Assembly (NCBI RefSeq): GCF_029490015.1
Contig: NZ_CP120468.1
Span: 2,790,001-2,854,000 of the forward strand
Source: Halobaculum limi
GTDB taxonomy: Archaea > Halobacteriota > Halobacteria > Halobacteriales > Haloferacaceae
Direction of reading: 5' to 3'
DNA: 64,000 bases
Part shown: positions 1 through 64,000 of the stretch, one piece after another
Position numbering within the stretch: the stretch's first letter is position 1
Layout: the number at the start of each line of letters is the position of its first letter
Position numbers and translations under genes: made by a program
The notes under the pieces: generated by a model
What the model saw: only the letters and a program-made list of their open reading frames with translations
Databases searched by the model: none
What the model was told of the DNA's origin: nothing

Positions 1-265
1 ATTCGCTGGAGCGACTGTCTCGGTAGGACTGAAGCCGGTCGCGAGCCTCCTGTACGGCCTCCTTCGCGTCACCTTCGGCCTTCTTCGAGAGGTCCTTCAG
101 GTCGGCCTCCAGTCGGTCGAGTCGCGAGGGCTCCGGTTCCTTCTCTCGCCCGACGATCTCTCGGACTCGTGCCTCCACTGGCTCCAGTTCCTCTTTCACG
201 CCTTCCTTCGCGTGGTCGGCCGCTCGTCCAAGATAGTACCGAGCGTCCTCGAAGTGTTTCGACAT
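1..265 (-). CDS. Small acidic helical haloarchaeal protein (DUF7553-like), 3' end cut by window
   Basis: The reading frame opens at an ATG on the minus strand at 263-265 (MSKHFEDARYYLGRA) and runs off the left edge, giving 88 visible residues without a stop. The protein is almost entirely charged and helical, rich in Glu, Lys and Arg, with no cysteines or membrane segments. It resembles a small haloarchaeal family that I believe is DUF7553; that name is from memory and uncertain. No function is known to me. It is divergently placed to the NmrA-type gene, with about 210 bases between them. Confidence 0.6.
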   Translation of the reverse strand, partial: MSKHFEDARYYLGRAADHAKEGVKEELEPVEARVREIVGREKEPEPSRLDRLEADLKDLSKKAEGDAKEAVQEARDRLQSYRDSRSSE

Positions 266-447
266 ACTTGTCGCTTGGCCGAGGACGAATAAAGTGCTTG
301 TGGGGGAACGGGTCGAAACCGGGGAACGGGAGTCCGATCTCACGACGGTCCGACGCTGGGCACGGCGATGGCGGGCCGTCGTGATCTGTGACGCTGCCCA
401 CCTCGCAGCTACACGGGAACCAGAGACACAGCATCTCACAGCGATGA

Positions 448-453
448 TTATAC
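448..453 (+). promoter_or_regulatory. TATA box for the NmrA-type gene
   Basis: The sequence TTATAC is centred about 25 bases before the ATG at 476. This is the spacing expected of a haloarchaeal promoter that yields a leaderless mRNA, and there is no Shine-Dalgarno sequence before the start. Confidence 0.5.
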
Positions 454-475
454 TCGAATCGCGCGTATTACTCAT

Positions 476-1363
476 ATGGACAGTATCCAGACGATTCTCG
501 TACTCGGGGCGACAGGACGACAGGGCGGCGCAGTCGTCGACGCACTCACCAGCGGCGAGTTCGGCTCCTTCGACGTGGTCGCGGGGACGCGCAACCCCGC
601 CAGCGACGCCGCAGAGTCGCTCCGCTCGCGTGGTGTCTCGGTCGTCCCCGTTGACCTCCTCGACGAGGAGTCGCTCGTCGCCGCGATGGAGGGCGTCGAC
701 GGAGTCTTCGCCGTGACGACGTTCTTCGAGGGCGGCATCGACGCCGAAATCGAACAGGGCAAACAGATCGTCGCCGCCTGCGAGGCGGCCGGCGTCGACC
801 ACCTCGTGTTCAGTTCCGTCGGCTCTGCGGACGCCGACACCGGCCTCGAACACTTCGAGTCGAAAGCGCAGACCGAACGTCGCATCGCAGAGACAGCCAT
901 CGCCGCGACCATACTCCGACCCGTCTACTTCATGCAGAACCTCGGCGGGCAAGCAGCGCAGATCCGAGACGGGATGGTAACGCTCGCGATGGCTGAGGGC
1001 GTCGAACTCGCGATGGTCGACCAGCGAGACATCGGCCGCGCGGCCGCCGCCGCGTTCGCCGACCCCGACTCGTTCGTCGGCGAGACGCTCACCCTCGCGG
1101 GCGACTCGCTGACGCTCGATGAAATCGCCGCGGTGTTGAGCGAGCACCTCGGCACCGACGTCGAAGCGGTCCACCTCGACACCGAGACGCTGCGCGAACA
1201 GGCTGGCGACGAGATGGCCGAGATGTTCGTGTGGTTCAACGAGACTGGCTACGACGTCGACGTTCGTGCGTTAGAAGAGCGACTGAGCTTCGAGATGGGC
1301 GACCTCGCCACCTGCCTCGAGGAGACGGGGTTCATCGGGACGCCCGAGACGACCGCCCGCTGA
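476..1363 (+). CDS. NmrA/HSCARG-family NAD(P)-binding protein
   Basis: A 295-residue atypical short-chain dehydrogenase. The N-terminus carries the Rossmann motif GATGRQGGAVVDAL (about residues 11-24), the NmrA form of GxxGxxG. FSSVGSADADTGLEHFESK and the LRPVYFMQN segment are typical of the NmrA/HSCARG group. Members bind NADP(H) and act as redox sensors or as reductases; the substrate cannot be read from sequence. No signal peptide or membrane segment is visible, so it should be cytoplasmic. It stands alone, with its own TATA box just upstream, and is convergent with the adenosyltransferase gene that follows. The ATG at 476 fits leaderless transcription. Confidence 0.85.
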   Translation: MDSIQTILVLGATGRQGGAVVDALTSGEFGSFDVVAGTRNPASDAAESLRSRGVSVVPVDLLDEESLVAAMEGVDGVFAVTTFFEGGIDAEIEQGKQIVAACEAAGVDHLVFSSVGSADADTGLEHFESKAQTERRIAETAIAATILRPVYFMQNLGGQAAQIRDGMVTLAMAEGVELAMVDQRDIGRAAAAAFADPDSFVGETLTLAGDSLTLDEIAAVLSEHLGTDVEAVHLDTETLREQAGDEMAEMFVWFNETGYDVDVRALEERLSFEMGDLATCLEETGFIGTPETTAR

Positions 1364-1401
1364 GTCCGACCGGGCGGCCTGCAGTTGTAGGCTGTTACTC
1401 G

Positions 1402-1938
1402 TTACTGGTAGTCGGGCGCGTCTTCGGCCACGCCGTCACGAGCGTTGACCACGCGCGCGAACGTGAACAGGGCGTCCGAGAGGCGGTTCAGATACGCCAC
1501 CGCCTCCTTGTTCACGGGTTCGTCGTTCGCGAGGTCGACCGCGCGGCGCTCGGCCCGGCGGGCGACCGTCCGGGCGTGGTGGAGTTTCGCCCCCGCCTCG
1601 CTCCCCGACGGTAACACGAACGAGGTCAACGGCTCGAGTTCCTCGTCCAACTCGTCGATCCAGTCCTCCAGTTGCTCGGTGTGACGGGGACGGACGACGG
1701 GTGCGTCCTCGTCGGGGTCGGGGTTGGCGAAGTCCGCCTGCAGGACGTGGAGGTGGTCCTGTACGGTGCGCAGCATCTCGTCGACGTCGTCGTACCCCGT
1801 CGGGCGGATGGTGCCGATGAGCGCGTTCGCCTCGTCGACCGTTCCGTACGCCTCGATTCGGGGGGACGTCTTCGACACCCGCGACATGTCGCGGAGGTCG
1901 GTCTTCCCCTCGTCGCCGCGGCCGGTGTAGATGGGCAT
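1402..1938 (-). CDS. Cob(I)yrinic acid a,c-diamide adenosyltransferase, PduO type
   Basis: A 178-residue protein matching PduO-type ATP:cob(I)alamin adenosyltransferases in length and motifs. It has the N-terminal ATP-binding segment YTGRGDEGKTDL, the YGTVDEANALIG segment, and the C-terminal RRAERRAV and NRLSDALFTFAR helices. It transfers the 5'-deoxyadenosyl group of ATP to reduced corrinoid, giving adenosylcobalamin in the cytoplasm. It lies just downstream of a small glutaredoxin-like gene on the same strand, with 9 bases between them, so the two are probably co-transcribed. Haloarchaea make and salvage B12 and use it in methylmalonyl-CoA mutase and ribonucleotide reductase. Confidence 0.9.
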   Translation of the reverse strand: MPIYTGRGDEGKTDLRDMSRVSKTSPRIEAYGTVDEANALIGTIRPTGYDDVDEMLRTVQDHLHVLQADFANPDPDEDAPVVRPRHTEQLEDWIDELDEELEPLTSFVLPSGSEAGAKLHHARTVARRAERRAVDLANDEPVNKEAVAYLNRLSDALFTFARVVNARDGVAEDAPDYQ

Positions 1939-1947
1939 CGGTGGGTC

Positions 1948-2190
1948 TCAGGCCGCGAGCGTTCGCTCGATGTACTCGAGGATGTTCGCCGACTCGTTCA
2001 TCGTGACGCCGTGGTCGGTGTCGACGAGGACGGGCACGCCACGCTGACCGCTGACGCGAGCGACCTCGTCGCGCTTGGAGTGGAGCGCCTCCGTCCACAC
2101 CGTCTCGTACTCGATATCGGCGTCTTGCAGGGCGTCGTGGACCTTCTCGCACCACGGGCAACCGTCCAGTGCGTACAACGTGATGGACAT
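1948..2190 (-). CDS. Glutaredoxin/GST N-terminal-like thioredoxin-fold protein
   Basis: An 80-residue single thioredoxin fold. A CPWC motif lies at residues 11-14 (LDGCPWCEKV), and the cis-proline segment GVPVLVD and the ESANILEYIE end are typical of glutaredoxins and of the N-terminal domain of glutathione transferases. Haloarchaea use gamma-glutamylcysteine rather than glutathione, so the natural thiol partner is probably that or a protein thiol (inference). It precedes the cobalamin adenosyltransferase by 9 bases on the same strand. Whether it helps reduce the corrinoid cannot be told from sequence. Confidence 0.8.
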   Translation of the reverse strand: MSITLYALDGCPWCEKVHDALQDADIEYETVWTEALHSKRDEVARVSGQRGVPVLVDTDHGVTMNESANILEYIERTLAA

Positions 2191-2427
2191 ACCCGATCAA
2201 TCGGCGGCGACACCGAAGTAGCTTGTCACGCCGGCGTCACCGGGTCACCGGCAACGAATTCCGCCTTCTGTGACACAGAGCGAGTCGCTCAAGTGCGTCC
2301 CCTCGCGACCAACGTTCGTGTCGGTCTTGACGTCGCTCACACGACGGGTGTCCGAACTCGACCGTGGCTGGAAGGCGACGGCGCTGGCCGGGGCCATCGT
2401 CGCCGTCGACGTCGTCGCGCACACCGT

Positions 2428-3495
2428 ATGAGCGAGGATGACGCCGCGACCGCGTCGCCACGAACGTCGCGAACGCTGCGGTCGATCATCCAGCAGGTGT
2501 TGCCGGGAGTCGTGACGCTCGTCGTCGTCGCCGCGGGCGCACGACTCCTCGCGCCGTACGTGCCCGTGACGCCGCTGTTGCTCGCCGTCGCCGTGGGAGC
2601 CGTCGTCGCGAACACCGTCGGTGTGCCCGACGCCCTCGAACCCGGTATCGCGCTGCACGCGCTGTTGCTGGAGACGGGCATCGTGTTGCTCGGGGCGAGC
2701 GTCTCGCTCGCGGCGCTTGTGGCCGCAGGACCGCAACTGCTACTCGCCGTCGTCGCCGTCGTCGCCGTCGGACTGCTGCTCGTCGAACTGTTGGCGCGAG
2801 TCGCCGGCCTCCGTCGCCGAACCGGGTCGCTACTGGCGGCCGGGTCGGCCATCTGTGGCGTCTCCGCGGTCGCGGCGACGGCGGGCGCACTCGACGCCGA
2901 CGAGTCGGACGTCGCACTCGCAGCGGGCACCGTCCTCACGTTCGACGCCGTCACGCTGGCCGTCTACCCGGGGATCGCGACGACGCTGGCACTCGACCCG
3001 CGGGTGTTCGGCGTCTGGGCGGGACTGTCGATGTTCTCGACGGGTCCGGTCACCGCCGCGGGGTTCGCGTACCACCCGGTCGCCGGCGAGTGGGCGACCG
3101 TCACGAAACTCGCACGTAACGCGCTCATCGGGGTCGTCGCGGTCGCGTACTCGCTCCGTGCGGCCGCCGGCAGCGACGAGTCCGCCGAGACGGATGCAGC
3201 CTCGACGGGCGGCATTCGGGGGACGGTCGCGGCGTTGGCCGAGGGCCTCCCGAAGTTCCTCGTCGGGTTCGTCGCCGTCGCGGCGCTGGCGAACGCGGGA
3301 CTCATCGCGGGACCCGCGCGTGAGACGCTCGTCGTCGCGTCGGACACGCTGTTTCTGTTGGCGTTCGCGGGGCTCGGGTTCGATATCCGAGCCGACCAGA
3401 TGCGCGCGGCCGGCGTTCGGCCACTCGTCGTCGTCGGCGTCGCGTTCCTCGCGGTCAGTGGGACGGCGTACCTACTCGCCAGTGGCCTGTTCTGA
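2428..3495 (+). CDS. YeiH-family putative sulfate exporter (PF03601)
   Basis: A 355-residue integral membrane protein with about ten hydrophobic helices. The frame stays open upstream, but the ATG at 2428 (MSEDDAATA) gives a normal family length and a short acidic N-terminus. The segment AGSAICGVSAVAATAGAL (near residues 130-150) is the family hallmark, with the conserved SICG-type helix, followed by LSMFSTGPV. PF03601 proteins such as bacterial YeiH are called sulfate exporters, but direct transport evidence is thin. It is divergent from the glutaredoxin-like gene and convergent with the binding-protein gene, and has no transport partner nearby. Confidence 0.85.
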   Translation: MSEDDAATASPRTSRTLRSIIQQVLPGVVTLVVVAAGARLLAPYVPVTPLLLAVAVGAVVANTVGVPDALEPGIALHALLLETGIVLLGASVSLAALVAAGPQLLLAVVAVVAVGLLLVELLARVAGLRRRTGSLLAAGSAICGVSAVAATAGALDADESDVALAAGTVLTFDAVTLAVYPGIATTLALDPRVFGVWAGLSMFSTGPVTAAGFAYHPVAGEWATVTKLARNALIGVVAVAYSLRAAAGSDESAETDAASTGGIRGTVAALAEGLPKFLVGFVAVAALANAGLIAGPARETLVVASDTLFLLAFAGLGFDIRADQMRAAGVRPLVVVGVAFLAVSGTAYLLASGLF

Positions 3496-3526
3496 GAAGG
3501 CCGAGCGCGTCGACTCGCGTGTGGCG

Positions 3527-4417
3527 CTACTCGACCGACTCCTCACGTGGATACGACGCTGGGACGCCGAAGGCGTCTCCCATCCACCCAGTGTCGACGA
3601 GCGTGTCGAACACGGCGTCGACGCTCGGGGCTGACCGGCGCGTGACCGCGCCGTATCGGATCGGTGTGCCGTGGACGACGGTTCCGTCGGGCAGTTCGTA
3701 CGACTCGTGGGCGTAGGTGTCGGCGTGCGCTGGCGCTCCCAGGTGGATCGCCGGTGGCAACGACCGGAACGACACGTCGTGGTCGACCGCCATATTCCGA
3801 TAGACGACCGCGGCGTCGAGTTCACCGGTCTCGAACACCGGCAGGAGTTCCGCCTCTGGGAACACCTGATTGGGCGCGAGCGCCCGCGGGTACGGCCGGC
3901 CCCACCGTCGCTCGGCCAGCGAGAGGGCGAACAGCGTCCGGTATCCCAGCGGGTCGGCGTCCGGGTCCGTCCGCCCCCACCGAAGCGAGCGGTCGAGTAG
4001 CGGGTCGAACGCCCGGTCGGCGTCGCGGACGGCGCGGCCGCCGGGGGTCGTCGGGTCGTACGCGACGACGAGTTCGTTCGTCGCGAACGCGGTGTAGCGC
4101 CGTGTGATGCCGTCGAACAACGCCGGGTCCGCGAGTGCGAGGACGTCCGGGTCACGCAGGCCGTCACGGACCAGTCGGGCACACACCGCCGACCCTCGGA
4201 ACTCCGTCGTCAGGTCGACGTCGAGGTCTGGATGGTGTGTCTCGACTTCGGGCCGGAGTCGCTCCTCGACCGCACGGGCGAGACTCCCCGCCGCCAGCAC
4301 CGACACCGTCGGTGACTCTCCTGCCCGTGAACCGAGACACCCTGTGACGGACACCACACTCGCGACGCTGGCGGCCCTACCGAGCGTGGACAGGACGTCA
4401 CGTCGCGTCGACTGCAT
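3527..4417 (-). CDS. Orphan tungstate/molybdate (WtpA-like) substrate-binding lipoprotein
   Basis: A 296-residue extracellular solute-binding protein. The N-terminus has a twin-arginine-like STRRDVLSTLG and a lipobox ending SVTGC, so export by Tat and lipid anchoring outside the membrane are likely. The mature part begins VSVLAAGSLARAVEE and continues with EFRGSAV and PDVLALADPALFD, matching the WtpA/ModA-like family that binds tungstate or molybdate oxyanions. FATNELVVAYDP is the usual hinge region. No permease or ATPase gene lies nearby; neighbours are the YeiH exporter (convergent) and the S9 peptidase (divergent). It must therefore work with a transporter encoded elsewhere, or act as a scavenger. 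Confidence 0.78.
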   Translation of the reverse strand: MQSTRRDVLSTLGRAASVASVVSVTGCLGSRAGESPTVSVLAAGSLARAVEERLRPEVETHHPDLDVDLTTEFRGSAVCARLVRDGLRDPDVLALADPALFDGITRRYTAFATNELVVAYDPTTPGGRAVRDADRAFDPLLDRSLRWGRTDPDADPLGYRTLFALSLAERRWGRPYPRALAPNQVFPEAELLPVFETGELDAAVVYRNMAVDHDVSFRSLPPAIHLGAPAHADTYAHESYELPDGTVVHGTPIRYGAVTRRSAPSVDAVFDTLVDTGWMGDAFGVPASYPREESVE

Positions 4418-4538
4418 CGACAGTAGACACGAACGGCTACTACTAACGAATTACGTAACTGAATGCAATTACTCTCTCGGAGTTCGTGTGACCACCGCTT
4501 CCCGAACGGTGAAGTGGTCAGTGCCTAACGGCCGCGGT

Positions 4539-6653
4539 ATGCAGGACGGAATCGACCTGGAGTCTTACTACGACCTACGACTACTCGGCGAGGTGGCCGT
4601 CTCACCCGACGGCGAGCGAGTCGCGTTCACCGCACAGGAGTCCGACCCGGCGGCCGACGAGACGCGCGCGGGCCTGTACGTCGCGCCCACGGACGGGTCG
4701 CGCGACCCACACCGACTCACGCGGGCGTCCGCGGCGTCGTCGCCGACCTGGAGCGACGACGGCGACACGCTGGCGTTCACCGCGGCGCGAGACACCGACC
4801 TCGTCCGCAAGCAGGGTCGTGCAGACGACGGCGACGAGGAAGACGAGAGCGACGCCGGTGGCAACGGTGGCAACGGAGGCAACGGAGGCAATGGCGACGA
4901 CGACCCCAAGCCGCAGGTGTGGGCATTCGACCTCGCACTCGGCGGCGACGCCCGACAGTTGACCGCCTTCGAGCACGGCGTCCGCGAGTTCGACCTCGCG
5001 CCCGACGGCGACCGCCTCGTCGTCGCCGCACGCGACCCGACCGACGAGGAGGAGGAGTACCTCGACCAGCGGAACGACGGCGGCCCAATCGAGGTGACCC
5101 GCCTGCAACACAAACGCGACGGCGCGGGCTGGCTGGACGACGTGACCACCTACCTGTTCGTCGGCGACATAGACGCGGAGGAAGCCGACGCCGACGCCTT
5201 CGACCGCCTCGACGACGCCTACGGCGCAGGCTCGTCGGAACCGCTCGCGGGACTCCAGCCGACGTGGGGACCGACCGACCGCATCGCGTTCACCACCTGC
5301 ACCGACGACGACCCCGACGACTCCGGCGCCTACGATGTGTGCACCATCGCGCCCGACGGGAGCGACCGCCGCGTCCTCACCGACGGGTCGCTCCGGTGTG
5401 GGTCGCCGACGTGGTCGCCGGCGGGCGACCTCCTCACCTTCAGCGGCGGCGACTACAACAACTGGTACACGCCGACGGAGGTGTTCGTCGCGCCCGACGA
5501 GGCCGACGCCGAGTTCGAGTCTGTTTCCGGCGACCTCGACCGCACCCTGCCGCTCGGCGGCGGGTCGATGGCGTGGCTCGACGACGAGACGGTCGTCACG
5601 CCCATCGCCGACGAGGCGTGGACCCGCCTCGCGGTGTGTCCGGTCGACGGCGAGTCGAGACGGGCGTTCACCCGACAGGGGCGCGACCGCACCATCGCCG
5701 GCTTCGATCTGGCGGGCGACACGGTCGCCGTCGGCCTGACGGGCGCGGACCACCCGCCGGACGTGTACGCCGTCCCTGGCGCGGAACTCCGCGAGGACGA
5801 CGCCGGCGGCCCGACGAAGCGTCTCTCGCACCTCAACGCCGAGTGGGCAGACGAGCGAGCGATTGACTTCCCGGACTGTGAGGTCGTCGCCTACGAGAAC
5901 GGCGACGGCGAGGAGATAGAGGCGGTCGTCTACTACCCGCCCGAGTTCGACCCCGACGGCGACGACCGCGCGCCGGTCATCTGCTCAATCCACGGCGGGC
6001 CGATGAGTTACGACGCGCCCGGCTACCGCTTCTCCATCGACTACTGGACGAGCAAGGGGTACGTCGTCGCAAAGCCGAACTACCGTGGCTCGACCTCCTA
6101 CGGCCGCGCGTTCGCGGAGTCGCTGAAGGGCAGTCGCGGCGAGTTGGAGTCCGACGACGTCATCTCGGCGATGGAGCACCTCGTCGAGGAAGGCGTCGCC
6201 GACGCCGACCGCCTGTTCTGTACGGGGTTCAGTTACGGCGGCATCACGACCGCACACGTCGTCACCCGGACCGATACGTTCGCGGCGGCCGCGCCCGAAC
6301 ACGGCATCTACGACTTCTACTCCAACTTCGGCACCGACGACAACCACAACTGGCACGACTGGGAGTTCGGGATGCCGTGGGACAACCCGGACCTGTACCG
6401 CGACATCTCCTCGATCACTCGGGTCGACGAGATAGACACGCCGTTGCTCGTCACCGCGGGCGAGGAGGACTGGCGGTGCCCGCCGACGCAGGCCGAGCAG
6501 TTGTACGTCAGCGTCCGCAAACAGGGCGTCGACGCGAAACTCGTCATCTACCCGAACGAGCACCACAACATCGGGACGCCCGAGCGAGCGACGCATCGCA
6601 TCGAGGAGTTGACGGAGTGGTTCGAGAGTCACGATCCGGGCGTGGACGAGTGA
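4539..6653 (+). CDS. S9 family prolyl oligopeptidase / acylaminoacyl peptidase
   Basis: A 704-residue two-domain peptidase. The N-terminal ~430 residues are beta-propeller repeats with TolB/DPP-like blades (SPDGERVAFTA, APDGDRLVVAA, PTWSPAGDLLTFSGG). The C-terminal alpha/beta-hydrolase domain has the nucleophile Ser565 in GFSYGG, Asp644 in GEEDWRCPP and the probable catalytic His676 in NEHHNIG. Such enzymes cleave short peptides or N-acylated amino acids in the cytoplasm; no signal peptide is present. The ATG at 4539 (MQDGIDLESYYDL) fits the family start, though the frame stays open upstream. An Asp/Glu then Gly/Asn-rich linker (residues ~89-120) is inserted in the propeller. Confidence 0.88.
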   Translation: MQDGIDLESYYDLRLLGEVAVSPDGERVAFTAQESDPAADETRAGLYVAPTDGSRDPHRLTRASAASSPTWSDDGDTLAFTAARDTDLVRKQGRADDGDEEDESDAGGNGGNGGNGGNGDDDPKPQVWAFDLALGGDARQLTAFEHGVREFDLAPDGDRLVVAARDPTDEEEEYLDQRNDGGPIEVTRLQHKRDGAGWLDDVTTYLFVGDIDAEEADADAFDRLDDAYGAGSSEPLAGLQPTWGPTDRIAFTTCTDDDPDDSGAYDVCTIAPDGSDRRVLTDGSLRCGSPTWSPAGDLLTFSGGDYNNWYTPTEVFVAPDEADAEFESVSGDLDRTLPLGGGSMAWLDDETVVTPIADEAWTRLAVCPVDGESRRAFTRQGRDRTIAGFDLAGDTVAVGLTGADHPPDVYAVPGAELREDDAGGPTKRLSHLNAEWADERAIDFPDCEVVAYENGDGEEIEAVVYYPPEFDPDGDDRAPVICSIHGGPMSYDAPGYRFSIDYWTSKGYVVAKPNYRGSTSYGRAFAESLKGSRGELESDDVISAMEHLVEEGVADADRLFCTGFSYGGITTAHVVTRTDTFAAAAPEHGIYDFYSNFGTDDNHNWHDWEFGMPWDNPDLYRDISSITRVDEIDTPLLVTAGEEDWRCPPTQAEQLYVSVRKQGVDAKLVIYPNEHHNIGTPERATHRIEELTEWFESHDPGVDE

Positions 6654-6660
6654 GCGACGC

Positions 6661-6718
6661 GAGGCCGAACGAACGTGAGGCCTCGAATGCGAACGGCGAG
6701 CGGAGCGAGCCGTGAGCG
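6661..6718. repeat. GC-rich palindromic intergenic element
   Basis: Between the convergent S9 peptidase and MFS genes, gaggcc at 6661-6666 pairs with ggcctc at 6679-6684 to form a short hairpin. It is followed by a purine-rich run built from GAGCGGAGCGAGC-like units with alternating gagcg/agcga words. Such runs are common between haloarchaeal genes and may end both transcripts. I saw no second full copy in this window. Confidence 0.4.
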
Positions 6719-6822
6719 AAGCGAACGAGTCCACGGAGTAGCGGCGGCGAGGTCTCTGTGCCGAGCCGCCCATCGGCCTCTCTGTTGACGAGTAAGCGAC
6801 CGATACGGCAGACGACGCGCCG

Positions 6823-8037
6823 TTACAGCCCCAACCCGAACACGCGATTCGCGCCCAACAGCCCCAGACACGTCGCCAGCAACGCGACCACGAGGCCGTA
6901 CGCGGCGGGCCACCCCGCAGTGCTCGCCACCGCGCCGGTGACGACCGACCCCGACGCCGCGAGGAACATGTACACCGTCCGGAGCAACCCAAAGCCGTAC
7001 CCGCGCTCGGCGTCGGTGAGGCGGTCCATAAACCGTGCCTGAATCGGTCCTGGCCACGAGATACCCGCCCCCAGCACGACGACGCCGACGACGGTGCCGA
7101 CGAGGTCCGGGACGAGTACAAGCGTCGCAATCCCCGCGCCCGCGAGGGTGACGCTGACGGCGACCGCGGCGTCGCGCGAGAAGCGGTCCGAGACGCGGCC
7201 GTTCACCGGCTGCGCGACGGCGCTGATGCCGAACACCGCGCCGAACGCGACCGCGGCCGTCGACGGTGAGACGCCACGGTAGGAAACGAGAAACGCCGCG
7301 AGGAACGAGGAGACGGCCTGGAATGTGAATCCGCACAGCACCGCGAGCGCCGTCGTGTACGCCAGCGGCGGGCGCGAGAGGATTCGCTTGATTCGAGTCG
7401 GGTCGACCAGCGCCGCGAGGTCGCGGTCGGGGTTGGCCGGCGGAAGCGACGGGACGAATAGCAGCGTCGCAAGCGCCGCGGGGACCGCGACGGCGACGCC
7501 AGCGCCGACGGCGACTTCCCAGCCGAACCGCTGTGCGAGGACGCCCCCAACCGCAGGGAACGCCGCGCCTGCGACCGCACCCGCACCCGTGAGGACGCTC
7601 AACGCGCCGCCGCGCTCCTCGTACAAGCGTGACAGCAGGGCGGTCGCCGGCGAGAAGAACAGGCCCGCGCCAGCACCGAGGACGACCGTCGCAGCGCCGA
7701 ACACGAGGACGGTCGGCGAGAGCGCGACCAGCGCCGTCCCGACGGCCGCGCCGACGATGCCCGCGAGGACGAGTGGACGCTCGCCCACGCGGTCCGCGAG
7801 CACGCCGCTGGGGAACTGTGCGAGCGCGTACGTCGCCCACATCCCCGTGAGCGCCAGCCCGAGCGTCGCCTCCGTCGTCTCGAAGTCGAGGAGGACGAAC
7901 GGGACGACCGCGCCCAGCAGGATGCGCGCACCGAGTTGGCTGAAGTTGCCACCGCTGACGGCCGCGAGCGCGAGGCGACGACGGCCGTCGCCAACGCTCG
8001 ACGCAGCTGTGCCGCCAGCCGCGTCCGCCCCGCTCAT
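6823..8037 (-). CDS. Major facilitator superfamily transporter
   Basis: A 404-residue membrane protein with about 12 predicted helices in two sets of six and a hydrophilic central loop near residues 195-220 (NPDRDLAALVDPTRIKRI). LADRVGERPLVLAG between helices 2 and 3 is the MFS motif A, repeated in the second half as VSDRFSRDAAV. It is probably a proton-driven effluxer, but the substrate is not readable. Its ATG overlaps the stop of the upstream thioesterase gene by four bases, so the two genes are translationally coupled and co-transcribed. Confidence 0.88.
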   Translation of the reverse strand: MSGADAAGGTAASSVGDGRRRLALAAVSGGNFSQLGARILLGAVVPFVLLDFETTEATLGLALTGMWATYALAQFPSGVLADRVGERPLVLAGIVGAAVGTALVALSPTVLVFGAATVVLGAGAGLFFSPATALLSRLYEERGGALSVLTGAGAVAGAAFPAVGGVLAQRFGWEVAVGAGVAVAVPAALATLLFVPSLPPANPDRDLAALVDPTRIKRILSRPPLAYTTALAVLCGFTFQAVSSFLAAFLVSYRGVSPSTAAVAFGAVFGISAVAQPVNGRVSDRFSRDAAVAVSVTLAGAGIATLVLVPDLVGTVVGVVVLGAGISWPGPIQARFMDRLTDAERGYGFGLLRTVYMFLAASGSVVTGAVASTAGWPAAYGLVVALLATCLGLLGANRVFGLGL

Positions 8038-8420
8038 TCGACGCGGTGGCGTTCGGCCGCCTCGCGGACGGCGTCGGGAATCGGCGTCGGCTCACCGTTC
8101 GCAAGCGACACCTGCACCGTCTCCGCCTCGGCGACGACCCGGCCCTCGAACCGGAGTTCGTACCCGAACGTGAGGCTGGAGGTTCCCACGTCGAGAACGT
8201 CCAGCGACGCGTCGACGGAGCCGGTGCCCTCGATCGGTGCGCGAAAGTCGATGTCGAGCGATGCGAGGGCGGCGCGGGCGTCCGCGAGGTCGATGCCGAC
8301 CGCCTCGCGGAAGAACGCGGTGCGAATCTCCTCCAAGTAGGTGGCGTAGACGGCGTTGTTGACGTGACCCATCGGGTCGAGGTCGCGATAGCGGACGGGC
8401 ACGGTCGTCTCGAAGGTCAT
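8034..8420 (-). CDS. Acyl-CoA thioesterase, 4HBT hotdog family
   Basis: A 128-residue hotdog-fold protein. The motif RYRDLDPMGHVNNAVY (residues 10-25) carries the Asp of the 4-hydroxybenzoyl-CoA thioesterase active site, and LEEIRTAFF follows it. It should hydrolyse acyl- or aryl-CoA thioesters in the cytoplasm; chain preference is unknown. It lies first in a two-gene unit with the MFS transporter, which it overlaps in an ATGA arrangement. The pairing might link release of a free acid to its export (inference). The HPP membrane protein gene lies 30 bases upstream on the same strand. Confidence 0.88.
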   Translation of the reverse strand: MTFETTVPVRYRDLDPMGHVNNAVYATYLEEIRTAFFREAVGIDLADARAALASLDIDFRAPIEGTGSVDASLDVLDVGTSSLTFGYELRFEGRVVAEAETVQVSLANGEPTPIPDAVREAAERHRVE

Positions 8421-8450
8421 ACTCGGACGTCGACAGCGCGGGGTTTCGAC

Positions 8451-8960
8451 CTATCGTTCTCCCGCCGGTGAAGAAGCGAGTGCGGCACCGGCGACCGCAC
8501 CGAGTTCGGCGGCGAGAAACAGCGCGAGGACGCCCACGAGAACGACAGCCGCGTCCGCGAACGAGGAGAGCAGGCCCAGCGAGACGATGAGCGTCGTCGC
8601 GCAGGCGGGCGCGTGGCGGGCGTCGAGCGCCGCCATCCCGGCGGTCGTCAGGCCGACGGAGGCGACGGCGCTGGCGGCGAGGTGTGCGCCCGCGGGCGCA
8701 GTCGCGGCGAGTGAGTCGGTGATGACCGCGCCGCCCGCGAGCGCGTGATACGAGAGCAAGCCCGCCGCGACGCCGACGGCGTGCCCGCCGACCAGTTCGC
8801 GCGCGGTTGGGCGACCGGACCCGACGGCGACGAGATACGCTGACGGCCCCAGGCTCGGGAACACCAGCGGGCGGCCCGTCGCCCACGCTAACGCACCGGC
8901 GACCGCGAGCAACGCGGCGACGTGGAGCGCCTCTACGACGCCGTCGGGGAGTCGTCGCAC
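8451..8960 (-). CDS. HPP family integral membrane protein
   Basis: A 169-residue, strongly hydrophobic protein with four to five membrane helices. RPLVFPSLGPSAYLVA and the later DARHAPACATTLIVSLG fit the HPP family (PF04982); the usual His-Pro-Pro is represented here by His-Ala-Pro. Some family members in cyanobacteria and plants move nitrite, but no substrate can be assigned here. It is the first gene of a same-strand set with the thioesterase and MFS genes (gap 30 bases) and is divergent from the small zinc-ribbon gene. Confidence 0.75.
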   Translation of the reverse strand: MRRLPDGVVEALHVAALLAVAGALAWATGRPLVFPSLGPSAYLVAVGSGRPTARELVGGHAVGVAAGLLSYHALAGGAVITDSLAATAPAGAHLAASAVASVGLTTAGMAALDARHAPACATTLIVSLGLLSSFADAAVVLVGVLALFLAAELGAVAGAALASSPAGER

Positions 8961-9073
8961 GGTCGTCGCTGGCGGCCGCGCGGTTGGTGAACCCGACGGT
9001 TTCCGACGCAGACGGAGTGCGCCGAGCGACCGGGACCGGAGTTTTGAAAGTCTCCGCGCTCACAGCGTGACGT

Positions 9074-9244
9074 ATGAGCCTCGAGCAGACGTTCTACTGC
9101 CCACAGTGTGGTGAGGACCGCGACTTCTGGCGCGTCGCCGCGATGACGCTCCACCTCGGCGAGAAGACGAAGTGGCGGTGTAACGAGTGCGACCACGGCC
9201 TCACGCGCATCAACGGCGACAGTGGCGCGGCCATCGAAGCGTAA
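9074..9244 (+). CDS. Small zinc-ribbon protein, 56 residues
   Basis: A short reading frame starting MSLEQTFYCPQCGEDRDFW. Two CxxC knuckles, CPQC (residues 9-12) and CNEC (residues 36-39), are 23 residues apart and should bind one zinc ion as a beta-ribbon. The family is widespread in haloarchaea as a stand-alone ribbon without known role; protein or RNA contacts are plausible. Codon use is clearly coding. It is divergent from the HPP gene, and its stop is 14 bases from the end of the convergent DUF2391-like gene. Confidence 0.8.
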   Translation: MSLEQTFYCPQCGEDRDFWRVAAMTLHLGEKTKWRCNECDHGLTRINGDSGAAIEA

Positions 9245-9258
9245 GCGGACGCCCGTTC

Positions 9259-9852
9259 TCATCCGGGAAGCAGGTCCCCGAGCGCCGCCCCGACCGCCAT
9301 CGGGACGGCGGCGACGACCGTGCTCCCCAACGCGACACCCGGACTCGTCCAGTCGACGCGTCCCCACACGGTGAGGCCGACTAACGCTGTGAGGGCGGCG
9401 ACGCCGAGGACCCCCACCAGTCGACGAGGGACGACGCCGAGAATCGGGTTGTGCACGCGGACGTCCTGAAAGTCGGCGACGTAGATGATGCCGATGACCA
9501 GCAGGACCGTCGCAACCACGGTCCCAACGAGGTACACAGGGTGGGAGGCGAGGTACGCTCCCACCTCGCCCGTGCCGCCCTCCACGAGCATCGGGATGCC
9601 GAACAGGACGCTCCCGAGCAGCGCCTCCGCGAGGTCCGAGCGGTCGAACCCGCGGACGACCCGGCCGAACACCGACGGCGGTTTTTGCACGGCGATTTCG
9701 CGAGCGGTACGCATCGCCTCTTGCACCTTTCGGCGCTCCTCAGTGTCGTCGACGACGGACTCCAGTGTCTCCAGCGACTCGATCAGATCCTCGACGGTCG
9801 GGTCGGCGTCGTCTGCGGTCGAGGATGTGTCGCCGTCGCCGCTGTCGCTCAT
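9259..9852 (-). CDS. DUF2391-like integral membrane protein
   Basis: A 197-residue protein from the ATG at 9850-9852 (MSDSGDGDTSS); the frame extends 16 codons further, but that start is less likely. Residues 1-65 are acidic and helical (DLIESLETLESVVDDTEERRKVQEAMRTA), then four membrane helices follow. The signature stretch around SDLAEALLGSVLFGIPMLVEGG, the HPVYLVGTV segment and IIYVADFQDVRVHNP match my recollection of the DUF2391 family. Function is unknown. It follows upstream genes on the minus strand after aceA with about 100 bases between them, so it may be a late cistron of that unit. Confidence 0.65.
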   Translation of the reverse strand: MSDSGDGDTSSTADDADPTVEDLIESLETLESVVDDTEERRKVQEAMRTAREIAVQKPPSVFGRVVRGFDRSDLAEALLGSVLFGIPMLVEGGTGEVGAYLASHPVYLVGTVVATVLLVIGIIYVADFQDVRVHNPILGVVPRRLVGVLGVAALTALVGLTVWGRVDWTSPGVALGSTVVAAVPMAVGAALGDLLPG

Positions 9853-9955
9853 CGTCTGGTGGTCACCAGCACGGTACGTAGTTCCGCCGGTGGCCGTCAC
9901 GGGGGCACAGTCGGAGACAGCGGTCGCGAAAGAAGTGGTCAGCGTCGCCGCGGGA

Positions 9956-11029
9956 TCAGTCGTCGTCGCCGGTGGACTGCGCTTCGGTCTCTTCGCCTCG
10001 CTCGCCGGACGTGATCGGTTCCGAGCGGTCCTCGGCGAAGCCAGCCGACCCCTCGATACGCTCTTTCGCCTCGGGATCGAACCGCGTCTCGATGTCTTGG
10101 TAGCGGTCGACGAACGACAGCGCGTGGTGGCTCTCGGTCTCGTGGCCGATGTAGCGCTCTTCGAGGTCGAACTGCGCCTGTTCGTCGTTCTCGGCGATGT
10201 TCTTCATGTCCTCGTAGACGGCGTGTGCGCCCGAGTGCAGGGCGTACAGCGTGATGAACTGGTACTTATAGCCCAGGTCGCCCAGTTCTTGGAAGGTGAG
10301 CGGGTCCTCCTCGGCGCCCCACTCGAACGACGAGGAGTAGTTGAATGCCAGGTCCAGGTCGGGGTGCGTCTCGTGGATGGTCTCGGCGTACTCGACGGCG
10401 TCCTCGCGGCTGGGGTCGGGCATCTCCGGCCAGACGAGGTCGACGCCCGCGTCGGCGTAGATACGCCCGCGTTCGAGGTGCTCCTCCCAGTCGCCGTTTG
10501 CGGATCCGTAGGCGTCCGTCCGGGCGATGATGACGGTGTCCTCGCTCTGCTTCGCGTCGACGGCCGCCTCGAACCGCGAGCGAGCCTGCTCGCGGGAGAC
10601 GATCTGCTTGCCCGCGATGTGCCCGCAGCGCTTGGGCGTGGTCTGGTCTTCGATGTGGATGGCGGCGACGCCGGCCTTCTCGTACTCGCGGACGGCGCGG
10701 CGGACGTTGTGGGTACCGCCGTAGCCGGTGTCGCAGTCGGCGATGACTGGGAGGTTCGTCGCCTCGACGATGCGTTTCGCGTTCTCGACCATCTCTCGCA
10801 TGCCGACCATCTCCAGGTCCGGGAAGCCGAACTGCCCGAGCACCGTCGAGTAGCCCGACATATACGCGGCGTCGAGGCCGGCCATCTCCGCGAGGCGGGC
10901 GTCGAGGGCGTGGTACAGCCCCGGTGCGAAGACGTAGTCCTGTTCGTCCAGCATTCGGCGCAGTTCGCGGCCCTGCGGGTTGTCGATGTCCTTCGTGAAG
11001 ACGTCCTGGTCGAGTTCTGAGGGGTGCAT
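9956..11029 (-). CDS. aceA: Isocitrate lyase
   Basis: A 357-residue enzyme cleaving isocitrate into glyoxylate and succinate, the first step of the glyoxylate bypass used for growth on acetate or fatty acids. It has the active-site loop KRCGH at residues 133-137 with the catalytic Cys135, the metal-binding DCDTGYGG segment (residues 99-106) and IHIEDQTTP. The length is well below bacterial AceA (about 430) but normal for the haloarchaeal/short form. Its ATG shares one base with the stop of a 75-codon frame upstream, suggesting coupled translation. No malate synthase gene is in the window. Confidence 0.92.
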
Positions 11030-11256
11030 CAGTCTGAATCCTCCATGAGCGCGAGTTCGAACGGGTCCCGGCGGCGGCGCTCGGCGCAGTCACGGGTCGT
11101 GTCGGTCGGCGTGTCGGTGCGGTCTGAGCGGGCTGTCAGTGGTCGGACGTCGGGAACGAGCGGGGCGTCCGTCTCGTCGTTCCCGGTCCGTGAGTTGGGG
11201 CGTCGAGTCGGACGGGTCGAGTTTGGCCCCGTTCGCGTGGGAGCGCGACGGCTCAT
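11029..11256 (-). CDS. Small basic/Pro-rich ORF coupled to aceA, 75 residues
   Basis: A 75-residue frame (start [11 protein letters not shown], end [16 protein letters not shown]). It is low-complexity, rich in Arg, Thr, Pro and Asp, probably disordered, with no recognisable domain. Third codon positions are mostly G or C, as in neighbouring genes. Its start overlaps the stop of a 29-codon frame (ATGA), and its own stop overlaps the aceA start by one base. This tight chain is the main reason to call it translated. It could be a regulatory leader cistron rather than a stable protein; I do not recognise the family. Confidence 0.45.
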
Positions 11257-11342
11257 CGGTCGTCGGCCTCCGTCGAGAACAGGCTCAGTTGTCGCGAGTC
11301 GATTTCGTCGAGGTCGGTGTCTGGATTCGGGTTGAACGTCAT
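11253..11342 (-). CDS. Micro-ORF at the head of the aceA unit, 29 residues
   Basis: A 29-codon frame starting MTFNPNPDTDLDEIDSRQLS. The peptide is acidic, and codon choice looks coding (mostly C or G endings). Its stop overlaps the start of the 75-codon frame in an ATGA arrangement, and that frame in turn overlaps aceA. It is about 130 bases downstream of the AT-rich promoter region. It may be a small protein or a leader peptide that controls entry of ribosomes into aceA. I do not recognise a homologue. Confidence 0.4.
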   Translation of the reverse strand: MTFNPNPDTDLDEIDSRQLSLFSTEADDR

Positions 11343-11619
11343 GTGGTGTGGGTCGGTGGTGTGGGTGGAGTCGGCGGGTGGTGCGTGGTCTGAGCGGTCG
11401 GTGCGTGGGATACTGCCGCGGATGCGTGGTGGTGTACTACCATATTTCGTCGCCTCATCTCCCGAAAATCGGAGGATGCACATAACTGTAATGATTGATA
11501 ATGATAATATTCTATAATCCGTTTTACGGGTGGATATCCCCTTAATTGTCAGACAGTACCACACCCGTCCGGACGAGGAACCGACACGCCGATACGTCGG
11601 CCCTCGAAGCAGGAGAACG
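11343..11619. promoter_or_regulatory. Divergent promoter region between aceA unit and crcB
   Basis: A 277-base region with a markedly AT-rich core at about 11,480-11,525 (containing gataatgataatattctata). The core offers TATA-like sequences on both strands, so one region can serve the aceA unit on the minus strand and the crcB pair on the plus strand. A short AGGAG lies just before the crcB start at 11,620, one of the few Shine-Dalgarno-like sites in the window. Confidence 0.5.
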
Positions 11620-12018
11620 ATGACAGGTCGGGGGAACGGATCGCTCACCGTGGTCGGCCTCGTCGCCGCCGGCGGCGCGGTGGGGGCGACGGCGCGATAC
11701 GCAGTCGGTGCGGCGCTCCCCAGTCTCTGGGGAACGCTCGTGGCCAACGTCTCGGGCAGTCTCCTCCTCGGCTTTCTCCTGTACGAGGCGCTCCGGACCG
11801 ACGCGCTGGGCGACCGCACGCGCACCCTGCTCGCGACGGGCGTCCTCTCCTCGTACACCACCTACAGCACGTTCGTCGTCGAGACGGTACAGGCCGCACC
11901 AGCCGTCGGCGTCGCCTACCTCGTCGGGAGTTACGCTCTCGGCATCGGCGGTGCGCTGGTCGGGCGGGCGGGCGCGGCGTGGGTCGACCCACGGCCCGAC
12001 CGGGAGGTGGACGTGTGA
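11620..12018 (+). CDS. crcB: Fluoride channel subunit CrcB/Fluc (variant Phe box)
   Basis: A 132-residue, four-helix protein of the CrcB/Fluc fluoride channel family, starting at the ATG at 11,620 with AGGAG just before it. The conserved NVSGSLLLG (residues 43-51) matches the family N-x-x-G-S motif. The TM3 box reads SYTTYSTF, so the two pore Phe positions are Tyr79 and Tyr82. Fluc channels are antiparallel dimers that let fluoride leave the cell. The next gene encodes a second subunit with a normal Phe box and overlaps this one by four bases, so the two probably form a heterodimer. Confidence 0.88.
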   Translation: MTGRGNGSLTVVGLVAAGGAVGATARYAVGAALPSLWGTLVANVSGSLLLGFLLYEALRTDALGDRTRTLLATGVLSSYTTYSTFVVETVQAAPAVGVAYLVGSYALGIGGALVGRAGAAWVDPRPDREVDV

Positions 12019-12401
12019 CCAGCGTGGTAGCGCAGGCGGCGCTGGCGACGATTTCCGACCCGGCGGTCGTCGCCGTCGGCGGTGCGGTCGGCGCCGTCGC
12101 ACGACACCTGCTCGGGTCGGCCGTCGACCGCGAGGAGTTCCCGCTGGGGACGCTCACGGTGAACGTCCTCGGGAGTTTCCTCCTCGGGTATCTCACTTTC
12201 CTCCCAGTCGGTGGCGACCTCGCGTTGCTCGTCGGGACGGGAGCCTGCGGCGCGTTCACGACGTTCTCCTCGTTCTCCGTCGCGACCGTCCAACTGTGGG
12301 AACGCGGTGACCGCGTCCGGGCGGCGGCGTTCGTCCTCGCCAACACCGTACTCGCGGGCGCGGCCGTCGGCGTCGCGGCGCTGCTCGCGGGCGGGATCTG
12401 A
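12015..12401 (+). CDS. crcB: Fluoride channel subunit CrcB/Fluc (canonical Phe box)
   Basis: A 128-residue, four-helix Fluc subunit. The GTG start at 12,015 overlaps the stop of the preceding crcB in a GTGA arrangement, favouring it over an earlier in-frame ATG. It has NVLGSFLLG (residues 50-58) and the TM3 box FTTFSSFS with Phe81 and Phe84, the residues that line the fluoride path. With the first subunit it should build a dual-topology dimer in the membrane. Two adjacent short crcB genes are a usual arrangement for heterodimeric forms. Confidence 0.88.
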   Translation: MTSVVAQAALATISDPAVVAVGGAVGAVARHLLGSAVDREEFPLGTLTVNVLGSFLLGYLTFLPVGGDLALLVGTGACGAFTTFSSFSVATVQLWERGDRVRAAAFVLANTVLAGAAVGVAALLAGGI

Positions 12402-12445
12402 CACCGGACCGAAACGCCGTTGGGCCCACCCCGTGTCTGTGGGGT

Positions 12446-12886
12446 ATGGCTCGCCGCGTCCTCGTTCCGCTCGACAACTCGGACCACTCAACGAACGCAC
12501 TCGACCACGCCCTCGACGTCCACGAGGGCGCGACGTTCGTCCTCGTCAACGTCGTCGACCCCGCCCGCTGGGTGTCGGCGGGCGACGAGGAAGGTATCGA
12601 ACCGATGTACTCCCGCGAACTGGAGGAGGCCGCGAAGTCGGGAAGCGATGACCTCCTCGAATCCGCCGCCGACCGCGTCCGCGAGCGCGGTGCGGACGTG
12701 GAGATGCGCCGACTCATCGGCGGGCCCGCCCAGTCCATCTTGGAGTACCTCAACGACGACGAGACGGACATCGACGTGGTCGTGATGGGGAGTCACGGCC
12801 GCAGCGGACTCAGTCGGATGCTGATGGGCAGCGTCGCAGAGAAAGTGGTGCGGCGGTCGCCCGTCCCCGTGACTGTCGTCCGCTGA
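12446..12886 (+). CDS. Universal stress protein, UspA family
   Basis: A 146-residue single UspA domain. It starts RRVLVPLDNSDHSTNALDHA and ends with the ATP-binding signature GSHGRSGLSRMLMGSVAEKV followed by SPVPVTVV, the G-x2-G-x9-G(S/T) pattern, so it is expected to bind ATP. Proteins of this family act as cytoplasmic stress or energy-sensing modules, often as dimers. It follows the crcB pair on the same strand after 44 bases and could be co-transcribed. Confidence 0.9.
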   Translation: MARRVLVPLDNSDHSTNALDHALDVHEGATFVLVNVVDPARWVSAGDEEGIEPMYSRELEEAAKSGSDDLLESAADRVRERGADVEMRRLIGGPAQSILEYLNDDETDIDVVVMGSHGRSGLSRMLMGSVAEKVVRRSPVPVTVVR

Positions 12887-12979
12887 GCGCGGCGCCGACT
12901 ACGCTCGTCGACGAACACCACTCGCTTGGGTAGCGGAGCCGCCGGTAGCGATTAGCCGCTCGCCCACGTGTCAGTGACA

Positions 12980-14464
12980 ATGGACGCCCACCCCGGCTTT
13001 CACTCGCTCCACGAGGAGACGGCCGAGACACTCCCCGTCGACGGCTCGCTTCCCGACTGGCTCACCGGCAGCCTCGTTCGCAACGGCCCCGGTGCGTTCT
13101 CGTTCCCCGACGGCAGCGCCGTCGACCACTGGTTCGACGGCCTCGCGATGCTGTACCGCTTCACCTTCGACCCCGGCAACCGCGCCGAGAGCAGCGAGGC
13201 GAATGGCGACGCGGTCCACTACCGCAATCGCTTCCTCCGTACCGACGCCTACGAGGCCGCCCGCGCGGGCGAGTTCGACGGTGGCTTCGCCACCGGCGAG
13301 ACGACGCTTCGTTCGCGACTCACCACCTTCCTGCGCGACCCGTACGACAACACGAACATCGTCGCCGAACGCATCGGCGACGACTACCTCGCACTCACCG
13401 AGTCGCCCCGCAGGGTCGAGTTCGACCCGAACACGCTCGACGTCCTCGACATCGGGGAGTCCGACGACGACGTACCGAACGGCCACCTCGCGTGTGCACA
13501 CCTGAAACGCGACCCCGCGACCGGGGGGCTGGTGAACCTCGTGACGACGTTCGGACGGACGAGTCGCTATCACGTCCACGCCATCACTCCAGACGGCACG
13601 CGGCGACACGTCGGGAGCATCGAGACGGCAAAGCCAGCGTACCTCCACAGTTTCGCGCTCACACCGCGGTTCGTCGTCGTCGCGGAGTTCCCACTTCGAC
13701 TCGACCCGCTTCGCCTGTTCAAGCCGGGGCGGCAACGCCCGTTCATCGAGCAGTTCGAGTGGGAACCCGAGCGCGGCACTCCGATCCACGTCCTCGATCG
13801 AACCACTGGTGAGGTGGTTGCCGCGCCCGTGGCCGACCCGGTGTTCGGTTTCCACCACGTCAACGCCTTCGAACGACGCGGCGGCCGCGAGGTGGTCTTC
13901 GATCTGGAGACGGTGCCGGACGCGACGACTATCGACTCGCTGTACCTCGACGAACTCCGTGGGGGCGACTTCGGCGCGTTCGGCGCACAGGTGGACCGGT
14001 TCGTCGTCGATCTCGGCGACGCGAACGGCCGGGGTCGCTACGGCGTCGCCGACGCGACGGTCACACGAGAGACGCTGTACGACGGCGGAACCGCATTGCC
14101 GACGGTGTCGCCTGCGCGGTGGTGCGACGAGCATCGGTACGTCTACGCGATGAGCACCGACGCACCGGTCGACGAGTGGGCACGAGCGGTGTTGAAACTC
14201 GACACCGAGACACGGACCGTGACCGAGTTCGACGACGGCGGCTACTTCGGCGAACCCATCTTCGTGCCGAACCCCGCGGGCGAGGCCGAGGACGATGGGG
14301 TCGTTCTCGTGGTCACGCTCGAAGCGGGAGCAACGGAGTCGTCGCTCGTGGTGCTCGACGGCGAGACGTTCACCGAACGTGCCCGGGCGACCCTCCCGCA
14401 CGCGGTGCCGTTCGACTTCCACGGCCGGTACTTCCCGGAACTGAACGCGAAGCCGGCGGTGTAG
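12980..14464 (+). CDS. Carotenoid oxygenase family protein
   Basis: A 494-residue non-haem iron enzyme of the carotenoid cleavage oxygenase family (RPE65/NCED type). The start FHSLHEETAETLPVDGSLPDWLTGSLVRNGPG is family-typical, then the iron-ligand histidine segments follow: HLACAHLKRD, HVHAITPDG with HSFALTP, FHHVNAFE, and the C-terminal FHGRYFPE. Such enzymes split carotenoid double bonds with O2 to give apocarotenoids or retinal. The ATG at 12,980 is preferred over a GTG 12 bases earlier. No carotenoid or rhodopsin gene is adjacent. Whether it makes retinal or another apocarotenoid is open. Confidence 0.87.
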   Translation: MDAHPGFHSLHEETAETLPVDGSLPDWLTGSLVRNGPGAFSFPDGSAVDHWFDGLAMLYRFTFDPGNRAESSEANGDAVHYRNRFLRTDAYEAARAGEFDGGFATGETTLRSRLTTFLRDPYDNTNIVAERIGDDYLALTESPRRVEFDPNTLDVLDIGESDDDVPNGHLACAHLKRDPATGGLVNLVTTFGRTSRYHVHAITPDGTRRHVGSIETAKPAYLHSFALTPRFVVVAEFPLRLDPLRLFKPGRQRPFIEQFEWEPERGTPIHVLDRTTGEVVAAPVADPVFGFHHVNAFERRGGREVVFDLETVPDATTIDSLYLDELRGGDFGAFGAQVDRFVVDLGDANGRGRYGVADATVTRETLYDGGTALPTVSPARWCDEHRYVYAMSTDAPVDEWARAVLKLDTETRTVTEFDDGGYFGEPIFVPNPAGEAEDDGVVLVVTLEAGATESSLVVLDGETFTERARATLPHAVPFDFHGRYFPELNAKPAV

Positions 14465-14577
14465 CGGTGTGCATCGGGTCGATATCGGCGAAATTGGCCA
14501 ACAGATATATTACATACCTCCGTGGTACCGTGACCCTCGCAAGCCTTATTCCCCTACCTCCCTGACGAATGATTGCA

Positions 14578-14772
14578 ATGGCATCCGGTAAGGTTGACTT
14601 CTTCAACGACACGGGCGGCTACGGTTTCATTTCGACTGACGACGCGGACGAGGACGTGTTCTTCCACATGGAAGACGTCGGCGGTCCGGACCTCGAAGAG
14701 GGGCAGGAAGTCGAGTTCGACATCGAAGAGGCCGAGAAGGGCCCGCGCGCGACGAACGTCGTCCGCAACTAA
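14578..14772 (+). CDS. cspA: Cold shock protein, CspA family
   Basis: A 64-residue OB-fold nucleic-acid-binding protein starting MASGKVDFFNDTGGYGFIS, with RNP1-like GGYGFI and RNP2-like VFFHM motifs and the end GPRATNVV. The ATG at 14,578 gives the standard family N-terminus; another ATG nine bases earlier is in frame. Csp proteins bind single-stranded RNA and act as RNA chaperones. It is monocistronic; CCTTATTC near 14,545 and an AT-rich run near 14,505 are TATA candidates. Confidence 0.93.
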   Translation: MASGKVDFFNDTGGYGFISTDDADEDVFFHMEDVGGPDLEEGQEVEFDIEEAEKGPRATNVVRN

Positions 14773-15018
14773 GCCTAACGAACCACAGCGACTGAACGAC
14801 CCGAAGCGGATTTCCGTCTCTCTCGTCTCCTCACGGCGGCGTTGATACGGGTTTACTCACTTCGGATTTTCCCGAACGCTACACCGACGAGCGACGCCGT
14901 CGTCGCAACCGCGACTCGCGGTCACACCAACGGACTCCGTCGACAGCGACCGCGCCGTCGGATGTGACCCAAAAAGCATTACGCGGCCGAGGAATCACCA
15001 TCCGATAGCGAATCGAGA
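14773..15018. other. Intergenic region with no gene seen
   Basis: A 246-base gap between cspA and the large membrane protein gene. I find no coding frame with haloarchaeal codon use. The stretch aaaaagcatta near 14,970-14,982 is a possible TATA element for the membrane protein gene, 40-50 bases upstream of its ATG. Confidence 0.3.
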
Positions 15019-16788
15019 ATGTCGGAGAAGTGGACGCTACGCGGTTCGGGCGTCGGCGTAGTCGCTGCACTCGGCGGAATCGAGGTGGTGCTCCGGTCGC
15101 TTTCGACACCCGCCGGCGCGGTGGCGGACGTCGTCGCATCGACGTTGAGTATCGTCGTCCCAGTCGTCGTCGACGCGACCGTTCTCGAGTGGGGGATCGG
15201 GTGGCTGTTCCTCGCGACACTGGCGTATCAGACGTTCTACCGAGTGGACGCCCTGCTGGTCCAGTACAGCGACTCGCGTCGTCTCGCGTATCTCTCGGGG
15301 TCGGTCCTCGCGGCACTCGTGGGCATCGGACTCACGTGGGCCATCCTCGGTCGCGTGTTCTCGTACGCCTCGACGCCCGCTGTCGTCGTCGACAGTCTCG
15401 TGTGGGCCGTCGCTGCCGCCGTGGTGGCGTTGTACGCGGCGTCGACGACGTTCACACACGACCTCAAACTCGCCGTCGTCGTCGGGACGGCGATGGTCGT
15501 CGCCGCCCTCCTGTACCCACTTCCCGAAGTCGCCGTCGTCGTCTGGTTCCTCACCGGACTCGGCGTGAACCAGATTCCGACGGGGCCGCAGATCAAACAG
15601 TTGCTCAACGACCCCATCGAGCGACTGATGTTGGGTGTCGCGGGGAGTATGACTGGCACCTCGATCCACCTGTTGTACGTCGTCTTCGGCATCCTGCTGT
15701 CGACGAGTGGGTTCTTCTACGTGCCCGGGAGCATCCCCGAGGCGCTCCGTGGTCTCTCGATAGGGCTCCTCACGACCGCCGGTGACTACGCGGCGATGGA
15801 GCCATCGGCGGTCGGGTTCGTCGTCTGCGTCGCGGTCGTACCGACGCTGTACGGCGTATGGTACTGGCTGCGTGTGGCAGAACGGCTCCCCTTCTCGTTG
15901 GGACTCGTCGAGAAACCCGCGACCGGCGGCGGAGGTGCTTCACAGCAGTTCCACGTTCGGAAACTGAAACTGAAGGGTGGCATCAACGACGTCGAAATTA
16001 CTTCGTACAGGCCGATTCCGCCGGGATACGGACTGCCAGTATCGCTGCTGGTCGGCCTCGTCGTCGTCTTCCAGAGACAGGTCGGCGCGCTAACCGCGAA
16101 CGTCGTCCCGCTTGGCTACGTCCTCGCGGCGCTCGCGCTCACACTCCTCGCCGCGCTCACGATACTCGCGCTGTTCGTCGTTCGACTCACGGCCTACGAC
16201 TACGATCAGGACCTGGCGTCGACGGACGCACCCTCGGAACGGCTGGGCGAGTTCGTCGACGACCTCTCGGAGTGGCAGTATCGCCGCTCGACGGACAGCC
16301 TCACGGGGACGGTCAGGACCGAACGGAAGCCGCTGGTGGACACGCTCGACAGGGCGCTCTCGGTGCTCGGCCTCGAACGACACCACCGCGGGGAGACGGC
16401 GTCCGCGACGCACATCGCGCCGCTGGCGTTCACCCTACAGGTGGTCGTGCTGGGGTCGGCATTCGGGCGACACGTCGCCGCGACCGTCCACGGCCTGTTG
16501 AGCGGTGGGCCCGTGCCGTTCGACCTGCTGTTGTTCGGCGCAGATGTCGGGACCGCGATTCTCGTCGCCGCGGCGCTGTACGTTCCCGCGGTGGTGCAGC
16601 GACGGTACGAGGCGAACCCGTTCGTCCTCGGAATTCCGATGGCGCTCGTCGGCGTCGTCGTCGCGCACCTGTGGGTCGGCGGCACCATCGGGGCTCCCAG
16701 CCCGGTCGTCACCGCGGTCGGCGGTGTCGCCGTCGTCACGGGCGTCGGTGCGTGGAAGGCGTACGAGGTCGTCGCCGGCGACGGTTGA
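15019..16788 (+). CDS. Unrecognised 589-residue polytopic membrane protein
   Basis: A large membrane protein starting MSEKWTLRGSGVG with roughly 14-16 hydrophobic helices. Three blocks are visible: an N-terminal set of helices (to about residue 300) containing the polar loop NQIPTGPQIKQLLNDPIERL; a soluble loop around residues 300-335 with a Gly-rich turn and HVRKLKLKGGINDVEITSYR; and a C-terminal set interrupted by a second soluble loop (about residues 395-460). I do not recognise the family and find no transporter or enzyme motif. It stands alone between cspA and the convergent gcvPB. Confidence 0.75.
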   Translation: MSEKWTLRGSGVGVVAALGGIEVVLRSLSTPAGAVADVVASTLSIVVPVVVDATVLEWGIGWLFLATLAYQTFYRVDALLVQYSDSRRLAYLSGSVLAALVGIGLTWAILGRVFSYASTPAVVVDSLVWAVAAAVVALYAASTTFTHDLKLAVVVGTAMVVAALLYPLPEVAVVVWFLTGLGVNQIPTGPQIKQLLNDPIERLMLGVAGSMTGTSIHLLYVVFGILLSTSGFFYVPGSIPEALRGLSIGLLTTAGDYAAMEPSAVGFVVCVAVVPTLYGVWYWLRVAERLPFSLGLVEKPATGGGGASQQFHVRKLKLKGGINDVEITSYRPIPPGYGLPVSLLVGLVVVFQRQVGALTANVVPLGYVLAALALTLLAALTILALFVVRLTAYDYDQDLASTDAPSERLGEFVDDLSEWQYRRSTDSLTGTVRTERKPLVDTLDRALSVLGLERHHRGETASATHIAPLAFTLQVVVLGSAFGRHVAATVHGLLSGGPVPFDLLLFGADVGTAILVAAALYVPAVVQRRYEANPFVLGIPMALVGVVVAHLWVGGTIGAPSPVVTAVGGVAVVTGVGAWKAYEVVAGDG

Positions 16789-16821
16789 CGGTCGAAGAAG
16801 TAGCCAGCGTCGCGCCGGGGT

Positions 16822-18339
16822 TTACTCGTCGTCGCCCAGCGCGTGCCACGACAGCCGCGGATTGCGCGCGGCCGAAGTCTGGTCCACACGCCGGGAGGCG
16901 GTCTTCGTCGGCGCGTCGTGAAGTTCCTCGTCGGAGTCCGCGAACGCCTCGTTGAAGGCGTGGGCCAGGTCCTCCAGCGACCGCTTGTTCTCCACCTCCG
17001 TCGGTTCCGTCAGCATCGCCTCGGGGACCATCTCGGGCCACTTCGTCGTCGGCGGGTGGACGCCGTAGTCGAGCATCCCCTTCGCTACGTCGGCGGCGTC
17101 GCGGTCGCCCGCCGTTGCCGCGAACTCGTGGTGGAACGGGCCGTACGGCACGTCCATCTCCAGCAACGAGGCGAGGTAGTTCGCGTTCAGCGTCGCCTTC
17201 GCCGAGGCGTCGACCAGTCCCTCGTCGCCCAGGCGGTGGATGTACGCGTACGCGCGGACCAACACGAGCCAGTTGCCCCCGAAGCCGTGGACCTTGCCGA
17301 TGGAGTGAGTCGGGTCGAACAGTTCGTACTCGGGGACGTCGGTGCCTGCGGGCGACGCGGAGTCGTCGTCCGTGTCGCCGCCAGCGTCTGCGAGGGTACC
17401 GCCGTCGGCGGCCGCCGCGGGCGTGTCCTCGCCGACCTTCCGCACCTGCGGGCGCGGGAGGAACGGCGCGAGGTCGTCGACGACGCCGACCGGTCCGGCG
17501 CCGGGGCCGCCACCGCCGTGGGGCGTCGCGAACGTCTTGTGGACGTTGTAGTGCATAATGTCGAATCCCATATCGCCGGGGCGCGCCCGGCCGAGCAGGG
17601 CGTTGAGGTTCGCACCGTCGTAGTAGAGCAGGCCGCCGTGGTCGTGGACCAACTCAGCGATGTCGGCGATGTCACGTTCGAACAGGCCGACCGTGTTCGG
17701 ATTCGTCAGCATCAGCGCGGCGGTTTCGTCGCTGACGGCCGCTTCCAGCGCCTCGAAGTCGACGCGGCCGTCGTCGCCGGATGGGAGTTCGACCACGTCG
17801 TACCCCGCCATCGCGGCGGTCGCGAAGTTCGTACCGTGTGCGGACGCCGGGATGATGACCTCCGATTTGTCGTTGCCGTGGTGTTCGTGGTACGCCTTCG
17901 CGACGGTGATGCCGGCGAACTCACCGGCCGCGCCCGCGGGCGGTTGCAGCGTCACCGCGTCCATCCCGCCGATGGTCGCGAGGTACTCCTGCAGGCCGTA
18001 CAGGAGTTCGAGGTTCCCCTGCACCGTCGCGGGGTCGCGGTCGGGGTGGACCGCCGCGTTCGGGTCCGCGGCGACGCTGTCGGTGAACGAGGGGTTGTAC
18101 TTCATCGTACACGAGCCGAGTGGGTACGGCCCCGCCTCGACGCTCCAGTTCATCTGCGACAGTCGGGTGTAGTGGCGGGCCAGTTCCGGTTCCGAGAGAC
18201 CGGGCAACTCCAGCGAGTCGCGCGTCAACTCGTCGGGGAGCGCGGAGTTCTCGCCGGGGTCGACCTCGGTGGAGTCTTTCTCCGAGAGGAGCGACTCGTT
18301 GCGCGTCTCGTCGCCGTAGCGGGCCTGATCATAATTCAT
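16822..18339 (-). CDS. gcvPB: Glycine dehydrogenase (decarboxylating) subunit 2
   Basis: The C-terminal-type subunit of the P-protein (505 residues from ATG at 18,337-18,339, [11 protein letters not shown]). It holds the pyridoxal phosphate lysine, Lys268, in [16 protein letters not shown], and [13 protein letters not shown] of the active site. With subunit 1 it decarboxylates glycine and passes the aminomethyl group to the H-protein lipoate. Its ATG overlaps the gcvPA stop (ATGA), so the two are coupled. A run of about 35 residues rich in Ala, Gly and Asp (about residues 300-335) lies in a surface loop and is unlike bacterial sequences; a frame open further upstream is not used. Confidence 0.93.
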
Positions 18340-19676
18340 ACTACCACCTCCGCGAACGCGGCGACGAGATCGTCGGCCGCGTCGGCGTTCGTGTCCGTCA
18401 CACACACCTGCAGCGTCTCGTCGTCGAGGACGTGGACCGCGAAGCCGTGGTCGTGGAGGTCGGCGGCGACGCCGGGTGCGTCGTCGACGCCGACGGTGAA
18501 CTCGCGGAAGTGGTGGCGGTCGTCGAGCGGTGCATCGACGCCGTCGATGGCGTCCAGGTCCGCCGCGAGCGACTCGGCGTTGCGAACGCAGTCTTCCGCG
18601 AGGGCGACGAGGCCGTCGGGGCCGAGCGAGGCCGCGTGCATCGCGGCGCGGAGTGCGACCCACGCCTGATTCGTGCAGATGTTCGAGGTGGCGCGCTCCT
18701 TGCGGATGTGCTGTTCGCGCGTCTGGAGCGTGAGCGTGAACGCCCGGCGGTCGTCAGCGTCCTCGCTCTTGCCGACGAGGCGGCCGGGGACCTGCCGGAG
18801 GTACTCCCCCTTACACGCGAACAGGCCGAGGCCCATCCCGAAGCTCGTCGGGAGGCCGAGCGACCCCGCCTCGCCGACGACCACGTCCGCACCGACGGAG
18901 GCCGGTTCCTGCAATAGCGACAGCGCGACGGTGTCGGAGCCGACGCAGAACAGCGCGTCGTTGTCGGCCGCGAGGTCACCGATGGCGGCGAGGTCGGGTT
19001 CGATCGCCCCCGTCACGGTGGGCGTCTCCGCGTACACGAAGACGGTTTCGTCGTCGACGACATCCGCGAGGGCTTCGAGGTCGGCCGTGTTGTCCGCGTA
19101 GGCGTACGTCTCGACGGTCAGATCCGAGCCGTCGACGTAGTTGTCGAGCGTCCCGCGCTTGCCGTCGCGCAGGTCCTCGGGGACGAGGATGGTCGTGCCC
19201 GACGTGGAGCGCACGCGCTCGGCGAGCAGCGCCGCCTCCGCGAGGCCGGTCGCGGCGTCGTACATCGAGCAGTTGGCGACCGGCAGGCCCGTCAGTTCGA
19301 CCAGCATCGACTGGTACTCGAAGAGGGCTTGGAGGAACCCCTGGGTAATCTCAGGCTGGTACTGCGTGTAACTGGTGAGGAACTCCGACCGCGAGGAGAG
19401 GTCGTCGACGACCGCGGGGACGTAGTGGGAGTAGTGGCCGCGACCGAGGAACTCGGTCAGGTCGTCGTTGCGGGCGAACGTCTCCCGGAGGTCGCCGATG
19501 ACGGTTCGCTCGTCGCGCTGGGGGATACCGAACTCGCCGTCGAAGGCGACCGCCTCGGGGATGTCGAAGAGGTCGGCCTCCTCGTCGACGCCGAGGGCGT
19601 CGAGCATCTCCGCCGTCTCGGCCGCGGTGTGGGGGGCGAACGGCGACCCCGACGGCCCGGAGGTGCGTCCGCTCAT
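18336..19676 (-). CDS. gcvPA: Glycine dehydrogenase (decarboxylating) subunit 1
   Basis: A 446-residue N-terminal-type subunit of the glycine cleavage P-protein. It starts [25 protein letters not shown], with [29 protein letters not shown]-type text (here in residues ~80-110) and [17 protein letters not shown], all conserved in the GcvP1 family. It forms an alpha2-beta2 enzyme with GcvPB, whose gene overlaps its stop by four bases. gcvT and gcvH lie about 1.5-3 kb upstream on the same strand, separated by a lipoprotein gene and a small opposite-strand gene, so this pair probably has its own promoter. Confidence 0.93.
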
Positions 19677-19872
19677 CGCGTCCGCACCCCGGCACGTCCG
19701 TGGGGGTCGACCGCCGTTCCGTGTCCACGTCTGTTCATAGATGTGCCTACGGCGCGGCCACCAAGAGTCGTTCGTTCCCGGGCGGCGTGGCCGCCTCGTC
19801 TCCGAGATTCACTCGTCTGTGAGTGAGTCTGTCCGCGGATCCGTTTTGTCCGTCGCGGCCCAACTGTCGTCT

Positions 19873-20070
19873 GTGCCCGACCCAGTCGATCCACCGAAGA
19901 CCGACCCACTCGACGTCGACGACGACGCGCCGGTGAATCCCCGCCCGTACGACGACTTGGTGACGGGCGTGATGGAGGCACGCGGGTGTTCGAAGTCCGC
20001 CGCCGAGACGTGGGTCGACGACCACGGCCGCGAGGCAGCCGAGCGGTTCCTCCTCGCCCGCTGGGACTGA
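19873..20070 (+). CDS. Small conserved-looking acidic protein, about 65 residues
   Basis: Starting at GTG 19,873 the frame gives VPDPVDPPKTDPLDVDDDAP followed by a predicted helical part (PYDDLVTGVMEARGCSKSAAETWVDDHG in register) and ends FLLARWD. Codon use is coding in this part. The in-frame upstream section to 19,741 looks non-coding, so I favour the shorter form; a GTG at about 19,819 is an alternative start. The SKSAAETWVDDHG part resembles a small helical bundle, but I do not know its function. It sits divergent to gcvPA, and its stop abuts the stop of the convergent lipoprotein gene with no gap. Confidence 0.6.
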   Translation: MPDPVDPPKTDPLDVDDDAPVNPRPYDDLVTGVMEARGCSKSAAETWVDDHGREAAERFLLARWD

Positions 20071-21084
20071 TCAGTTCGGCGTCCCGGTGAACGCCTCCTC
20101 ACGAACGGACAGGCGTGTCCAGTACACCGACCCTTCGTAACGAACGACGTACTCGCCGCTGACGCGCCACGGTTCCTCTTCGGGGTCGTCGTGGTCCCAC
20201 TCGAACGCCACCGGGTCGTGCGCTCGGAAGCGGTCGACGAGCGACCGGAACGCCGGCGACGGCTCCTCGTCGTGTTGGACGTAGTAGCCGTTGCCTGCCC
20301 GTTCGTGGGACTCGTCGCCCGTCGGCGTCTCGCCGATAGCTGTGGCGACGATGTCGCGTTCGGCGTCGGTGAGTCCGTCGAGCGTCCAGCCGAACCGCTC
20401 GCGCACGTCCGTACCGAACGACGCCGCCGAGGAAACGCGCTGGCTGGTGAGTTCGTAGGTGTAGACGGTGTAGGTGCTGGCGCTGTCGACTTCGAACCGC
20501 GCCGGGCCATCGGGCCAGACGACGACTGAGTATTCTGGTTCGGGCACGAGCACCGACTCCTCGACGGCCTCCGGTCGATAGGAGAGTCTCGTGCCGATAC
20601 CGACCGGGCGCTCGTCGTCGTAGCCGCGGTCGCCGAGTACTTCCTTGTCGACGTCGGGGAGGTCTTCGTACCGGATACGGTCGTTCGGTCCGGGCGTCTC
20701 CTCGCCGTCCTCGACGCGGATCGGGTTGATGGTCACGCCGAACGAGCGCATTTCGCGGGAACCGACCGCCTCGGCCGAGAAGCGATAGACGTCGTCATCG
20801 ACGACGACCGGTCGGTCGGTCGGGAGCGGTTCGTCGGTGTCTTCGACGGTGACGGGGCCGTCGTCGACGACGCGACCCGCGAGCGCGACGGGCCCTTCGG
20901 CCTCGGGGTCGTCGACGCGACTGGTGTCGAAGAACGTCAGCGCCTCCTCGGCGAGTCCGGCGTCGTCTGCGGGCGTCATCCGGAGAGTTCCGGTCGGGGA
21001 GGGCGCACAGCCGGTACAGCCGCCGGTGACTGTCACGGCCAGCGTCGCCGACGTCGCGAGGAACGTCCGGCGGTCGAGTGGCAT
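20071..21084 (-). CDS. Tat-type secreted lipoprotein of unknown function
   Basis: A 337-residue protein starting MPLDRRTFLATSATLAVTVT at 21,084, a clear twin-arginine signal (RRTFLA) followed by a lipobox cysteine in TVTGGC. The mature part is acidic, mostly beta, with VSLAG-like turns and several YTYEL/YVVRYEG strands, and I recognise no domain. It may act as an exposed surface protein on the outer face of the membrane. It lies between gcvH and gcvPA on their strand, 105 bases downstream of gcvH, and its stop abuts the small opposite-strand gene. A role in glycine metabolism is not implied by the sequence. Confidence 0.75.
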   Translation of the reverse strand: MPLDRRTFLATSATLAVTVTGGCTGCAPSPTGTLRMTPADDAGLAEEALTFFDTSRVDDPEAEGPVALAGRVVDDGPVTVEDTDEPLPTDRPVVVDDDVYRFSAEAVGSREMRSFGVTINPIRVEDGEETPGPNDRIRYEDLPDVDKEVLGDRGYDDERPVGIGTRLSYRPEAVEESVLVPEPEYSVVVWPDGPARFEVDSASTYTVYTYELTSQRVSSAASFGTDVRERFGWTLDGLTDAERDIVATAIGETPTGDESHERAGNGYYVQHDEEPSPAFRSLVDRFRAHDPVAFEWDHDDPEEEPWRVSGEYVVRYEGSVYWTRLSVREEAFTGTPN

Positions 21085-21189
21085 ACGGCGGGCTACACGA
21101 CAGGTTCCCAAGAAGTGCCCGGAGGCGAACACGGCCGTTTCAGTCTCCGGGCGGTGGCCTCGGCGCTGGCGGTCAGTTCTGTGACCGGC

Positions 21190-21564
21190 TTACGCGATCT
21201 GGTCGGCGTACTCCTCGGCCGTGAGGAGGTCGTCCAAGTCGGCCTCGTCGAAGTCGACTTCGAGCATCCAGCCGTCGCCGAACGGGTCGTCGTTGACGAG
21301 TTCGGGTGCGTCGAACAGATCCTCGTTCACGGCCGTCACCTCGCCGGAGACGGGCGCGTACAGGTCGGAGACGGCCTTGATCGACTCGATGACGCCGAAC
21401 TCGCCGCCGGCGTCGATGCTGTCGCCGGCGCTCGGGAGTTCGACGAACACCACGTCGCCGAGTTCGTCCTGCGCGAAGTCGGTGATGCCGACTCGCCCCG
21501 TCTCGGGGTCGATCCACTCGTGCGACTCGCGGTAGTGCCGGTCGTCGGGAACGTCGAAACTCAT
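21190..21564 (-). CDS. gcvH: Glycine cleavage system H protein
   Basis: A 124-residue lipoyl carrier. The lipoylated lysine is Lys63 in [10 protein letters not shown], preceded by RYRESHEW-like [11 protein letters not shown] and [19 protein letters not shown], all hallmark segments. It shuttles the aminomethyl group from the P-protein to the T-protein and the reduced lipoyl group to dihydrolipoamide dehydrogenase, whose gene is not in the window. It follows gcvT by 130 bases on the same strand and is probably co-transcribed. Confidence 0.96.
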
Positions 21565-21694
21565 CGTCTATCGAAGTTGGAGAGGCCGGGGTACTTGGGT
21601 GTATACGAATCCGAACGGATCGCCGGTGGCGGTCGGCGCTGCGGGACGGGGCGGCGACCAGTGGGTGGCGCTCCCGGAATTCGCGCAGGTTGCG

Positions 21695-22825
21695 CTACTC
21701 GAACGGGACGCGCGCGACCTTCGCACGCTTCTCCTGTCCGCGCACGACGACGTTGACCTGCGTGCCCGGATCGGTGAGGTCCGTCGGGAGGTAGCCAAGC
21801 GCGACCGGTTTCCCAAGCGAGGGACTCATTGTCCCCGAGGTGACGGTGCCGACGACGTGGCCGTTCTCATCTGTCACGTCGTAGCCGTGACGCGGCACGC
21901 CCCGGTCGAGGAGTTCGATGCCGACGAACAGTTCCTCGACGCCGTCGGCCTCCTGTTCGGCGAGGGCGTCGCGGCCGACGAACTCCGTGTCCAAGTCGAC
22001 GACGAACCCGATGTCCGCCTCGTACGGCGTCCGCGGTTCGTCTTCGGGGTGGAAGTCCTGCCCCGAGAGGAGGAAGCCCTCCTCGATGCGGAGTGTGTCA
22101 CGCGCACCGAGTCCACACGGCGCCGCCGACTCGGTGAACGCGTCCCACACGTTTTCGGCGGCGTCCCACGGACACAGCACCTCGAAGCCGTCTTCGCCGG
22201 TGTACCCCGTGCGGGCGACCCAGCAGTCGGAGCCGAGAAGCGACGCGAACGTCGCGGAGAACCGCGAGAGACCGAGGACGTCCGTGTCGTCGTCGACGGC
22301 GTCGGCGACGATGTCGGGCGCCTCCGGTCCCTGGACGGCGAACATCGCCCAGTCTTCGGTGACGTTGCGGACGGCGGCATCGAGGTCGTGGGCGTCGCGG
22401 TAGTCGATCCATCGCTCGTGTGTCTCGGCGTCGTGGCCCGCGTTCGGGATGAACAGGTACGCTGGGACCGTCTCGTCGCCGTCGTACTCGGGGCCGTCGC
22501 GTTCCTCGTCGGGGAGGCGGTAGACGACGGTGTCGTCGACCATCACGCCGTCCTCGCGGGTGATGGCGGCGTACTGCGCGTCTCCAGGGTCGAGTCGCGA
22601 GACGTCGTTCGTCGTGAGTTGCTGCATCAGCGTCTGCGCGTCGGGGCCCGCCACCTCGATTTCGCCCATGTGGGAGACATCGAAGATGCCAGCCGACTCG
22701 CGAACGGCCTCGTGTTCGGCGCGGATAGAGTCGAACTCGACGGGCATGTCCCACCCGCCGAACTCGGTGAACTTCGCGCCACGGTCCGCGTGGACCTCGC
22801 GGAGGGGTGGCTTCCGGAGCGTCAT
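21695..22825 (-). CDS. gcvT: Aminomethyltransferase (glycine cleavage T protein)
   Basis: A 376-residue folate-dependent enzyme that takes the methylene group from aminomethyl-lipoyl H-protein and makes 5,10-methylene-tetrahydrofolate (or a haloarchaeal folate-like carrier) plus ammonia. Conserved parts are EFGGWDMPVEF, GIFDVSHMGEIEV, GDAQYAAITREDG, ARTGYTGEDGFEV and LGYLPTDLTDPG. Length is normal. It is the first gene of the gcv set; AAATCATTAC on the minus strand about 27-30 bases before the ATG is a good TATA candidate for a leaderless mRNA. Confidence 0.95.
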   Translation of the reverse strand: MTLRKPPLREVHADRGAKFTEFGGWDMPVEFDSIRAEHEAVRESAGIFDVSHMGEIEVAGPDAQTLMQQLTTNDVSRLDPGDAQYAAITREDGVMVDDTVVYRLPDEERDGPEYDGDETVPAYLFIPNAGHDAETHERWIDYRDAHDLDAAVRNVTEDWAMFAVQGPEAPDIVADAVDDDTDVLGLSRFSATFASLLGSDCWVARTGYTGEDGFEVLCPWDAAENVWDAFTESAAPCGLGARDTLRIEEGFLLSGQDFHPEDEPRTPYEADIGFVVDLDTEFVGRDALAEQEADGVEELFVGIELLDRGVPRHGYDVTDENGHVVGTVTSGTMSPSLGKPVALGYLPTDLTDPGTQVNVVVRGQEKRAKVARVPFE

Positions 22826-22978
22826 ACCCTACCCGACAGTCGCGCCCGAGTAATGATTTGGTATTCGTGTTGTCGGGAGCGACGTTCCACTACCTGCCGT
22901 CGATGCACCGCACCACGGGGGCGAGACCGTTCACCGTCTCAGTCGCCAAATTTCAGCGTCGATATCCGGCACGCGTGC

Positions 22979-22985
22979 TTTTATG
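22979..22985 (+). promoter_or_regulatory. TATA box for the 7TM histidine kinase
   Basis: TTTTATG centred about 28 bases before the start at 23,010. No Shine-Dalgarno sequence lies before the start, so a leaderless transcript is expected. Confidence 0.45.
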
Positions 22986-23009
22986 TAGCTATCTGGTGCC
23001 TATCGGGTG

Positions 23010-24707
23010 ATGCTCGGGTTCGAACCGTGGGGGATCCAATACTGGTACGTGGCCGCGTACGCGATTGCCGTCGTCGGCTGTGGGATCGCACTTCGACGTG
23101 CGGTCGTCGTCGACGACGACGAGACGAGACGTGGACTCGTCGCCTTACTCGTCTCCAGCGGTGGGTGGGCGGCCGCACAGTTGGCGTACTTACTCGCACC
23201 ACCGGCGTACCAGTACGGACTGTATCTCACCGGCTTGATCGTCGGCCTCACGACCATCGGCGGGTGGCTCTACTTCTGCTCGGCGTACAGCGGGCGCGCG
23301 TTCCACCGGAACACCACCGTCCGCCGCGCCGCTGTCGGCGTGTACCTCGCTATCGTCGCCGTGAAACTCACCAACCCCGCTCACGAACTCTACTTCACCG
23401 CCGAACAGGTGGCGACGCCGTTCGTACACTTGGCCGTCCAGCAGGGCGTCCTCCACTGGGTCGTCACCGGCTTCTCGTACGCGCTGGTCGCCATCGGCTT
23501 TTTTATGCTGATGGATCAGTTCCTCGAAGCCGACTTCGACACCCGCCCGCTGGCGGCGCTGGTCGGCGCGACAGCCCTCCCAGTCGTGTTCAATCTGGTC
23601 GAGTACGCGCGAACGCCGTTGCTCGACCTCAGCCTCGAACCCGTCGGCGTGGCGGTGTTCGCGGTCGGGACGCTGTACGTGTTCGAGGACCGATTCCTCT
23701 CGGTGCAGTTGTCCGACGGCGTCGACGACCCCCTCATCTACCTCGACGAGGACGACCGGGTCCGCGAGACGAACGACCGCGCCGTCGAGACGTTCCCCGA
23801 CCTCCGTGGCGCACGAGGTGCACGGATCGGCGACGTCCTGCCCGGTGTCGGGCCGGCGCTGGGTGAGGAAGATGGCTTGTACGAGGACCGTGGCCCCGAG
23901 GGCCAGCGCTACTTCCTCGCGACGACGACGGAGTTCGTCCGCGGGCACGGGAGCGTCGGCCGACTGGTGATGCTGAGCGACGTGACTGGCTCTGAACAGC
24001 GGCGTCGCGAACTCGCGCGGCAGAACGAGCAGTTGGAGTCTATCGCTGCCGCGATGCGCCACGAACTGTTCAACACCCTCCAGATCGTCGCCGGGCGCGT
24101 CGACATCGCGGGGTCGGAGTTGGAGGGCGGCGACGTGACTGCCGCCCGGGAGTCGCTCCAGACCGCCTCCAAGACGGCCGAACGGATGCGGCGACTCGTC
24201 CGCGACTTCGCCGACCTAGCACGAAAAGGCAAGACCATCGAGGCGACCGAGTGGGTCGAGGTCGGTCCCACGGCCGAGAGCGCGTGGGCGTCGGTCGACA
24301 CCGACGACGCCGAACTCGTCCGTCACAACGGCGGGCGGATCGAAGCCGACCCCGAGCGACTCGACTCGCTACTGGTCAGCGGGTTCCGCTTCGCCGTCCA
24401 CAACGACGCCAGCCGGATCGACCTAGAACTGCACGACGACGGCTTCACGCTCGCTGGCGACGGCAACGAGTACCACAACCTCGATCCGGAGGCGTTCTTC
24501 GAGTACGGCGGCGCGGTGCCGACCGCCAAGGCTGGCATCGCACTGCCGAACCTCCGCACACTCGCGGAGGTCCACGGCTGGAGCGCCCACGTCGACCCCG
24601 ACTACGAGGGCGGCGTGCGCGTCGTCGTCTCGGACGCGCACGTCGACGTCCGAGAGAACGGGGCCGATGTCGGTGAGACGGGGGCGGTCACGGCGTCGAC
24701 CTCGTAG
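23010..24707 (+). CDS. 7TM-sensor histidine kinase with degenerate ATPase domain
   Basis: A 565-residue protein from the ATG at 23,010 (a GTG just before is an alternative). Residues 1-215 form seven hydrophobic helices, like the haloarchaeal HisKA 7TM sensor domain. A PAS-like part follows (about 225-335). The dimerisation/phosphoacceptor helix is AAMRHELFNTLQ with His351. The C-terminal part has the length and layout of a HATPase domain but lacks its ATP motifs: the N-box reads SGFRFAVHND (no Asn in place), the D-x-G-x-G box reads GDGNEYHN, and the GxGLGL box reads KAGIALPN. It may not bind ATP. No response regulator gene is adjacent. Confidence 0.8.
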   Translation: MLGFEPWGIQYWYVAAYAIAVVGCGIALRRAVVVDDDETRRGLVALLVSSGGWAAAQLAYLLAPPAYQYGLYLTGLIVGLTTIGGWLYFCSAYSGRAFHRNTTVRRAAVGVYLAIVAVKLTNPAHELYFTAEQVATPFVHLAVQQGVLHWVVTGFSYALVAIGFFMLMDQFLEADFDTRPLAALVGATALPVVFNLVEYARTPLLDLSLEPVGVAVFAVGTLYVFEDRFLSVQLSDGVDDPLIYLDEDDRVRETNDRAVETFPDLRGARGARIGDVLPGVGPALGEEDGLYEDRGPEGQRYFLATTTEFVRGHGSVGRLVMLSDVTGSEQRRRELARQNEQLESIAAAMRHELFNTLQIVAGRVDIAGSELEGGDVTAARESLQTASKTAERMRRLVRDFADLARKGKTIEATEWVEVGPTAESAWASVDTDDAELVRHNGGRIEADPERLDSLLVSGFRFAVHNDASRIDLELHDDGFTLAGDGNEYHNLDPEAFFEYGGAVPTAKAGIALPNLRTLAEVHGWSAHVDPDYEGGVRVVVSDAHVDVRENGADVGETGAVTASTS

Positions 24708-24803
24708 GAGCGAGCAACAGCGCCGATTGCGGGTACTCGCGGGGACAGAACGACTCCCGATCTGAACGCGAAATCGCACAGCGACGCCGTCGGTCGACGG
24801 CGT

Positions 24804-25862
24804 TCAGTAGTCGTTGACGTACGCGGCGACGTCGAGCATGCGGTTCGAGAAGCCGTACTCGTTGTCGTACCACGTCAGAATCTTCGCGATGCCCTCGTCG
24901 TCGTCGCCGACGACGTTCGTGGAGCGCAGGTCGACGTACGAGGAGAACGGCAGGCCGATGATGTCGCGGCTGACGACTTCGTCATCCGTGTAGCCGAGGA
25001 CGCCCGCCAGCGGTCCGGAGTCGGCGGCGTCGCGGAACGCCTCGTTGATCTCGTCGGCCGACGGCGACGCCTCCAGGTCCACGACGAGTTCGGTGAGCGA
25101 CCCGTTCGGGACGGGGACACGCATCGCCATCCCGTCGAGTTTGCCCTGCAGTTGCGGCAGGATGTCGGTCGCGGCCTGCGCCGCGCCCGTCGAGGTCGGG
25201 ACGATGTTCTCGGCGGCCGCGCGACCGCGGCGCGTCTTCGCCTTCGGCCCGTCGACGAGGTTCTGGCTGCCGGTGTACGCGTGGACCGTGGTGAGCGTCC
25301 CCGAGGCGATGCCGAACTCCTCGTCGAGGACCTTCGCGACCGGCGTGACGGAGTTGGTCGTGCAGGAGGCGTTCGAGACGACCGTCTCACCCTCGTACTC
25401 GGCCTCGTGGTTGACACCGTACACCAACTGCTTGACCGGCTTCTCGCCTTTCGGCGGCGCGGAGATGATGGCCACGTCTGCGCCCGCCTCGACGTGTTTC
25501 TCAGCGTCCTCTTTCGTGCGGAACACGCCCGTACACTCCAGGGCCACGTCCGCACCGAGGTCGTCCCACGGGAGGTCCGCGGGGTCCTGTTCGTCGAGGA
25601 TCGGAACGGCGGTGTCACCGATGGACAGTTCGCGCGCGTCGGCGTCGTAGGAGATGCCGTCGAGGCGGCCCATCACCGAGTCGTAGGAGGCGAGATAGCG
25701 CATCTCCTCGCCGTCCATCACGTCGTTGATGCCGACGAGTTCGATCCGCGGGTCCTCCAGGACGGCACGGAAGACGTTTCGACCGATACGACCGAAGCCG
25801 TTCAGACCGACCCGAACAGGCTCATCCACGTCTTCGCCCGCCGAGAGGTACGATTTACTCAT
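24804..25862 (-). CDS. gap: Glyceraldehyde-3-phosphate dehydrogenase, class I
   Basis: A 352-residue bacterial-type (class I) GAPDH, not the archaeal class II enzyme. It has the NAD site VGLNGFGRIGRNVFRA near the N-terminus, the catalytic Cys167 in SNASCTTNS, TVHAYTGSQNLVDGP, the AAENIVPTSTGAAQA segment and WYDNEYGFSNRM at the C-terminus. It converts glyceraldehyde-3-phosphate and phosphate to 1,3-bisphosphoglycerate. Haloarchaea use class I enzymes in glycolysis and class II in gluconeogenesis. Its promoter lies in the region shared with the divergent Hsp20 gene. Confidence 0.95.
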   Translation of the reverse strand: MSKSYLSAGEDVDEPVRVGLNGFGRIGRNVFRAVLEDPRIELVGINDVMDGEEMRYLASYDSVMGRLDGISYDADARELSIGDTAVPILDEQDPADLPWDDLGADVALECTGVFRTKEDAEKHVEAGADVAIISAPPKGEKPVKQLVYGVNHEAEYEGETVVSNASCTTNSVTPVAKVLDEEFGIASGTLTTVHAYTGSQNLVDGPKAKTRRGRAAAENIVPTSTGAAQAATDILPQLQGKLDGMAMRVPVPNGSLTELVVDLEASPSADEINEAFRDAADSGPLAGVLGYTDDEVVSRDIIGLPFSSYVDLRSTNVVGDDDEGIAKILTWYDNEYGFSNRMLDVAAYVNDY

Positions 25863-26018
25863 ATCCGAATAACTGCTGGGGAAGGACTTATCGCTTGCGG
25901 GTTCCCGAAACCGTGGGTGAGCGGCGTCGATCGGTCGCCTACAGTCGAGGTCGACCGCGACAACCGGTCACCGCGGGGAGAAGGCTTATTCGGAAAAGCA
26001 CCCAAGTAGTGGCTGCTA

Positions 26019-26390
26019 ATGCGTGACAACCGCGACGATCCGTTCGGCGACATCTTCGACGAGATCGAACGGATGATGAGCGAGATGACCGGCGCTGCCG
26101 GGACCGACGACGCCGGGTTCGGCGACGAGACGCACGTCGCCGTCTACGAGGAGGGAGACACCCTCCGTGTGGTCGCCGACCTGCCGGGCGTCGAGAAAGA
26201 CGGCGTCGACCTCCAGTGTGACGGGAGCATCCTCACTATCTCTGCCGAGGGAGACCACCGCCGCTTCGACGAACGAGTTCGCCTGCCGGTCCGTGTAGAC
26301 GAACACTCTGCTGCGGCGTCGTTCAACAACGGTATCCTCGAAGTGACGTTCGACGTGGTCGAACCCTCAGCCGACATCAACGTCGAGTAA
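26019..26390 (+). CDS. Hsp20/alpha-crystallin family small heat shock protein
   Basis: A 123-residue protein: short N-terminal helical arm (DIFDEIERMMSEM), then an alpha-crystallin domain (about residues 40-123) with LRVVADLPGVEKDGVDLQCDG and the hallmark FNNGILEVTF, the A-x-x-x-n-G-v-L-type element. It is an ATP-independent holdase. The family C-terminal I-x-I/V extension is missing or reduced to ADINV. CTTATT at 25,985-25,990 is a TATA candidate. It is convergent with the ATP-grasp gene, 18 bases apart. Confidence 0.93.
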   Translation: MRDNRDDPFGDIFDEIERMMSEMTGAAGTDDAGFGDETHVAVYEEGDTLRVVADLPGVEKDGVDLQCDGSILTISAEGDHRRFDERVRLPVRVDEHSAAASFNNGILEVTFDVVEPSADINVE

Positions 26391-26407
26391 CGCCCGCGAC
26401 GCGTCGG

Positions 26408-27331
26408 CTACGGTACTGTCTCGTCTTCTCGCGCCGCCGTCCGCCGGATCAGCGCCGCCACGTCCGCGTCGAACCCGTCGCGATACTTCCCCGCGGCGTC
26501 GACGGTCGGCCGCGCGTTCGTCTCCGAGACGACCAGTCGCTCGTCCGTCTCCAACAGGTCCACTCCCGCCAGCGACAGCCCCAGCGTCGACGCCGCTTGC
26601 TCTGCGAGGTTCCGCGCCGCCGGGCCGAGGTCGACCCCCTCCGCGACCGCGCCCCGGTGGACGTTGTGTTTCCACTTGCCCGCCGCGAGGTCCGCTTCGG
26701 GGAGGCGACGCTCGACCGCGCCCACGTACTCGCCGTCGACGACCATCACGCGGTAGTCGGTCGCCTCCGGCAGGAACTCCTGGAGGAGATAGGACTTGTC
26801 GCCCGTCGCGCGGTAGTCGTGGACCAAATCGAGGTAGTCTGTCACACCGAGGAGCGTGTCCGGGTCGGTCGCCTTCGCGACGCCGACGCCGCGGGTCGCG
26901 GAGTTGGGCTTCACGACGAGCGGATAGCCGATCTCCTCGGCGGCGGCGAGCACTGCGTCGTCGTCCGCGGGGTTCGACACCATCTGCGTGTCGGGCACGG
27001 GAACCCCGGCGTCCGCGAGACGGGCGAGCGCTCCGGCCTTGTTGCGCGAGGCGAGAATCGCCTCGCGACTGTTCACCCACGGCACGTCGAGGTGCGCGTC
27101 GACCACCGCGCCTTCCATCAGTCTGGAGGGGTACACCCAGCCCACGTCGAAGCCAGCGAACTCGTCGGGCGGGTCGCCGTCCGCTCCTTCGATGGGGAGC
27201 GTCCGCCCGTCGCAGTCGACGTGGCTGACCGCGATGCCGTGCGGCGCGAGGCGGTCACGGAGTCGCTCGAACGTCTCCGACTCGGTCGTGACCGCGAGGC
27301 GGAGGTCGGGGTCGGGTGGAACCGCCGTCAT
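26408..27331 (-). CDS. RimK-like ATP-grasp ligase
   Basis: A 307-residue ATP-grasp protein starting MTAVPPDPDLRLAVTT at 27,331 (an earlier in-frame ATG would add 18 residues). It shows the usual order: NSREAILASRNKAGALARLADAGVPVPDT, the ATP-grasp PLVVKPNSATRGVGV loop, LLQEFLPEATDYRVMVV, and the metal-binding SETNARPTV end. RimK/LysX/MptN/CofF relatives add Glu or other amino acids to a protein, to a carrier protein or to a cofactor. Which acceptor is used here cannot be read; there is no lysine biosynthesis or coenzyme F420 gene beside it. Confidence 0.8.
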   Translation of the reverse strand: MTAVPPDPDLRLAVTTESETFERLRDRLAPHGIAVSHVDCDGRTLPIEGADGDPPDEFAGFDVGWVYPSRLMEGAVVDAHLDVPWVNSREAILASRNKAGALARLADAGVPVPDTQMVSNPADDDAVLAAAEEIGYPLVVKPNSATRGVGVAKATDPDTLLGVTDYLDLVHDYRATGDKSYLLQEFLPEATDYRVMVVDGEYVGAVERRLPEADLAAGKWKHNVHRGAVAEGVDLGPAARNLAEQAASTLGLSLAGVDLLETDERLVVSETNARPTVDAAGKYRDGFDADVAALIRRTAAREDETVP

Positions 27332-27398
27332 CGTTGTCTCCGACCTCGGGCGCACGGGGGTTATCGGTTCGGTTCGTCGCCGCACCGCGCGTCCGGAA

Positions 27399-27845
27399 CT
27401 ACGCGGTCATCGTCTCCGGGAGCGCACCCACCTGCGCCAAGATGCCGAGCATATCGTAGTACCACCATCCCTCGGATATCGTCTCACCGTCTCGCTGGTA
27501 GACGGTGACGCCCTCCCACTCGACCGTCTCGTGGGTCGGTCCGATGCCGAAGGCGGTCATCTCGCCCTTGTTCGTGCCGCTGGCAGTCCACCGGGAGACG
27601 ATTCGGTCGCCGTCGACGAGTGTCTCCTCGACCGAGACGTGGAGGTCGGGGAACGTCTCTCTGACCTCCGTGACCCAGGAGTTGAACTCCTCGACGCCGT
27701 CGTACGTCACGCCCTGCGGGATGTTGTGTACGACCGCGTTCGGCGCGAAGTACGAGTCGGTCCGCTCGAGTTGCCCCTGGTTCCACACCTCCTCGGTGTA
27801 GCGCGCCTGCTGTGCCTCGATCCGTTCGTGTGTCGTGTCGTCCAT
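27399..27845 (-). CDS. SnoaL-like/ester cyclase-family protein
   Basis: A 148-residue protein starting MDDTTHERIEAQQARYTEEV at 27,845 (ATG; the upstream frame looks non-coding). The fold and length match SnoaL-like polyketide cyclases/ester cyclases of the NTF2-like superfamily: HNIPQGVTYDGVEEFNSWV, ETFPDLHVSVEE, VDGDRIVSRWTASGTN and MGILAQVG-like DMLGILAQVG at the end. In archaea such proteins are of unknown substrate; some act as sterol or aromatic ring hydrolases or isomerases. It stands alone on the minus strand after the ATP-grasp gene, with divergent HVO_0476-type gene upstream. Confidence 0.75.
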   Translation of the reverse strand: MDDTTHERIEAQQARYTEEVWNQGQLERTDSYFAPNAVVHNIPQGVTYDGVEEFNSWVTEVRETFPDLHVSVEETLVDGDRIVSRWTASGTNKGEMTAFGIGPTHETVEWEGVTVYQRDGETISEGWWYYDMLGILAQVGALPETMTA

Positions 27846-28006
27846 CTGACTCACCCGATCTGGTCTTCTCCGTGGCCAGTTTTCAACCGTACAGCCGATT
27901 CCAGTCGCGCGCAAAAACGCCGCCCGCACGTCGGTCGACACGCGCTTGGCGGTCGAGTGATCGCCGACCGCGACAGTCGTCCACACGCGGAGCGTCGAAA
28001 GGAGGC

Positions 28007-28013
28007 TTCTTAC
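28007..28013 (+). promoter_or_regulatory. TATA-like element for HVO_0476-type gene
   Basis: TTCTTAC centred about 26 bases before the ATG at 28,036, the spacing of leaderless haloarchaeal promoters. Confidence 0.35.
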
Positions 28014-28035
28014 GGCCCGAGACGGTAGCGAGCGT

Positions 28036-28692
28036 ATGAGCGATCACGATGCGCCTCCCGCGCAGGTGCCGGTCGAGTGCCCGGCCTGCGGCGCGGAGAC
28101 GCCACACGAAGTGCTGAAAGCCGGCGGTCACGCCACCGTGCAGTGTACGGAGTGCGCCCACACGCACAAGGTCGAGGTCCCGGAACCGACGACCGTCGAT
28201 GTCGACGTCGTCGTCTCCCAAGACGGCGAGTCGTACACGACCACCCTCGACGGCGAACCCGAGGAGACGGTCGCCGTCGGCGACGAGTTCGTCGTCGAGA
28301 CGCCCCAGGCCATCCAACAGGTGCGCGTCACCTCCATCGAACTGTCGGGCGACCGCCGCGTCGAGGAGTCCGATCTGGACCACGCTGCCACGGTCTGGAC
28401 GCGCGTCGTCGACAACGTCGCCGTCAACATCACCGTCCACCCGAAGGACGGCCGCCGCGACGAGACGCGCAGTCTGAAGGTGTACGTCCCCGGCGACTTC
28501 GAGTTCGTCGTCGGCGAGACGAAGTCGTTCGGCGACGACGAGATCGAGATCGAAGGCGTACAGGTGCGCGACGAGGCGGGTGACCGCTACCGCCACGAGA
28601 AGTTCGACCACGAGGGCGACATGGTGTACGCGAAAGACGTGAAGCGCGTGTACGCTCGCGACACGAAGACCGCGGCGTGGTCGGCCTGGTAA
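28036..28692 (+). CDS. HVO_0476-family zinc finger protein
   Basis: A 218-residue haloarchaeal protein with an N-terminal zinc ribbon CPACGAETPHEV ... CTECAHTHKVEVP (two CxxC knuckles about residues 15-40), followed by two beta-rich repeats of ~80 residues (VDVDVVVSQDGESY..., EFVVGETKSFGDDEIEIEGVQVR). It is the HVO_0476 family of Haloferax, known by name only; the fold is consistent with a TRAM/OB-like or Elf1-like nucleic acid protein (inference). It has its own leaderless promoter and is followed by a T-tract. Confidence 0.8.
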   Translation: MSDHDAPPAQVPVECPACGAETPHEVLKAGGHATVQCTECAHTHKVEVPEPTTVDVDVVVSQDGESYTTTLDGEPEETVAVGDEFVVETPQAIQQVRVTSIELSGDRRVEESDLDHAATVWTRVVDNVAVNITVHPKDGRRDETRSLKVYVPGDFEFVVGETKSFGDDEIEIEGVQVRDEAGDRYRHEKFDHEGDMVYAKDVKRVYARDTKTAAWSAW

Positions 28693-28750
28693 GGCCCGAA
28701 CTCGGAATCGCCGACCGTCGCTGCCGCGGAACGGCCGGCGACCTGCCGAT

Positions 28751-28760
28751 CGTTTTTGTC
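28751..28760 (+). terminator. T-tract after HVO_0476-type gene
   Basis: CGTTTTTGTC follows the stop at 28,692 by about 60 bases. Haloarchaeal transcripts commonly end in such T-runs. It also lies 60-70 bases before the next gene's start, so a TATA-like promoter role cannot be excluded. Confidence 0.3.
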
Positions 28761-28820
28761 ACTCCTTCGTCACAGTTGCCGTATGCGACTCAGTCACCGA
28801 CCCCCAGGCGGGTGGGTACG

Positions 28821-29906
28821 ATGAGCGAGTGGCGCGTCGCCGACCCCGACGCACGCCTGACAGACCCCGCCGCCGCCGAGCGCCCGCGCGAGACGACGTT
28901 CACAGACGCCGCCGCGCACGCGAACGCGGTGATTCACGAACCCACGTCGCTCCCCGACGACTGCACCGTCGAGACGGTGACGTACCGCCCGGAACAGCCT
29001 CCGGGGCGTCCCGACGGCGTCGACGCCGCCGAGTTGGGGCAGACGCCCTGGAGCGACGGCAACCCCTCCAGCGTCCGCGCGGTCGTCCGCGGCGACGACC
29101 GCGCCCTCCGAGTCAAGCAGTTCCTGTACGACTGGGCACCGCCCGCCGCGAGCGCCGCCCCCCTGTGGCGGACGCCCGATCCGACGCCCGTCCCGTGCGA
29201 GGACGCCGTGGGCTGGCTCGGCACCGACTACGAGGACCGCCGCGGCGCGTGCCTCCAGCGCGAACGCACCCAGATCGAAGCGTCCGTCACCGAGGGGGCG
29301 TTCTCCGACGAGGAACTCGCGGCGCTGCTCCGCGGGTTCGAACCTGCGGCCCCCGAAGCGAGCCGCGGCGTCCGCGAAGCTCCGTTCCACTCGCTCAACT
29401 ACTGGACCCGGTACGCCTGCCGACCGCCGGGTGTCCCGCACGGCCTGTGGGACTACTCTGGCCCGCGACCGTACGACGAGAGCAGGCCCGTCTCACTGTC
29501 CGCGCTCGCAGGGCCGTCGCCACCGGCGGACGTTCGCCCGCTCGTTCCCACCGGCGAGCGATTCGTCTTCGACTCGGCGCTGGCGTTTCCCGACGCCGAC
29601 GCCGTCGAGTGCGTGTTCCGCGCCCGCGAGAACGGCAGCGACCACCTCTGGTTGACCGCCGCTGCCGAGGGAAGCCCACTCGCGCCCGACCTCCCGCCGG
29701 AGCCGGCGGATCAACCGGCGGCCACGCGCGAGCGAATCGACTGCCGTGGGGCCGACGTGTACTACGCCGCGCTCGACGAGGAGTACGGGGCGTGGGAGGC
29801 GATGTGGGAAGAGGACGGCGTCCGGTACGCGGCGTGGGCGGGAGCGTCGCTCGCGCTCGACGGCGAGGCGTTCCGGTCGAGCGTCGACGGCCTGTCGCCG
29901 CCGTAA
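28821..29906 (+). CDS. Unknown haloarchaeal protein, 361 residues
   Basis: A 361-residue acidic protein starting MSEWRVADPDARLTDPAAAER at 28,821. It is soluble (no signal or membrane helix) and Pro/Ala/Glu-rich, with a well-structured middle (VKQFLYDWAPP, SLNYWTRYACRPPGVPHGLWDYSGP) and a C-terminal part (YYAALDEEYGAWEAMWEEDG). I recognise no domain or catalytic motif. Codon use is normal. Upstream is the zinc finger gene, downstream the methyltransferase gene, all on one strand, but gaps of about 130 and 120 bases suggest separate promoters. Confidence 0.65.
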   Translation: MSEWRVADPDARLTDPAAAERPRETTFTDAAAHANAVIHEPTSLPDDCTVETVTYRPEQPPGRPDGVDAAELGQTPWSDGNPSSVRAVVRGDDRALRVKQFLYDWAPPAASAAPLWRTPDPTPVPCEDAVGWLGTDYEDRRGACLQRERTQIEASVTEGAFSDEELAALLRGFEPAAPEASRGVREAPFHSLNYWTRYACRPPGVPHGLWDYSGPRPYDESRPVSLSALAGPSPPADVRPLVPTGERFVFDSALAFPDADAVECVFRARENGSDHLWLTAAAEGSPLAPDLPPEPADQPAATRERIDCRGADVYYAALDEEYGAWEAMWEEDGVRYAAWAGASLALDGEAFRSSVDGLSPP

Positions 29907-29994
29907 CCTGACACAGGTCCCGAGAGTCGGGGCAGAACGCGTGAGCCACCGGTGTCCATCACTGACTGCGCCCACTTCTGCTCGGAGGGATGCG

Positions 29995-30002
29995 TTTTTA
30001 TC
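29995..30002 (+). promoter_or_regulatory. TATA box for the methyltransferase gene
   Basis: TTTTTATC centred about 30 bases before the ATG at 30,029. This fits a leaderless or nearly leaderless transcript. Confidence 0.4.
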
Positions 30003-30028
30003 CCCGCTCTCGAACCCACCGAGAACGA

Positions 30029-30958
30029 ATGCCGACCGACGAGCGCACCGGACTGCAGACCGAAGAGTTGCTTCTCCTCTGGGCCGCACGCCGAACAGGG
30101 GTGCTCGAGGCGTTGCTGTCGACCGCCGGCACGCCCGACGGTGTCGCCGCTGAGACCGACCTTTCGGAGCCGGTCGCCCGACGACTCCTCGCAGCGCTGG
30201 CGGATCTGGGCTTCTTCGAACGCGTCGGCGACGAGTACGAACCGACCAACCGTGCACTCGGGATGCTGGCGAAACGCGACGTGCGCTCCATCGGCACTAT
30301 CCCGCACGCCCTCGATGCCGTCGAGGAGTTGATCGGGCTACCGGAGACGCTGGAGACGGGCGTTCCCCCCGAGCGACGAAGCGACTGGGAGGCGAACGCG
30401 TTGGGCGCACACTACGCCACCGACGAGGCAGTCATCCGCGCGTGCGTGACCGAAGCGGTCCGGGCGGCACCAGATGCTGACTCCGTCGTCGACCTGTGCG
30501 GTGCCTCGGGCGTGTACGCCGCCGAGTTCGCCGCCCGCGGTGTCGACGCGACGCTCGTGGAGTCGCCGTCGGCCGTCGAGTTGCTCGGGCGAGTCCACGG
30601 CGACCGCGTCACTCTCCACACCGGAACGCCCGCATCGCTGGAGGCAACGTTCGACATCGCGTTCCTCGGCGACGCGCTCACCGAACTGGACCCCGCAGAG
30701 GCGGAGGCGGCACTCGCCGTCGCCGTCGACTTACTGGCCCCCGAGGGCGTACTCGTCGCCGTCGACACGTTCGACGACGGGACCGGCGGGTCGGCGACGG
30801 TCGCCACCGAGGCACGGGCGCTGGCCGCCGGCCACGGCGGGGCACACGCGACCGAAACGGTGCGTGGGTGGCTGACCGACGCGGGCCTCTCGGACGTGCG
30901 CGTCCGCTCGGTTCCGGGAACCGACCGCCACGCCGCCGTCGGCTACGTGGGTAACTGA
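30029..30958 (+). CDS. Class I SAM-dependent methyltransferase with N-terminal winged helix
   Basis: A 309-residue protein starting MPTDERTGLQTEELLLLWAARRTG at 30,029. Residues 10-85 form the dimerisation winged-helix domain of COMT-like O-methyltransferases (DGVAAETDLSEPVARRLLAALADLGFFERV). Residues 130-309 form the Rossmann methyltransferase domain, with glycine-motif VVDLCGASGVYAAEFA (usual D-x-G-G-G modified to DLCGASG) and the motif II/III region IAFLGDALTELDP. The glycine motif has Ala-Ser in place of Gly-x-Gly. The acceptor substrate is unknown. It is convergent with the ABC permease gene downstream. Confidence 0.7.
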   Translation: MPTDERTGLQTEELLLLWAARRTGVLEALLSTAGTPDGVAAETDLSEPVARRLLAALADLGFFERVGDEYEPTNRALGMLAKRDVRSIGTIPHALDAVEELIGLPETLETGVPPERRSDWEANALGAHYATDEAVIRACVTEAVRAAPDADSVVDLCGASGVYAAEFAARGVDATLVESPSAVELLGRVHGDRVTLHTGTPASLEATFDIAFLGDALTELDPAEAEAALAVAVDLLAPEGVLVAVDTFDDGTGGSATVATEARALAAGHGGAHATETVRGWLTDAGLSDVRVRSVPGTDRHAAVGYVGN

Positions 30959-30990
30959 CCGGCGACAGGCCGCACTCGCGAAAACGACCC

Positions 30991-31944
30991 TTACTCCGAG
31001 CCCACACGCGGATCCAGCGCGGCGTTCACCACGTCTTCGGCGAGCGTGCCGACCACGCCGACGAGCGCGGTTATCAGCGTCGCCGCGAGGATGATCGCCA
31101 CGTCGCGGTCCTGGATGGCCACAAGCGTCACGCGCCCGAAGCCGGGGATGCCCAGCGCTACCTCGACGAGATACACGCCCAGCAAGAGGACGGTCAACAT
31201 GCGGATGGAGAACAGCGACACGAGCGGCGGTCCAGCGTTGCGCAGGACGTGTACGACGACGTGACGGGGCGACCCACCGTTCGCTCGCACCAGTTTCACG
31301 AAGTCGCGAGCGGCGACCGCGGCCGTCTCCGCGGCGGCGTACCGCGCCAGCGTCGCCCCGAGCGTCACCGCGACGACGGTCGCCGCGATGACGAGGACTG
31401 TCAGGTTCGACCCCTCGAACGTCCCCAGTTCGGGACTCCACGACACGAGGACGCCCGCCTTCGCCGCCGCCGCCAGCGCCAGCGCCTCCGCGAGCAGGAA
31501 CGCGGGAAACGCGGCCCCGAGGTGGCCGAACGCGTCGGCCGTGCGCCCGGCCCACCCCTTCACCAGCGACGAGGCGAGGCCACCCGCGACGCCGAGGACG
31601 CCGGCGACAGCGACACCGGGGACGAGGTACGCGGCGGTCTTGGTCACCGCCGCCGCGATGATCGGATTCACTGGCGCGTCACGGACGAACGACCGACCGA
31701 AGTCGAACGTGAGGTACTCCGTCATCCAGAGGACGTACCGCTGGAGCAACGGTTCGTCGTAGTTCATCTGCGCGTAGTACTGCGCTTTCACCGCCTGCGC
31801 CTCGTCGGGCGGGAGCCCCCACATCAGGATGTTCACGTTCGGATCGGGCGCGGCCGCGAACGCGAGGAACGTCGCCGTGACGACGAGCCAAACGACGAAC
31901 AGCGACCAGAGGAGTCGACGCGCGAGGAACGCACGACGACTCAC
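30991..31944 (-). CDS. dppB: Dipeptide/oligopeptide ABC transporter permease, DppB type
   Basis: A 317-residue permease with six helices, starting with GTG at 31,944 (VSRRAFLARRLLWSLFVV); the longer open frame upstream is antisense to dppC and ignored. The EAA-type loop is RDFVKLVRANGGSPRHVV and the end VTLVAIQDRDVAIILAATL is family-typical. With DppC it forms the membrane channel that imports peptides or nickel-like ligands. Oddly, it is transcribed away from dppC-dppD-dppF instead of preceding dppC, and no substrate-binding protein gene is close by. Confidence 0.85.
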   Translation of the reverse strand: MSRRAFLARRLLWSLFVVWLVVTATFLAFAAAPDPNVNILMWGLPPDEAQAVKAQYYAQMNYDEPLLQRYVLWMTEYLTFDFGRSFVRDAPVNPIIAAAVTKTAAYLVPGVAVAGVLGVAGGLASSLVKGWAGRTADAFGHLGAAFPAFLLAEALALAAAAKAGVLVSWSPELGTFEGSNLTVLVIAATVVAVTLGATLARYAAAETAAVAARDFVKLVRANGGSPRHVVVHVLRNAGPPLVSLFSIRMLTVLLLGVYLVEVALGIPGFGRVTLVAIQDRDVAIILAATLITALVGVVGTLAEDVVNAALDPRVGSE

Positions 31945-32217
31945 GGCTGCCCACCTCGGCGCGGGGACGAGACGGGGTCCACGGCCGTCCGACGCGAGTG
32001 GAGGGGAACGGACGACCGCGGCGAACTGCGTCGATGCACACCGATGGGTTGCCGACCCTGGCCACATAACCGTATCCGTCGCTGTGACGTAGATTTCACC
32101 TTCCGGTAGCCCTTTTGTCACCGAGTCGGTGGTCGCTTGCGTGTCTCGACTCACCGCCCCGCTCCCGGTGACCCTCACTACGCCCTCTTCCGACCGCATC
32201 GCGGTGGTGACGCCACC
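31945..32217. promoter_or_regulatory. Divergent promoter region of the dpp locus
   Basis: A 273-base region between the starts of dppB (minus) and dppC (plus). It contains less GC-rich patches (cacataaccgtatccg near 32,063 and ccttttgtcaccg near 32,110), candidate TATA elements. I see no trace of a substrate-binding protein gene in any frame. The upstream end of dppC has a shadow coding frame, so the precise start of dppC is uncertain. Confidence 0.4.
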
Positions 32218-33426
32218 GTGAGCGACACCCACGACTCGCTGGCCGACGGCGACCGCTTCAGCGTCGACGACGCCGCGAGCGAGCGACTCGTCGAACGCGT
32301 CCCCCTCTCCCGCCGGTCGCTCGGCGTCCTCGCGGCGTGGGCGGTCCTCGTCGCCGCCGCCGTCTGGGAGCACACAGTCACGCCCGAGGGTCTGGTCCCG
32401 TTCTGGGGGTTCGCCACGAGTCCGTTGGAGTACCTCTACTACGCGTCGCTCGTCGTCGTGGTCGCGGCGCTGGTCGTACCGCTGTACGGCCGCCCCGACC
32501 TCCGACAGCGGTACTGGCGACGCCTCCGGCGCGACCCCGTCGGCGTCCTCGCACTCGCGTTCCTCCTCGTCGTCTGGTACGCCGCCACGTTCGGCAAGGC
32601 GACGCTCGCGTTCTTCGGCATCGAGTCGGACGAGGGCATCCGCGGCGGCGTCCCCCTCGCCCAACCGCCCGCGTGGGAGTCGGTCCGACTGGGGCCAGGC
32701 GTCCCCTACTGTTACGGGCCGACCGCGGAGGGACTGTGCCAAGGCACGTGGCGCTTCCCGTTGGGGACGACCGTGAACGGACAGGGCACCGTCACCCTCG
32801 CCGTCGAGGGGGCGACCGTCGCCGTGCAGGTGTCGCTCGTGACGGCCGCGCTCATCGTTCCCGTCGCCGTCGCCGTCGGCACTGTCGCAGCATACTACGG
32901 CGGGCGCGTCGACAGCGTGCTGATGCGGTACATCGACGTGCAGCGAGTCGTCCCGGCGGTGTTTCTCGTCGTCCTCATCCAGCAGTCGTTCGAGCGGAGC
33001 CTCCTCGGTATCGTCCTCGTGTTCGGCCTGTTCGACTGGGACGGCACGGCTCGCCTCGTCAGGAGCGCCGCGAGCAGTCACGTCGATGCCGGCTACGTCC
33101 GCGCGGCGAAAGACGCCGGCATGAGCGACCTCGCGATCATCCGAACGCACGTCGTCCCGAACGTCTCCGACACCGTCGTCTCCGCCGTCGCCGACCGGAT
33201 GCCGATGCTGGTCCTCGTCGAGGCGGGCGTCGCGTACCTCGGCTTCACCAACCCGCTCGCGCAGTCGTGGGGGTCGACCATCGCCATCGGCTTCAGGGAC
33301 TTCCCCACCTTCTGGTGGACGCTGACGTTCACCGCGATTCCGCTCGTGTTGACCGTCGCCGCGATGTCTGTCCTCGGGGCGACGCTTCGTGACGTCCTCG
33401 ACCCGAAGGCGGAGGTGGGTGCGTGA
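32218..33426 (+). CDS. dppC: Dipeptide/oligopeptide ABC transporter permease, DppC type
   Basis: A 402-residue permease starting at GTG 32,218 ([14 protein letters not shown]). It is longer than usual for DppC (about 300): an N-terminal helix pair, a polar outside domain of some 60 residues ([21 protein letters not shown]), then the permease core with [17 protein letters not shown], the EAA-loop equivalent. It pairs with DppB in the membrane. The stop overlaps the next gene's GTG by four bases (GTGA), so dppC, dppD and dppF form one coupled operon. Confidence 0.85.
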
Positions 33427-34520
33427 GCGAACGCTCGCGCGGCGACCGTGGCGGCGCGGACGGCGACCCGCTCCTGTCGGTGCGCGACCTGCGGACGCAG
33501 TTCCCGACGCCCGAGGGAACAGTCCGTGCGGTCGACGGTGTCTCCTTCGACGTGCACGCCGGGGAGACGGTGTGTGTCGTCGGCGAGTCCGGGTCGGGCA
33601 AGACCGTCACCTGCGAGTCGATCACCCGCCTCGTGGACGCGCCCGGCGAGATCGTCGGCGGCGAGGTCCGCTTCGACGACCGCGACCTCACGACGTTCGG
33701 CGAGGCGGACCTGCGCTCGGTGCGTGGAAGTCGAATCGCGTACGTGTTCCAGGACCCCCAACGCGCGCTCGACCCGGTGTACACCGTCGGCGAGCAGGTC
33801 GCCGAGGTCGTCGGCTACCACGACGACGTCGGCGACGCCGACGCGTGGGACCGCGCGGTCGACGCGCTCGACCGGGTGGGCATCCCCAACGCCGCTGACC
33901 GCGCCGACGACTACCCACACCAGTTCTCCGGCGGGATGAAACAGCGCGTCGCCATCGCGATGGCACTCGCGGGCGACCCCGACCTGCTGGTCGCCGACGA
34001 ACCGACCACCGCGCTCGACGTGACGACGCAGGCGCAGATCCTCGGCCTGTTCGCGGACCTGAGCGCGGAGTCGGACCTCGCGACGCTGTACGTCACCCAC
34101 GACCTCGGCGTCGTCGCCGGCATCGCCGACCGCGTCGTCGTGATGTACGGCGGAAAGGTGATGGAGCGCGGGAGCGTGACCGACGTGTTCGAGCAACCGG
34201 CGCATCCGTACACTCGCGCGCTGTTGCGGTCGCTCCCGAGTCGTGCGGACCCCGAACGGATCGGCGGAGCACCGCCGAACCTCCTCGATCCACCGGATGG
34301 CTGTCGCTTCCACCCGCGGTGTCCGCACGCGGTGGGTGCGTGCGAGACGGGCGACCAGCCGCCGCTGTACGACGCCGCCGTCGGCGGGGAGGCTGCGTGC
34401 GTCTTCCACGACGGCGTTCGCGACCCGAGCGTCATCGACCGGGAGGGTGACGACAGCGACGGAGGAGACGAACCCGACGAGTCGGACGACGCTGCGCGAC
34501 CTCCGGGGGGCGATCGATGA
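33423..34520 (+). CDS. dppD: Dipeptide/oligopeptide ABC transporter ATPase, DppD type
   Basis: A 365-residue ABC ATPase starting at GTG 33,423, which overlaps the dppC stop. It has Walker A GESGSGKT, signature FSGGMKQRV, Walker [10 protein letters not shown] and H-loop VTHDLGVV. After about residue 270 it has the oligopeptide ABC C-terminal domain, [20 protein letters not shown], with four cysteines; in some bacteria these bind an iron-sulfur cluster. An acidic tail follows. It powers uptake with DppF, and its stop overlaps the dppF ATG. Confidence 0.9.
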
Positions 34521-35788
34521 GCGACGACGAACCGTTGGTCGTCGTCGAGGATCTGACGCGGCACTACCCCGTCCGCTCGGGGGTTCTCGGTCGACAGACC
34601 GGGTCGATTCGAGCCGTCGACGGCGTCTCGTTCACCGTCGACCGCGGGGAGGCGCTCGGCCTCGTCGGCGAGTCCGGGTGTGGGAAGTCGACGGTCGCGG
34701 AGACGCTCGTCCACCTCGACGACCCGACCAGCGGGACCGTCCGCTTCGACGGACAGACCGTGACCGGGAACCCCGACGCACTCGCGGACCTCCGCCGCCG
34801 GACGGCGACCGTGTTTCAGGACCCCGCCGACAGCCTCGACCCGCGGATGCCGGTGGGCGAGTCGGCTGCGGAGCCGTTGGCCGTCCACGGCGTCGCCCGC
34901 GAGCGGCGGCGCGAGCGGGTGAAGACGCTGTTCGAGCGCGTCGGTCTCTCGGCCGACCACCGCGAGCGATACCCGCACGAACTCTCAGGCGGCCAACAGC
35001 GACGCGTCAGCGTCGCGCGGGCGCTGGCGCTGGATCCGGAGTTCCTCGTCCTCGACGAACCGACGGCCGCCCTCGACGTGAGCGTGCAGGCGGAGATACT
35101 CGCCCTCTTAGACGACCTCCGCGCGGCGTTCGACCTCTCGATGCTGTTCATCAGCCACGATATGAGCGTGATCCGGCGGGCGTGCGACCGGGTCGCCGTG
35201 ATGTACGCCGGCGAACTCGTCGAGACCGGACCGACGGCCGCGGTGTTGGATGACCCCGACCACCCGTACACGCGGGCGCTGACCGCGGCCGTCCCGACGC
35301 CTGACCCCCGGGCGGGTCGTCCCGAGCACACGCTGACCGGCGCGGTTCCGGATCTTGCGGATCCACCCGACGGCTGTCGGTTCCACACGCGCTGTCCCGA
35401 GGTGATCCCGCCGGAGGGAACCGACTTGACGAGCGAGGAGTACGCCGCGGTCATCGCGTTCCGGGAGGCGGTGGCCGACGACGTCGTCGCCGTCGAGCGA
35501 CGCGGCGGCGACACAGACGGGACCGCCGCGGCGATACGGGAGGAGTACGACCTGCCGGATCCCGACGGCGAGGCGGGCGACGCGCTCTCGACGGCAGTGG
35601 AGGCGGCGGCCGATGGGGATACGGACCGCGCGCTTGCGGCGCTTCGTGGGTCGTTCGACTCCGTGTGCGTTCGGGAGTCGCCCGAGCGAGCAGACACCGA
35701 TCGCTCGGCGGCGTGTCACCTCACCGGCGACCGCGACGAAGCGGGCGATGCGGCGAGTGACGCGACCCCCAACACCCACTCGACTTGA
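34517..35788 (+). CDS. dppF: Dipeptide/oligopeptide ABC transporter ATPase, DppF type
   Basis: A 423-residue ABC ATPase; the ATG at 34,517 overlaps the dppD stop (ATGA). It has Walker [10 protein letters not shown], signature LSGGQQRRV and Walker [11 protein letters not shown]. The oligopeptide domain [15 protein letters not shown] follows at about residue 275, and then a C-terminal part of about 100 residues, acidic and largely helical, containing further cysteines (SVCVRES, RSAACHL). It is longer than the usual 320-340 residues because of this tail. It is the last gene of the dppC-D-F unit. Confidence 0.9.
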
Positions 35789-35888
35789 GCGGTCCCCGGT
35801 CTCAGGGGCCGGAGCGTCCATAGACTTGACAGCGCCGTGTCGCTCCCCCGAGCGTACAGTTCATTACGCGCCGTCCCGACGCTCGGAT

Positions 35889-36662
35889 ATGGACGGTCCG
35901 GACCCGGCGCTGTTGCGCGAGGACATGCTCGACTCGGTCGAGCACAGCCTCGGCCACGCGCCCGGCGAGGCAGTTCGCGACGCGATGTCGACCGTGCCGC
36001 GCGAGGAGTTCGTCGCCGAGGCACCGTATGCGAACCGAGCGGGCGAACAGGGCGGGACGCGCGTGCTCGCGCCGGCGACGGTCGCGCGGATGCTGTCGGC
36101 GCTCGATGCCGACTCGGGCGACGAGACGCTCGTCGTCGGCGTCGGCGTCGGCTACACTGCGGCGGTACTCGCGGAGATCGTCGGCGCGAGACACGTGCAC
36201 GCCGTCGACATCTCCCGCCGGATGGTGTACGACGCGCGGCAGAACCTCGCCGCCGCCGACTACGAGGCGGTGCTGGTCGACTGTGCCGACGGCGCAAACG
36301 GCCTGCCAGCGTACGCCCCCTTCGACCGCGTCCTCGTCGAGGCGGCGGCGGTCGACCCACCGAGAGCGCTCGCCGACCAACTCGCACCCGACGGCCGCCT
36401 CGTCTTGCCCCGTGGTCGCGGCGCAGACCAGAGCGTCGTCGCGTTCGAACCCGACGATGCTGGACGCCTGCACGAGACGGAGACCGCGGGCCCGGTGTCG
36501 CTGTCGCCGTTGCTCGTCGACGGCGAGCAAGCAGGAGCGGGCGAGCGCAACCGAACCCGACGTGAAGACGCCGAGTTCTCCCAGCAAGGCTACTTCGCCA
36601 AGACCGGGTGGGAACACGAGTGGATCGACTGGGACGACCGCCTCACCGGAACCGACCGCTAA
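35889..36662 (+). CDS. pcm: Protein-L-isoaspartate O-methyltransferase-like
   Basis: A 257-residue PCMT-family protein starting MDGPDPALLREDMLDSVEHSLG at 35,889. It has the family N-terminal VPREEFVAEAPYANRA (usual P-R-x-x-F), the variant TLVVGVGVGYTAAVLAEIVG SAM site and VDCADGANGLPAYAPFDRVLVEAA with LVLPRGR. The usual DGS triplet of isoaspartyl methyltransferases is replaced here; haloarchaea keep one canonical and one divergent copy, and this resembles the divergent copy (inference). It methylates L-isoaspartyl residues in damaged proteins. Separate from the dpp operon by 100 bases. Confidence 0.8.
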   Translation: MDGPDPALLREDMLDSVEHSLGHAPGEAVRDAMSTVPREEFVAEAPYANRAGEQGGTRVLAPATVARMLSALDADSGDETLVVGVGVGYTAAVLAEIVGARHVHAVDISRRMVYDARQNLAAADYEAVLVDCADGANGLPAYAPFDRVLVEAAAVDPPRALADQLAPDGRLVLPRGRGADQSVVAFEPDDAGRLHETETAGPVSLSPLLVDGEQAGAGERNRTRREDAEFSQQGYFAKTGWEHEWIDWDDRLTGTDR

Positions 36663-36752
36663 TCTGCGTCGCGAACAGTCACGTCGCCTGACACGCCCTC
36701 CTGCGACGCCTTCGAGAGACTTTAACGGACTCCGTTCGGAGCCACGACCGAT

Positions 36753-38465
36753 ATGGACAGCCAGGGCACTCTCGATGGGGTCGACAGCGCCGACCCCGGA
36801 GCCGTCTTCGCGGACGGCGGACAGCCAGCGTGGTACCGCGACGCGGTGGTGTACAGCCTCGACGTGAAGACGTTTCAGGACAGCGACGGCGATGGCTGGG
36901 GAGACTTTCAGGGACTGATCGACCGTCTCGACTACCTCGAAGAGATTGGAGTCGACTGTCTGTGGGTCCGGCCGTTCTACCCGAGTCCGCTGCGCGACAA
37001 CGGCTACGACGTGGCCGACTACCGTGGCGTCGACGACCGGATGGGGTCGATGGACGACTTCGACCGCCTCGTCGACGAGATGGACGACCGCGGGATGCGC
37101 CTCATCACCGACCTCGTCCTCAACCACACCTCTGTCGACCACGAGTGGTTCCAGCGTGCCCGCGAAGACCCCGACTCGAAGTACCACGACTACTACCTGT
37201 GGACGAGTCACATCGACGACGCGTTCCACACGGAGAACATCTTCCCCGAGTTCGAGGACGGCGTGTGGTCGTACGACGAGGTCGCCGAGAAACACTACTT
37301 CCACCAGTTCTACAACCACCAACCCGACCTCAACGTCGCCAACCCCGAAGTCCAGGAGGAACTGTTCGACATCATCCAGTTCTGGCTGGAGCGTGGCGTC
37401 GACGGCTTCCGCATCGACGCCGCCCACCCGATGGTGCTCCCGAAGGGGCACAACGCTCACCGGATGGACGACCCGCAGTGGCTGTTCCGCGAGATGAAGC
37501 GCCGGGCCCGCGAAGTGAAAGACGACGCCGTCCTCCTCGCCGAGGCCGACGACGAACCCGACCACCTCGACTTCTACTTCGCTGGCGGCGACGGCTTCGA
37601 CGCCCTGTTCAACTTCGTCGGTAACTCCCACGTCACCTACGGCGTCGGCGTCGAGGACACGTGGCCGCTGCACCGGATGTTCGAGCAGATTCCGGACGGC
37701 GACCCCGACGGGCACGTCTGGTGGGCGAACTTCCTCCGGAACCACGACGAGTGGAACCTCCTGAAACTCCCACACGAGGCGCTCGAACACGCCCGCGAGG
37801 AGTTCCGCGAGGGCCACGGCGACGGGCGTGACTCGTGGATCTTCGGCCGCGGGCATCGCCTCCGACTGGCCGACCTGTACGACGGCGACCACGACCGCAT
37901 CGCGATGGCCCACAGCCTCCTGTTGGCGCTCCCGGGGACGCCCATCCTCTTTTCGGGCGACGAAATCGGGATGCACGCCGACCTCGACCTCCCCGAACGG
38001 CAGGCCGTCCGCACGCCGATGCGCTGGGACGGCAGCGAACCGAACGCGGGCTTCTCCTCGGCCGACGCCGACGAGTTGGTCATCCCCGTCGACGGCACCG
38101 GATGGCCGGGCGTGTTCCAGGCTGACGTGGCGAGTCAGCGCGGCGACGCCGACTCGCTGTTCGCCCGCGTCAGCCGCGCGGTCGAGGCGCGCAAGCGCGC
38201 ACCCGAGGTGAGTCGCGGCGACTTCGCTGTCGTCGACACCGACCCGAAGGAGGTGTGGGCCCACCGCTTCGACCACGACGGCGAGGTACTCCTCACCGTT
38301 CACAACTTCGCGGACGACCACCGCGAGGCGGTCGTCGGCTTCGACGTCGACCCCGACGACGCAGAGTGCGTCCTCGGTGACGCCGAGTTCACCGTCGCCG
38401 ACGGCGGCGTCTCCGTCTCGATGGACGGCTGTGACTACCTCTGGCTTCGCGGCGAGAAGCGATAG
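36753..38465 (+). CDS. GH13 family enzyme, trehalose synthase (TreS)-like
   Basis: A 570-residue alpha-amylase family enzyme. Catalytic residues are the nucleophile Asp222 (GFRIDAAHP), acid/base Glu264 (LLAEADDEP) and Asp332 (FLRNHDEWN). YPSPLRDNGYDVADY, LITDLVLNHTSVDHEW and RTPMRWDGSEPNAGFS are typical of maltose alpha-D-glucosyltransferase/trehalose synthase. Members interconvert maltose and trehalose; a hydrolase or sucrose-type activity remains possible. No signal peptide is present, so it is cytoplasmic. No trehalose or glycogen gene lies close by. Confidence 0.82.
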   Translation: MDSQGTLDGVDSADPGAVFADGGQPAWYRDAVVYSLDVKTFQDSDGDGWGDFQGLIDRLDYLEEIGVDCLWVRPFYPSPLRDNGYDVADYRGVDDRMGSMDDFDRLVDEMDDRGMRLITDLVLNHTSVDHEWFQRAREDPDSKYHDYYLWTSHIDDAFHTENIFPEFEDGVWSYDEVAEKHYFHQFYNHQPDLNVANPEVQEELFDIIQFWLERGVDGFRIDAAHPMVLPKGHNAHRMDDPQWLFREMKRRAREVKDDAVLLAEADDEPDHLDFYFAGGDGFDALFNFVGNSHVTYGVGVEDTWPLHRMFEQIPDGDPDGHVWWANFLRNHDEWNLLKLPHEALEHAREEFREGHGDGRDSWIFGRGHRLRLADLYDGDHDRIAMAHSLLLALPGTPILFSGDEIGMHADLDLPERQAVRTPMRWDGSEPNAGFSSADADELVIPVDGTGWPGVFQADVASQRGDADSLFARVSRAVEARKRAPEVSRGDFAVVDTDPKEVWAHRFDHDGEVLLTVHNFADDHREAVVGFDVDPDDAECVLGDAEFTVADGGVSVSMDGCDYLWLRGEKR

Positions 38466-38512
38466 AACGCCGAGCGAGGCGTCTCGAACGGGAACGGCGC
38501 GGCGGTGGAGCG

Positions 38513-40423
38513 TTACTCGCCCGCGTCGTCGGAACAGTCGTCGACGAGCGGTAGCCGCGCGACGACCGCCGCGCCGCCACCCGACGACTCCTCGTAGCGA
38601 ACCGTGCCGCCGGCGGCGTCGACCGACCACCGGACCAACCAGAGACCGATCCCCTGGCCGTGTTCGGTCGGCGTCTCCGCGCCGTATTCGAGGGGCGTTC
38701 TGCTGTCTGGAGTGACTCCCGGCCCGTCGTCGGCGACGCGCAACACGGCGTCGTCGCCGTCGACCGACAGCGACACCGTCACCGTCGGCGCTGGGACGTG
38801 TTCGAGTGCATTCGCGATCAGTTCCTCGACGGCGAGCATCAGCGGTGCGGCCCCCGAGACACAGACGCGTCGGTCTGGCAGCGACAGGCGTACCGCCGCG
38901 TCGTCGTTCGCGGCCGCCAGCCGAGCGGTGACCTCCTCGACGACCGCCGCCGCGTCGACGGCGTCGGCGTCCTCGATGTCGACGACGTCTTCGCGGAACT
39001 TCCGAGCGCTGTCCGAGAGGTCGAGGACGTCGAGAGCGGCCGTACGGATACGGTCCACGTCGGCACGGAGCGCCTCGACGTCGACGGTGTCGGTCTTCGC
39101 GTCGGGTCCGTCGCCGCCCGCGTACGCCTCGATGACACCATCGATGTGGTCGGCGTAGCCGAGGACGACGTTCAGGCGGTTGCGGATGTTGTGGCGCAAC
39201 ACCCGGTCGAGAACGGTCAGTCGCTGGTCGCGGGCCACCCGGTCGGTCACGTCCCGCTGGAAGCCGAGGTAGTGGGTCACCCCGCCGTCGTCGTTGCGGA
39301 TGGGCGAGATGTCCAGCGCGTTGTACCACATCCGCCCGTCCTCGCGGCGGTTCAACAACACGACCGACTCCTCCTCGCCCGCGTCGATCGCTCGTCGAAG
39401 CCGTGCGATCGACTCGACGTCGGTGGCGTCCGTCTGGAGGAGGCGGGGATTGTGTCCGAGGATCTGATCGTCGCCCAGCCCGGTGAGTCCCTTGAACGTG
39501 TTGTTGGCGTAGATGAGCGGTTCGTCGTCGTCGGTGTGGTCCGCGATGGTGATGCCGACCGTCGCCTCGTCCATCGCACGACGGTACAGCGCAAGTCGCT
39601 CCTCGCGTTCACGTCGCTCTCGGAGGTCGTGTGCGACCACTTGTACGTCGCCCTCACCCACGTCGATAGTCGTCATTTCGACCGGGACCGGCCGAGAGTC
39701 GGCTGGCCCAGTCGTCGACGACGCGGCAGAGTCGTCGGCCACGCCGCCGTCGGTGTCGCTGATCACTGCTCGCGTCAGCGTCGTCTCGATGGGGCCACCC
39801 CGTCCCGCGGTGCCCGCGGCGGTCAGCGCCGCCGTGACCGCGTCGGCGTCGACCGCCGGCACGAGGTCGGCGAGTGGCCGGCCCTCCAGCGTCGACGGCT
39901 CGACCGCCAGCAACGACTCCGCCGCGGGGTTCGCGTACGTCACGACGCCATCTCGACAGACGAACACCGCGTCCGGGAGGTGTCTGACCAGTCGTTCGAG
40001 GCGGTCGCGACTCGCGGCCAGTTCCGTCGACAGCGAGCGTGCGCGTGCGAGCGCTCGAAGCCGTCGTGCCAGCGCCGCCTGCCGGATGGGCGCGGCGACC
40101 GTCTCGTCGACGTGGTCGCCTGCGGAGTCCAGTCGTGCCAGCGCCGCGCCGGGGTCACCGAACCGCTCGGCCACGTACAACAGCGTCGGGTGGTACGTCG
40201 ACGTCGACTTCCGATACGCCGAGAGTGCGTCGCCGTGCGCCCGCGTACCGTCCACGTCGAGGAGACACACGTCGAAGTCACCAGCGAAGGGGTCGGCGTC
40301 CGTCTCCGGGACCCGCGGCGTGAATCCGTCGGACTCGGTCAGCCAGCGGTAGAGCAGGTCGCGGTCCGATCGCCCGTCGAAGACGAGGAGGACAGACAGG
40401 TCGTCCGAAGACGGGTTAGACAT
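38513..40423 (-). CDS. Histidine kinase with degenerate receiver, PAS and Cys-less LOV-like domains
   Basis: A 636-residue cytoplasmic sensor kinase. Order: receiver-like N-terminus (1-130, Asp56 kept in CLLDVDG but the usual Lys replaced in AAPI); PAS (~145-200); LOV-like PAS (~285-400) with ANNTFKGLTG and GHNPRLLQ, where Pro326 replaces the flavin-bonding Cys of LOV domains; HisKA-like helix with His411 (LRHNIRNRLNV); intact HATPase with EELIANALEH, DDGPGV and HGQGIGL. It should autophosphorylate. Its ATG region overlaps the stop of the deleted KaiC-like gene by 8 bases, so the two form one unit. Confidence 0.85.
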   Translation of the reverse strand: MSNPSSDDLSVLLVFDGRSDRDLLYRWLTESDGFTPRVPETDADPFAGDFDVCLLDVDGTRAHGDALSAYRKSTSTYHPTLLYVAERFGDPGAALARLDSAGDHVDETVAAPIRQAALARRLRALARARSLSTELAASRDRLERLVRHLPDAVFVCRDGVVTYANPAAESLLAVEPSTLEGRPLADLVPAVDADAVTAALTAAGTAGRGGPIETTLTRAVISDTDGGVADDSAASSTTGPADSRPVPVEMTTIDVGEGDVQVVAHDLRERREREERLALYRRAMDEATVGITIADHTDDDEPLIYANNTFKGLTGLGDDQILGHNPRLLQTDATDVESIARLRRAIDAGEEESVVLLNRREDGRMWYNALDISPIRNDDGGVTHYLGFQRDVTDRVARDQRLTVLDRVLRHNIRNRLNVVLGYADHIDGVIEAYAGGDGPDAKTDTVDVEALRADVDRIRTAALDVLDLSDSARKFREDVVDIEDADAVDAAAVVEEVTARLAAANDDAAVRLSLPDRRVCVSGAAPLMLAVEELIANALEHVPAPTVTVSLSVDGDDAVLRVADDGPGVTPDSRTPLEYGAETPTEHGQGIGLWLVRWSVDAAGGTVRYEESSGGGAAVVARLPLVDDCSDDAGE

Positions 40424-40790
40424 CGGTGACCGGTAGTGTGCCCGTGTGCCTGCGACGGAGTCGCGCCGTCGGTTCGCCGAGCGTGCTGCCGTCTTCGCTG
40501 GTCTGGAACTCCCGAAGCGTCCGCTCGACGGCTCCGGTCCGACGCTTCAGGACGCCAACCGTCGCTCGGAGGTCGTACGTGTGTTCCAGATAGCGGCCAA
40601 ATGGGGTCAGTTCCGCGAAGCCAACGAACAGTGCGGGTCCGTCGCTCGCGGCGAGAAACGGTAGCCAGAAGATGGTCTTCCCCCTCCCAGTGACACCACG
40701 GATTATAGATGCACGCTCCGGAATGTCCTCCCCGTCAAGGAGGGTATCGAGCCCCGGAACGCCCGGATCGATCCGTGTGCCACGTTCCAT
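40416..40790 (-). CDS. Internally deleted KaiC/RadA-like ATPase, 124 residues
   Basis: The first 62 residues match the start of haloarchaeal KaiC-like RecA-fold proteins: GVPGLDTLLDG, then Walker A in RGVTGRGKTIF (residues 31-41) and GPALFVGFAE. From about residue 74 the text switches to the C-terminal end of the same fold: RATVGVLKRRTGAVERTLRE, then GEPTARLRRRHTGTLP. About 110-120 residues, including Walker B and the catalytic Glu, are missing without a frameshift. A TATA box and a leaderless start are intact. It overlaps the kinase gene by 8 bases. It may be decaying, or it may be a non-hydrolytic partner of the kinase. Confidence 0.7.
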   Translation of the reverse strand: MERGTRIDPGVPGLDTLLDGEDIPERASIIRGVTGRGKTIFWLPFLAASDGPALFVGFAELTPFGRYLEHTYDLRATVGVLKRRTGAVERTLREFQTSEDGSTLGEPTARLRRRHTGTLPVTDV

Positions 40791-40812
40791 AGCAGACTGT
40801 GGGCGAGTGAAC

Positions 40813-40818
40813 TATATA
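40813..40818 (-). promoter_or_regulatory. TATA box for the KaiC-like/histidine kinase pair
   Basis: TATATA on the minus strand (in GTTATATAGTT), centred about 26 bases before the ATG at 40,790. This is one of the clearest promoters in the window and suggests a leaderless transcript. Confidence 0.5.
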
Positions 40819-40926
40819 ACAGAGAGGGAAGCGCTCACCCGGAGACTCCGTCAGTCGTTGGTCGGCAGACAGCGATTCGGTGGCCGGGTCTCGTTCGTTC
40901 GGCGTCGACACCCGACGACTGCCAGT

Positions 40927-41895
40927 CTACACCTCGACCGGGTCGCCCTCGGAGTCGAAGATGGCGTCGACGACACGCTGTACGGCCGTCGCCTCTGCGA
41001 ACGAGACGAGGTCGCCGTCGCCGCCCTCCAGTTCGGTCACGAACTCGTCGACGAGCGTCACCGTCGTCGACTCACGGTCGGCACACAGTTCCTCCTCGTC
41101 GTCTGTGCCGGGGTCGGCGGTCAGCCGGAACCACTCGGTCAGCGTGAGTTCACCCTCGCTCCCGGTGACGGTGATGGCGTTCTCCTCGGGTTGCTCGTGA
41201 TCACACAGGAGGTCGATGGTACCGTGGACCGAGTCGTCACCGGCCGTCTCGAACCAGCCGACGACCGACTCCTCACAGGCGTCGGGGCCGGCGTACTGGA
41301 CTTCGGCGCTCACGCGGTCGATGCCGCCGAACGCCTCCTGGACGCCGAACAGGAAGTGCGTGCCCACCTCGCGGATTGGACCACCCTGCTCGCGCGAGCG
41401 AAGCCAGTCGACGTCCTGCCACTCACGAGGCCACCGCGGGAACCGGAAGTCCAGCGAGACGCGCTTGGGCGTGCCAATCTCGCCGTCGGCGACCCGTTCG
41501 CGGAGTTCGATGAACCCCGGCGTGTAGCGGAACGGGAGGTTCACGGCCGTCACGAGGTCGGTGTCGGCCTCACGAGCGGCGAGTCGCTCGCCCTCCGCGG
41601 CATCCTCTGCGATCGGTTTCTCACAGATGACGTGGACGCCGGCGTCGAGTCCGGCCTCCGCGATTTCGCGGTGGTGAACCGGCGGCACCCCGGCGTAGAG
41701 GATATCGAGGTCGGCCTCCGCCAGCATCGCCTCGTGGTCCGTGTAGGGGTCGGCGTCGTAGTCGGCGGCGAACGACTCCGCTCGCTCGACGTCGACGTCG
41801 CAGGCGGCCGCGACGGTCGTGTCCGAATGCTCGGTGAACGATTCTGCGAGTCGACTACCGATGACGCCACAGCCGACGATGCCCACGTCGTACAT
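40927..41895 (-). CDS. Gfo/Idh/MocA family oxidoreductase
   Basis: A 322-residue NAD(P)-dependent dehydrogenase. It starts MYDVGIVGCGVIGSRLAESF at 41,895 (Rossmann glycine motif GCGVIG), includes the signature EKPIAEDAAEGERLA (residues ~92-107) with Lys-Pro, and LDFRFPRWPREWQDVDWLRS in the substrate domain. Such enzymes oxidise sugars, inositols or related polyols. No sugar pathway gene is adjacent, so the substrate is open. Stops cleanly after a coding frame; the longer open frame upstream does not look coding. Confidence 0.88.
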   Translation of the reverse strand: MYDVGIVGCGVIGSRLAESFTEHSDTTVAAACDVDVERAESFAADYDADPYTDHEAMLAEADLDILYAGVPPVHHREIAEAGLDAGVHVICEKPIAEDAAEGERLAAREADTDLVTAVNLPFRYTPGFIELRERVADGEIGTPKRVSLDFRFPRWPREWQDVDWLRSREQGGPIREVGTHFLFGVQEAFGGIDRVSAEVQYAGPDACEESVVGWFETAGDDSVHGTIDLLCDHEQPEENAITVTGSEGELTLTEWFRLTADPGTDDEEELCADRESTTVTLVDEFVTELEGGDGDLVSFAEATAVQRVVDAIFDSEGDPVEV

Positions 41896-41992
41896 AGCGA
41901 GTCGTTCGACTCGGGTGGTTTGTGCGTTCGTATTCCGGTGCGTACGACCGCCACACTTACGCCGTCTTGTCAAGAAGAAACAATGATCAGGT

Positions 41993-42394
41993 GTGGACGA
42001 CCACGAACGCGACCGACTGCTCGCCCGACTGCGCGGCGGATCGACGCTGGGGGCGGAGATGGCCGAGCGAGTCGAGATAGACGGAACGACGGTCAACCTG
42101 AAATCGCTGCTGTTCGAACTGCACGGTCTCGATACGGTCCCGGAACCCGAACACGAACGGATCGAGGAGTTACTCGGGCACCTCCGACGCGAGCGGATCA
42201 GCCGACGCCAACAGATTGCTGAGGGCGACATCTCCGTGGAGGAGGGCGAGGAACTCGTCGCCGAGGTGATCGGTATCGACCGCGCGATCAACGCGCTCGG
42301 GCGTCTCGACGCGCGTGGATACGAGGAGACAGCGCGGGAGAGCCGCATCGAGAGCCACAAGCAGTGGCTCGGATTGGTGAAGCAACTGCGGTAG
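41993..42394 (+). CDS. DUF5788-like small helical protein
   Basis: A 133-residue protein starting at GTG 41,993 (VDDHERDRLLARLRGGSTLGAEM). It is charged and mostly helical (RRERISRRQQIAEGDISVEEGEELV, IGIDRAINALGRL), without membrane segments or cysteines. It resembles the DUF5788 family of haloarchaea as I recall it; no function is known to me. It is divergent from the Gfo/Idh/MocA gene, with about 100 bases between them. Confidence 0.6.
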   Translation: MDDHERDRLLARLRGGSTLGAEMAERVEIDGTTVNLKSLLFELHGLDTVPEPEHERIEELLGHLRRERISRRQQIAEGDISVEEGEELVAEVIGIDRAINALGRLDARGYEETARESRIESHKQWLGLVKQLR

Positions 42395-42472
42395 TACGGA
42401 CGTCGACGCTCGCCCGCGCTCACCCGTCGTTCCACGCGAAACGACTTTCACCTGACGCGGTGACCCGCGCGT

Positions 42473-42955
42473 ATGGCATACAGTTACGAGCCACACTACT
42501 TCGAGGACTTCGAGGTCGGCCAGGAGTTCGTGAGCGTCGGGCGCACCGTCACCGAGTCGGACTTTATGATGCACTCGGCGCTGACGGGCGACTGGACGGA
42601 ACTGCACACCAACGCCGAGTACGCCGAGGACAACGCCTTCGGCGAGCGAATCGCCCACGGCCCGATGACGTTCGTGCAGGCGACGGGCTTCGTCTACCGC
42701 ACGGGCATCGTCGAGCGAACCGCGCTGGCGTTCCTCGGTATGAACTACATGGACCTCCCGAACCCCGTGTTCATCGGCGACACCATCTCGATGGAGATGG
42801 AAGTGACCGAGACGAAAGACCTCTCCAGTCGCGACGACGCGGGTCTCGTCGTCATCGACTGCGAGGTGACGAAGCAGGACGACACAGTGGTTCTGGAGGG
42901 CGACATGAAGTTCCTCATCAAGACCCGCGCCGAGGCGGACGACCCACACGCGTAG
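42473..42955 (+). CDS. MaoC-family dehydratase (hotdog fold)
   Basis: A 160-residue MaoC-like protein, with the hydratase motif ALTGDWTELHTNAEYA (Asp and His of the R-hydratase 2 type) followed by AFGERIAHGPMTF. Such enzymes hydrate trans-2-enoyl-CoA esters or dehydrate 3-hydroxyacyl-CoA in fatty acid, polyhydroxyalkanoate or propionyl routes. It stands 78 bases behind the DUF5788-like gene on the same strand and is convergent with the PHP gene. Confidence 0.87.
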   Translation: MAYSYEPHYFEDFEVGQEFVSVGRTVTESDFMMHSALTGDWTELHTNAEYAEDNAFGERIAHGPMTFVQATGFVYRTGIVERTALAFLGMNYMDLPNPVFIGDTISMEMEVTETKDLSSRDDAGLVVIDCEVTKQDDTVVLEGDMKFLIKTRAEADDPHA

Positions 42956-42987
42956 GGCAGTCGTCGCGTCGCCACGTTCTCACCCGT

Positions 42988-43734
42988 TCACGAGTCACCG
43001 AACAGCGCCTGAACGACGTCCGGCGCACGGCGGGCGGCCCGCGAGGCCGTCCACGCCCCCTTGCGACCCGCACCGGTGAGGTAGTGCTGTGCGCTCCGAG
43101 GGACCGGTTGGCGGCGACCGTGGACTGAGCCGTTGCCCGCGGCGAGCGCCGCCACCACGTCGTCGCCGTCGACGACCGCCGGGTGCGTCGCCTCGGGGAC
43201 GGTAACCTCGGTGAACGCGCGACCGATGTACCGGGCGTGGTGGGCGTCGCTGGCGGCGACGCCGGGGTAGCCGTGCGCCTCCGCGAAGCGGCGGGCACGG
43301 CGGTTTCGATAGCCGGTGAACAGCCAGGCGTTGAACACCTCGACGCCGTCGCAGTCGTCGATGTGGCGGCGGCGGACGCCGTGGCGCGTCCGCTGGAACG
43401 GGTGCGGGACGACCGCGACGCCGCCCATCTCGCGAACCGTCTCGACCGTCTCCGTGAACGGACGGCGGGCGGGCGGGCGCTCCTCGACGCCGATCGCGAG
43501 GAGGTGCCCCGCCGCCGTCGACACCTCCACCCCGGGGATACCGATGAGGCCGTACTCCGGGGCAAGGTCGGCCGCGCGAAGCGACGCTTCGATGGCGTCG
43601 TGGTCGGTGACGACGATGCCGTCGAGGCCGATTTCCGCGGCGTGTTCCAGCAGCAGTTCGACCGGATCGTGACCGTCGTACGACTCCTCGGAGTGGACGT
43701 GCGGGTCGATCCGGAGACCAACCTCCTCGGTCAT
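42988..43734 (-). CDS. PHP domain metal-dependent phosphoesterase
   Basis: A 248-residue PHP protein with the metal-binding pattern: HVH at the N-terminus (DPHVHSEESYDGHDP), TDHDAIEA, IPGVEVSTAAGH, VVPHPFQ and AASDAHHA. The fold hydrolyses phosphoesters in nucleotides or small metabolites, or acts as exonuclease; the substrate is unclear. A family relative releases phosphate from histidinol phosphate. It has its own start region downstream of the paa operon, from which it is separated by about 130 bases. Confidence 0.88.
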   Translation of the reverse strand: MTEEVGLRIDPHVHSEESYDGHDPVELLLEHAAEIGLDGIVVTDHDAIEASLRAADLAPEYGLIGIPGVEVSTAAGHLLAIGVEERPPARRPFTETVETVREMGGVAVVPHPFQRTRHGVRRRHIDDCDGVEVFNAWLFTGYRNRRARRFAEAHGYPGVAASDAHHARYIGRAFTEVTVPEATHPAVVDGDDVVAALAAGNGSVHGRRQPVPRSAQHYLTGAGRKGAWTASRAARRAPDVVQALFGDS

Positions 43735-43860
43735 CTACTCCACCTTGTTCCCGCACGTATCCAACACTTACGGCGGAGTCCGTGTCCGGTAGGCTCGTCG
43801 CGGCAGGGAGTCTCGGAGAAACAGACGGACGGTCAGTCCCGTTCGAGCGTCGAGAGCAAC

Positions 43861-44040
43861 TCAGCCGAACTGCTCGAACGGCTCTTCACAGTCGTTACAG
43901 AAGTGCATCGAGCGACACAGTCCTGGTCCGATCGGGTGTTCACGCTCGGTGTCGGTCGACCCGCAGTACGGACACTCGGCCGCCTCCTCGGAGTCCCCGC
44001 CCGCGGCGACGCTGGGGTCGATGTTCCGGCGCATACTCAC
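43861..44040 (-). CDS. Zinc-ribbon PaaD-C-terminal-like protein, last gene of the paa operon
   Basis: A 59-residue protein starting at GTG 44,040, which overlaps the paaD stop (GTGA); an ATG at 44,034 (MRRNIDPSV) is an alternative. It has CPYCGSTDTEREHPIGP and CNDCEEPFEQFG, the zinc ribbon that forms the C-terminus of bacterial PaaD (there CPRCGSTDT and C-x-x-C-x-x-PFDHF). Here it is a separate gene behind paaD. It is probably needed for maturation of the epoxidase as in PaaD; whether the split pieces assemble is inference. Confidence 0.75.
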   Translation of the reverse strand: MSMRRNIDPSVAAGGDSEEAAECPYCGSTDTEREHPIGPGLCRSMHFCNDCEEPFEQFG

Positions 44041-44459
44041 ACGCTCAACCCGAACTCGCGCAGGGCCTCTCGGCCCGCGTCGGTCACCATCGCGACGGTC
44101 CACTCCGGCGAGTAGCGCAGTCGGACCTCTGCTTCGTCGACGCCGGGAGCGGTCTCGGCGGCACAGCGCACGTCGTTCGTGAGCATATCGCGAGCGGGAC
44201 ACCCCGAGTACGTGAGCGTCATCTCGACGGTACACCGGCCGTCCGCGACCGTCACGTCGTAGAGGAGGCCCAGGTCGACGACGCTGACGGGCATCTCGGG
44301 GTCTTCTACCTCGTACAGCGCCGCCCACACGTCCGCTTCGACGCCCGTCGCGCCCTCGCCCGTCTTGGGGTACTCCTCGGGCGCCTCGCCCGCCTCGTAG
44401 GAGGTGTACGCGCACGCTTCCGAGTCGGCGGGCGTGTCGGTCGGCATGTTGGTCGGCAT
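44037..44459 (-). CDS. paaD: Phenylacetyl-CoA epoxidase assembly protein PaaD (MIP18 domain only)
   Basis: A 140-residue protein with the MIP18/DUF59 iron-sulfur domain: EVEDPEMPVSVVDLGLLYDV and TYSGCPARDM. Bacterial PaaD (about 165 residues) continues into a zinc ribbon that is here encoded separately in the next gene. It is thought to help build the iron-containing epoxidase. The ATG at 44,459 overlaps the paaC stop by one base (a second ATG at 44,447 is in frame). It is the fourth gene of the operon. Confidence 0.88.
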   Translation of the reverse strand: MPTNMPTDTPADSEACAYTSYEAGEAPEEYPKTGEGATGVEADVWAALYEVEDPEMPVSVVDLGLLYDVTVADGRCTVEMTLTYSGCPARDMLTNDVRCAAETAPGVDEAEVRLRYSPEWTVAMVTDAGREALREFGLSV

Positions 44460-45310
44460 TATCCGTCCTCCCCGCGCAAGCGAGCGGGTCGGTCGAAGTC
44501 CACCTCGCGGTGGGTCGCAGTGAACGCGTCGTACAACTCGAACCACTCGTCGGTGTGACTGCCGTCCCGGCCGCGCGCTTCCGGGCGCTGAACGTCCTCG
44601 GGTTCGGGGACGACGAGGCCGTACCCCTCCAGCGTCGGGACGACCGTCTCCAGCCACTCCTCGCGTACGTCGGCCAGCGAGTCGCGGCGGAAGCCGTTCG
44701 CGCGGATTTCTTCCTCGTGGGTGCTGGGGGTGAACAGCGACAGTGCGTGCGGGAACAGGTCCTCGACGGCCGCCTGCAGGTGGTCGCGGGCGTCGTCGTC
44801 CGCGGCGAGTCGTTCGAGCCAACTCAGCGCGTGGTCGCGGTGGTAGTCCTCCTCCGACAGCGCCTTGCCGACGCGGTCGGCCAGCGGCGCGTAACTGGTG
44901 TCGACTAGCGCTTCCAGCCGAAGTTCTTCGGCCACGTCGTACAGGTACGTGCGAACGACGACGTCGCCCCAGCCGTCGTCGGCGAACGGGCGTTCGACGA
45001 GCGTCGAGTGGGTCCACTCGTCGGCGGGCCGCCGCCAGATACACTCCTCTTCGGTGTAGCCGAGTTCTTGGAGGAGGTCGTACCACAGGCGAGCGTGGCC
45101 GAACTCGTCTTGGGCGATGTTGGCGAGTGCGAGGTCGGATTCGAGCGTCGGCGCGAATATCTGCCACTCGGTGAGGCGTTCGGCGTGGACGAACTCGTCG
45201 TCCGCGAGGCGGAAGAGGAGTTCCTCCAGCGCCACCTGCGCCTCCGGCGAGAGGTCGTCGCGGTCGAGCGACGCCGCCGTGGGCGCTTCGGCCTCGGGTG
45301 CGTTGCTCAT
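44459..45310 (-). CDS. paaC: Phenylacetyl-CoA 1,2-epoxidase subunit PaaC
   Basis: A 283-residue ferritin-like structural subunit that pairs with the catalytic PaaA. The ferritin-type helix ALANIAQDEFGHARLWYDLL (residues ~61-80) is seen. It starts MSNAPEAEAPTAASLDRD; its start overlaps the paaB stop (TGATG/ATGA type, 4 bases). In the bacterial complex it lacks a metal site and stabilises PaaA. Confidence 0.93.
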   Translation of the reverse strand: MSNAPEAEAPTAASLDRDDLSPEAQVALEELLFRLADDEFVHAERLTEWQIFAPTLESDLALANIAQDEFGHARLWYDLLQELGYTEEECIWRRPADEWTHSTLVERPFADDGWGDVVVRTYLYDVAEELRLEALVDTSYAPLADRVGKALSEEDYHRDHALSWLERLAADDDARDHLQAAVEDLFPHALSLFTPSTHEEEIRANGFRRDSLADVREEWLETVVPTLEGYGLVVPEPEDVQRPEARGRDGSHTDEWFELYDAFTATHREVDFDRPARLRGEDG

Positions 45311-45648
45311 CGCTGCTCCTCGGCTTCGAGTTGTTCACGGCGCTTGCGCGCGGCCTCACGCTGTTCGGCCTCGCTGTCTTCGACCTCCTGTGCGAACGAG
45401 GAGTCGATGTCGTTGTACGTCATCGCCCAGCGGTAGGACTTGTCGGTGCGACCGCCGAAGGCGGCGTCCTCAGTGTCGACCTCGCCAATCTCGGTCTGCG
45501 GGACGACCCACAGCGAGTTGGTCTGCATCCGGCGTGCGTGCTGAATCTGCGCGAACAACTTCGCCATCTCGCGGTCGGGCGCGTGGACGTTGCCGACGTG
45601 GCGGTGGTAATCCCCCGGCTTCTCCTGTCTGAACACTTCCCAGATCAT
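45307..45648 (-). CDS. paaB: Phenylacetyl-CoA 1,2-epoxidase subunit PaaB
   Basis: A 113-residue small subunit starting MIWEVFRQEKPGDYHRHVGNVH, with the conserved APDREMAKLFAQIQHARRMQTNSLWVVPQ segment typical of PaaB (residues 25-53 in register), and a charged C-terminal helix rich in Glu and Arg. PaaB bridges PaaAC heterodimers. It lies between paaA (2 bases apart) and paaC (overlap) in the epoxidase operon. Confidence 0.93.
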   Translation of the reverse strand: MIWEVFRQEKPGDYHRHVGNVHAPDREMAKLFAQIQHARRMQTNSLWVVPQTEIGEVDTEDAAFGGRTDKSYRWAMTYNDIDSSFAQEVEDSEAEQREAARKRREQLEAEEQR

Positions 45649-45650
45649 GG

Positions 45651-46589
45651 TCAGTCGGCCGCCTGCGGCGTTCCGCTCATTCCCGCCTCCCAGCCGTCCA
45701 GGCTACTGCGCACCCACTCGACGGCCTCCTGACGACGCGCACGCGATCCGATCTGGATGTCGCTGCCTTCGTAGTCGTTCTTGGCGATGGTCCAGAACTC
45801 GTCCCAGTCGAGGTCGGATTCGCGGACGGCCATCGTCCCATCGTCACGCTCGAAGATGCGCGGGTACTCGGGAATCTCCAGCCCGTACTTCTCGGCTTTC
45901 GGGACGTAGAGGTTGAGGAACGAGTTGCGGAGTTCGTCGTTGGAGACGGTCTTGAGGCCGACGTCCATCGCGAAGTCGTTGTGCGTCGACTTGTCGTTCG
46001 TCGGCCCGAAGAACTGGAGGATGCGCGGCCACCACTCTTCGAACGTCTCTTGGGTGCGCTCTTGGGTCGCCTTCGACCCGCGCATTAGTTCACGGAGGAT
46101 CGACTCGCCGTGTTTGACGTGGAAGCCCTCCTCGAAGCAGACTTTGTCCATCGCGTGCGCGTACGGCGTCCAACTCGTCGACTTGAGCGTCGCTTGCCGT
46201 CGCATCGCGCCGCCGTCGACGAAGAAGTCGATCATCGGCGCCTCGTACCACGAGTCGACCGGGTAGTGGAAGCAGTTGAGGAACTTCCCCTCGCCGTTCT
46301 GGAGTTCGTCGAGCATCTCGTCGCGCGTCTTCACGCCCAGCGTCTCGGCCGCGCGGTAGAGCAACTGTGCGTGCCCAATCTCGTCTTGCACCTTCGCCGT
46401 GTTGGCGAGTTTCCGGTCGAGCGACGGCGCGTGACGGGTGAACTCCTTGTCGAGGTAGCCACCCATCACCTCGCTGTTGGCGTGGAACTGGATCATCCGC
46501 GTCGCCGCCTTGCGGTACTCCTCCGGCATGTCGTCTTTCGGCCCGAACTGCCGGGGTCCGGCGCGTTCTTTGACCTCCTCGATATCCAT
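45651..46589 (-). CDS. paaA: Phenylacetyl-CoA 1,2-epoxidase catalytic subunit PaaA
   Basis: A 312-residue diiron monooxygenase that epoxidises the ring of phenylacetyl-CoA. Metal ligands are in QDEIGH (residues 68-73) and EEGFHVKH (153-160), the two E-x-x-H motifs. It is the first gene of the paaABCD-zinc ribbon operon. The reductase (PaaE) and ring-opening genes are not in this window, so electrons and later steps are supplied from elsewhere. A weak TATA (GGTAAGTG on the minus strand at about 46,613-46,620) is about 27 bases before the ATG. Confidence 0.95.
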   Translation of the reverse strand: MDIEEVKERAGPRQFGPKDDMPEEYRKAATRMIQFHANSEVMGGYLDKEFTRHAPSLDRKLANTAKVQDEIGHAQLLYRAAETLGVKTRDEMLDELQNGEGKFLNCFHYPVDSWYEAPMIDFFVDGGAMRRQATLKSTSWTPYAHAMDKVCFEEGFHVKHGESILRELMRGSKATQERTQETFEEWWPRILQFFGPTNDKSTHNDFAMDVGLKTVSNDELRNSFLNLYVPKAEKYGLEIPEYPRIFERDDGTMAVRESDLDWDEFWTIAKNDYEGSDIQIGSRARRQEAVEWVRSSLDGWEAGMSGTPQAAD

Positions 46590-46642
46590 ATGATCGATCC
46601 TTCACGTTCTGCCACTTACCGATTCACCCGTTCATACGCGGG

Positions 46643-46650
46643 TTTTATAT
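46643..46650 (+). promoter_or_regulatory. TATA box of Bat-type regulator, abutting the paa promoter
   Basis: TTTTATAT centred about 26 bases before the ATG at 46,673. The paa operon's weak TATA lies 25-30 bases away on the other strand, so a protein bound between 46,590 and 46,672 could affect both. Confidence 0.5.
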
Positions 46651-46672
46651 TCGGATCGGGGGAGTAGTCGCT

Positions 46673-47311
46673 ATGATCGAGGAGTGTCTCGTCGTCGAGG
46701 TGCGCGTCAGCGGCGACGACTGCCCACTCGCGGCCGCGACAGCCACGACCGGGACGCCGATTCGGGCGGAGCCACCACAACTGCGCGCGGACGGCAACGT
46801 CCTCCTCCGGTTCGGCGCACCCCGCTCGGACGCCCTCGCGGAAACACTCGACGCCGACGAACGGATCCGCTATCTCCATCGCTCGCGGGCGGGCGACCGC
46901 GACACCTACCGCTGTCTCTCGAAACACCCGTGTGTCGTCCACGAACTCGTCTCGGCGGGGTTGCTCGTCGAAGACATCACCTATCGCGACGGCGACGCGA
47001 CCGTCACAGGTGCGGTCGTCGGCCACGAGGTCTTGCGTGGCGTGATGGAACGCGCAGGCGAGACGGTCGGCGTCCGACTCACGCGGACGTACCCGCTGCG
47101 CGAGGAGACAGAGCCAGTGACCGGGCAGTTCGGCCTCACGCCGCCGCAGACGGAAGCGTTGCGGGCGGCGGTCGACGCGGGCTACTTCGCCGTGCCACGG
47201 GCGGCGACAAGCGAGGAGGTGGCCGCCGAGTTGGGCCTCTCGAAGAGCGCGTTTCTGGAGCGACTCAGGCGTGCGGAGGCGACGCTGTACGAGGGGCTAT
47301 TCGGGGAGTGA
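46673..47311 (+). CDS. Bacterio-opsin activator (Bat)-type HTH regulator
   Basis: A 212-residue protein with a C-terminal helix-turn-helix of the haloarchaeal Bat/HTH_10 type: LTPPQTEALRAAVDAGYF followed by TSEEVAAELGLSKSAFLERLRRAEATLY. The N-terminal ~140 residues form an unassigned ligand-binding or regulatory domain with Cys in RCLSKHPC. It is divergent from the paa operon with an 83-base shared promoter, so it likely controls phenylacetyl-CoA epoxidase genes, perhaps in response to phenylacetyl-CoA (inference). Confidence 0.85.
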   Translation: MIEECLVVEVRVSGDDCPLAAATATTGTPIRAEPPQLRADGNVLLRFGAPRSDALAETLDADERIRYLHRSRAGDRDTYRCLSKHPCVVHELVSAGLLVEDITYRDGDATVTGAVVGHEVLRGVMERAGETVGVRLTRTYPLREETEPVTGQFGLTPPQTEALRAAVDAGYFAVPRAATSEEVAAELGLSKSAFLERLRRAEATLYEGLFGE

Positions 47312-47331
47312 ATCGCGGTCGGCGGAGTTAG

Positions 47332-48345
47332 TCACTCCGAATCCGGCGCTGAGCAGCGTGCGTCTGACGCCGAGCGACCAGGCCCCGACGGGGCCGACCC
47401 CCGGTGAAACGCCAGCCACACCGCGACGGCGACGCCGGCTACCGTGACCACGTCCGAGAGCGGCGTCAGCACCGGTCCCGACGGGTCGAGGATGTAGACG
47501 GGATCGAACGGCGGGATCAGCATCGGCAGGAGTGCGACGGTCGACTGTACGGCCACGACGACGCCGACGGCTTTCAGGAACTCCCGAACTCGGAGTCGAG
47601 GACCGGTCACGAACAGGATGGCCAGCAGGAACGACGCCTCGAACAGCCACTGTCTCGGAAGTCGTCCCGCCGGGATGCCGACGTTCCAGACGCTCGACCG
47701 GACGAACACGACGGTCGAGGGACCGGTCGCGCCGGGCGTGCCGAGCGCCGTGAGGAGGTTCGCGACCACGCCGATGGCCACCAGTCCGCCGGCGGCGACG
47801 AGGCCGCCCACCCCCGCAGCGGCGAGGCCACGCTGTACGGAGAGGCCCGGGCCGATCCGCTCGTCGGCTATCTGCGCGAACAGTGGGTGGTGGGTCGCCT
47901 CGCCGGTGATGGCGGCGAGGCGGTCGAACCCGCCGCCGTACGCGATCCACACGGCCGTCGCGACCGCGACCACGGGAACGACGTTCGACAGCGGCACCGC
48001 GAGGATGGTCAGTCTGAGTCCAGAGAGTCCGCGGAACACGTACTGCCAGCCGGTTCCCACGAGGCCGACCGCGTACACGAGGACGGCGCTCCCGGCGACG
48101 ACCCGTCGAGAGGGGGTCGCCACGACGAACAGCACCGCCACCACGAACGGGACGAACGTCACGGTCGCCAGCGCCGTGCCCGTCGCCACACCCAGTGCGA
48201 TCGCGCCGAGTTCGTCCGGCGCTCTGCCCGTCGAGAGCAGTCTCGTCCACGCGACCGCGACGAGTGCGACGGCGATTACTGCGCCGCCGGGCACGGCCGC
48301 CGCGACGAGTCTCCGTCGCTCAGAATCGAGTTGGAGGGCCGACAT
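47332..48345 (-). CDS. Unknown polytopic membrane protein, 337 residues
   Basis: A 337-residue protein starting MSALQLDSERRRLVAAAVPGG at 48,345 (the frame remains open upstream, but coding use stops). It has about eight membrane helices (AVIAVALVAVAWT, IALGVATGTALATVTFVPFVVAVLFVV, ILAVPLSNVVPVVAVATAVW) and polar loops. I recognise no family. It is convergent with the Bat-type gene (20 bases apart) and divergent to the small lipoprotein gene. Confidence 0.7.
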   Translation of the reverse strand: MSALQLDSERRRLVAAAVPGGAVIAVALVAVAWTRLLSTGRAPDELGAIALGVATGTALATVTFVPFVVAVLFVVATPSRRVVAGSAVLVYAVGLVGTGWQYVFRGLSGLRLTILAVPLSNVVPVVAVATAVWIAYGGGFDRLAAITGEATHHPLFAQIADERIGPGLSVQRGLAAAGVGGLVAAGGLVAIGVVANLLTALGTPGATGPSTVVFVRSSVWNVGIPAGRLPRQWLFEASFLLAILFVTGPRLRVREFLKAVGVVVAVQSTVALLPMLIPPFDPVYILDPSGPVLTPLSDVVTVAGVAVAVWLAFHRGSAPSGPGRSASDARCSAPDSE

Positions 48346-48485
48346 ACGGCAGTCGGCACGGCGAATCGGCATAAACGCTCTGCCGGCGTGGGCGTTCCCT
48401 CGCACGGGAGTCGATCCCCAGTACGGCGTGGGCGGAGGCGACGACCGGCGGAAAGCATTCACCGCCGGCGGACGGTCGTCTCCGT

Positions 48486-48872
48486 GTGACTCGCGCTCCC
48501 GCGTTCCCGACGCGCCGCTGGGTCGCGGTCTCGTCTCTCGCGGTGTTAGTGATTGCCGGCGGCTGTCTCGCGGCCGATGCCCGTGGTGGCAAGGTCGTCG
48601 GGACGTACCGCACGACCGCTCCTGCCGGTGTCGACGCCGTCGACCGCGATGCCATCGGCGTCGTCGCCATCGACCGCGCGGTCGACGACGCGTGCCGAGC
48701 GAAGCGCCCCGACGACACCGCCGTCGTCGAGTTCACACCCAACGAACAGACGGCAGTACGCGACGCATACGAACGCCTCATCGGAGGGGGCGGCGACCTG
48801 TACGTCCGATGTGGCGACGCCGATGCCACCGGCGACAGTGTCGTACAGGTCGACCTCAGACTGTACTCGTAG
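48486..48872 (+). CDS. Small secreted lipoprotein of unknown function
   Basis: A 128-residue protein starting at GTG 48,486 (VTRAPAFPTRRWVAVSSLAV). The N-terminal signal has an Arg pair and ends in a lipobox, VIAGGC, at residues ~23-28. The mature part is a compact alpha/beta-like domain with two Cys (DACRAK, YVRCGD). Function unknown. It is divergent to the membrane protein gene; the convergent small gene begins 15 bases after its stop. Confidence 0.65.
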   Translation: MTRAPAFPTRRWVAVSSLAVLVIAGGCLAADARGGKVVGTYRTTAPAGVDAVDRDAIGVVAIDRAVDDACRAKRPDDTAVVEFTPNEQTAVRDAYERLIGGGGDLYVRCGDADATGDSVVQVDLRLYS

Positions 48873-48886
48873 GCAACATCCCCGAG

Positions 48887-49132
48887 CTATCCACCCTTCT
48901 TCCGGTACCACACTCGCTCGCCGACCGGCGACTCGTCCGGGCCGATGTCGAGTCGCCCCACGAACAGGTCGCGCACGGCGAGCGTGACGGTCAGTTCGAC
49001 CGACTCCCCGGTCTCGGAGGCGACGGTGACGACGCAGTGGCCGTCGCGTTCGGCGATGTCGGCGACGGTCCCGACGGTCCAGCGGTCGCGGTGGTGTGTC
49101 GGCTCTCGGGCGTGGATGCGGTCGTGGTTCAC
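48887..49132 (-). CDS. Small conserved haloarchaeal protein, 81 residues
   Basis: Starting with GTG 49,132 (VNHDRIHAREPTHHRDRWTVG) the frame gives an 81-residue all-beta protein: TVGTVADIAERDGHCVVTVA, then ELTVTLAVRDLFVGRL and VGERVWYRKKGG. The longer open frame further upstream has non-coding text. It resembles a small haloarchaeal family whose name I cannot confirm. The fold is probably an SH3- or OB-like barrel. It ends next to the convergent lipoprotein gene. Confidence 0.6.
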   Translation of the reverse strand: MNHDRIHAREPTHHRDRWTVGTVADIAERDGHCVVTVASETGESVELTVTLAVRDLFVGRLDIGPDESPVGERVWYRKKGG

Positions 49133-49321
49133 GTTCGGTCTCCGGGCGGTATCGAGTAAAGCGACGCGGCGACGCCCCTCGTCGTGGTCACCGGCCGCCC
49201 CGACGGTGCGACTCCTGCCGCGTCGTCGACCGATGGGATTAGGCGATGGCGACCGTGTGACCGTGTGAGTATCAGTGAACGGAGATGTGACGGGGTCGGA
49301 GAGACGACCCACGTCGTGTGA

Positions 49322-50815
49322 ATGACGGTCCGCGTCAACTGGCGAGTGAGCGTGAGCCTCCTCGGGACGTTCCTGAAGTGGGTGTGGGTGCCGCTCGTGC
49401 TTCCGGTGGGCATCGCTCTCTTCGATGGAACGCCCCTGTTGCCGTTCCTCGTGCCCGCAGCGACGGTGCCGTTCGTCGGCCTCGGCTTAGAGCGGGTCAC
49501 GCCGGAGCGTGACCTGCGCGCGCGAGAGGCGTTCCTCCTGGTGGCGCTGACGTGGCTCTCGTTTGCCGTCGTCGGCGCGGTACCGTTCGTCCTCGCGGGC
49601 AACGGCACGCTCGCGTCGCCGGTGAACGCGCTGTTCGAAGCGATGAGCGGCGTGACGACCACGGGTGCGACCGTCGTCGTCGACTTCGACGCCCACTCGC
49701 GCGCGGTGTTTATGTGGCGTGCGCTGTTGCAGTGGCTGGGCGGCCTCGGAATTCTCGTCCTCGCTATTGCACTCCTCTCGCAGTTGTCCGTCGGGGGCGC
49801 GCAGTTGATGGAGACGGAGAGTCAGACGCAGGATGTCACCAAACTCACACCCCGGATCCGCGAGACTGCGGCGCTGTTGTGGACGGTGTACATCGGCCTC
49901 ACGGCGCTGATGGTGGCGGTGTTGTACGGCCTGCACCTCGTCGGCCTCGCGCCCGAGATGACGCTGTTCGACGCGGTCGCACACGCGTTCACCGCTGTCT
50001 CGACGAGCGGATTCTCCCCGCGCGGTGACAGCATCGCGGCGTTCTCACCCGCCGTGCAGTGGGCGGTCATCCCGTTCATGATCGCCGGCGCGACCAACTT
50101 CGTGCTCATCTACTTCGTCGTCCACGGCGACTTCAAGCGCCTGCGCAACAGCGACGAGTTCCGCTTCTACATCGGCATCCTCGCCGGGTTCACCGTCGCC
50201 GTCACGGCCGTCCTCGCGGTCGACGCCCAGTTCTCCTCGGGTGAGTCGACCGTCCGCCACGCCGCTTTTCAGGTCGCTTCCATCGTGACGACGACGGGGT
50301 ACGCGAGCGCCAACTTCGACCTCTGGTCGTCAGGCGCGAAACACATCCTGTTCGTCTGTATGTTCATCGGCGGGATGGCCGGGTCGACGACGTGTTCGAT
50401 CAAGACGCTGCGATGGCTGGTCGTCCTCAAGTCGTTCCGTCGCGACCTGTTCGTCGCGAGCAGTCCGACCCTGATCCGACCGGTCAGACTCAGCGGAAAG
50501 GTCATCGACGAGGACACCATCCGCGACATCTACGCGTACACGCTCGTCAGCCTCGTGTTCTTCATCGTCGCGACCGTCCTCGTCGTCGTCGACGCCGCCC
50601 GCGCCCGCGTCGTCGTCACCGAGTTCGAGGCGATGGGCGCGGCCGCCTCCACCTTCTTCAACGTCGGCCCCGCGTTCGGCATCGCCGGACCGTTCGCGAG
50701 TTACGAGCCGTTTCCGACGTCGACGAAACTGCTGATGACGTTCCTGATGTGGATCGGCCGAATCGAGATCGTCCCCGTCCTCGTGTTGTTGACGCCGTCG
50801 TACTGGCGCGCGTGA
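49322..50815 (+). CDS. trkH: TrkH-family potassium uptake protein
   Basis: A 497-residue K+ channel-like transporter of the Trk/Ktr superfamily. It has the four pore-loop repeats: MSGVTTTGAT, AVSTSGFS, SIVTTTGYAS and FNVGPAFGIAGP with selectivity-filter Gly, and GGMAGSTTCSIKTLR in the linker. It takes up potassium with a TrkA/RCK partner encoded elsewhere, fitting the salt-in osmotic strategy of haloarchaea. The ATG at 49,322 is used. It is followed by a 300-base gap. Confidence 0.92.
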   Translation: MTVRVNWRVSVSLLGTFLKWVWVPLVLPVGIALFDGTPLLPFLVPAATVPFVGLGLERVTPERDLRAREAFLLVALTWLSFAVVGAVPFVLAGNGTLASPVNALFEAMSGVTTTGATVVVDFDAHSRAVFMWRALLQWLGGLGILVLAIALLSQLSVGGAQLMETESQTQDVTKLTPRIRETAALLWTVYIGLTALMVAVLYGLHLVGLAPEMTLFDAVAHAFTAVSTSGFSPRGDSIAAFSPAVQWAVIPFMIAGATNFVLIYFVVHGDFKRLRNSDEFRFYIGILAGFTVAVTAVLAVDAQFSSGESTVRHAAFQVASIVTTTGYASANFDLWSSGAKHILFVCMFIGGMAGSTTCSIKTLRWLVVLKSFRRDLFVASSPTLIRPVRLSGKVIDEDTIRDIYAYTLVSLVFFIVATVLVVVDAARARVVVTEFEAMGAAASTFFNVGPAFGIAGPFASYEPFPTSTKLLMTFLMWIGRIEIVPVLVLLTPSYWRA

Positions 50816-51118
50816 GCGTGGCCGCGTTCGGAAGCGATCGGGCGTGGCCGCCGCGGTCTGACGTGGCCGCCCCGCCACGTCGGTGACGAGCAGCCATCGA
50901 CTTCGCCCACAGCAAACGCGCGTGAGTAACGGGTGTACACTGGATGTACTCTTGACCAGATCTGATACGTATGTGACTAGAACTGGCGGTAGCCGGTAAC
51001 CGATAGACAGCGACCGGATCGCGGATCTCGTAGATTCTCAAACCGCAAGAAAGCGGTGCGTTCGGGCCTGAGACGATGGAATCGCGCGGGTTATACCGGT
51101 GCGTGCGAAACGCCGAGT
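50816..51118. other. Intergenic region, 303 bases, no gene seen
   Basis: From the trkH stop to the next small gene. No frame has coding character. The first 100 bases are GC-rich; the remainder is less so (gatacgtatgtgactagaact and tctcaaaccgcaagaaag). A TTATAC box at 51,091-51,096 serves the next small gene. I see no tRNA or other RNA gene. Confidence 0.4.
51091..51096 (+). promoter_or_regulatory. TATA box for the small protein gene at 51,119
   Basis: TTATAC centred about 25 bases before the GTG at 51,119; same sequence and spacing as the NmrA-type gene promoter at 448-453. Confidence 0.45.
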
Positions 51119-51295
51119 GTGAGCGAAACCGAGATCGAATCCGCTGATCGCCACCTCTCACTCTCTAGCCGTGCCTATCGCATTACCGTCGACGACGGAC
51201 GGGAGACGTTCGACGCGTTAGAGATCCACGACGAGACCCGACCGGAAGCGTACCTGATGTCCGACACGGTCCACTCGCTGGAATCGATGCGGTGA
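51119..51295 (+). CDS. Small haloarchaeal protein, 58 residues
   Basis: A 58-residue acidic protein from GTG 51,119 (VSETEIESADRHLSLSSRAYR), ending YLMSDTVHSLESMR. An ITVDDGRETFDALEIHDETRPEAYL stretch reads like a compact beta-alpha fold. Codon use and a TATA box support the gene; the function is unknown. The frame extends upstream of the GTG, but not with coding text. Confidence 0.6.
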   Translation: MSETEIESADRHLSLSSRAYRITVDDGRETFDALEIHDETRPEAYLMSDTVHSLESMR

Positions 51296-51379
51296 GGACA
51301 CGGCCCCCGTCCGAGTCACATCTCAGTAGTCACACGCCGTTTGGCTTCTCTCCGTTCGTAGACTCCGCTCGCGAGTGAG

Positions 51380-52045
51380 TCACCCGTCTGTCGCCCCGGC
51401 CAGTCGGTCGCGGATCCACGCGAACTCGTCGTCCGTCACCTCGTGGCCGACGCCCTCGTACACCCGGTTGGTAACGTCCGCACCGAGCGTTCGCAATGCC
51501 GCCGCAGTCTCACGAACACGCGACGGCGGAACCCGGTCGTCGTCTGCACCGCCCGCGACGAGAACGGGTGTCTCCGCGAGGTCGCCTTCGTACCCGGCCG
51601 CGTCGACGGTCGGACCCAACAGCGTTCCGCTCAACACCGCCGTCGGATGACGGCTCCCAGCCGTCGCGGCGTACTCGGCGGCGACGCACCCGCCCTGCGA
51701 GAAGCCGACCAGGAGGACGGCCGCCGGCGGCAGCGATAGCGTCTCGCGCGTCCACGCGAGCGTCGCCTCGACGACCGCCAGCGCCGACGAGCGGTGGGGT
51801 TCGTTCCGCTCGATGGGTTCGTCGGCCGCGTACGGGAGCCACCGACTCCGGTGTGCGCCGGGCGCGACGAACGCGACGCCGTGACTGGCGACCGGGTCGA
51901 GTACGTTCACGATCCCCTGTGGCGTCGCCCCCCGCCCGTGGAGAGCGACGACCGCCGCCCGCGCCGCCCCGCGTGGCGCACCGGCCGTGAGGACGTCGCC
52001 GCCGCCGTGTGGCCCGGGTACGTCTGCGAGGACGCGGTCGGGCAT
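51380..52045 (-). CDS. Alpha/beta hydrolase, phospholipase/carboxylesterase (MhqD-like)
   Basis: A 221-residue hydrolase starting MPDRVLADVPGPHGGGD at 52,045, sharing one base with the stop of the dioxygenase gene. It has VVALHGRGATPQ, the nucleophile motif LVGFSQGGCVAAEYA, an acid at DDDRVPPSRV and the His GVGHEV. In Bacillus the related MhqD is encoded next to the ring-cleaving dioxygenase MhqO in quinone-responsive operons. It probably hydrolyses thioesters or esters. The longer open frame upstream of this start is antisense to the dioxygenase and disregarded. Confidence 0.85.
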   Translation of the reverse strand: MPDRVLADVPGPHGGGDVLTAGAPRGAARAAVVALHGRGATPQGIVNVLDPVASHGVAFVAPGAHRSRWLPYAADEPIERNEPHRSSALAVVEATLAWTRETLSLPPAAVLLVGFSQGGCVAAEYAATAGSRHPTAVLSGTLLGPTVDAAGYEGDLAETPVLVAGGADDDRVPPSRVRETAAALRTLGADVTNRVYEGVGHEVTDDEFAWIRDRLAGATDG

Positions 52046-52983
52046 CACTCCGACCGGGTCGCCCGGGGCACGTCGACCGCCGGCAACTGCCCCTCGATCA
52101 TCTCGCGGTCTTCCTCGGCCCACGGCGGGAGGACGAGCGACCCGCCCAGGTCCGCCGCCGCCTCGTCGGCGGTCACGCCCGGCGTCTCCGTCGCCAGTTC
52201 GATCAGGATGCCGCCGGGTTCGCGGACGTACACTGACTTGTAGTAGTAGCGGTCGCGAATGCGCGAGACGTCGATATCGCGGTCGCGAAACAGGTCGTGC
52301 CACTCGCGCAGTTGCTCCTCGTCGGGGACGCGCAGAGCGACGTGGTGGATGCTCCCGACGCCCTCGCGGGCGAAGTCGGCGTCGCGGTCGAGGAGGTCGA
52401 CCGTCGCCGCGTCGTCGCCGGGTGCGCGGTACCGGACGCGGTCGCCGTCCTCGCCGACGTACTCCAGTCCGAGCGTATCGAGGACGCCCGCCGTCGCGAA
52501 CGGGTTCGTCGGAAGCGCCGTCACGCCGTGGATGCCACGGATCGCCATCGACTCCGGGACGGTCGCGGTCCACGGGTCGAGCGACTGCGCTGCGGCGACG
52601 AGTTCGAGTCGCGTGCCCGCGGGGTCCTCGAAGCGGAGGGCAGTCTCGTCGAATCGCTCGATTCGGTCGCTCGTGACGCCGTGGGCGCCGAGGCGGTCGG
52701 CCCAGTCGTCCAGCGACCCCTCGGGGACGGCGAACGACGCCGCGGTGATCTGCGGGCGACCGCGTCGCCCCGGCGGTTCGTTCGGGTACGGGAAGCAGGT
52801 GAACAGCGTACCCAGATCGCCAGCGCCGTTGCCGTAGTAGAAGTGGTAGCGGAGGACGTCCTCGTGGTTGACCGTCCGCTTCACGAGACGCAATCCCAGG
52901 GTTCCAGCGTAGAAGTCGAGGTTCGCCTGCGCGTCCCCGACCATCGACGTGACGTGGTGGATACCGGTGGTGTCGGTGAGCAT
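52045..52983 (-). CDS. Ring-cleaving dioxygenase (MhqO-like, vicinal oxygen chelate fold)
   Basis: A 312-residue type I extradiol-like enzyme with two glyoxalase-fold halves. Metal-binding signs are GIHHVTSMVGD at the N-terminus, HHVALRV and GGILIELAT near the C-terminus. It opens aromatic or quinone rings with Fe/Mn and O2. It overlaps the downstream hydrolase gene by one base and should be in one operon, as in Bacillus MhqO/MhqD. A regulator gene of the MhqR type is not adjacent. Confidence 0.85.
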   Translation of the reverse strand: MLTDTTGIHHVTSMVGDAQANLDFYAGTLGLRLVKRTVNHEDVLRYHFYYGNGAGDLGTLFTCFPYPNEPPGRRGRPQITAASFAVPEGSLDDWADRLGAHGVTSDRIERFDETALRFEDPAGTRLELVAAAQSLDPWTATVPESMAIRGIHGVTALPTNPFATAGVLDTLGLEYVGEDGDRVRYRAPGDDAATVDLLDRDADFAREGVGSIHHVALRVPDEEQLREWHDLFRDRDIDVSRIRDRYYYKSVYVREPGGILIELATETPGVTADEAAADLGGSLVLPPWAEEDREMIEGQLPAVDVPRATRSE

Positions 52984-53339
52984 ACTGAGACCGATATTCG
53001 CTGCGGGGGCGGTTCAATCCCCCCGACCCCGGATCGGTGATCGTTCGTCCACACGAGGACTGTCTATCCGTCGAAAAACGCGACGGAACCACTCACGTCG
53101 GAAGTTCGACACTACAGGTGACAAGTGAGTGCGAAAGAGTAAACCTGCGGACTACCGTATCGGGGGTATGAACCTCGAGCCCCTCGACAGAGGTGTACTC
53201 ATCCCTCCCACCCGTGGCGCTCGACGCGCCGTTCTCTCCACTGACTCGACCGAACTGGTCGAGGCCGACCTCCGCTCGCTCACGGCGACCAGCCCCCGTG
53301 CCGTTCGGGGCCGTGCAAACACGGGTGATCGAGACGACG
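52984..53339. other. Intergenic region with a possible small frame
   Basis: A 356-base gap between the dioxygenase start and the HalOD1 gene. On the plus strand a 59-codon frame from ATG 53,168 to 53,347 (MNLEPLDRGVLIPPTRGARR...) has mostly G/C third positions and overlaps the HalOD1 start by eight bases; it may be real but lacks a clear TATA box or recognisable family. Otherwise nothing is seen. GTAAACCT at about 53,140 is a weak TATA candidate. Confidence 0.3.
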
Positions 53340-53672
53340 ATGCGTGATCCGTCCGAGGAGGTAGCGGTAACGTACGACGAGGAGAGCGGAGCGTACACCG
53401 CTCGGTTCGACCCCGACGAACTCGCGCCCTCCATCGCCGTCGTCGAGTCGACCTCATCCATCCGACAAGTCGACCCCGAACGACACGCACCGCTGTTCGA
53501 AGTGGTCGACCCCGAGGCACTCGACCGCATCTGCCTCCGACAAGGCGTCGACAACGACGGCGAGTTCTCCGACGAGACCGTCGTCGAGTTCACCTACCTC
53601 GCGCATCGGATTCGCGTCACGAGTGGCGGCGTGATCACTATCACGCCGAAATCGACGACAGACGGCGAGTAG
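53340..53672 (+). CDS. HalOD1 output domain protein
   Basis: A 110-residue protein from ATG 53,340 (MRDPSEEVAVTYDEESGAY) that is a stand-alone HalOD1 domain: VVESTSSIRQVDPERHAPLFEVVDPEALDRI is family-typical, as is the end VVEFTYLAHRIRVTSGGVITI. HalOD1 domains occur alone or behind receiver domains in haloarchaea and are thought to be output modules of signal transduction. Biochemistry is unknown. No regulator is adjacent, but a GAF/receiver protein lies 1 kb downstream. Confidence 0.85.
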   Translation: MRDPSEEVAVTYDEESGAYTARFDPDELAPSIAVVESTSSIRQVDPERHAPLFEVVDPEALDRICLRQGVDNDGEFSDETVVEFTYLAHRIRVTSGGVITITPKSTTDGE

Positions 53673-53693
53673 CGAGCGCCGACCCGCCGACCG

Positions 53694-54212
53694 TCACCCT
53701 GCGATGACGAGGACCCGTGTGTTCCCTCGCCTGTCGACGTAGCCGCCTGTCGACGGGGGCTTGACCGAGACGGCCAACGTTCCCTGCTCTCGATTGGGGC
53801 CGAGCGTCGGGTCGACCGTAACCACCGCTGTCCCGTTCTCGTTCGTTCGCGCCGTGGCGACTCCGTCGATATCGGCAGTCTCGCCGGTCACGACGACCGT
53901 CGCGCCAGCGACTGGGCGTCCGTCCGCGTCGACGACCGTCAACCGGAGTCGCTGTTCACCAGGCGTCGTCACTTCCGGTTCCGGTCGCACGTCGAGTTCT
54001 GACATCGCGAGTCCGCCGACGCCCGAGACCATCTCGAGCATCACGCTGAGACTCGCGACGCCGACGACCAACGCGACGACGAGCCTGACCGGCAACCCCT
54101 CGATTGCGCGGTCGTCTCGCCGGAGTTCGTCGAAGCGGCGACGCTCGGCAGCGACGACGGCTGCGATCCGACGGCGAAGGACGGCGACGCGTGACCGGAG
54201 TTGTGTGACCAT
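53694..54212 (-). CDS. Membrane-anchored Ig-like domain protein (pilus/secretion-type)
   Basis: A 172-residue protein with a charged helical N-terminus (RIAAVVAAERRRFDELRRDD), one membrane helix (LVVALVVGVASLSVMLEMVSGVGG) and an outside beta domain like carboxypeptidase regulatory/Ig modules (LRLTVVDADGRPVAGATVVVTG). Similar proteins lie near archaeal type IV pilus genes in haloarchaea (recollection). No pilus gene is here. It is convergent to HalOD1, 22 bases apart. Confidence 0.65.
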   Translation of the reverse strand: MVTQLRSRVAVLRRRIAAVVAAERRRFDELRRDDRAIEGLPVRLVVALVVGVASLSVMLEMVSGVGGLAMSELDVRPEPEVTTPGEQRLRLTVVDADGRPVAGATVVVTGETADIDGVATARTNENGTAVVTVDPTLGPNREQGTLAVSVKPPSTGGYVDRRGNTRVLVIAG

Positions 54213-54367
54213 ACCTCCGCTGGTCTCGGGTTCGTATGTGAACGCTCGGACGAGCGTTTATCCGTGATTGCGTACGGACCCGACGACAGCGCGGCTATCA
54301 CACGGACCGATAGGCGAGAACGTTTACCGCTTGGCGGCCCACCTGCGAGTATGGACGTGATCAGTCG

Positions 54368-54505
54368 GTGAGCGCCGACGACCGGTCGGTGAGTGAGCGA
54401 CTCGTCGCGGGTGCCGTCGAGAAGCCGATGTTGGGCTTTTTCGTCGTGTTTATGCTGTTGATGGCGGTCGGATTTCTCGTCGGACTGATCCTCGTCGTAA
54501 CCTGA
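54368..54505 (+). CDS. Single-helix membrane micro-protein, 45 residues
   Basis: A 45-residue frame beginning with GTG 54,368 (VSADDRSVSERLVAGAVEKP), then a hydrophobic helix (MLGFFVVFMLLMAVGFLVGL). Its GTG overlaps the stop of a six-codon frame starting at ATG 54,351 in GTGA fashion. A TTTACC element at about 54,322-54,327 is 27 bases before that ATG, suggesting the mRNA begins there. A small haloarchaeal protein of this type with one membrane segment is common; function unknown. Confidence 0.6.
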   Translation: MSADDRSVSERLVAGAVEKPMLGFFVVFMLLMAVGFLVGLILVVT

Positions 54506-54515
54506 GCCGCGCCGT

Positions 54516-55478
54516 TCAGGTTCCGAAGGCGGCGTCTCGGAGGTCGGTCTTCTCTTGTTCGTGGTCGAGTTCCCGCCCCAGCCACGCGGCCGTCAGATCG
54601 ATGAGCGTCTGCTCCCAGTTGGCGAACCCGTTACGACGGGAGCGACCCGCGACACACAGCGTCCCGTACGGCTTCCCGTTCACTTCGATGGGCGTGCCGA
54701 GGTAACACTCGAAGCCGAGAACGTCGGCGACGTACGTGGTCGAGAGGTCGGGAACCGCGTCGTCGCCGCCAGCCACCTCGTTCACGTCGCCGAACGCCAC
54801 CGTCCGGTTCTGCTGCAGCGTCGAGTTGCAGTACGTCTCGGCCAACGGGAGGACGTCGTCAGGCGCGAGCGGCACGTCCGGGTGCGAGTCGGCGGCGACG
54901 ACGCCGATTTCGTCGTCGACGACTCGCGTTAGCGCCGCGAAGTCGACGTCGTAGGCCCGACGGATCGCCGAGAGGACGTCGTCGAGCGTGCCCGCCATCC
55001 GCGTGTCGCTGGCACTGACACGACCGATCACCTCTCGGAACGCCGCCTCCGCGGCGCGGTCGCGACGGCGCTCGTGGAACGTCTCGATTTGCTCCGGCAG
55101 GCTCTCGACGAGGCCGTCGAGTCCGTTGCGGTCGTCACTGGCGTCGCCCCCGCCGTCGTCGAGAACGAACAGGTCGGTGACGCCGGCACGAAACAGGTCG
55201 CGCGTGGTCCCGGCGTCGAGGGCTGCCGTCTCGCCGTACGCGACGATCGGCAGGTCGACGTACGCGCCGCGGAGTTGCTCGACGAACGCCTCCGAGCCAT
55301 CGGGGAGCGGATGTCCCACGAGTACCGCGTCGTACGACTCGTGTCGAAGCGTGTCGGCCGCTGTCGTCCCGGACGGTTCCGGGTCGACGACGAACCGGGT
55401 TCCCCCAGTCAGGGTGCTGGCGACCGTGGTGCGACGCGGCCCCTGCGCGTCCACCTGCAGCACTCGGTCTCCTGTCAT
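54516..55478 (-). CDS. Pseudo-receiver-GAF sensor protein
   Basis: A 320-residue protein starting MTGDRVLQVDAQGPRRTTVAS at 55,478. Residues 1-130 look like a response-regulator receiver fold in which the phospho-accepting Asp is Gly55 (VLVGHPLPDG). A linker helix (ERRRDRAAEAAFREVI) joins it to a GAF domain (about 170-315: TRMAGTLDDVLSAIRRAYDVDFAAL, then YLGTPIEVNGKPYGTLCVAGR). There is no kinase domain, so the protein is an accessory sensor or partner of other signalling proteins. An earlier in-frame ATG at 55,526 is unlikely. Confidence 0.75.
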   Translation of the reverse strand: MTGDRVLQVDAQGPRRTTVASTLTGGTRFVVDPEPSGTTAADTLRHESYDAVLVGHPLPDGSEAFVEQLRGAYVDLPIVAYGETAALDAGTTRDLFRAGVTDLFVLDDGGGDASDDRNGLDGLVESLPEQIETFHERRRDRAAEAAFREVIGRVSASDTRMAGTLDDVLSAIRRAYDVDFAALTRVVDDEIGVVAADSHPDVPLAPDDVLPLAETYCNSTLQQNRTVAFGDVNEVAGGDDAVPDLSTTYVADVLGFECYLGTPIEVNGKPYGTLCVAGRSRRNGFANWEQTLIDLTAAWLGRELDHEQEKTDLRDAAFGT

Positions 55479-55674
55479 TACGGGCCGCACTCTCTCTGGT
55501 GGTATGAACCTGCCCCTAATGCACACTCATATACGGCTTGGGTAGACCGGCAGTACAGCCACTCTATCTATTGTATTCGCCCACGAGAAGGATCGGGGAA
55601 CGTCTGCTGGAAGGTAGCGCATCGAGGCCACAGAGCGATGAACGTCGCTCTGTCGACGTTGAGAATCGAAGAAG
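55479..55674. other. Intergenic region between GAF gene and tRNA-Asp
   Basis: A 196-base gap. No gene is seen. It contains a promoter for the GAF gene and the transcript end of the tRNA. The text actctatctattgtattcgc near 55,560-55,580 is a relatively AT-rich patch. Confidence 0.3.
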
Positions 55675-55747
55675 CGCCCGGAGCGGGATTTGAACCCGCG
55701 TCACGACCGTGACAGGGTCGTATGATGGGCCACTACACCATCCGGGC
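55675..55747 (-). tRNA. tRNA-Asp (anticodon GUC)
   Basis: Read on the minus strand the 73-base sequence folds as a tRNA: acceptor arm GCCCGGA pairs with TCCGGGC, the anticodon stem CGACC/GGTCG closes the loop CTGTCAC with anticodon GTC, and the T-arm has the GTTCAAATC loop core. The discriminator is G. No intron is seen and CCA is not encoded. On the minus strand a TATA-like TTAATTATC (about 55,807-55,816) lies upstream. Confidence 0.95.
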
Positions 55748-56040
55748 GTGCATCGCGTCGGTGGGTTTCCACCTCACCTCTGCGCATCTCAACCGATGGC
55801 GGGTAGATAATTAAGACTTCTCATCCACCGCCGCTGTGTCCCGCGATACCGTGCGCCGTAACGTTCATAGTGGGTCGCCCATACGGTTCACTCGTTGTTC
55901 GCGGGGTCGCCCAGCTATCGGTACCCACGGCGTTTTGACAAGCGTTATGTGGCCGGGTCGTATAGACCGCCGTAGTATCTCGTGAAGACTTCTCCCCACC
56001 ACAGAACACGCCTGCGCGCGACCACGAACCTCACCAAGCC
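55748..56040. promoter_or_regulatory. Divergent promoter region of tRNA-Asp and the RNA polymerase operon
   Basis: A 293-base region. The minus-strand TATA candidate for the tRNA is near 55,807-55,816. For rpoH, GCGTTATGTGG (about 55,942-55,952) or CGTATAGACC (about 55,959-55,968) may be TATA boxes, leaving a leader of some 50-75 bases. No coding frame is seen. Confidence 0.45.
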
Positions 56041-56271
56041 ATGGTAAACGTAAGCGACCACGAACTCGTACCCGACCACACGCTCCTCGACGACCCCGAG
56101 CACGTCGAGGAGGTGCTCGAGGAGTACAACGTCAAACGAACGGATCTCCCGAAGATCACGCGGACGGACCCGGCGCTGCCCGACGAGGCAGAACCTGGTG
56201 ACGTCGTCCGGATCGAGCGAGATTCGCGGACCACCGACACGGCGGTCGTCTACCGCCTGGTGGTAGAATGA
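56041..56271 (+). CDS. rpoH: DNA-directed RNA polymerase subunit H (Rpb5 C-terminal homologue)
   Basis: A 76-residue subunit starting [16 protein letters not shown], with [18 protein letters not shown] and [23 protein letters not shown], conserved in archaeal RpoH and the C-terminal part of eukaryal Rpb5. It binds the jaw of RNA polymerase. It is the first gene of the rpo operon, and its stop overlaps the rpoB2 ATG by four bases (ATGA). Confidence 0.97.
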
Positions 56272-57833
56272 ACCGAGAAGCCCGACGCTCCGTCTCGCGA
56301 GAGTACTTCTCGCAGGAACGGCTGGCCGAACACCACTTCCGCTCGTTCAACAACTTCCTCGACCGCGGGATGCAGCGCGTGGTCGACGAGAAGGAGACCA
56401 TCGAGACGGACATCGGCGACAAGGAGGGGCAAGAGCCCGTCTACGTCGAACTCGGCGACGTGCGGATGACGACCCCGCGTGTCCGCGAGGCCGACGGTTC
56501 CGAAGAACTGCTGTACCCGCAGGAGGCACGCCTGCGCAACATCACCTACGCCGCCCCCGTCTTCATGGAGATGAAGATCATCCGTGGCGGCGAGGACGAA
56601 CCCGAGACGGTCGTCGACCAGACCGAGACGAAGGTTGGCCGGATGCCGATTATGGTCGGCTCCGAGAAGTGTAACATCTCGGGCTTCTCCGACGAGGAAC
56701 TCGTCGAGATCGGCGAGGACCCCGTCGACCCCGGCGGCTACTTCATCGTCAACGGCTCCGAGCGCGTCCTGATGACCAGCGAGGACCTCGCGCCCAACAA
56801 GATCCTCGCGGAGTACGACTCGAAGTACGGCGACGAGATTCAGGTCGCCAAGACGTTCTCTCAGCGTCGTGGCTACCGCGCGCTCGTGCTGTGTGAGCGC
56901 AACCGCGAGGGACTGCTCGAAGTGAGCTTCCCCTCGGTCTCTGGCTCCGTCGACTTCGTGACGCTCGTGCGCGCGCTCGGGCTGGAATCCGACGAAGAGA
57001 TCGTCCACCGCGTCTCGGACGACCCCGAGATCGTGAAGTTCATGCTGGAGAATCTGGAGGAGGCCAGCGTGCAGACCGAGGAGGAGGCCATCGAGACCCT
57101 CGGCGAGCGCGTCGCCTCCGGCCAGGGGAAGAACTACCAGCTGAAGCGGGCGAACTACGTCATCGACCGCTACCTCCTGCCGCACCTCCACGAGGAGGGC
57201 GTCGAAGAGGAGGACGTCCGCATCAACAAGGCGTACTACCTCTGCCGGATGGCGGAGGCGTGTTTCGAACTTGCGCTCCAGCGGCGCGAGTCCGACGACA
57301 AAGACCACTACGCCAACAAGCGGCTCAAGGTGTCGGGCGACCTGATGACGGACCTGTTCCGGACGGCGCTCAACAAGCTCGCACGCGACGTGAAGTACCA
57401 GTTGGAGCGGGCGAACATGCGTAACCGACAGCTCACCGTCAACACGGTGGTTCGCTCGGACGTGCTGACCGAGCGGCTCGAACACCCCATCGCGACGGGG
57501 AACTGGGTTGGTGGCCGCTCTGGCGTCTCCCAGTTGGTCGACCGCACGGACTACATGGGCGTGCTGTCGCACCTGCGCCGTCTGCGCTCGCCGCTGAGCC
57601 GGTCGCAGCCCCACTTCGAGGCGCGTGACCTGCACGCGACCCAGTGGGGTCGCATCTGTCCCTCCGAGACGCCGGAGGGGCCCAACTGTGGGCTGGTGAA
57701 GAACTTCGCGCAGGCGATGGAGCTCTCACAGAACATCGAGGACGAACAGGGCCTGAAACGAGAACTCGCGTCTATGGGTGTCGAGGGCATTCCCGGCATC
57801 GAGGGCGTCGACCGCGCGTCCGCGGACGACTAA
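56268..57833 (+). CDS. rpoB2: DNA-directed RNA polymerase subunit B'' (N-terminal half of beta)
   Basis: A 521-residue protein corresponding to the N-terminal part of bacterial beta/Rpb2, starting [21 protein letters not shown]. It includes [40 protein letters not shown] and the end [29 protein letters not shown] (in register near residue 455-480), which contacts the active centre. In haloarchaea the beta subunit is split into B'' and B'. It is coupled to rpoH and four bases before rpoB1. Confidence 0.97.
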
Positions 57834-57837
57834 CACA

Positions 57838-59664
57838 ATGGCAAGCACACGAGAAGCGAAAGTCTACGTCAACGGGAGTCTGGTGGGGACCCACCCGGAC
57901 CCGAACCAGCTCGCGGCACAGATCCGTGAGGCGCGCCGACGCGGCGACGTCTCCGACATGGTGAACGTCTCGGTCAAAGACCGGACCAACGAGGTCATCG
58001 TCAACGCCGACGCCGGGCGCGCTCGGCGACCGCTCATCGTCGTGGAGAACGGGGAACCGCTCCTCGACGACGAGACCATCGACGCGCTCGACGACGGCGA
58101 AATCGAGTTCGACGACCTCGTCGACCACGGTATCGTCGAGTTCATCGACGCCGAGGAGGAGGAGGACATCTACGTCGCCACCGACGAGGAGGACGTCAAC
58201 GAGCGAACGACCCACCTCGAAATCGACCCGCAGCTCATCTTCGGGATCGGTGCGGGGATGATCCCGTACCCCGAGCACAACGCCTCGCCCCGCATTACGA
58301 TGGGCGCAGGGATGATGAAGCAGTCGCTCGGACTGCCGTCGGCCAACTATCGCATCCGGCCGGACACTCGGCAGCACCTCCTGCACTACCCGCAGCTGTC
58401 GATGGTCAAGACGCAGACCACCGAACAGATCGGGTTCGACGAGCGCCCGGCGGCGCAGAACTTCGTCGTCGCGGTCATGTCCTACGAGGGCTTCAACATC
58501 GAGGACGCGCTCGTGATGAACAAGGGGAGCGTCGACCGCGCGATGTCGCGCTCGCATTTCTTCCGCACCTACGAGGGGGAAGAGCGACGCTACCCCGGCG
58601 GCCAGGAGGACCGCTTCGAGATTCCCTCGCAGGACGTGCGCGGCGCACGTGGCGAGGACGCGTACACCCACCTCGACGAGGACGGCCTCGTCAACCCCGA
58701 GACGAAGGTGAACGAGAACTCCGTCCTGCTGGGCAAGACGAGCCCGCCGCGGTTCCTCGAAGAACCGGACGACATGGGCGGTCTCTCACCGCAGAAGCGT
58801 CGCGAGACGAGTGTCACGATGCGCTCCGGGGAGTCGGGCGTCGTCGACACGGTGACGCTGATGGAGGGCGAGGACGGCTCGAAGCTGTCGAAGGTGTCGG
58901 TGCGCGACGAGCGGATCCCCGAACTCGGGGACAAGTTCGCGTCACGCCACGGCCAGAAGGGCGTCGTGGGCCACTTGGCCCCGCAGGAGGACATGCCGTT
59001 CACCGAGGACGGTCTCGTCCCTGACCTCGTCCTCAACCCGCACGCGCTCCCGTCGCGGATGACGGTGGGCCACGTGCTGGAGATGCTCGGCGGCAAGGTC
59101 GGCTCACTCGAGGGCCGCCGTGTCGACGGAACGGCGTTCCAGGGCGAGAACGAGGATGAACTTCGCTCGTCGCTGGAGGAGCACGGCTACATGTCCTCCG
59201 GGAAGGAGGTTATGTACTCGGGCGTGACCGGCGAGAAGATCGAGGCGGAGATCTTCGTCGGCACCATCTTCTACCACAAGCTGTACCACATGGTCTCGAA
59301 CAAACTGCACGCTCGCTCGCGCGGGCCGGTGCAGGTGCTCACCCGCCAGCCGACCGAGGGGCGTGCCCGCGAGGGTGGCCTCCGCGTCGGTGAGATGGAA
59401 CGTGAGGTGCTCATCGGACACGGCGCCGCGATGGCGCTGAAAGAGCGCCTCCTTGACTCCTCCGACAAAGAGACGGTGTACATCTCCGAGGAGACGGGGA
59501 TGGTCGCGGTGGAGGACGTGGAGCAGCGTCGTATCTACGACCCGATCACGGGCGACGAGGACGACATCCACGAGATCGAGATCAGCTACGCGTTCAAGCT
59601 ACTGCTCGACGAGATGAAGGCGCTCGGCATTCGACCGACCCTCGAACTGGAGGACGCAGTCTAA
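57838..59664 (+). CDS. rpoB1: DNA-directed RNA polymerase subunit B' (C-terminal half of beta)
   Basis: A 608-residue protein starting [20 protein letters not shown] at 57,838. It carries [25 protein letters not shown], the [24 protein letters not shown] segment and [18 protein letters not shown], which surround the catalytic centre. It completes the beta/Rpb2 equivalent with RpoB2. It lies four bases after rpoB2 and two bases before rpoA1. Confidence 0.97.
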
Positions 59665-59666
59665 CA

Positions 59667-62606
59667 ATGGCAGGTCAGACACCCAAAGAGATCGGCGGCA
59701 TCAACTTCGGGCTGATGGACCCGGAGACGTATCGCGATATGTCCGCGACGAAGGTCATCACGGCGGACACCTACGACGACGACGGCTACCCCATCGACAT
59801 GGGGCTGATGGACCCGCGGCTGGGCGTCATCGACCCCGGGCTGGAGTGCCGCACCTGCGGCAAGCACTCGGGGTCGTGTAACGGGCACTTCGGCCACATC
59901 GAACTGGCCGCGCCCGTCATTCACGTCGGCTTCACGAAGCTCATCCGTCGGCTGCTGCGGTCGACGTGTCGAAACTGCGGTCGCCTCGCGCTCACCGCCG
60001 AGGAGAAAGAGGAGTACAAGGAGAAACTCGTCCGCACGAAGGATCTGGGCGGCGACCCGACCGACGTGCTGAAGTCGGCAGTCCGGCAGGCCCGCAAGGC
60101 CAACAACTGCCCGCACTGCGGCGAGCCGCAGGCGGACATCAAACACGAGAAGCCGACCACCTACTACGAGGTGCAGGACGTTCTCTCGGGCGATTACTCC
60201 GAACTCATCACGCGCGCGATGCAGCCCGACGAGGAGGAGGACGAGGAAGACGCCGAGCGGATGTCCCCGATGGACCTGGCGGACGAGACGGGCATCGCGC
60301 TCGACCGCATCAACGACATCCTCTCGGGCGAGTTCCGCCCGCGCAAGGAGGACCGCAAGGCGCTGGAGAAGGCACTGGGCATCGACCTCACGGTCGAGGA
60401 CATGAACAAGCTGATGCCGAGCGACATCCGCGACTGGTTCGAGGACATCCCGGACGAGGACCTGGAACCGCTCGGCATCCACGCCGAGAAATCCCGCCCC
60501 GAGTGGATGATCCTGACCGTGCTGCCGGTCCCGCCGGTTACGACTCGTCCCTCCATCACGCTGGACAACGGCCAGCGCTCCGAGGACGACCTCACGCACA
60601 AACTGGTCGACATCATCCGCATCAACCAGCGGTTTATGGAGAATCGTGAGGCTGGTGCCCCGCAACTCATCATCGAGGACCTGTGGGAACTACTGCAGTA
60701 CCACGTCACCACGTTCATCGACAACGAGATTTCGGGCACGCCGCCCGCGCGTCACCGCTCGGGGCGTCCGCTGAAGACGCTCTCCCAGCGCCTGAAAGGC
60801 AAAGAAGGTCGCTTCCGCGGGTCGCTGTCCGGGAAGCGCGTCAACTTCTCTGCGCGTACCGTCATCAGCCCGGACCCGACGCTGTCGCTGAACGAGGTCG
60901 GGGTCCCCGAACGGGTCGCCGAAGAGATGACCCAGACGATGAACGTCTCCGAGCGTAACATCGACCGCGCCCGGCAGTACGTCCGTAACGGGCCGGAGGC
61001 ACACCCCGGCGCGAACTACGTCAAGCGACCCGACGGTCGCCGCCTGAAGGTGACCGAGAAGAACTGCGAGGAACTCGCAGAGAAGGTCGAAGCCGGCTGG
61101 GAGGTCAACCGCCACCTCGTCGACGGCGACATCGTGATCTTCAATCGGCAGCCGTCGCTGCACCGGATGTCGATTATGGCCCACGAGGTCGTGGTGATGC
61201 CGTACAAGACGTTCCGGCTCAACACCGTCGTCTGTCCGCCGTACAACGCCGACTTCGACGGCGACGAGATGAACATGCACGCCCTCCAGAACGAGGAGGC
61301 ACGTGCGGAAGCGCGCGTCCTGATGCGCGTGCAAGAGCAGATCCTGAGCCCGCGCTTCGGTGAGAACATCATCGGCGCGATTCAGGACCACATCTCGGGG
61401 ACGTACCTGCTGACCCACGAGAACCCCGAGTTCACCGAGACGCAGGCGCTGGACCTGCTTCGCGCGACCTCGGTCGACGAACTGCCCGAGGCCGACGGCA
61501 CGAACGAGGCCGGCCGCGAGGTGTGGACCGGTCAGACCGTCTTCTCGGAACTGCTTCCGGACGACCTGAACCTCGAGTTCACGTCCTCGACGGGTGACAC
61601 CGTCATCATCGAGGACGGCCAGTTGATCCAGGGGACCATCGACGAGGACGCGGTCGGCGCGTTCGGCGGCGAGGTCGTCGACACCCTGACCAAGATGTAC
61701 TCGGAGACGCGCGCCCGCGTGTTCATCAACGAGGTGGCGTCGCTGGCGATGCGCGCCATCATGCACTTCGGGTTCTCGCTCGGTATCGACGACGAGTCCA
61801 TCCCGCCAGAGGCGACCGAACAGGTCGACGAGGCGATCGACTCGGCGTACGAGCGCGTGCAGGAACTCATCCAGACGTACGAGGACGAGGAGTTGGAGAG
61901 CCTGCCCGGCCGGACCGTCGACGAGACGCTGGAGATGAAGATCATGCAGACGCTCGGCAAGGCCCGCGACTCCGCGGGTGAGATCGCCGAGGATCACTTC
62001 GCCGACGACAACCCGGCGGTCATCATGGCTCGCTCGGGTGCGCGTGGGTCGATGCTGAACCTCACGCAGATGACCGGCTGTGTCGGACAGCAGGCAGTTC
62101 GCGGTGAGCGGATCAACCGCGGGTACGAGGACCGCACGCTCGCGCACTACGAGGCAGACGACCTCTCGGCGGAGGCACACGGCTTCGTGGAGAACTCCTA
62201 CCGCTCGGGCCTGACGCCCGAGGAGTTCTTCTTCCACGCGATGGGTGGCCGCGAGGGCCTGGTCGACACGGCAGTCCGGACCTCGAAGTCCGGGTACCTG
62301 CAGCGTCGCCTCATCAACGCGCTCTCCGAACTGGAGGCGCAGTACGACGGCACGGTGCGGGACACCTCCGGCACCATCGTCCAGTTCGAGTTCGGTGAAG
62401 ACGGCACCTCACCCGTGAAGGTGTCCTCGAGCGACGAGAACGCCATCGACATCGACGGCATCACCGACCGCGTCGTGGAGGCGGAGTTCTCCTCCGAAAA
62501 GGAGAAAGAACGCTTCCTCGGGCGGCGTGCGCCGCCGACGAACCTCTCGGAGTACGCCGGTCCGGGGCTTGACAAGGCCGGTGGCGTGGGGGTGAGCGAT
62601 GACTGA
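59667..62606 (+). CDS. rpoA1: DNA-directed RNA polymerase subunit A' (N-terminal part of beta')
   Basis: A 979-residue subunit containing the catalytic magnesium motif [12 protein letters not shown] (near residue 530). The N-terminus has zinc sites, [17 protein letters not shown], and CRNCGRL with CPHCGEP. A strongly acidic insert ([15 protein letters not shown]) lies near residue 190. It corresponds to most of beta'/Rpb1. Its last eight bases overlap the start of rpoA2. Confidence 0.97.
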
Positions 62607-63837
62607 CTCCGTCGAGAAGTTCGTGGACGCCCACGACGAGGTGACCGAGGACATCGCCCTAGTCGTCGAGGACACGGAACTCCCGCGACGGCTGAAAGAC
62701 CGCATCTACGACACCATCGACGAGCGTGACGGCGTGACGACCGAACAGGCCAACGAAATCGCACAGGCCGCAGAGTCGCGCTTCCTCGACACGCGCGTCG
62801 ACCCGCTGGACCCCGTGGGGACCGTCTCCGCGCAGTCCATCGGTGAGCCAGGGACGCAGATGACGATGAACACGTTCCACTACGCGGGCGTCGCGGAGAT
62901 GGACGTGACCCAGGGGCTGCCCCGACTCATCGAGTTGGTGGACGCCCGAAAGACGCCGGACACGCCGATTATGATCGTCCACCTGGACGAGGAGCACGCG
63001 ACCGACCGGCAGAAGGCCCACGAGGTCGTCTGGCAGTTGGAGTCGACGAAGATCCTCGCGCTGGGCGACGTGTCGACGAACGTCGCGGACATGCTCGTGA
63101 GCGTCGACCTCAACGAGGAGACGCTGCTGGAGCGGTGGCCCACCTACGACGACGCCGTCGAGGTCGCGAAGGTCGTCGCCGATATCATCGAGGACTCGCT
63201 TGGCGTCACGACCCGGCGCTCGGGAACGAACATCCAGTTCGGTCCCGACGAGCCGAGTTACCGCCAACTGCTCCAGTTGGTCGAGCAACTGCGCGACATC
63301 GTCTTCAAGGGGATCGAGGAGGTCACCCGCGTCGTCATCCGCAAAGAGGAGGTCGACGACGGCGACGAGGAGTACGTCCTCTACACCGAGGGCTCGGCGT
63401 TCTCGGACGCCTTAGAGATCGAGGGCGTCGACGCCTCGCGCACGACGTGTAACAACATCCACGAGATCTACCGCACGCTCGGCGTCGAGGCGGCACGCGA
63501 GACCATCATCAACGAGACGATGGAGACGCTGGAAGAACAGGGGCTGGACGACGTGAACATCCGCCACCTGATGCTCGTCTCCGACATCATGACGAACCGC
63601 GGCACCGTCGAGTCGATCGGTCGCCACGGCATCTCCGGGTCGAAGGAGTCCGTCCTCGCACGCGCGGCGTTCGAGGTGACGGTGAACCACCTGCTCGACG
63701 CGGCGATCCACGGCGAGGCGGACGACCTCAACGGCGTCATCGAGAACGTCATCGTCGGGAAGCCGGTCGCAATCGGGACCGGCGACGTCGACCTGCGGAT
63801 GGGGTCGGCTCCTGACGTGAAGTCCGCCGACGACTGA
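62599..63837 (+). CDS. rpoA2: DNA-directed RNA polymerase subunit A'' (C-terminal part of beta')
   Basis: A 412-residue subunit that completes Rpb1/beta'. It has the trigger-loop region [18 protein letters not shown] (residues ~75-92) and [21 protein letters not shown] near the C-terminus. It overlaps the end of rpoA1 by eight bases, and ends two bases before the nusA start. No intein is seen. Confidence 0.97.
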
Positions 63838-63839
63838 CG

Positions 63840-64000
63840 GTGCGCGTCGAGATATCCGACGAGGCGCGGCAGTACATCGGGACGTTCGACGACCTCGTCG
63901 GCGTCGCGCCGGTCGACTGCCTCGTGGAAGACGACGGTGACCGCCTCGTCTTCCTCCTCCCGGCAGGGGAGATGGCCGAGGCAATCGGCCCCGGCGGACG
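63840..64000 (+). CDS. nusA: NusA-like transcription factor, cut by window end
   Basis: A frame from GTG 63,840 (VRVEISDEARQYIGTFDDLV) runs off the end after 53 complete codons. It includes VDCLVEDDGDRLVFLLPAGEM and the GxxG-type start of a KH domain, AIGPGGR. Archaeal NusA has only two KH domains and follows rpoA2 in the classical order before rps12 and rps7. The position makes the identification firm. Confidence 0.88.
   Translation, partial: MRVEISDEARQYIGTFDDLVGVAPVDCLVEDDGDRLVFLLPAGEMAEAIGPGG

Follow-up and report, generated by a model that had tools for sequence, protein, structure and literature searches.

A haloarchaeal family of small APLVP-motif proteins linked to isocitrate lyase, with a candidate role in the glyoxylate shunt

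Small accessory and regulatory proteins of metabolic enzymes are already known. CP12, a small and mostly disordered protein of photosynthetic organisms, carries short conserved modules and regulates GAPDH and phosphoribulokinase. In enteric bacteria, the aceBAK operon encodes AceK, a large enzyme that serves as isocitrate dehydrogenase kinase/phosphatase. CsoS2 and EPYC1 are multivalent disordered linkers of carboxysomes and pyrenoids, respectively, in which repeated short motifs bind a metabolic enzyme. To our knowledge, it is not known how haloarchaea control the isocitrate branch point. Here, we analyzed a 64-kb stretch (hereafter, the window) of the 3.48 Mb genome of Halobaculum limi, in which two small open reading frames precede the isocitrate lyase gene aceA. 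The second of these frames belongs to a protein family which, together with its putative two-site, cis-or-trans form, is new as far as our searches go.

The preliminary description of this locus reported two micro-ORFs chained by start-stop overlaps before aceA, and we confirmed the coordinates and both junctions. The three genes form a chain on the minus strand in the order ORF1 (29 aa), ORF2 (75 aa) and aceA (357 aa), and the features of the locus are as follows.

11253..11342, minus strand: ORF1, 29 aa, putative first microprotein of the chain; present at 10/10 Halobaculum loci, pN/pS 0.47
11029..11256, minus strand: ORF2, 75 aa, assigned to the family of small APLVP-motif proteins
11146..11175, minus strand: conserved 10-residue motif within ORF2, pN/pS 0.02
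11032..11067, minus strand: conserved 12-residue C-terminal box of ORF2, pN/pS 0.09; also encodes the GGAGG preceding aceA
9956..11029, minus strand: aceA, 357 aa, encoding an isocitrate lyase of the short type (PEP mutase/methylisocitrate lyase-like)
11489..11512, minus strand: conserved upstream element GAATATTATCATTATCAATCATTA, a probable operator beside the promoter

ORF1 and ORF2 overlap by 4 nt (ATGA) at the junction CCGATGAGCC, and ORF2 and aceA overlap by 1 nt (TGATG) at the junction GACTGATGCAC. A GGAGG lies 10 nt before the ATG at both the ORF2 and the aceA start; none was seen in the 30 nt preceding ORF1. We scanned both strands of the window for chains with ATG starts, consisting of two frames of 20-110 aa and then one of at least 300 aa, joined by 1- or 4-nt overlaps. 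ORF1-ORF2-aceA was the sole match, listed twice because a second, upstream ATG at 11483 lies in the frame of ORF1. The aceA product matches the Pfam families PEP_mutase (1.9e-34) and ICL (1.8e-31); the best relative with a solved structure is a methylisocitrate lyase. The small frames had been said to show haloarchaeal codon use, a claim that proved weak, with GC3 values of 0.77 and 0.76 against 0.91 in aceA; GC2 is 0.66 in ORF2 and 0.40 in aceA. The evidence that the frames are coding comes instead from comparison between genomes.

To this end, we compared ten Halobaculum loci, including that of the window. Both frames are conserved among these close relatives, as the preliminary description had anticipated for genuine genes, each being present at all ten loci. 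ORF1 keeps its 29 codons without indels, and the length of ORF2 differs by whole codons. Within ORF2, third positions vary in nine of the ten motif codons and second positions in none (pN/pS 0.02). The C-terminal box is similarly constrained (pN/pS 0.09), the linkers are near neutral (0.81 and 0.68), and aceA has a value of 0.13. Judged by this substitution pattern, ORF2 is a drifting chain with selection on short peptide motifs, although part of the conservation of the C-terminal box may serve translation initiation, since the box also encodes GGAGG. The ATGA overlap between ORF1 and ORF2 is identical at all ten loci, and ORF2 and aceA share 1 nt at nine of the loci and 4 nt at the tenth. A start overlapping the previous stop, the arrangement that defines a translationally coupled pair, is thus found in the window and in nine congeners. 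We infer that the frames are translated, and the translation of ORF2 and aceA is likely coupled, making both proteins together.

We then examined how far the small gene extends beyond Halobaculum. From 148 Haloferacaceae genomes, all 90 loci with a close aceA (at least 76% identity) were taken. A small frame before aceA contained the motif under a strict pattern at 82/90 loci, and five further loci carried a degenerate version (EAPLCPDL in four and TGLPAVP in one), giving 87/90. The other three loci (L064, L073 and L082) had no such frame preceding aceA. A second sample comprised the best 80 of 138 named relatives, with species partly common to the Haloferacaceae sample, and a motif frame preceded aceA at 51 of these 80 loci (47 strict and 4 degenerate). 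Combining both samples yielded 105 distinct sequences with 157 motif copies, leaving out L078, which has two motif copies and exceeded the length limit. The motif core was strongly conserved among the 157 copies (A in 152, P in 155, L/I/V in 154, V in 150 and P in 155). The residue preceding this core is usually D, E or G, and the core is usually followed by D, T or F and then L or I. ORF2 shows the features by which we define the APLVP family, namely xAPLVPx[LIV] in a small frame linked to or found with aceA.

When the linked-gene label was placed on a tree of AceA from 80 loci, it required 2 changes, compared with a mean of 23.8 for shuffled labels. The gap to aceA was measured in 100 distinct linked cases: 59 overlapped the aceA start (48 by 4 nt and 9 by 1 nt), 6 lay no more than 35 nt from aceA, and 35 were farther away, largely the Halorubrum form with its intervening frame. 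A profile of the Halorubrum type matched 25 of the 148 family genomes, and all 25 possess aceA. On a Haladaptatus plasmid, RefSeq annotates a hypothetical protein (EEEAPIVPIV) that overlaps aceA by 4 nt. In Haladaptatus caseinilyticus (L273), the small gene, aceA and aceB occur together on a 607-kb plasmid. We also searched the genome of the window for further motif-type frames. The APLVP codon pattern gave 16 matches versus 30 for its reversed control, and a looser P-x-V-P-[DE] pattern gave 12 versus 5. The only match resembling a family member (in frame, by eye) precedes aceA, so by these patterns the genome has the linked copy only.

The malate synthase gene aceB was considered as an alternative anchor; the Haloferax aceB product matches Pfam HpcH_HpaI. 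Among the 47 strict-motif named loci, a close malate synthase (at least 74%) was nearby in 16, only a relative of about 28% identity was present in 11, and none was found in the examined flank in 20. We rejected aceB because the small gene is found both with and without an adjoining malate synthase; by gene order, it is linked to aceA, not aceB. At several loci lacking a close aceB match (L112, L118, L121, L122, L123, L125, L129, L136, L139, L148 and L186), the gene just 3' of aceA encodes a protein with about 28% identity to the aceB product of Haloferax. Strict Shine-Dalgarno matches occurred at 31/101 linked versus 5/32 unlinked aceA starts, a difference too weak for argument.

The 105 proteins were assigned to architecture classes by simple pattern rules, with boxes matched loosely. 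Two motifs without a coil were found in 50 proteins, among which two chance-SHR proteins are counted, and one motif with a heptad-like coil in 33. Two proteins combined two motifs with a coil, and 20 paired one motif with another box (a 10-residue box in 16 and an SHR box in 4). Under these rules, none of the 105 had a single motif without a second element. The conserved segments were again under stronger constraint than the rest of the protein: pN/pS was 0.27 and 0.03 versus 0.69 for the remainder in the Halorubrum type, 0.13 for both motif and coil versus 0.41 in Haloferax, and 0.00 and 0.19 versus 0.59 in genus g24. The proteins of the family are about 45-136 aa long, have no recognised domain and are probably disordered.

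Additional small frames differ between lineages. A homologue of ORF1 with a 4-nt overlap was present at all three loci of genus g16 (L035, L038 and L042), and none was found in L037, L040, L050 or the other loci read outside Halobaculum and g16. Halorubrum-type loci (L013-L034) have a different second frame, VPMAGTGxGPRPDPTTF, situated between the APLVP frame and aceA and overlapping the APLVP frame by 4 nt at 21 of the 24 loci checked. Additional frames thus seem to have joined the chain independently in these lineages.

Subsequently, we searched for the family in genomes without a linked gene. Pattern searches in eight such genomes, using a looser pattern in one, revealed small two-motif frames such as ...EPMVPEMP...DGG...DAPLVPDLS, in which the second motif is C-terminal. 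A profile built from five of these stand-alone frames, from two genera that both possess aceA, matched 13 of 17 searched genomes without a linked gene versus 1 of 20 with one. That lone match in the linked set is the linked Halorubrum gene itself, which ties the linked and stand-alone forms together. Halomarina halobia is one of the four genomes that the profile missed, and such a frame is present there by eye (L190). Neither form was detected by pattern and profile searches in Halococcus (2 genomes) or Salinibaculum (1). Together with the loci L064, L073 and L082, these cases without the small gene indicate that AceA does not strictly need the protein. The neighbours of stand-alone genes were varied and showed no evident common theme by eye. 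In one Halorientalis genome (G149; L197 and L200), a gene for an ATP-type PEP carboxykinase is preceded by two tandem two-motif stand-alone genes.

We analyzed the co-occurrence of the stand-alone gene with aceA in one family (86 genomes, hereafter the tested family), some of whose genomes are incomplete. The gene was present in 34 of 45 aceA-positive and 0 of 41 aceA-negative genomes (Fisher p 1.4e-14, with genomes that are not independent), a few of the 34 matches lying within long open frames. Counted by genus, it occurred in 10/12 with aceA versus 0/10 without (p 1e-4), and at E 1e-5 or better in 29/45 versus 0/41 genomes. One genus of the tested family includes a member lacking both genes (G408, 99% complete). 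The profile found no match in 11 of the 45 aceA-positive genomes, including all four of genus g80, and because it derives from two aceA-positive genera, distant forms in aceA-negative genomes could be missed. In an order-wide sample of 243 genomes, with fewer candidates scored per genome, 98 had aceA and 15 had a match to the stand-alone profile. Fourteen of these 15 were aceA-positive, the exception being G288, with a weak match (E 6e-4) inside an open frame of 169 aa. Families having the linked form are represented among the 84 aceA-positive genomes that gave no match.

The linked and stand-alone genes also resemble each other upstream. Upstream of aceA, 137/170 haloarchaeal loci from several families carry a match of at least 20/24 positions to the 24-nt AT-rich element GAATATTATCATTATCAATCATTA, followed by an A/T box; in the window (11512..11489), 170 nt separate the 5' end of the element from ORF1. 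We scored 26 stand-alone promoters, some of them near copies, with a 14-position matrix of the right half without the A/T box. Fourteen of the 26 exceeded the 99th percentile of 392 controls (rank test p 9e-12), as did 14/26 against 132 AT-rich controls (p 8e-7), and 13/26 did so when the A/T box was included. The full 36-position matrix placed 1/26 above the 99th percentile of all controls and 0/26 above that of the AT-rich controls, which indicates that the left half of the element is not common to the stand-alone promoters. Ten of the 14 half-elements lie 47-55 nt before an in-frame ATG; in the other four, the ATG used for the measurement was not in frame or was probably not where translation begins. 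From this resemblance, aceA and the stand-alone genes may be co-regulated. By eye, a stretch like GATGGCAGTA(C/T)CC also looked conserved across genera in the region separating the element from the first frame, for instance at L074, L084 and L092.

Database searches assigned no Pfam or NCBIfam family at cut-off to the two frames of the window or to nine relatives; weak Pfam matches below cut-off were confined to the Haloferax and Natrialba forms. The stand-alone profile found nothing better than E 0.59 in the PDB, and a search of viral contigs for more distant aceA relatives found none. The literature searched held no description of the frames; it lay mostly outside subscription journals and did not extend to the original Haloferax ace operon papers, where an earlier mention is possible. 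We utilized AlphaFold to model two natural read-through polypeptides in which a small frame is joined to aceA, examining confidence and secondary structure. The motif had a pLDDT below 50, AceA itself was modelled with mediocre quality (pTM = 0.64 and 0.57), and there was no confident docking. Confidence was low over the small-protein part except for one helix in the Haloferax form, with just 2 and 5 alignment rows there.

Taken together, the sequence comparisons leave the family itself well supported. ORF2 would represent, in Halobaculum, a haloarchaeal family whose small, low-complexity members contain [DEG]-A-P-[LI]-V-P-x-[LIV] once or twice. The gene lies between the aceA upstream element and aceA in Haloferacaceae, Natrialbaceae, Halobacteriaceae and Haladaptataceae, usually overlapping the aceA start, so that both proteins would be made together; in another family it is a stand-alone gene, preceded by a similar half-element in about half of the cases. 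We read the family as trans-acting proteins of the glyoxylate shunt rather than as cis leader peptides, since unlinked members occur only with aceA in the tested family and selection falls on peptide motifs. The suggestion in the preliminary description that the glyoxylate-shunt operon contains two unannotated small proteins is therefore supported by protein-level purifying selection, by cross-genus conservation and by stand-alone relatives found only in aceA-positive genomes of the tested family. Its other suggestion, leader-like control of aceA through the first frame, is disfavoured: among the loci read, ORF1 was seen only in Halobaculum (10/10) and g16 (3/3), and the widely conserved part is the motif of the second frame, which has relatives far from aceA.

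As for mechanism, the tight coupling points to AceA as the partner, with isocitrate dehydrogenase as the main alternative. The motif may dock on isocitrate lyase itself, and since each chain has a second site, which is either another motif or a coiled coil or other conserved box, the protein could bridge or cap AceA oligomers. Such bridging or capping might tune the activity, assembly or turnover of AceA, with ORF1 as a candidate lineage-specific second partner peptide. We regard this mechanism as roughly an even call. The complete reading, in which ORF1 and ORF2 encode small proteins and the ORF2-type family is dedicated to the glyoxylate shunt with APLVP docking on AceA and two-site action, is put forward tentatively, at a shade below an even chance. 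A broader version has about an even chance of being right: the shunt would be controlled by a family of disordered two-site microproteins that dock via APLVPD on either isocitrate lyase or isocitrate dehydrogenase and act as bridging or switching partners, and the gene would have moved between a coupled cis form and a trans form that share part of a promoter element.

Several other explanations need to be weighed against AceA docking. The shunt protein may act on another enzyme, of which isocitrate dehydrogenase is the best candidate; by binding, the protein would achieve what the kinase AceK does in enteric bacteria, slowing the competing branch in favour of isocitrate lyase. The observed co-occurrence is with a shunt gene, and control of the branch point is needed only where aceA exists, so the phylogenetic profile suits this explanation, and the stand-alone copies, about half with the half-element, fit a trans regulator as well as they fit an AceA subunit. 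The very close tie to aceA, whose start is overlapped in 59/100 linked cases, speaks against it, and we consider it unlikely. Somewhat less probable still is a small protein that regulates transcription, stability or localisation in an acetate regulon, for example by binding a protease or the regulator of the shared element. The half-element common to aceA and the stand-alone copies fits that case, as do the two tandem copies upstream of PEP carboxykinase in one Halorientalis genome; however, the other stand-alone neighbours have no evident theme by eye, and the family resembles no known family or domain above cut-off.

A purely cis role, in which translation of inert peptides opens or feeds the aceA start, draws on the same start-stop overlaps. 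These occur in 59/100 linked cases, in 10/10 Halobaculum loci for ORF1-ORF2, at 1 or 4 nt in all ten for ORF2-aceA, and in a similar two-frame chain with 4-nt overlaps at 21/24 Halorubrum-type loci. A leader would not be expected, however, to show amino-acid selection on short motifs rather than over the whole frame, as in the mid-protein motif (pN/pS 0.02) set between near-neutral linkers and away from the stop codon. Cis-only action also predicts no unlinked relatives, yet these were found in 13/17 genomes without a linked gene, and the GGAGG of aceA would itself allow independent initiation. Moreover, a Haloferax volcanii aceA deletion regained growth when aceA was supplied in trans (PMC7746861), which shows that aceA can be expressed and work outside its native chain. 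We therefore judge a cis leader or coupler distinctly improbable. Chance is scarcely credible as an explanation: GC-rich haloarchaeal DNA is full of spurious frames (85 of at least 20 aa in about 7 kb), but this chain is the sole one of its kind in the window, and cross-genus conservation with motif-level selection speaks against accident.

Overall, these results point to an accessory protein or regulator of the glyoxylate shunt across many haloarchaea. Operon position, phylogenetic profile and a partial promoter element all connect the family to isocitrate lyase, which makes it a direct candidate for control of the branch point. It also exemplifies a gene family with members that are coupled within an operon in some lineages and stand alone in others, having apparently switched between these states. 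More generally, short-motif microproteins outside family libraries may be findable through codon-level selection combined with phylogenetic profiles.

Compared with described systems, the APLVP family is similar in part to each. Like CP12, its members are small, probably disordered and built around short conserved modules, and they are candidate regulators of a metabolic enzyme. Unlike CP12, they are linked to isocitrate lyase, and the Pfam/NCBIfam searches, which involved no direct sequence comparison with CP12, gave no CP12 match. As with AceK, a candidate regulatory gene is located inside a glyoxylate-shunt operon, but the kinase/phosphatase domain is absent, ORF1 and ORF2 being 29 and 75 aa long with no domain found. 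In placing ATGA and TGATG overlaps before the gene of an enzyme, the locus recalls leader peptides and translational coupling, whereas the APLVP family has conserved protein motifs and stand-alone members away from the gene that a leader would regulate. CsoS2 and EPYC1 offer a further parallel in the probably disordered chain with short motifs, enzyme binding being putative in our case; APLVP proteins carry just one or two motifs and are known here from sequences, not from shells or condensates.

Follow-up and report, generated by a model that had tools for sequence, protein, structure and literature searches.

The KaiC superfamily has been described as a hub of archaeal signal transduction (Makarova et al. 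2017, as far as it is cited in PMC5847659). It is also known that in Haloferax volcanii overlaps of four and eight nucleotides are common and that translational coupling fails beyond about 20 nucleotides (PMC10666635; PMC6728339). The same species has 62 gene pairs with an overlap of eight nucleotides; a distance between -8 and +10 nt is regarded as a predictor of termination-reinitiation, and the terminal 15 nt of an upstream gene are enough for coupling in E. coli (PMC10666635). Concerning sensor domains, haloarchaeal BAT has a flavin-binding LOV domain of the Pro type, whose response is a photoreduction (Yee et al. 2015, PMC4682037). In the portion of the literature that was covered, nothing was found on Halobaculum together with KaiC, nor anything relevant on pseudogene remnants serving as coupled leaders.

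The window analysed here is the whole stretch of 64,000 nucleotides from the genome of Halobaculum limi (G000), which was compared with the other Halobaculum genomes (G001 to G010; 11 in the genus set). It harbors a 124-codon frame located immediately upstream of a histidine kinase gene (Table 1), which almost certainly derives from the gene of a double-domain KaiC-type ATPase by an in-frame deletion. The preliminary description had assigned both ends of this frame to KaiC and had recognised its Walker A motif, and the alignment with the orthologs bears this out: residues 1 to about 60 correspond to the N-terminus of domain 1, and residues from about 61 to 124 to the C-terminus of domain 2, both parts being gap-free. 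An intact KaiC paralog of the same genome was matched by residues 4-60 and 59-123 at two places lying far apart in its 488-aa frame (tblastn). The full-length orthologs, located directly upstream of the orthologous kinase in G001, G002, G009 and G010, are without exception double-domain proteins of 478 aa. The internal in-frame deletion first proposed is therefore real, even though its size is not the 110-120 residues then assumed; about 354 residues (about 1.06 kb) are missing, i.e., about 74% of the parent protein, with a junction that is not placeable to the exact base. A single-domain KaiC parent having lost 110-120 residues was thus ruled out.

Table 1. Features of the kaiC remnant-kinase locus and their positions in the window
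Feature	Position	Strand	Basis or remarks
Alpha-amylase/trehalose-synthase-like gene, downstream syntenic	36753..38465	+	Synteny; name by sequence inspection
Histidine kinase, 636 aa	38513..40423	-	Receiver-like N-terminus, PAS, LOV-like PAS (Pro326), HN box, HATPase_c
LOV-like motif NPRLLQ (canonical NCRFLQ)	39434..39451	-	Pro in 9/9 Halobaculum orthologs
8-nt overlap of remnant stop and kinase ATG, ATGTCTAA	40416..40423	-	Orthologs ATGACTGA/ATGAGTGA
KaiC remnant, 124 aa	40416..40790	-	Own paralog and orthologs each matched as two distinct segments (tblastn); alignment to 478-aa orthologs
Walker A GVTGRGKT, remnant residues 32-39	40674..40697	-	Orthologs GGAGTGKT, GSPGTGKT or GAPGTGKT
TATA-like box TTATATAG, 29 nt before remnant ATG	40812..40819	-	TTAAGTA-like boxes at the same position in eight congeners
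Gfo/Idh-type oxidoreductase, upstream syntenic	40927..41874	-	Start approximate; synteny; name by sequence inspection

The deletion removed domain 1 past residue 60 or so, including the Walker B region, as well as almost the whole of domain 2, its own Walker A included. In place of the required pair of RecA-like P-loop domains, 124 of about 478 residues are left. The Pfam KaiC profile (PF06745) matches residues 10-60 only and scores 24.9 bits, below its cut-off of 26.6. The residues of the domain 1 Walker A are intact, and the conserved EE pair is broken (E59 replaced by A). The same junction was not found a second time in 11 genus, 170 family and 392 order genomes. The G000 genome also contains an intact full-length KaiC paralog (G000:C1:47210-51585, L069), about 50% identical to the KaiC of G010 and adjoined by a PAS-type kinase frame.

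As for the surroundings, the loci of G001, G002, G009 and G010 show neighbour blocks drawn from MaoC, Gfo/Idh, KaiC, kinase, amylase and PCMT genes (named by reading the sequences). Among the related loci that were read in other genera, most have KaiC immediately before a related kinase and in the same orientation; three, all from genus g23, carry it on the strand opposite to the kinase, and in a few no KaiC was seen within the flank examined.

Within Halobaculum, four species keep a full kaiC at the same syntenic site, and four others have lost it, leaving short frames: the gene has been reduced to 60, 38, 35 and 16 codons in G005, G008, G003 and G007, respectively, the kinase being kept in all four. 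By eye, traces of KaiC were recognised in G005 (the start), G008 (the start, and the end out of frame) and G007 (the end, out of frame), and the G003 locus has no recognisable KaiC sequence. No kinase ortholog at this level was found in G004 and G006. In the kinase tree, G008 and then G007 are successive branches beside the full-length pair G001 and G002, with G000, G003 and G005 placed elsewhere. Since G007 and G008 branch separately from this pair, kaiC was lost three times or more within Halobaculum, provided that it was never regained and with the count resting on a single-gene (kinase) tree in which some forks are weak. In G003 (Halobaculum litoreum; L034/L062), the frame of the kinase breaks after about residue 505 and the HATPase part lies in another frame, which may represent either true decay or a sequencing error.

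Similar remnants were disclosed in a second genus (g10). G042 harbors a well conserved 123-aa frame (L096:1276-1644, + strand) in which domain 1 through Walker A is joined to the C-terminus of domain 2, and G044 a 53-aa remnant of the KaiC C-terminus (L143, minus strand, about 2013-1853). Each of them overlaps by eight nucleotides an orthologous stand-alone receiver-like gene adjoining mutL. The junction of the 123-aa frame differs from that of the 124-aa remnant and is likewise a singleton.

The start and the end of the short frames are more uniform than their interiors. A TATA-like box is located 28-30 nt upstream of the first ATG in all nine Halobaculum loci, the one in the window having already been pointed out in the preliminary description. 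In the same nine loci, the stop codon of the first frame overlaps the ATG of the kinase, by eight nucleotides in the four full-length genes, G000 and G005, and by four in G003, G007 and G008; in the last two, a frameshift has left the C-terminal part of KaiC out of frame. The 8-nt stop is absent from G003 and G007, which use the 4-nt one, and the 4-nt stop is absent from G000, which uses the 8-nt one. The 8-nt overlap with the kinase had been correctly noted at the outset, together with the coupling; the word "fused" then used is not appropriate, the two genes being adjacent and overlapping. Under a null of shuffled interiors and a random frame, a correct overlap is expected in every one of the five deleted lineages with a probability of about 0.001, or about 0.02 if G000 is left out; to G000, which has a former coding frame, this null does not do justice. 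These post hoc statistics of coupling are modest.

On the basis of this anatomy, the remnant is most likely a leader that couples translation to the kinase rather than a partner protein, a reading in which we place moderate confidence. The ancestral arrangement would have been a haloarchaeal operon in which a single promoter just upstream of kaiC served two genes, the first for a double-domain KaiC-like ATPase and the second for a PAS/LOV-type histidine kinase. In G000, the deletion took most of both KaiC domains, and what was left of KaiC, presumably no longer functional, is drifting in sequence. Having its own start codon and a stop codon that reaches into the kinase start, the remnant would still be a translated upstream cistron, and ribosomes terminating at its stop might reinitiate on the ATG of the kinase. 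The same erosion took place at least three times in Halobaculum and again in the second genus, leaving each time a short frame with a 4- or 8-nt overlap. The promoter and the coupled frame of a dead KaiC might thus persist because they bring ribosomes to the kinase, which is the best reading of the locus. Taken as a whole, this explanation appears reasonably probable. As a counterpoint, overlap and promoter could simply have been inherited, and not maintained.

This counterpoint is at the core of the main alternative, i.e., that the remnant is a plain pseudogene in passive decay, that the short frames of the congeners are inherited debris as well and that the kinase is initiated independently. 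Several data are in agreement with it. Selection on the remnant is relaxed relative to the orthologs: under a two-omega codon model custom-written for this analysis, the omega of its branch is 0.407 vs 0.092 elsewhere (2dlnL 13.0), an omega fixed at 1 being rejected only weakly (2dlnL 4.5). In addition, 37 of the 87 positions that are invariant in the four orthologs have changed (43%, including Q44P and the replacement of E59), vs 2, 3, 12 and 3 changes in 89-99 positions when each ortholog in turn is left out as a control; GC3 has fallen to 0.70 from the 0.82-0.94 of the orthologs, and GC2 has risen. The KaiC function of the remnant has very probably been lost. Its frame is open, with neither stops nor frameshifts, and the preliminary description had opposed this intactness to decay; however, in simulations of neutral drift at this GC a 124-codon frame remains stop-free with a probability of about 0.2-0.45, hence the open frame is not in itself significant and, as a sign of function, was ruled out. 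The G003 locus, with its frameshifted kinase and no recognisable KaiC, and the two genomes devoid of the kinase ortholog also speak for passive decay. On the other hand, this alternative does not readily account for the retention of ATG, TATA spacing and kinase-overlapping stop in 9/9 loci in spite of different frame histories, for the low chance of such overlaps (about 0.02-0.001) or for the recurrence of the pattern in a second genus, and we regard it as possible but on balance unlikely. Among the signs of a pseudogene, the preliminary description had named a full gene in close relatives and a deletion confined to this genome, both of which were found (four congeners; the 124-aa form in G000 only), and a dN/dS near 1, whereas the observed value is relaxed but below 1. 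The intermediate omega might be due to early constraint followed by neutrality, since part of the branch would predate the deletion; some constraint on the remnant may also exist. The kinase stays under normal purifying selection, with an omega of 0.157 vs 0.191 elsewhere (no difference, 2dlnL 0.76) and an omega of 1 strongly rejected.

A compact P-loop protein that binds nucleotides without hydrolysing them and regulates the kinase made along with it, as first suggested for the 124-aa product, finds little place in this picture, the remnant being under the relaxed selection described above. According to this suggestion, the product, like the 123-aa form of G042, would bind nucleotide or the kinase and tune the latter in cis; if true, a minimal KaiC would have been formed by joining both ends of a double-domain protein. 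The intact Walker A residues, the branch omega lower than 1 and the better conserved form of the other genus, which also combines Walker A with the domain 2 C-terminus, point in this direction. Nevertheless, the 124-aa form is unique to G000 among all the genus, family and order genomes searched, nearly half of the invariant positions have been lost, the congeners dispense with such a protein, and AlphaFold2 gives the remnant no fold (mean pLDDT 34, from a shallow alignment). A full-length ortholog used as a control reached a mean pLDDT of 50, and near 70 in the P-loop region, from a similarly shallow alignment, the comparison being a weak one. Such a function, and the tuning in cis that would follow from it, is therefore very doubtful. 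Lastly, a spurious deletion due to an error of assembly or sequencing, which a singleton junction might recall, is hardly credible, as the locus lies inside a 3.05-Mb contig, congeners carry other deletions at the same place, and the flanking residues, before as well as after the junction, are far diverged from the orthologs, which indicates an old deletion.

Turning to the kinase, its domain architecture is the one first described: Pfam recognises two PAS domains and an intact HATPase_c, preceded by the receiver-like N-terminus, and the adduct-forming Cys of the LOV-like motif is replaced by Pro326. In the receiver-like part (residues 1 to about 130), inspection revealed a conserved FDVCLLD and, apparently, no usual C-terminal Lys (VAAPI), so that the N-terminus of the kinase may be a pseudo-receiver. 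The same Pro-for-Cys replacement occurs in relatives from g11, g14, g16, g21 and g24, beside a full-length or near full-length KaiC, and the Cys is kept in those from g12, g17, g19, g23 and g26. Being shared by relatives with a full-length KaiC, the replacement is older than the kaiC deletion and unrelated to it; a Cys-less LOV as a consequence of the deletion, or as a partner to it, was ruled out on the same grounds. Concerning the Asn/Asn/Gln flavin contacts, assigned by motif only, LLNRREDG and GFQRDVT are present and the N of WYNALDI is visible. Since the BAT domain undergoes flavin photoreduction without the Cys, the kinase could have remained a sensor of redox or light. In genus g19 (L105, L108, L110, L112, L113 and L118), a full-length or near full-length KaiC is located directly upstream of a LOV kinase with NCRFLQ or NCRILQ, which makes this pair a candidate blue-light KaiC module.

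The Halobaculum loci represent a natural deletion series within one genus (478, 124, 60, 38, 35 and 16 codons), which could serve to test whether translational coupling limits the ways in which the genes of an operon die. Since a KaiC-family regulator has been lost repeatedly and the kinase has usually been kept, the series suggests that the kinase can work without KaiC; moreover, the function of a protein may disappear while its gene persists as a short leader frame.

When compared with known systems, the locus resembles the haloarchaeal double-domain KaiC-like ATPases located beside sensor kinases, both ends of the remnant being clearly homologous to them and the gene order conserved; it differs from them in that the remnant has neither Walker B nor the P-loop of domain 2 and has lost one residue of the EE pair. 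The LOV-like domain shares the lack of Cys with that of BAT, but it is embedded in a histidine kinase beside KaiC and its flavin binding is putative. Finally, the co-directed genes with their 8- or 4-nt overlap and haloarchaeal spacings resemble the pairs known to undergo termination-reinitiation (Huber et al. 2019, PMC6728339; PMC10666635), with the difference that the upstream cistron is here an eroded and apparently non-functional remnant, in some species just 16-60 codons long.
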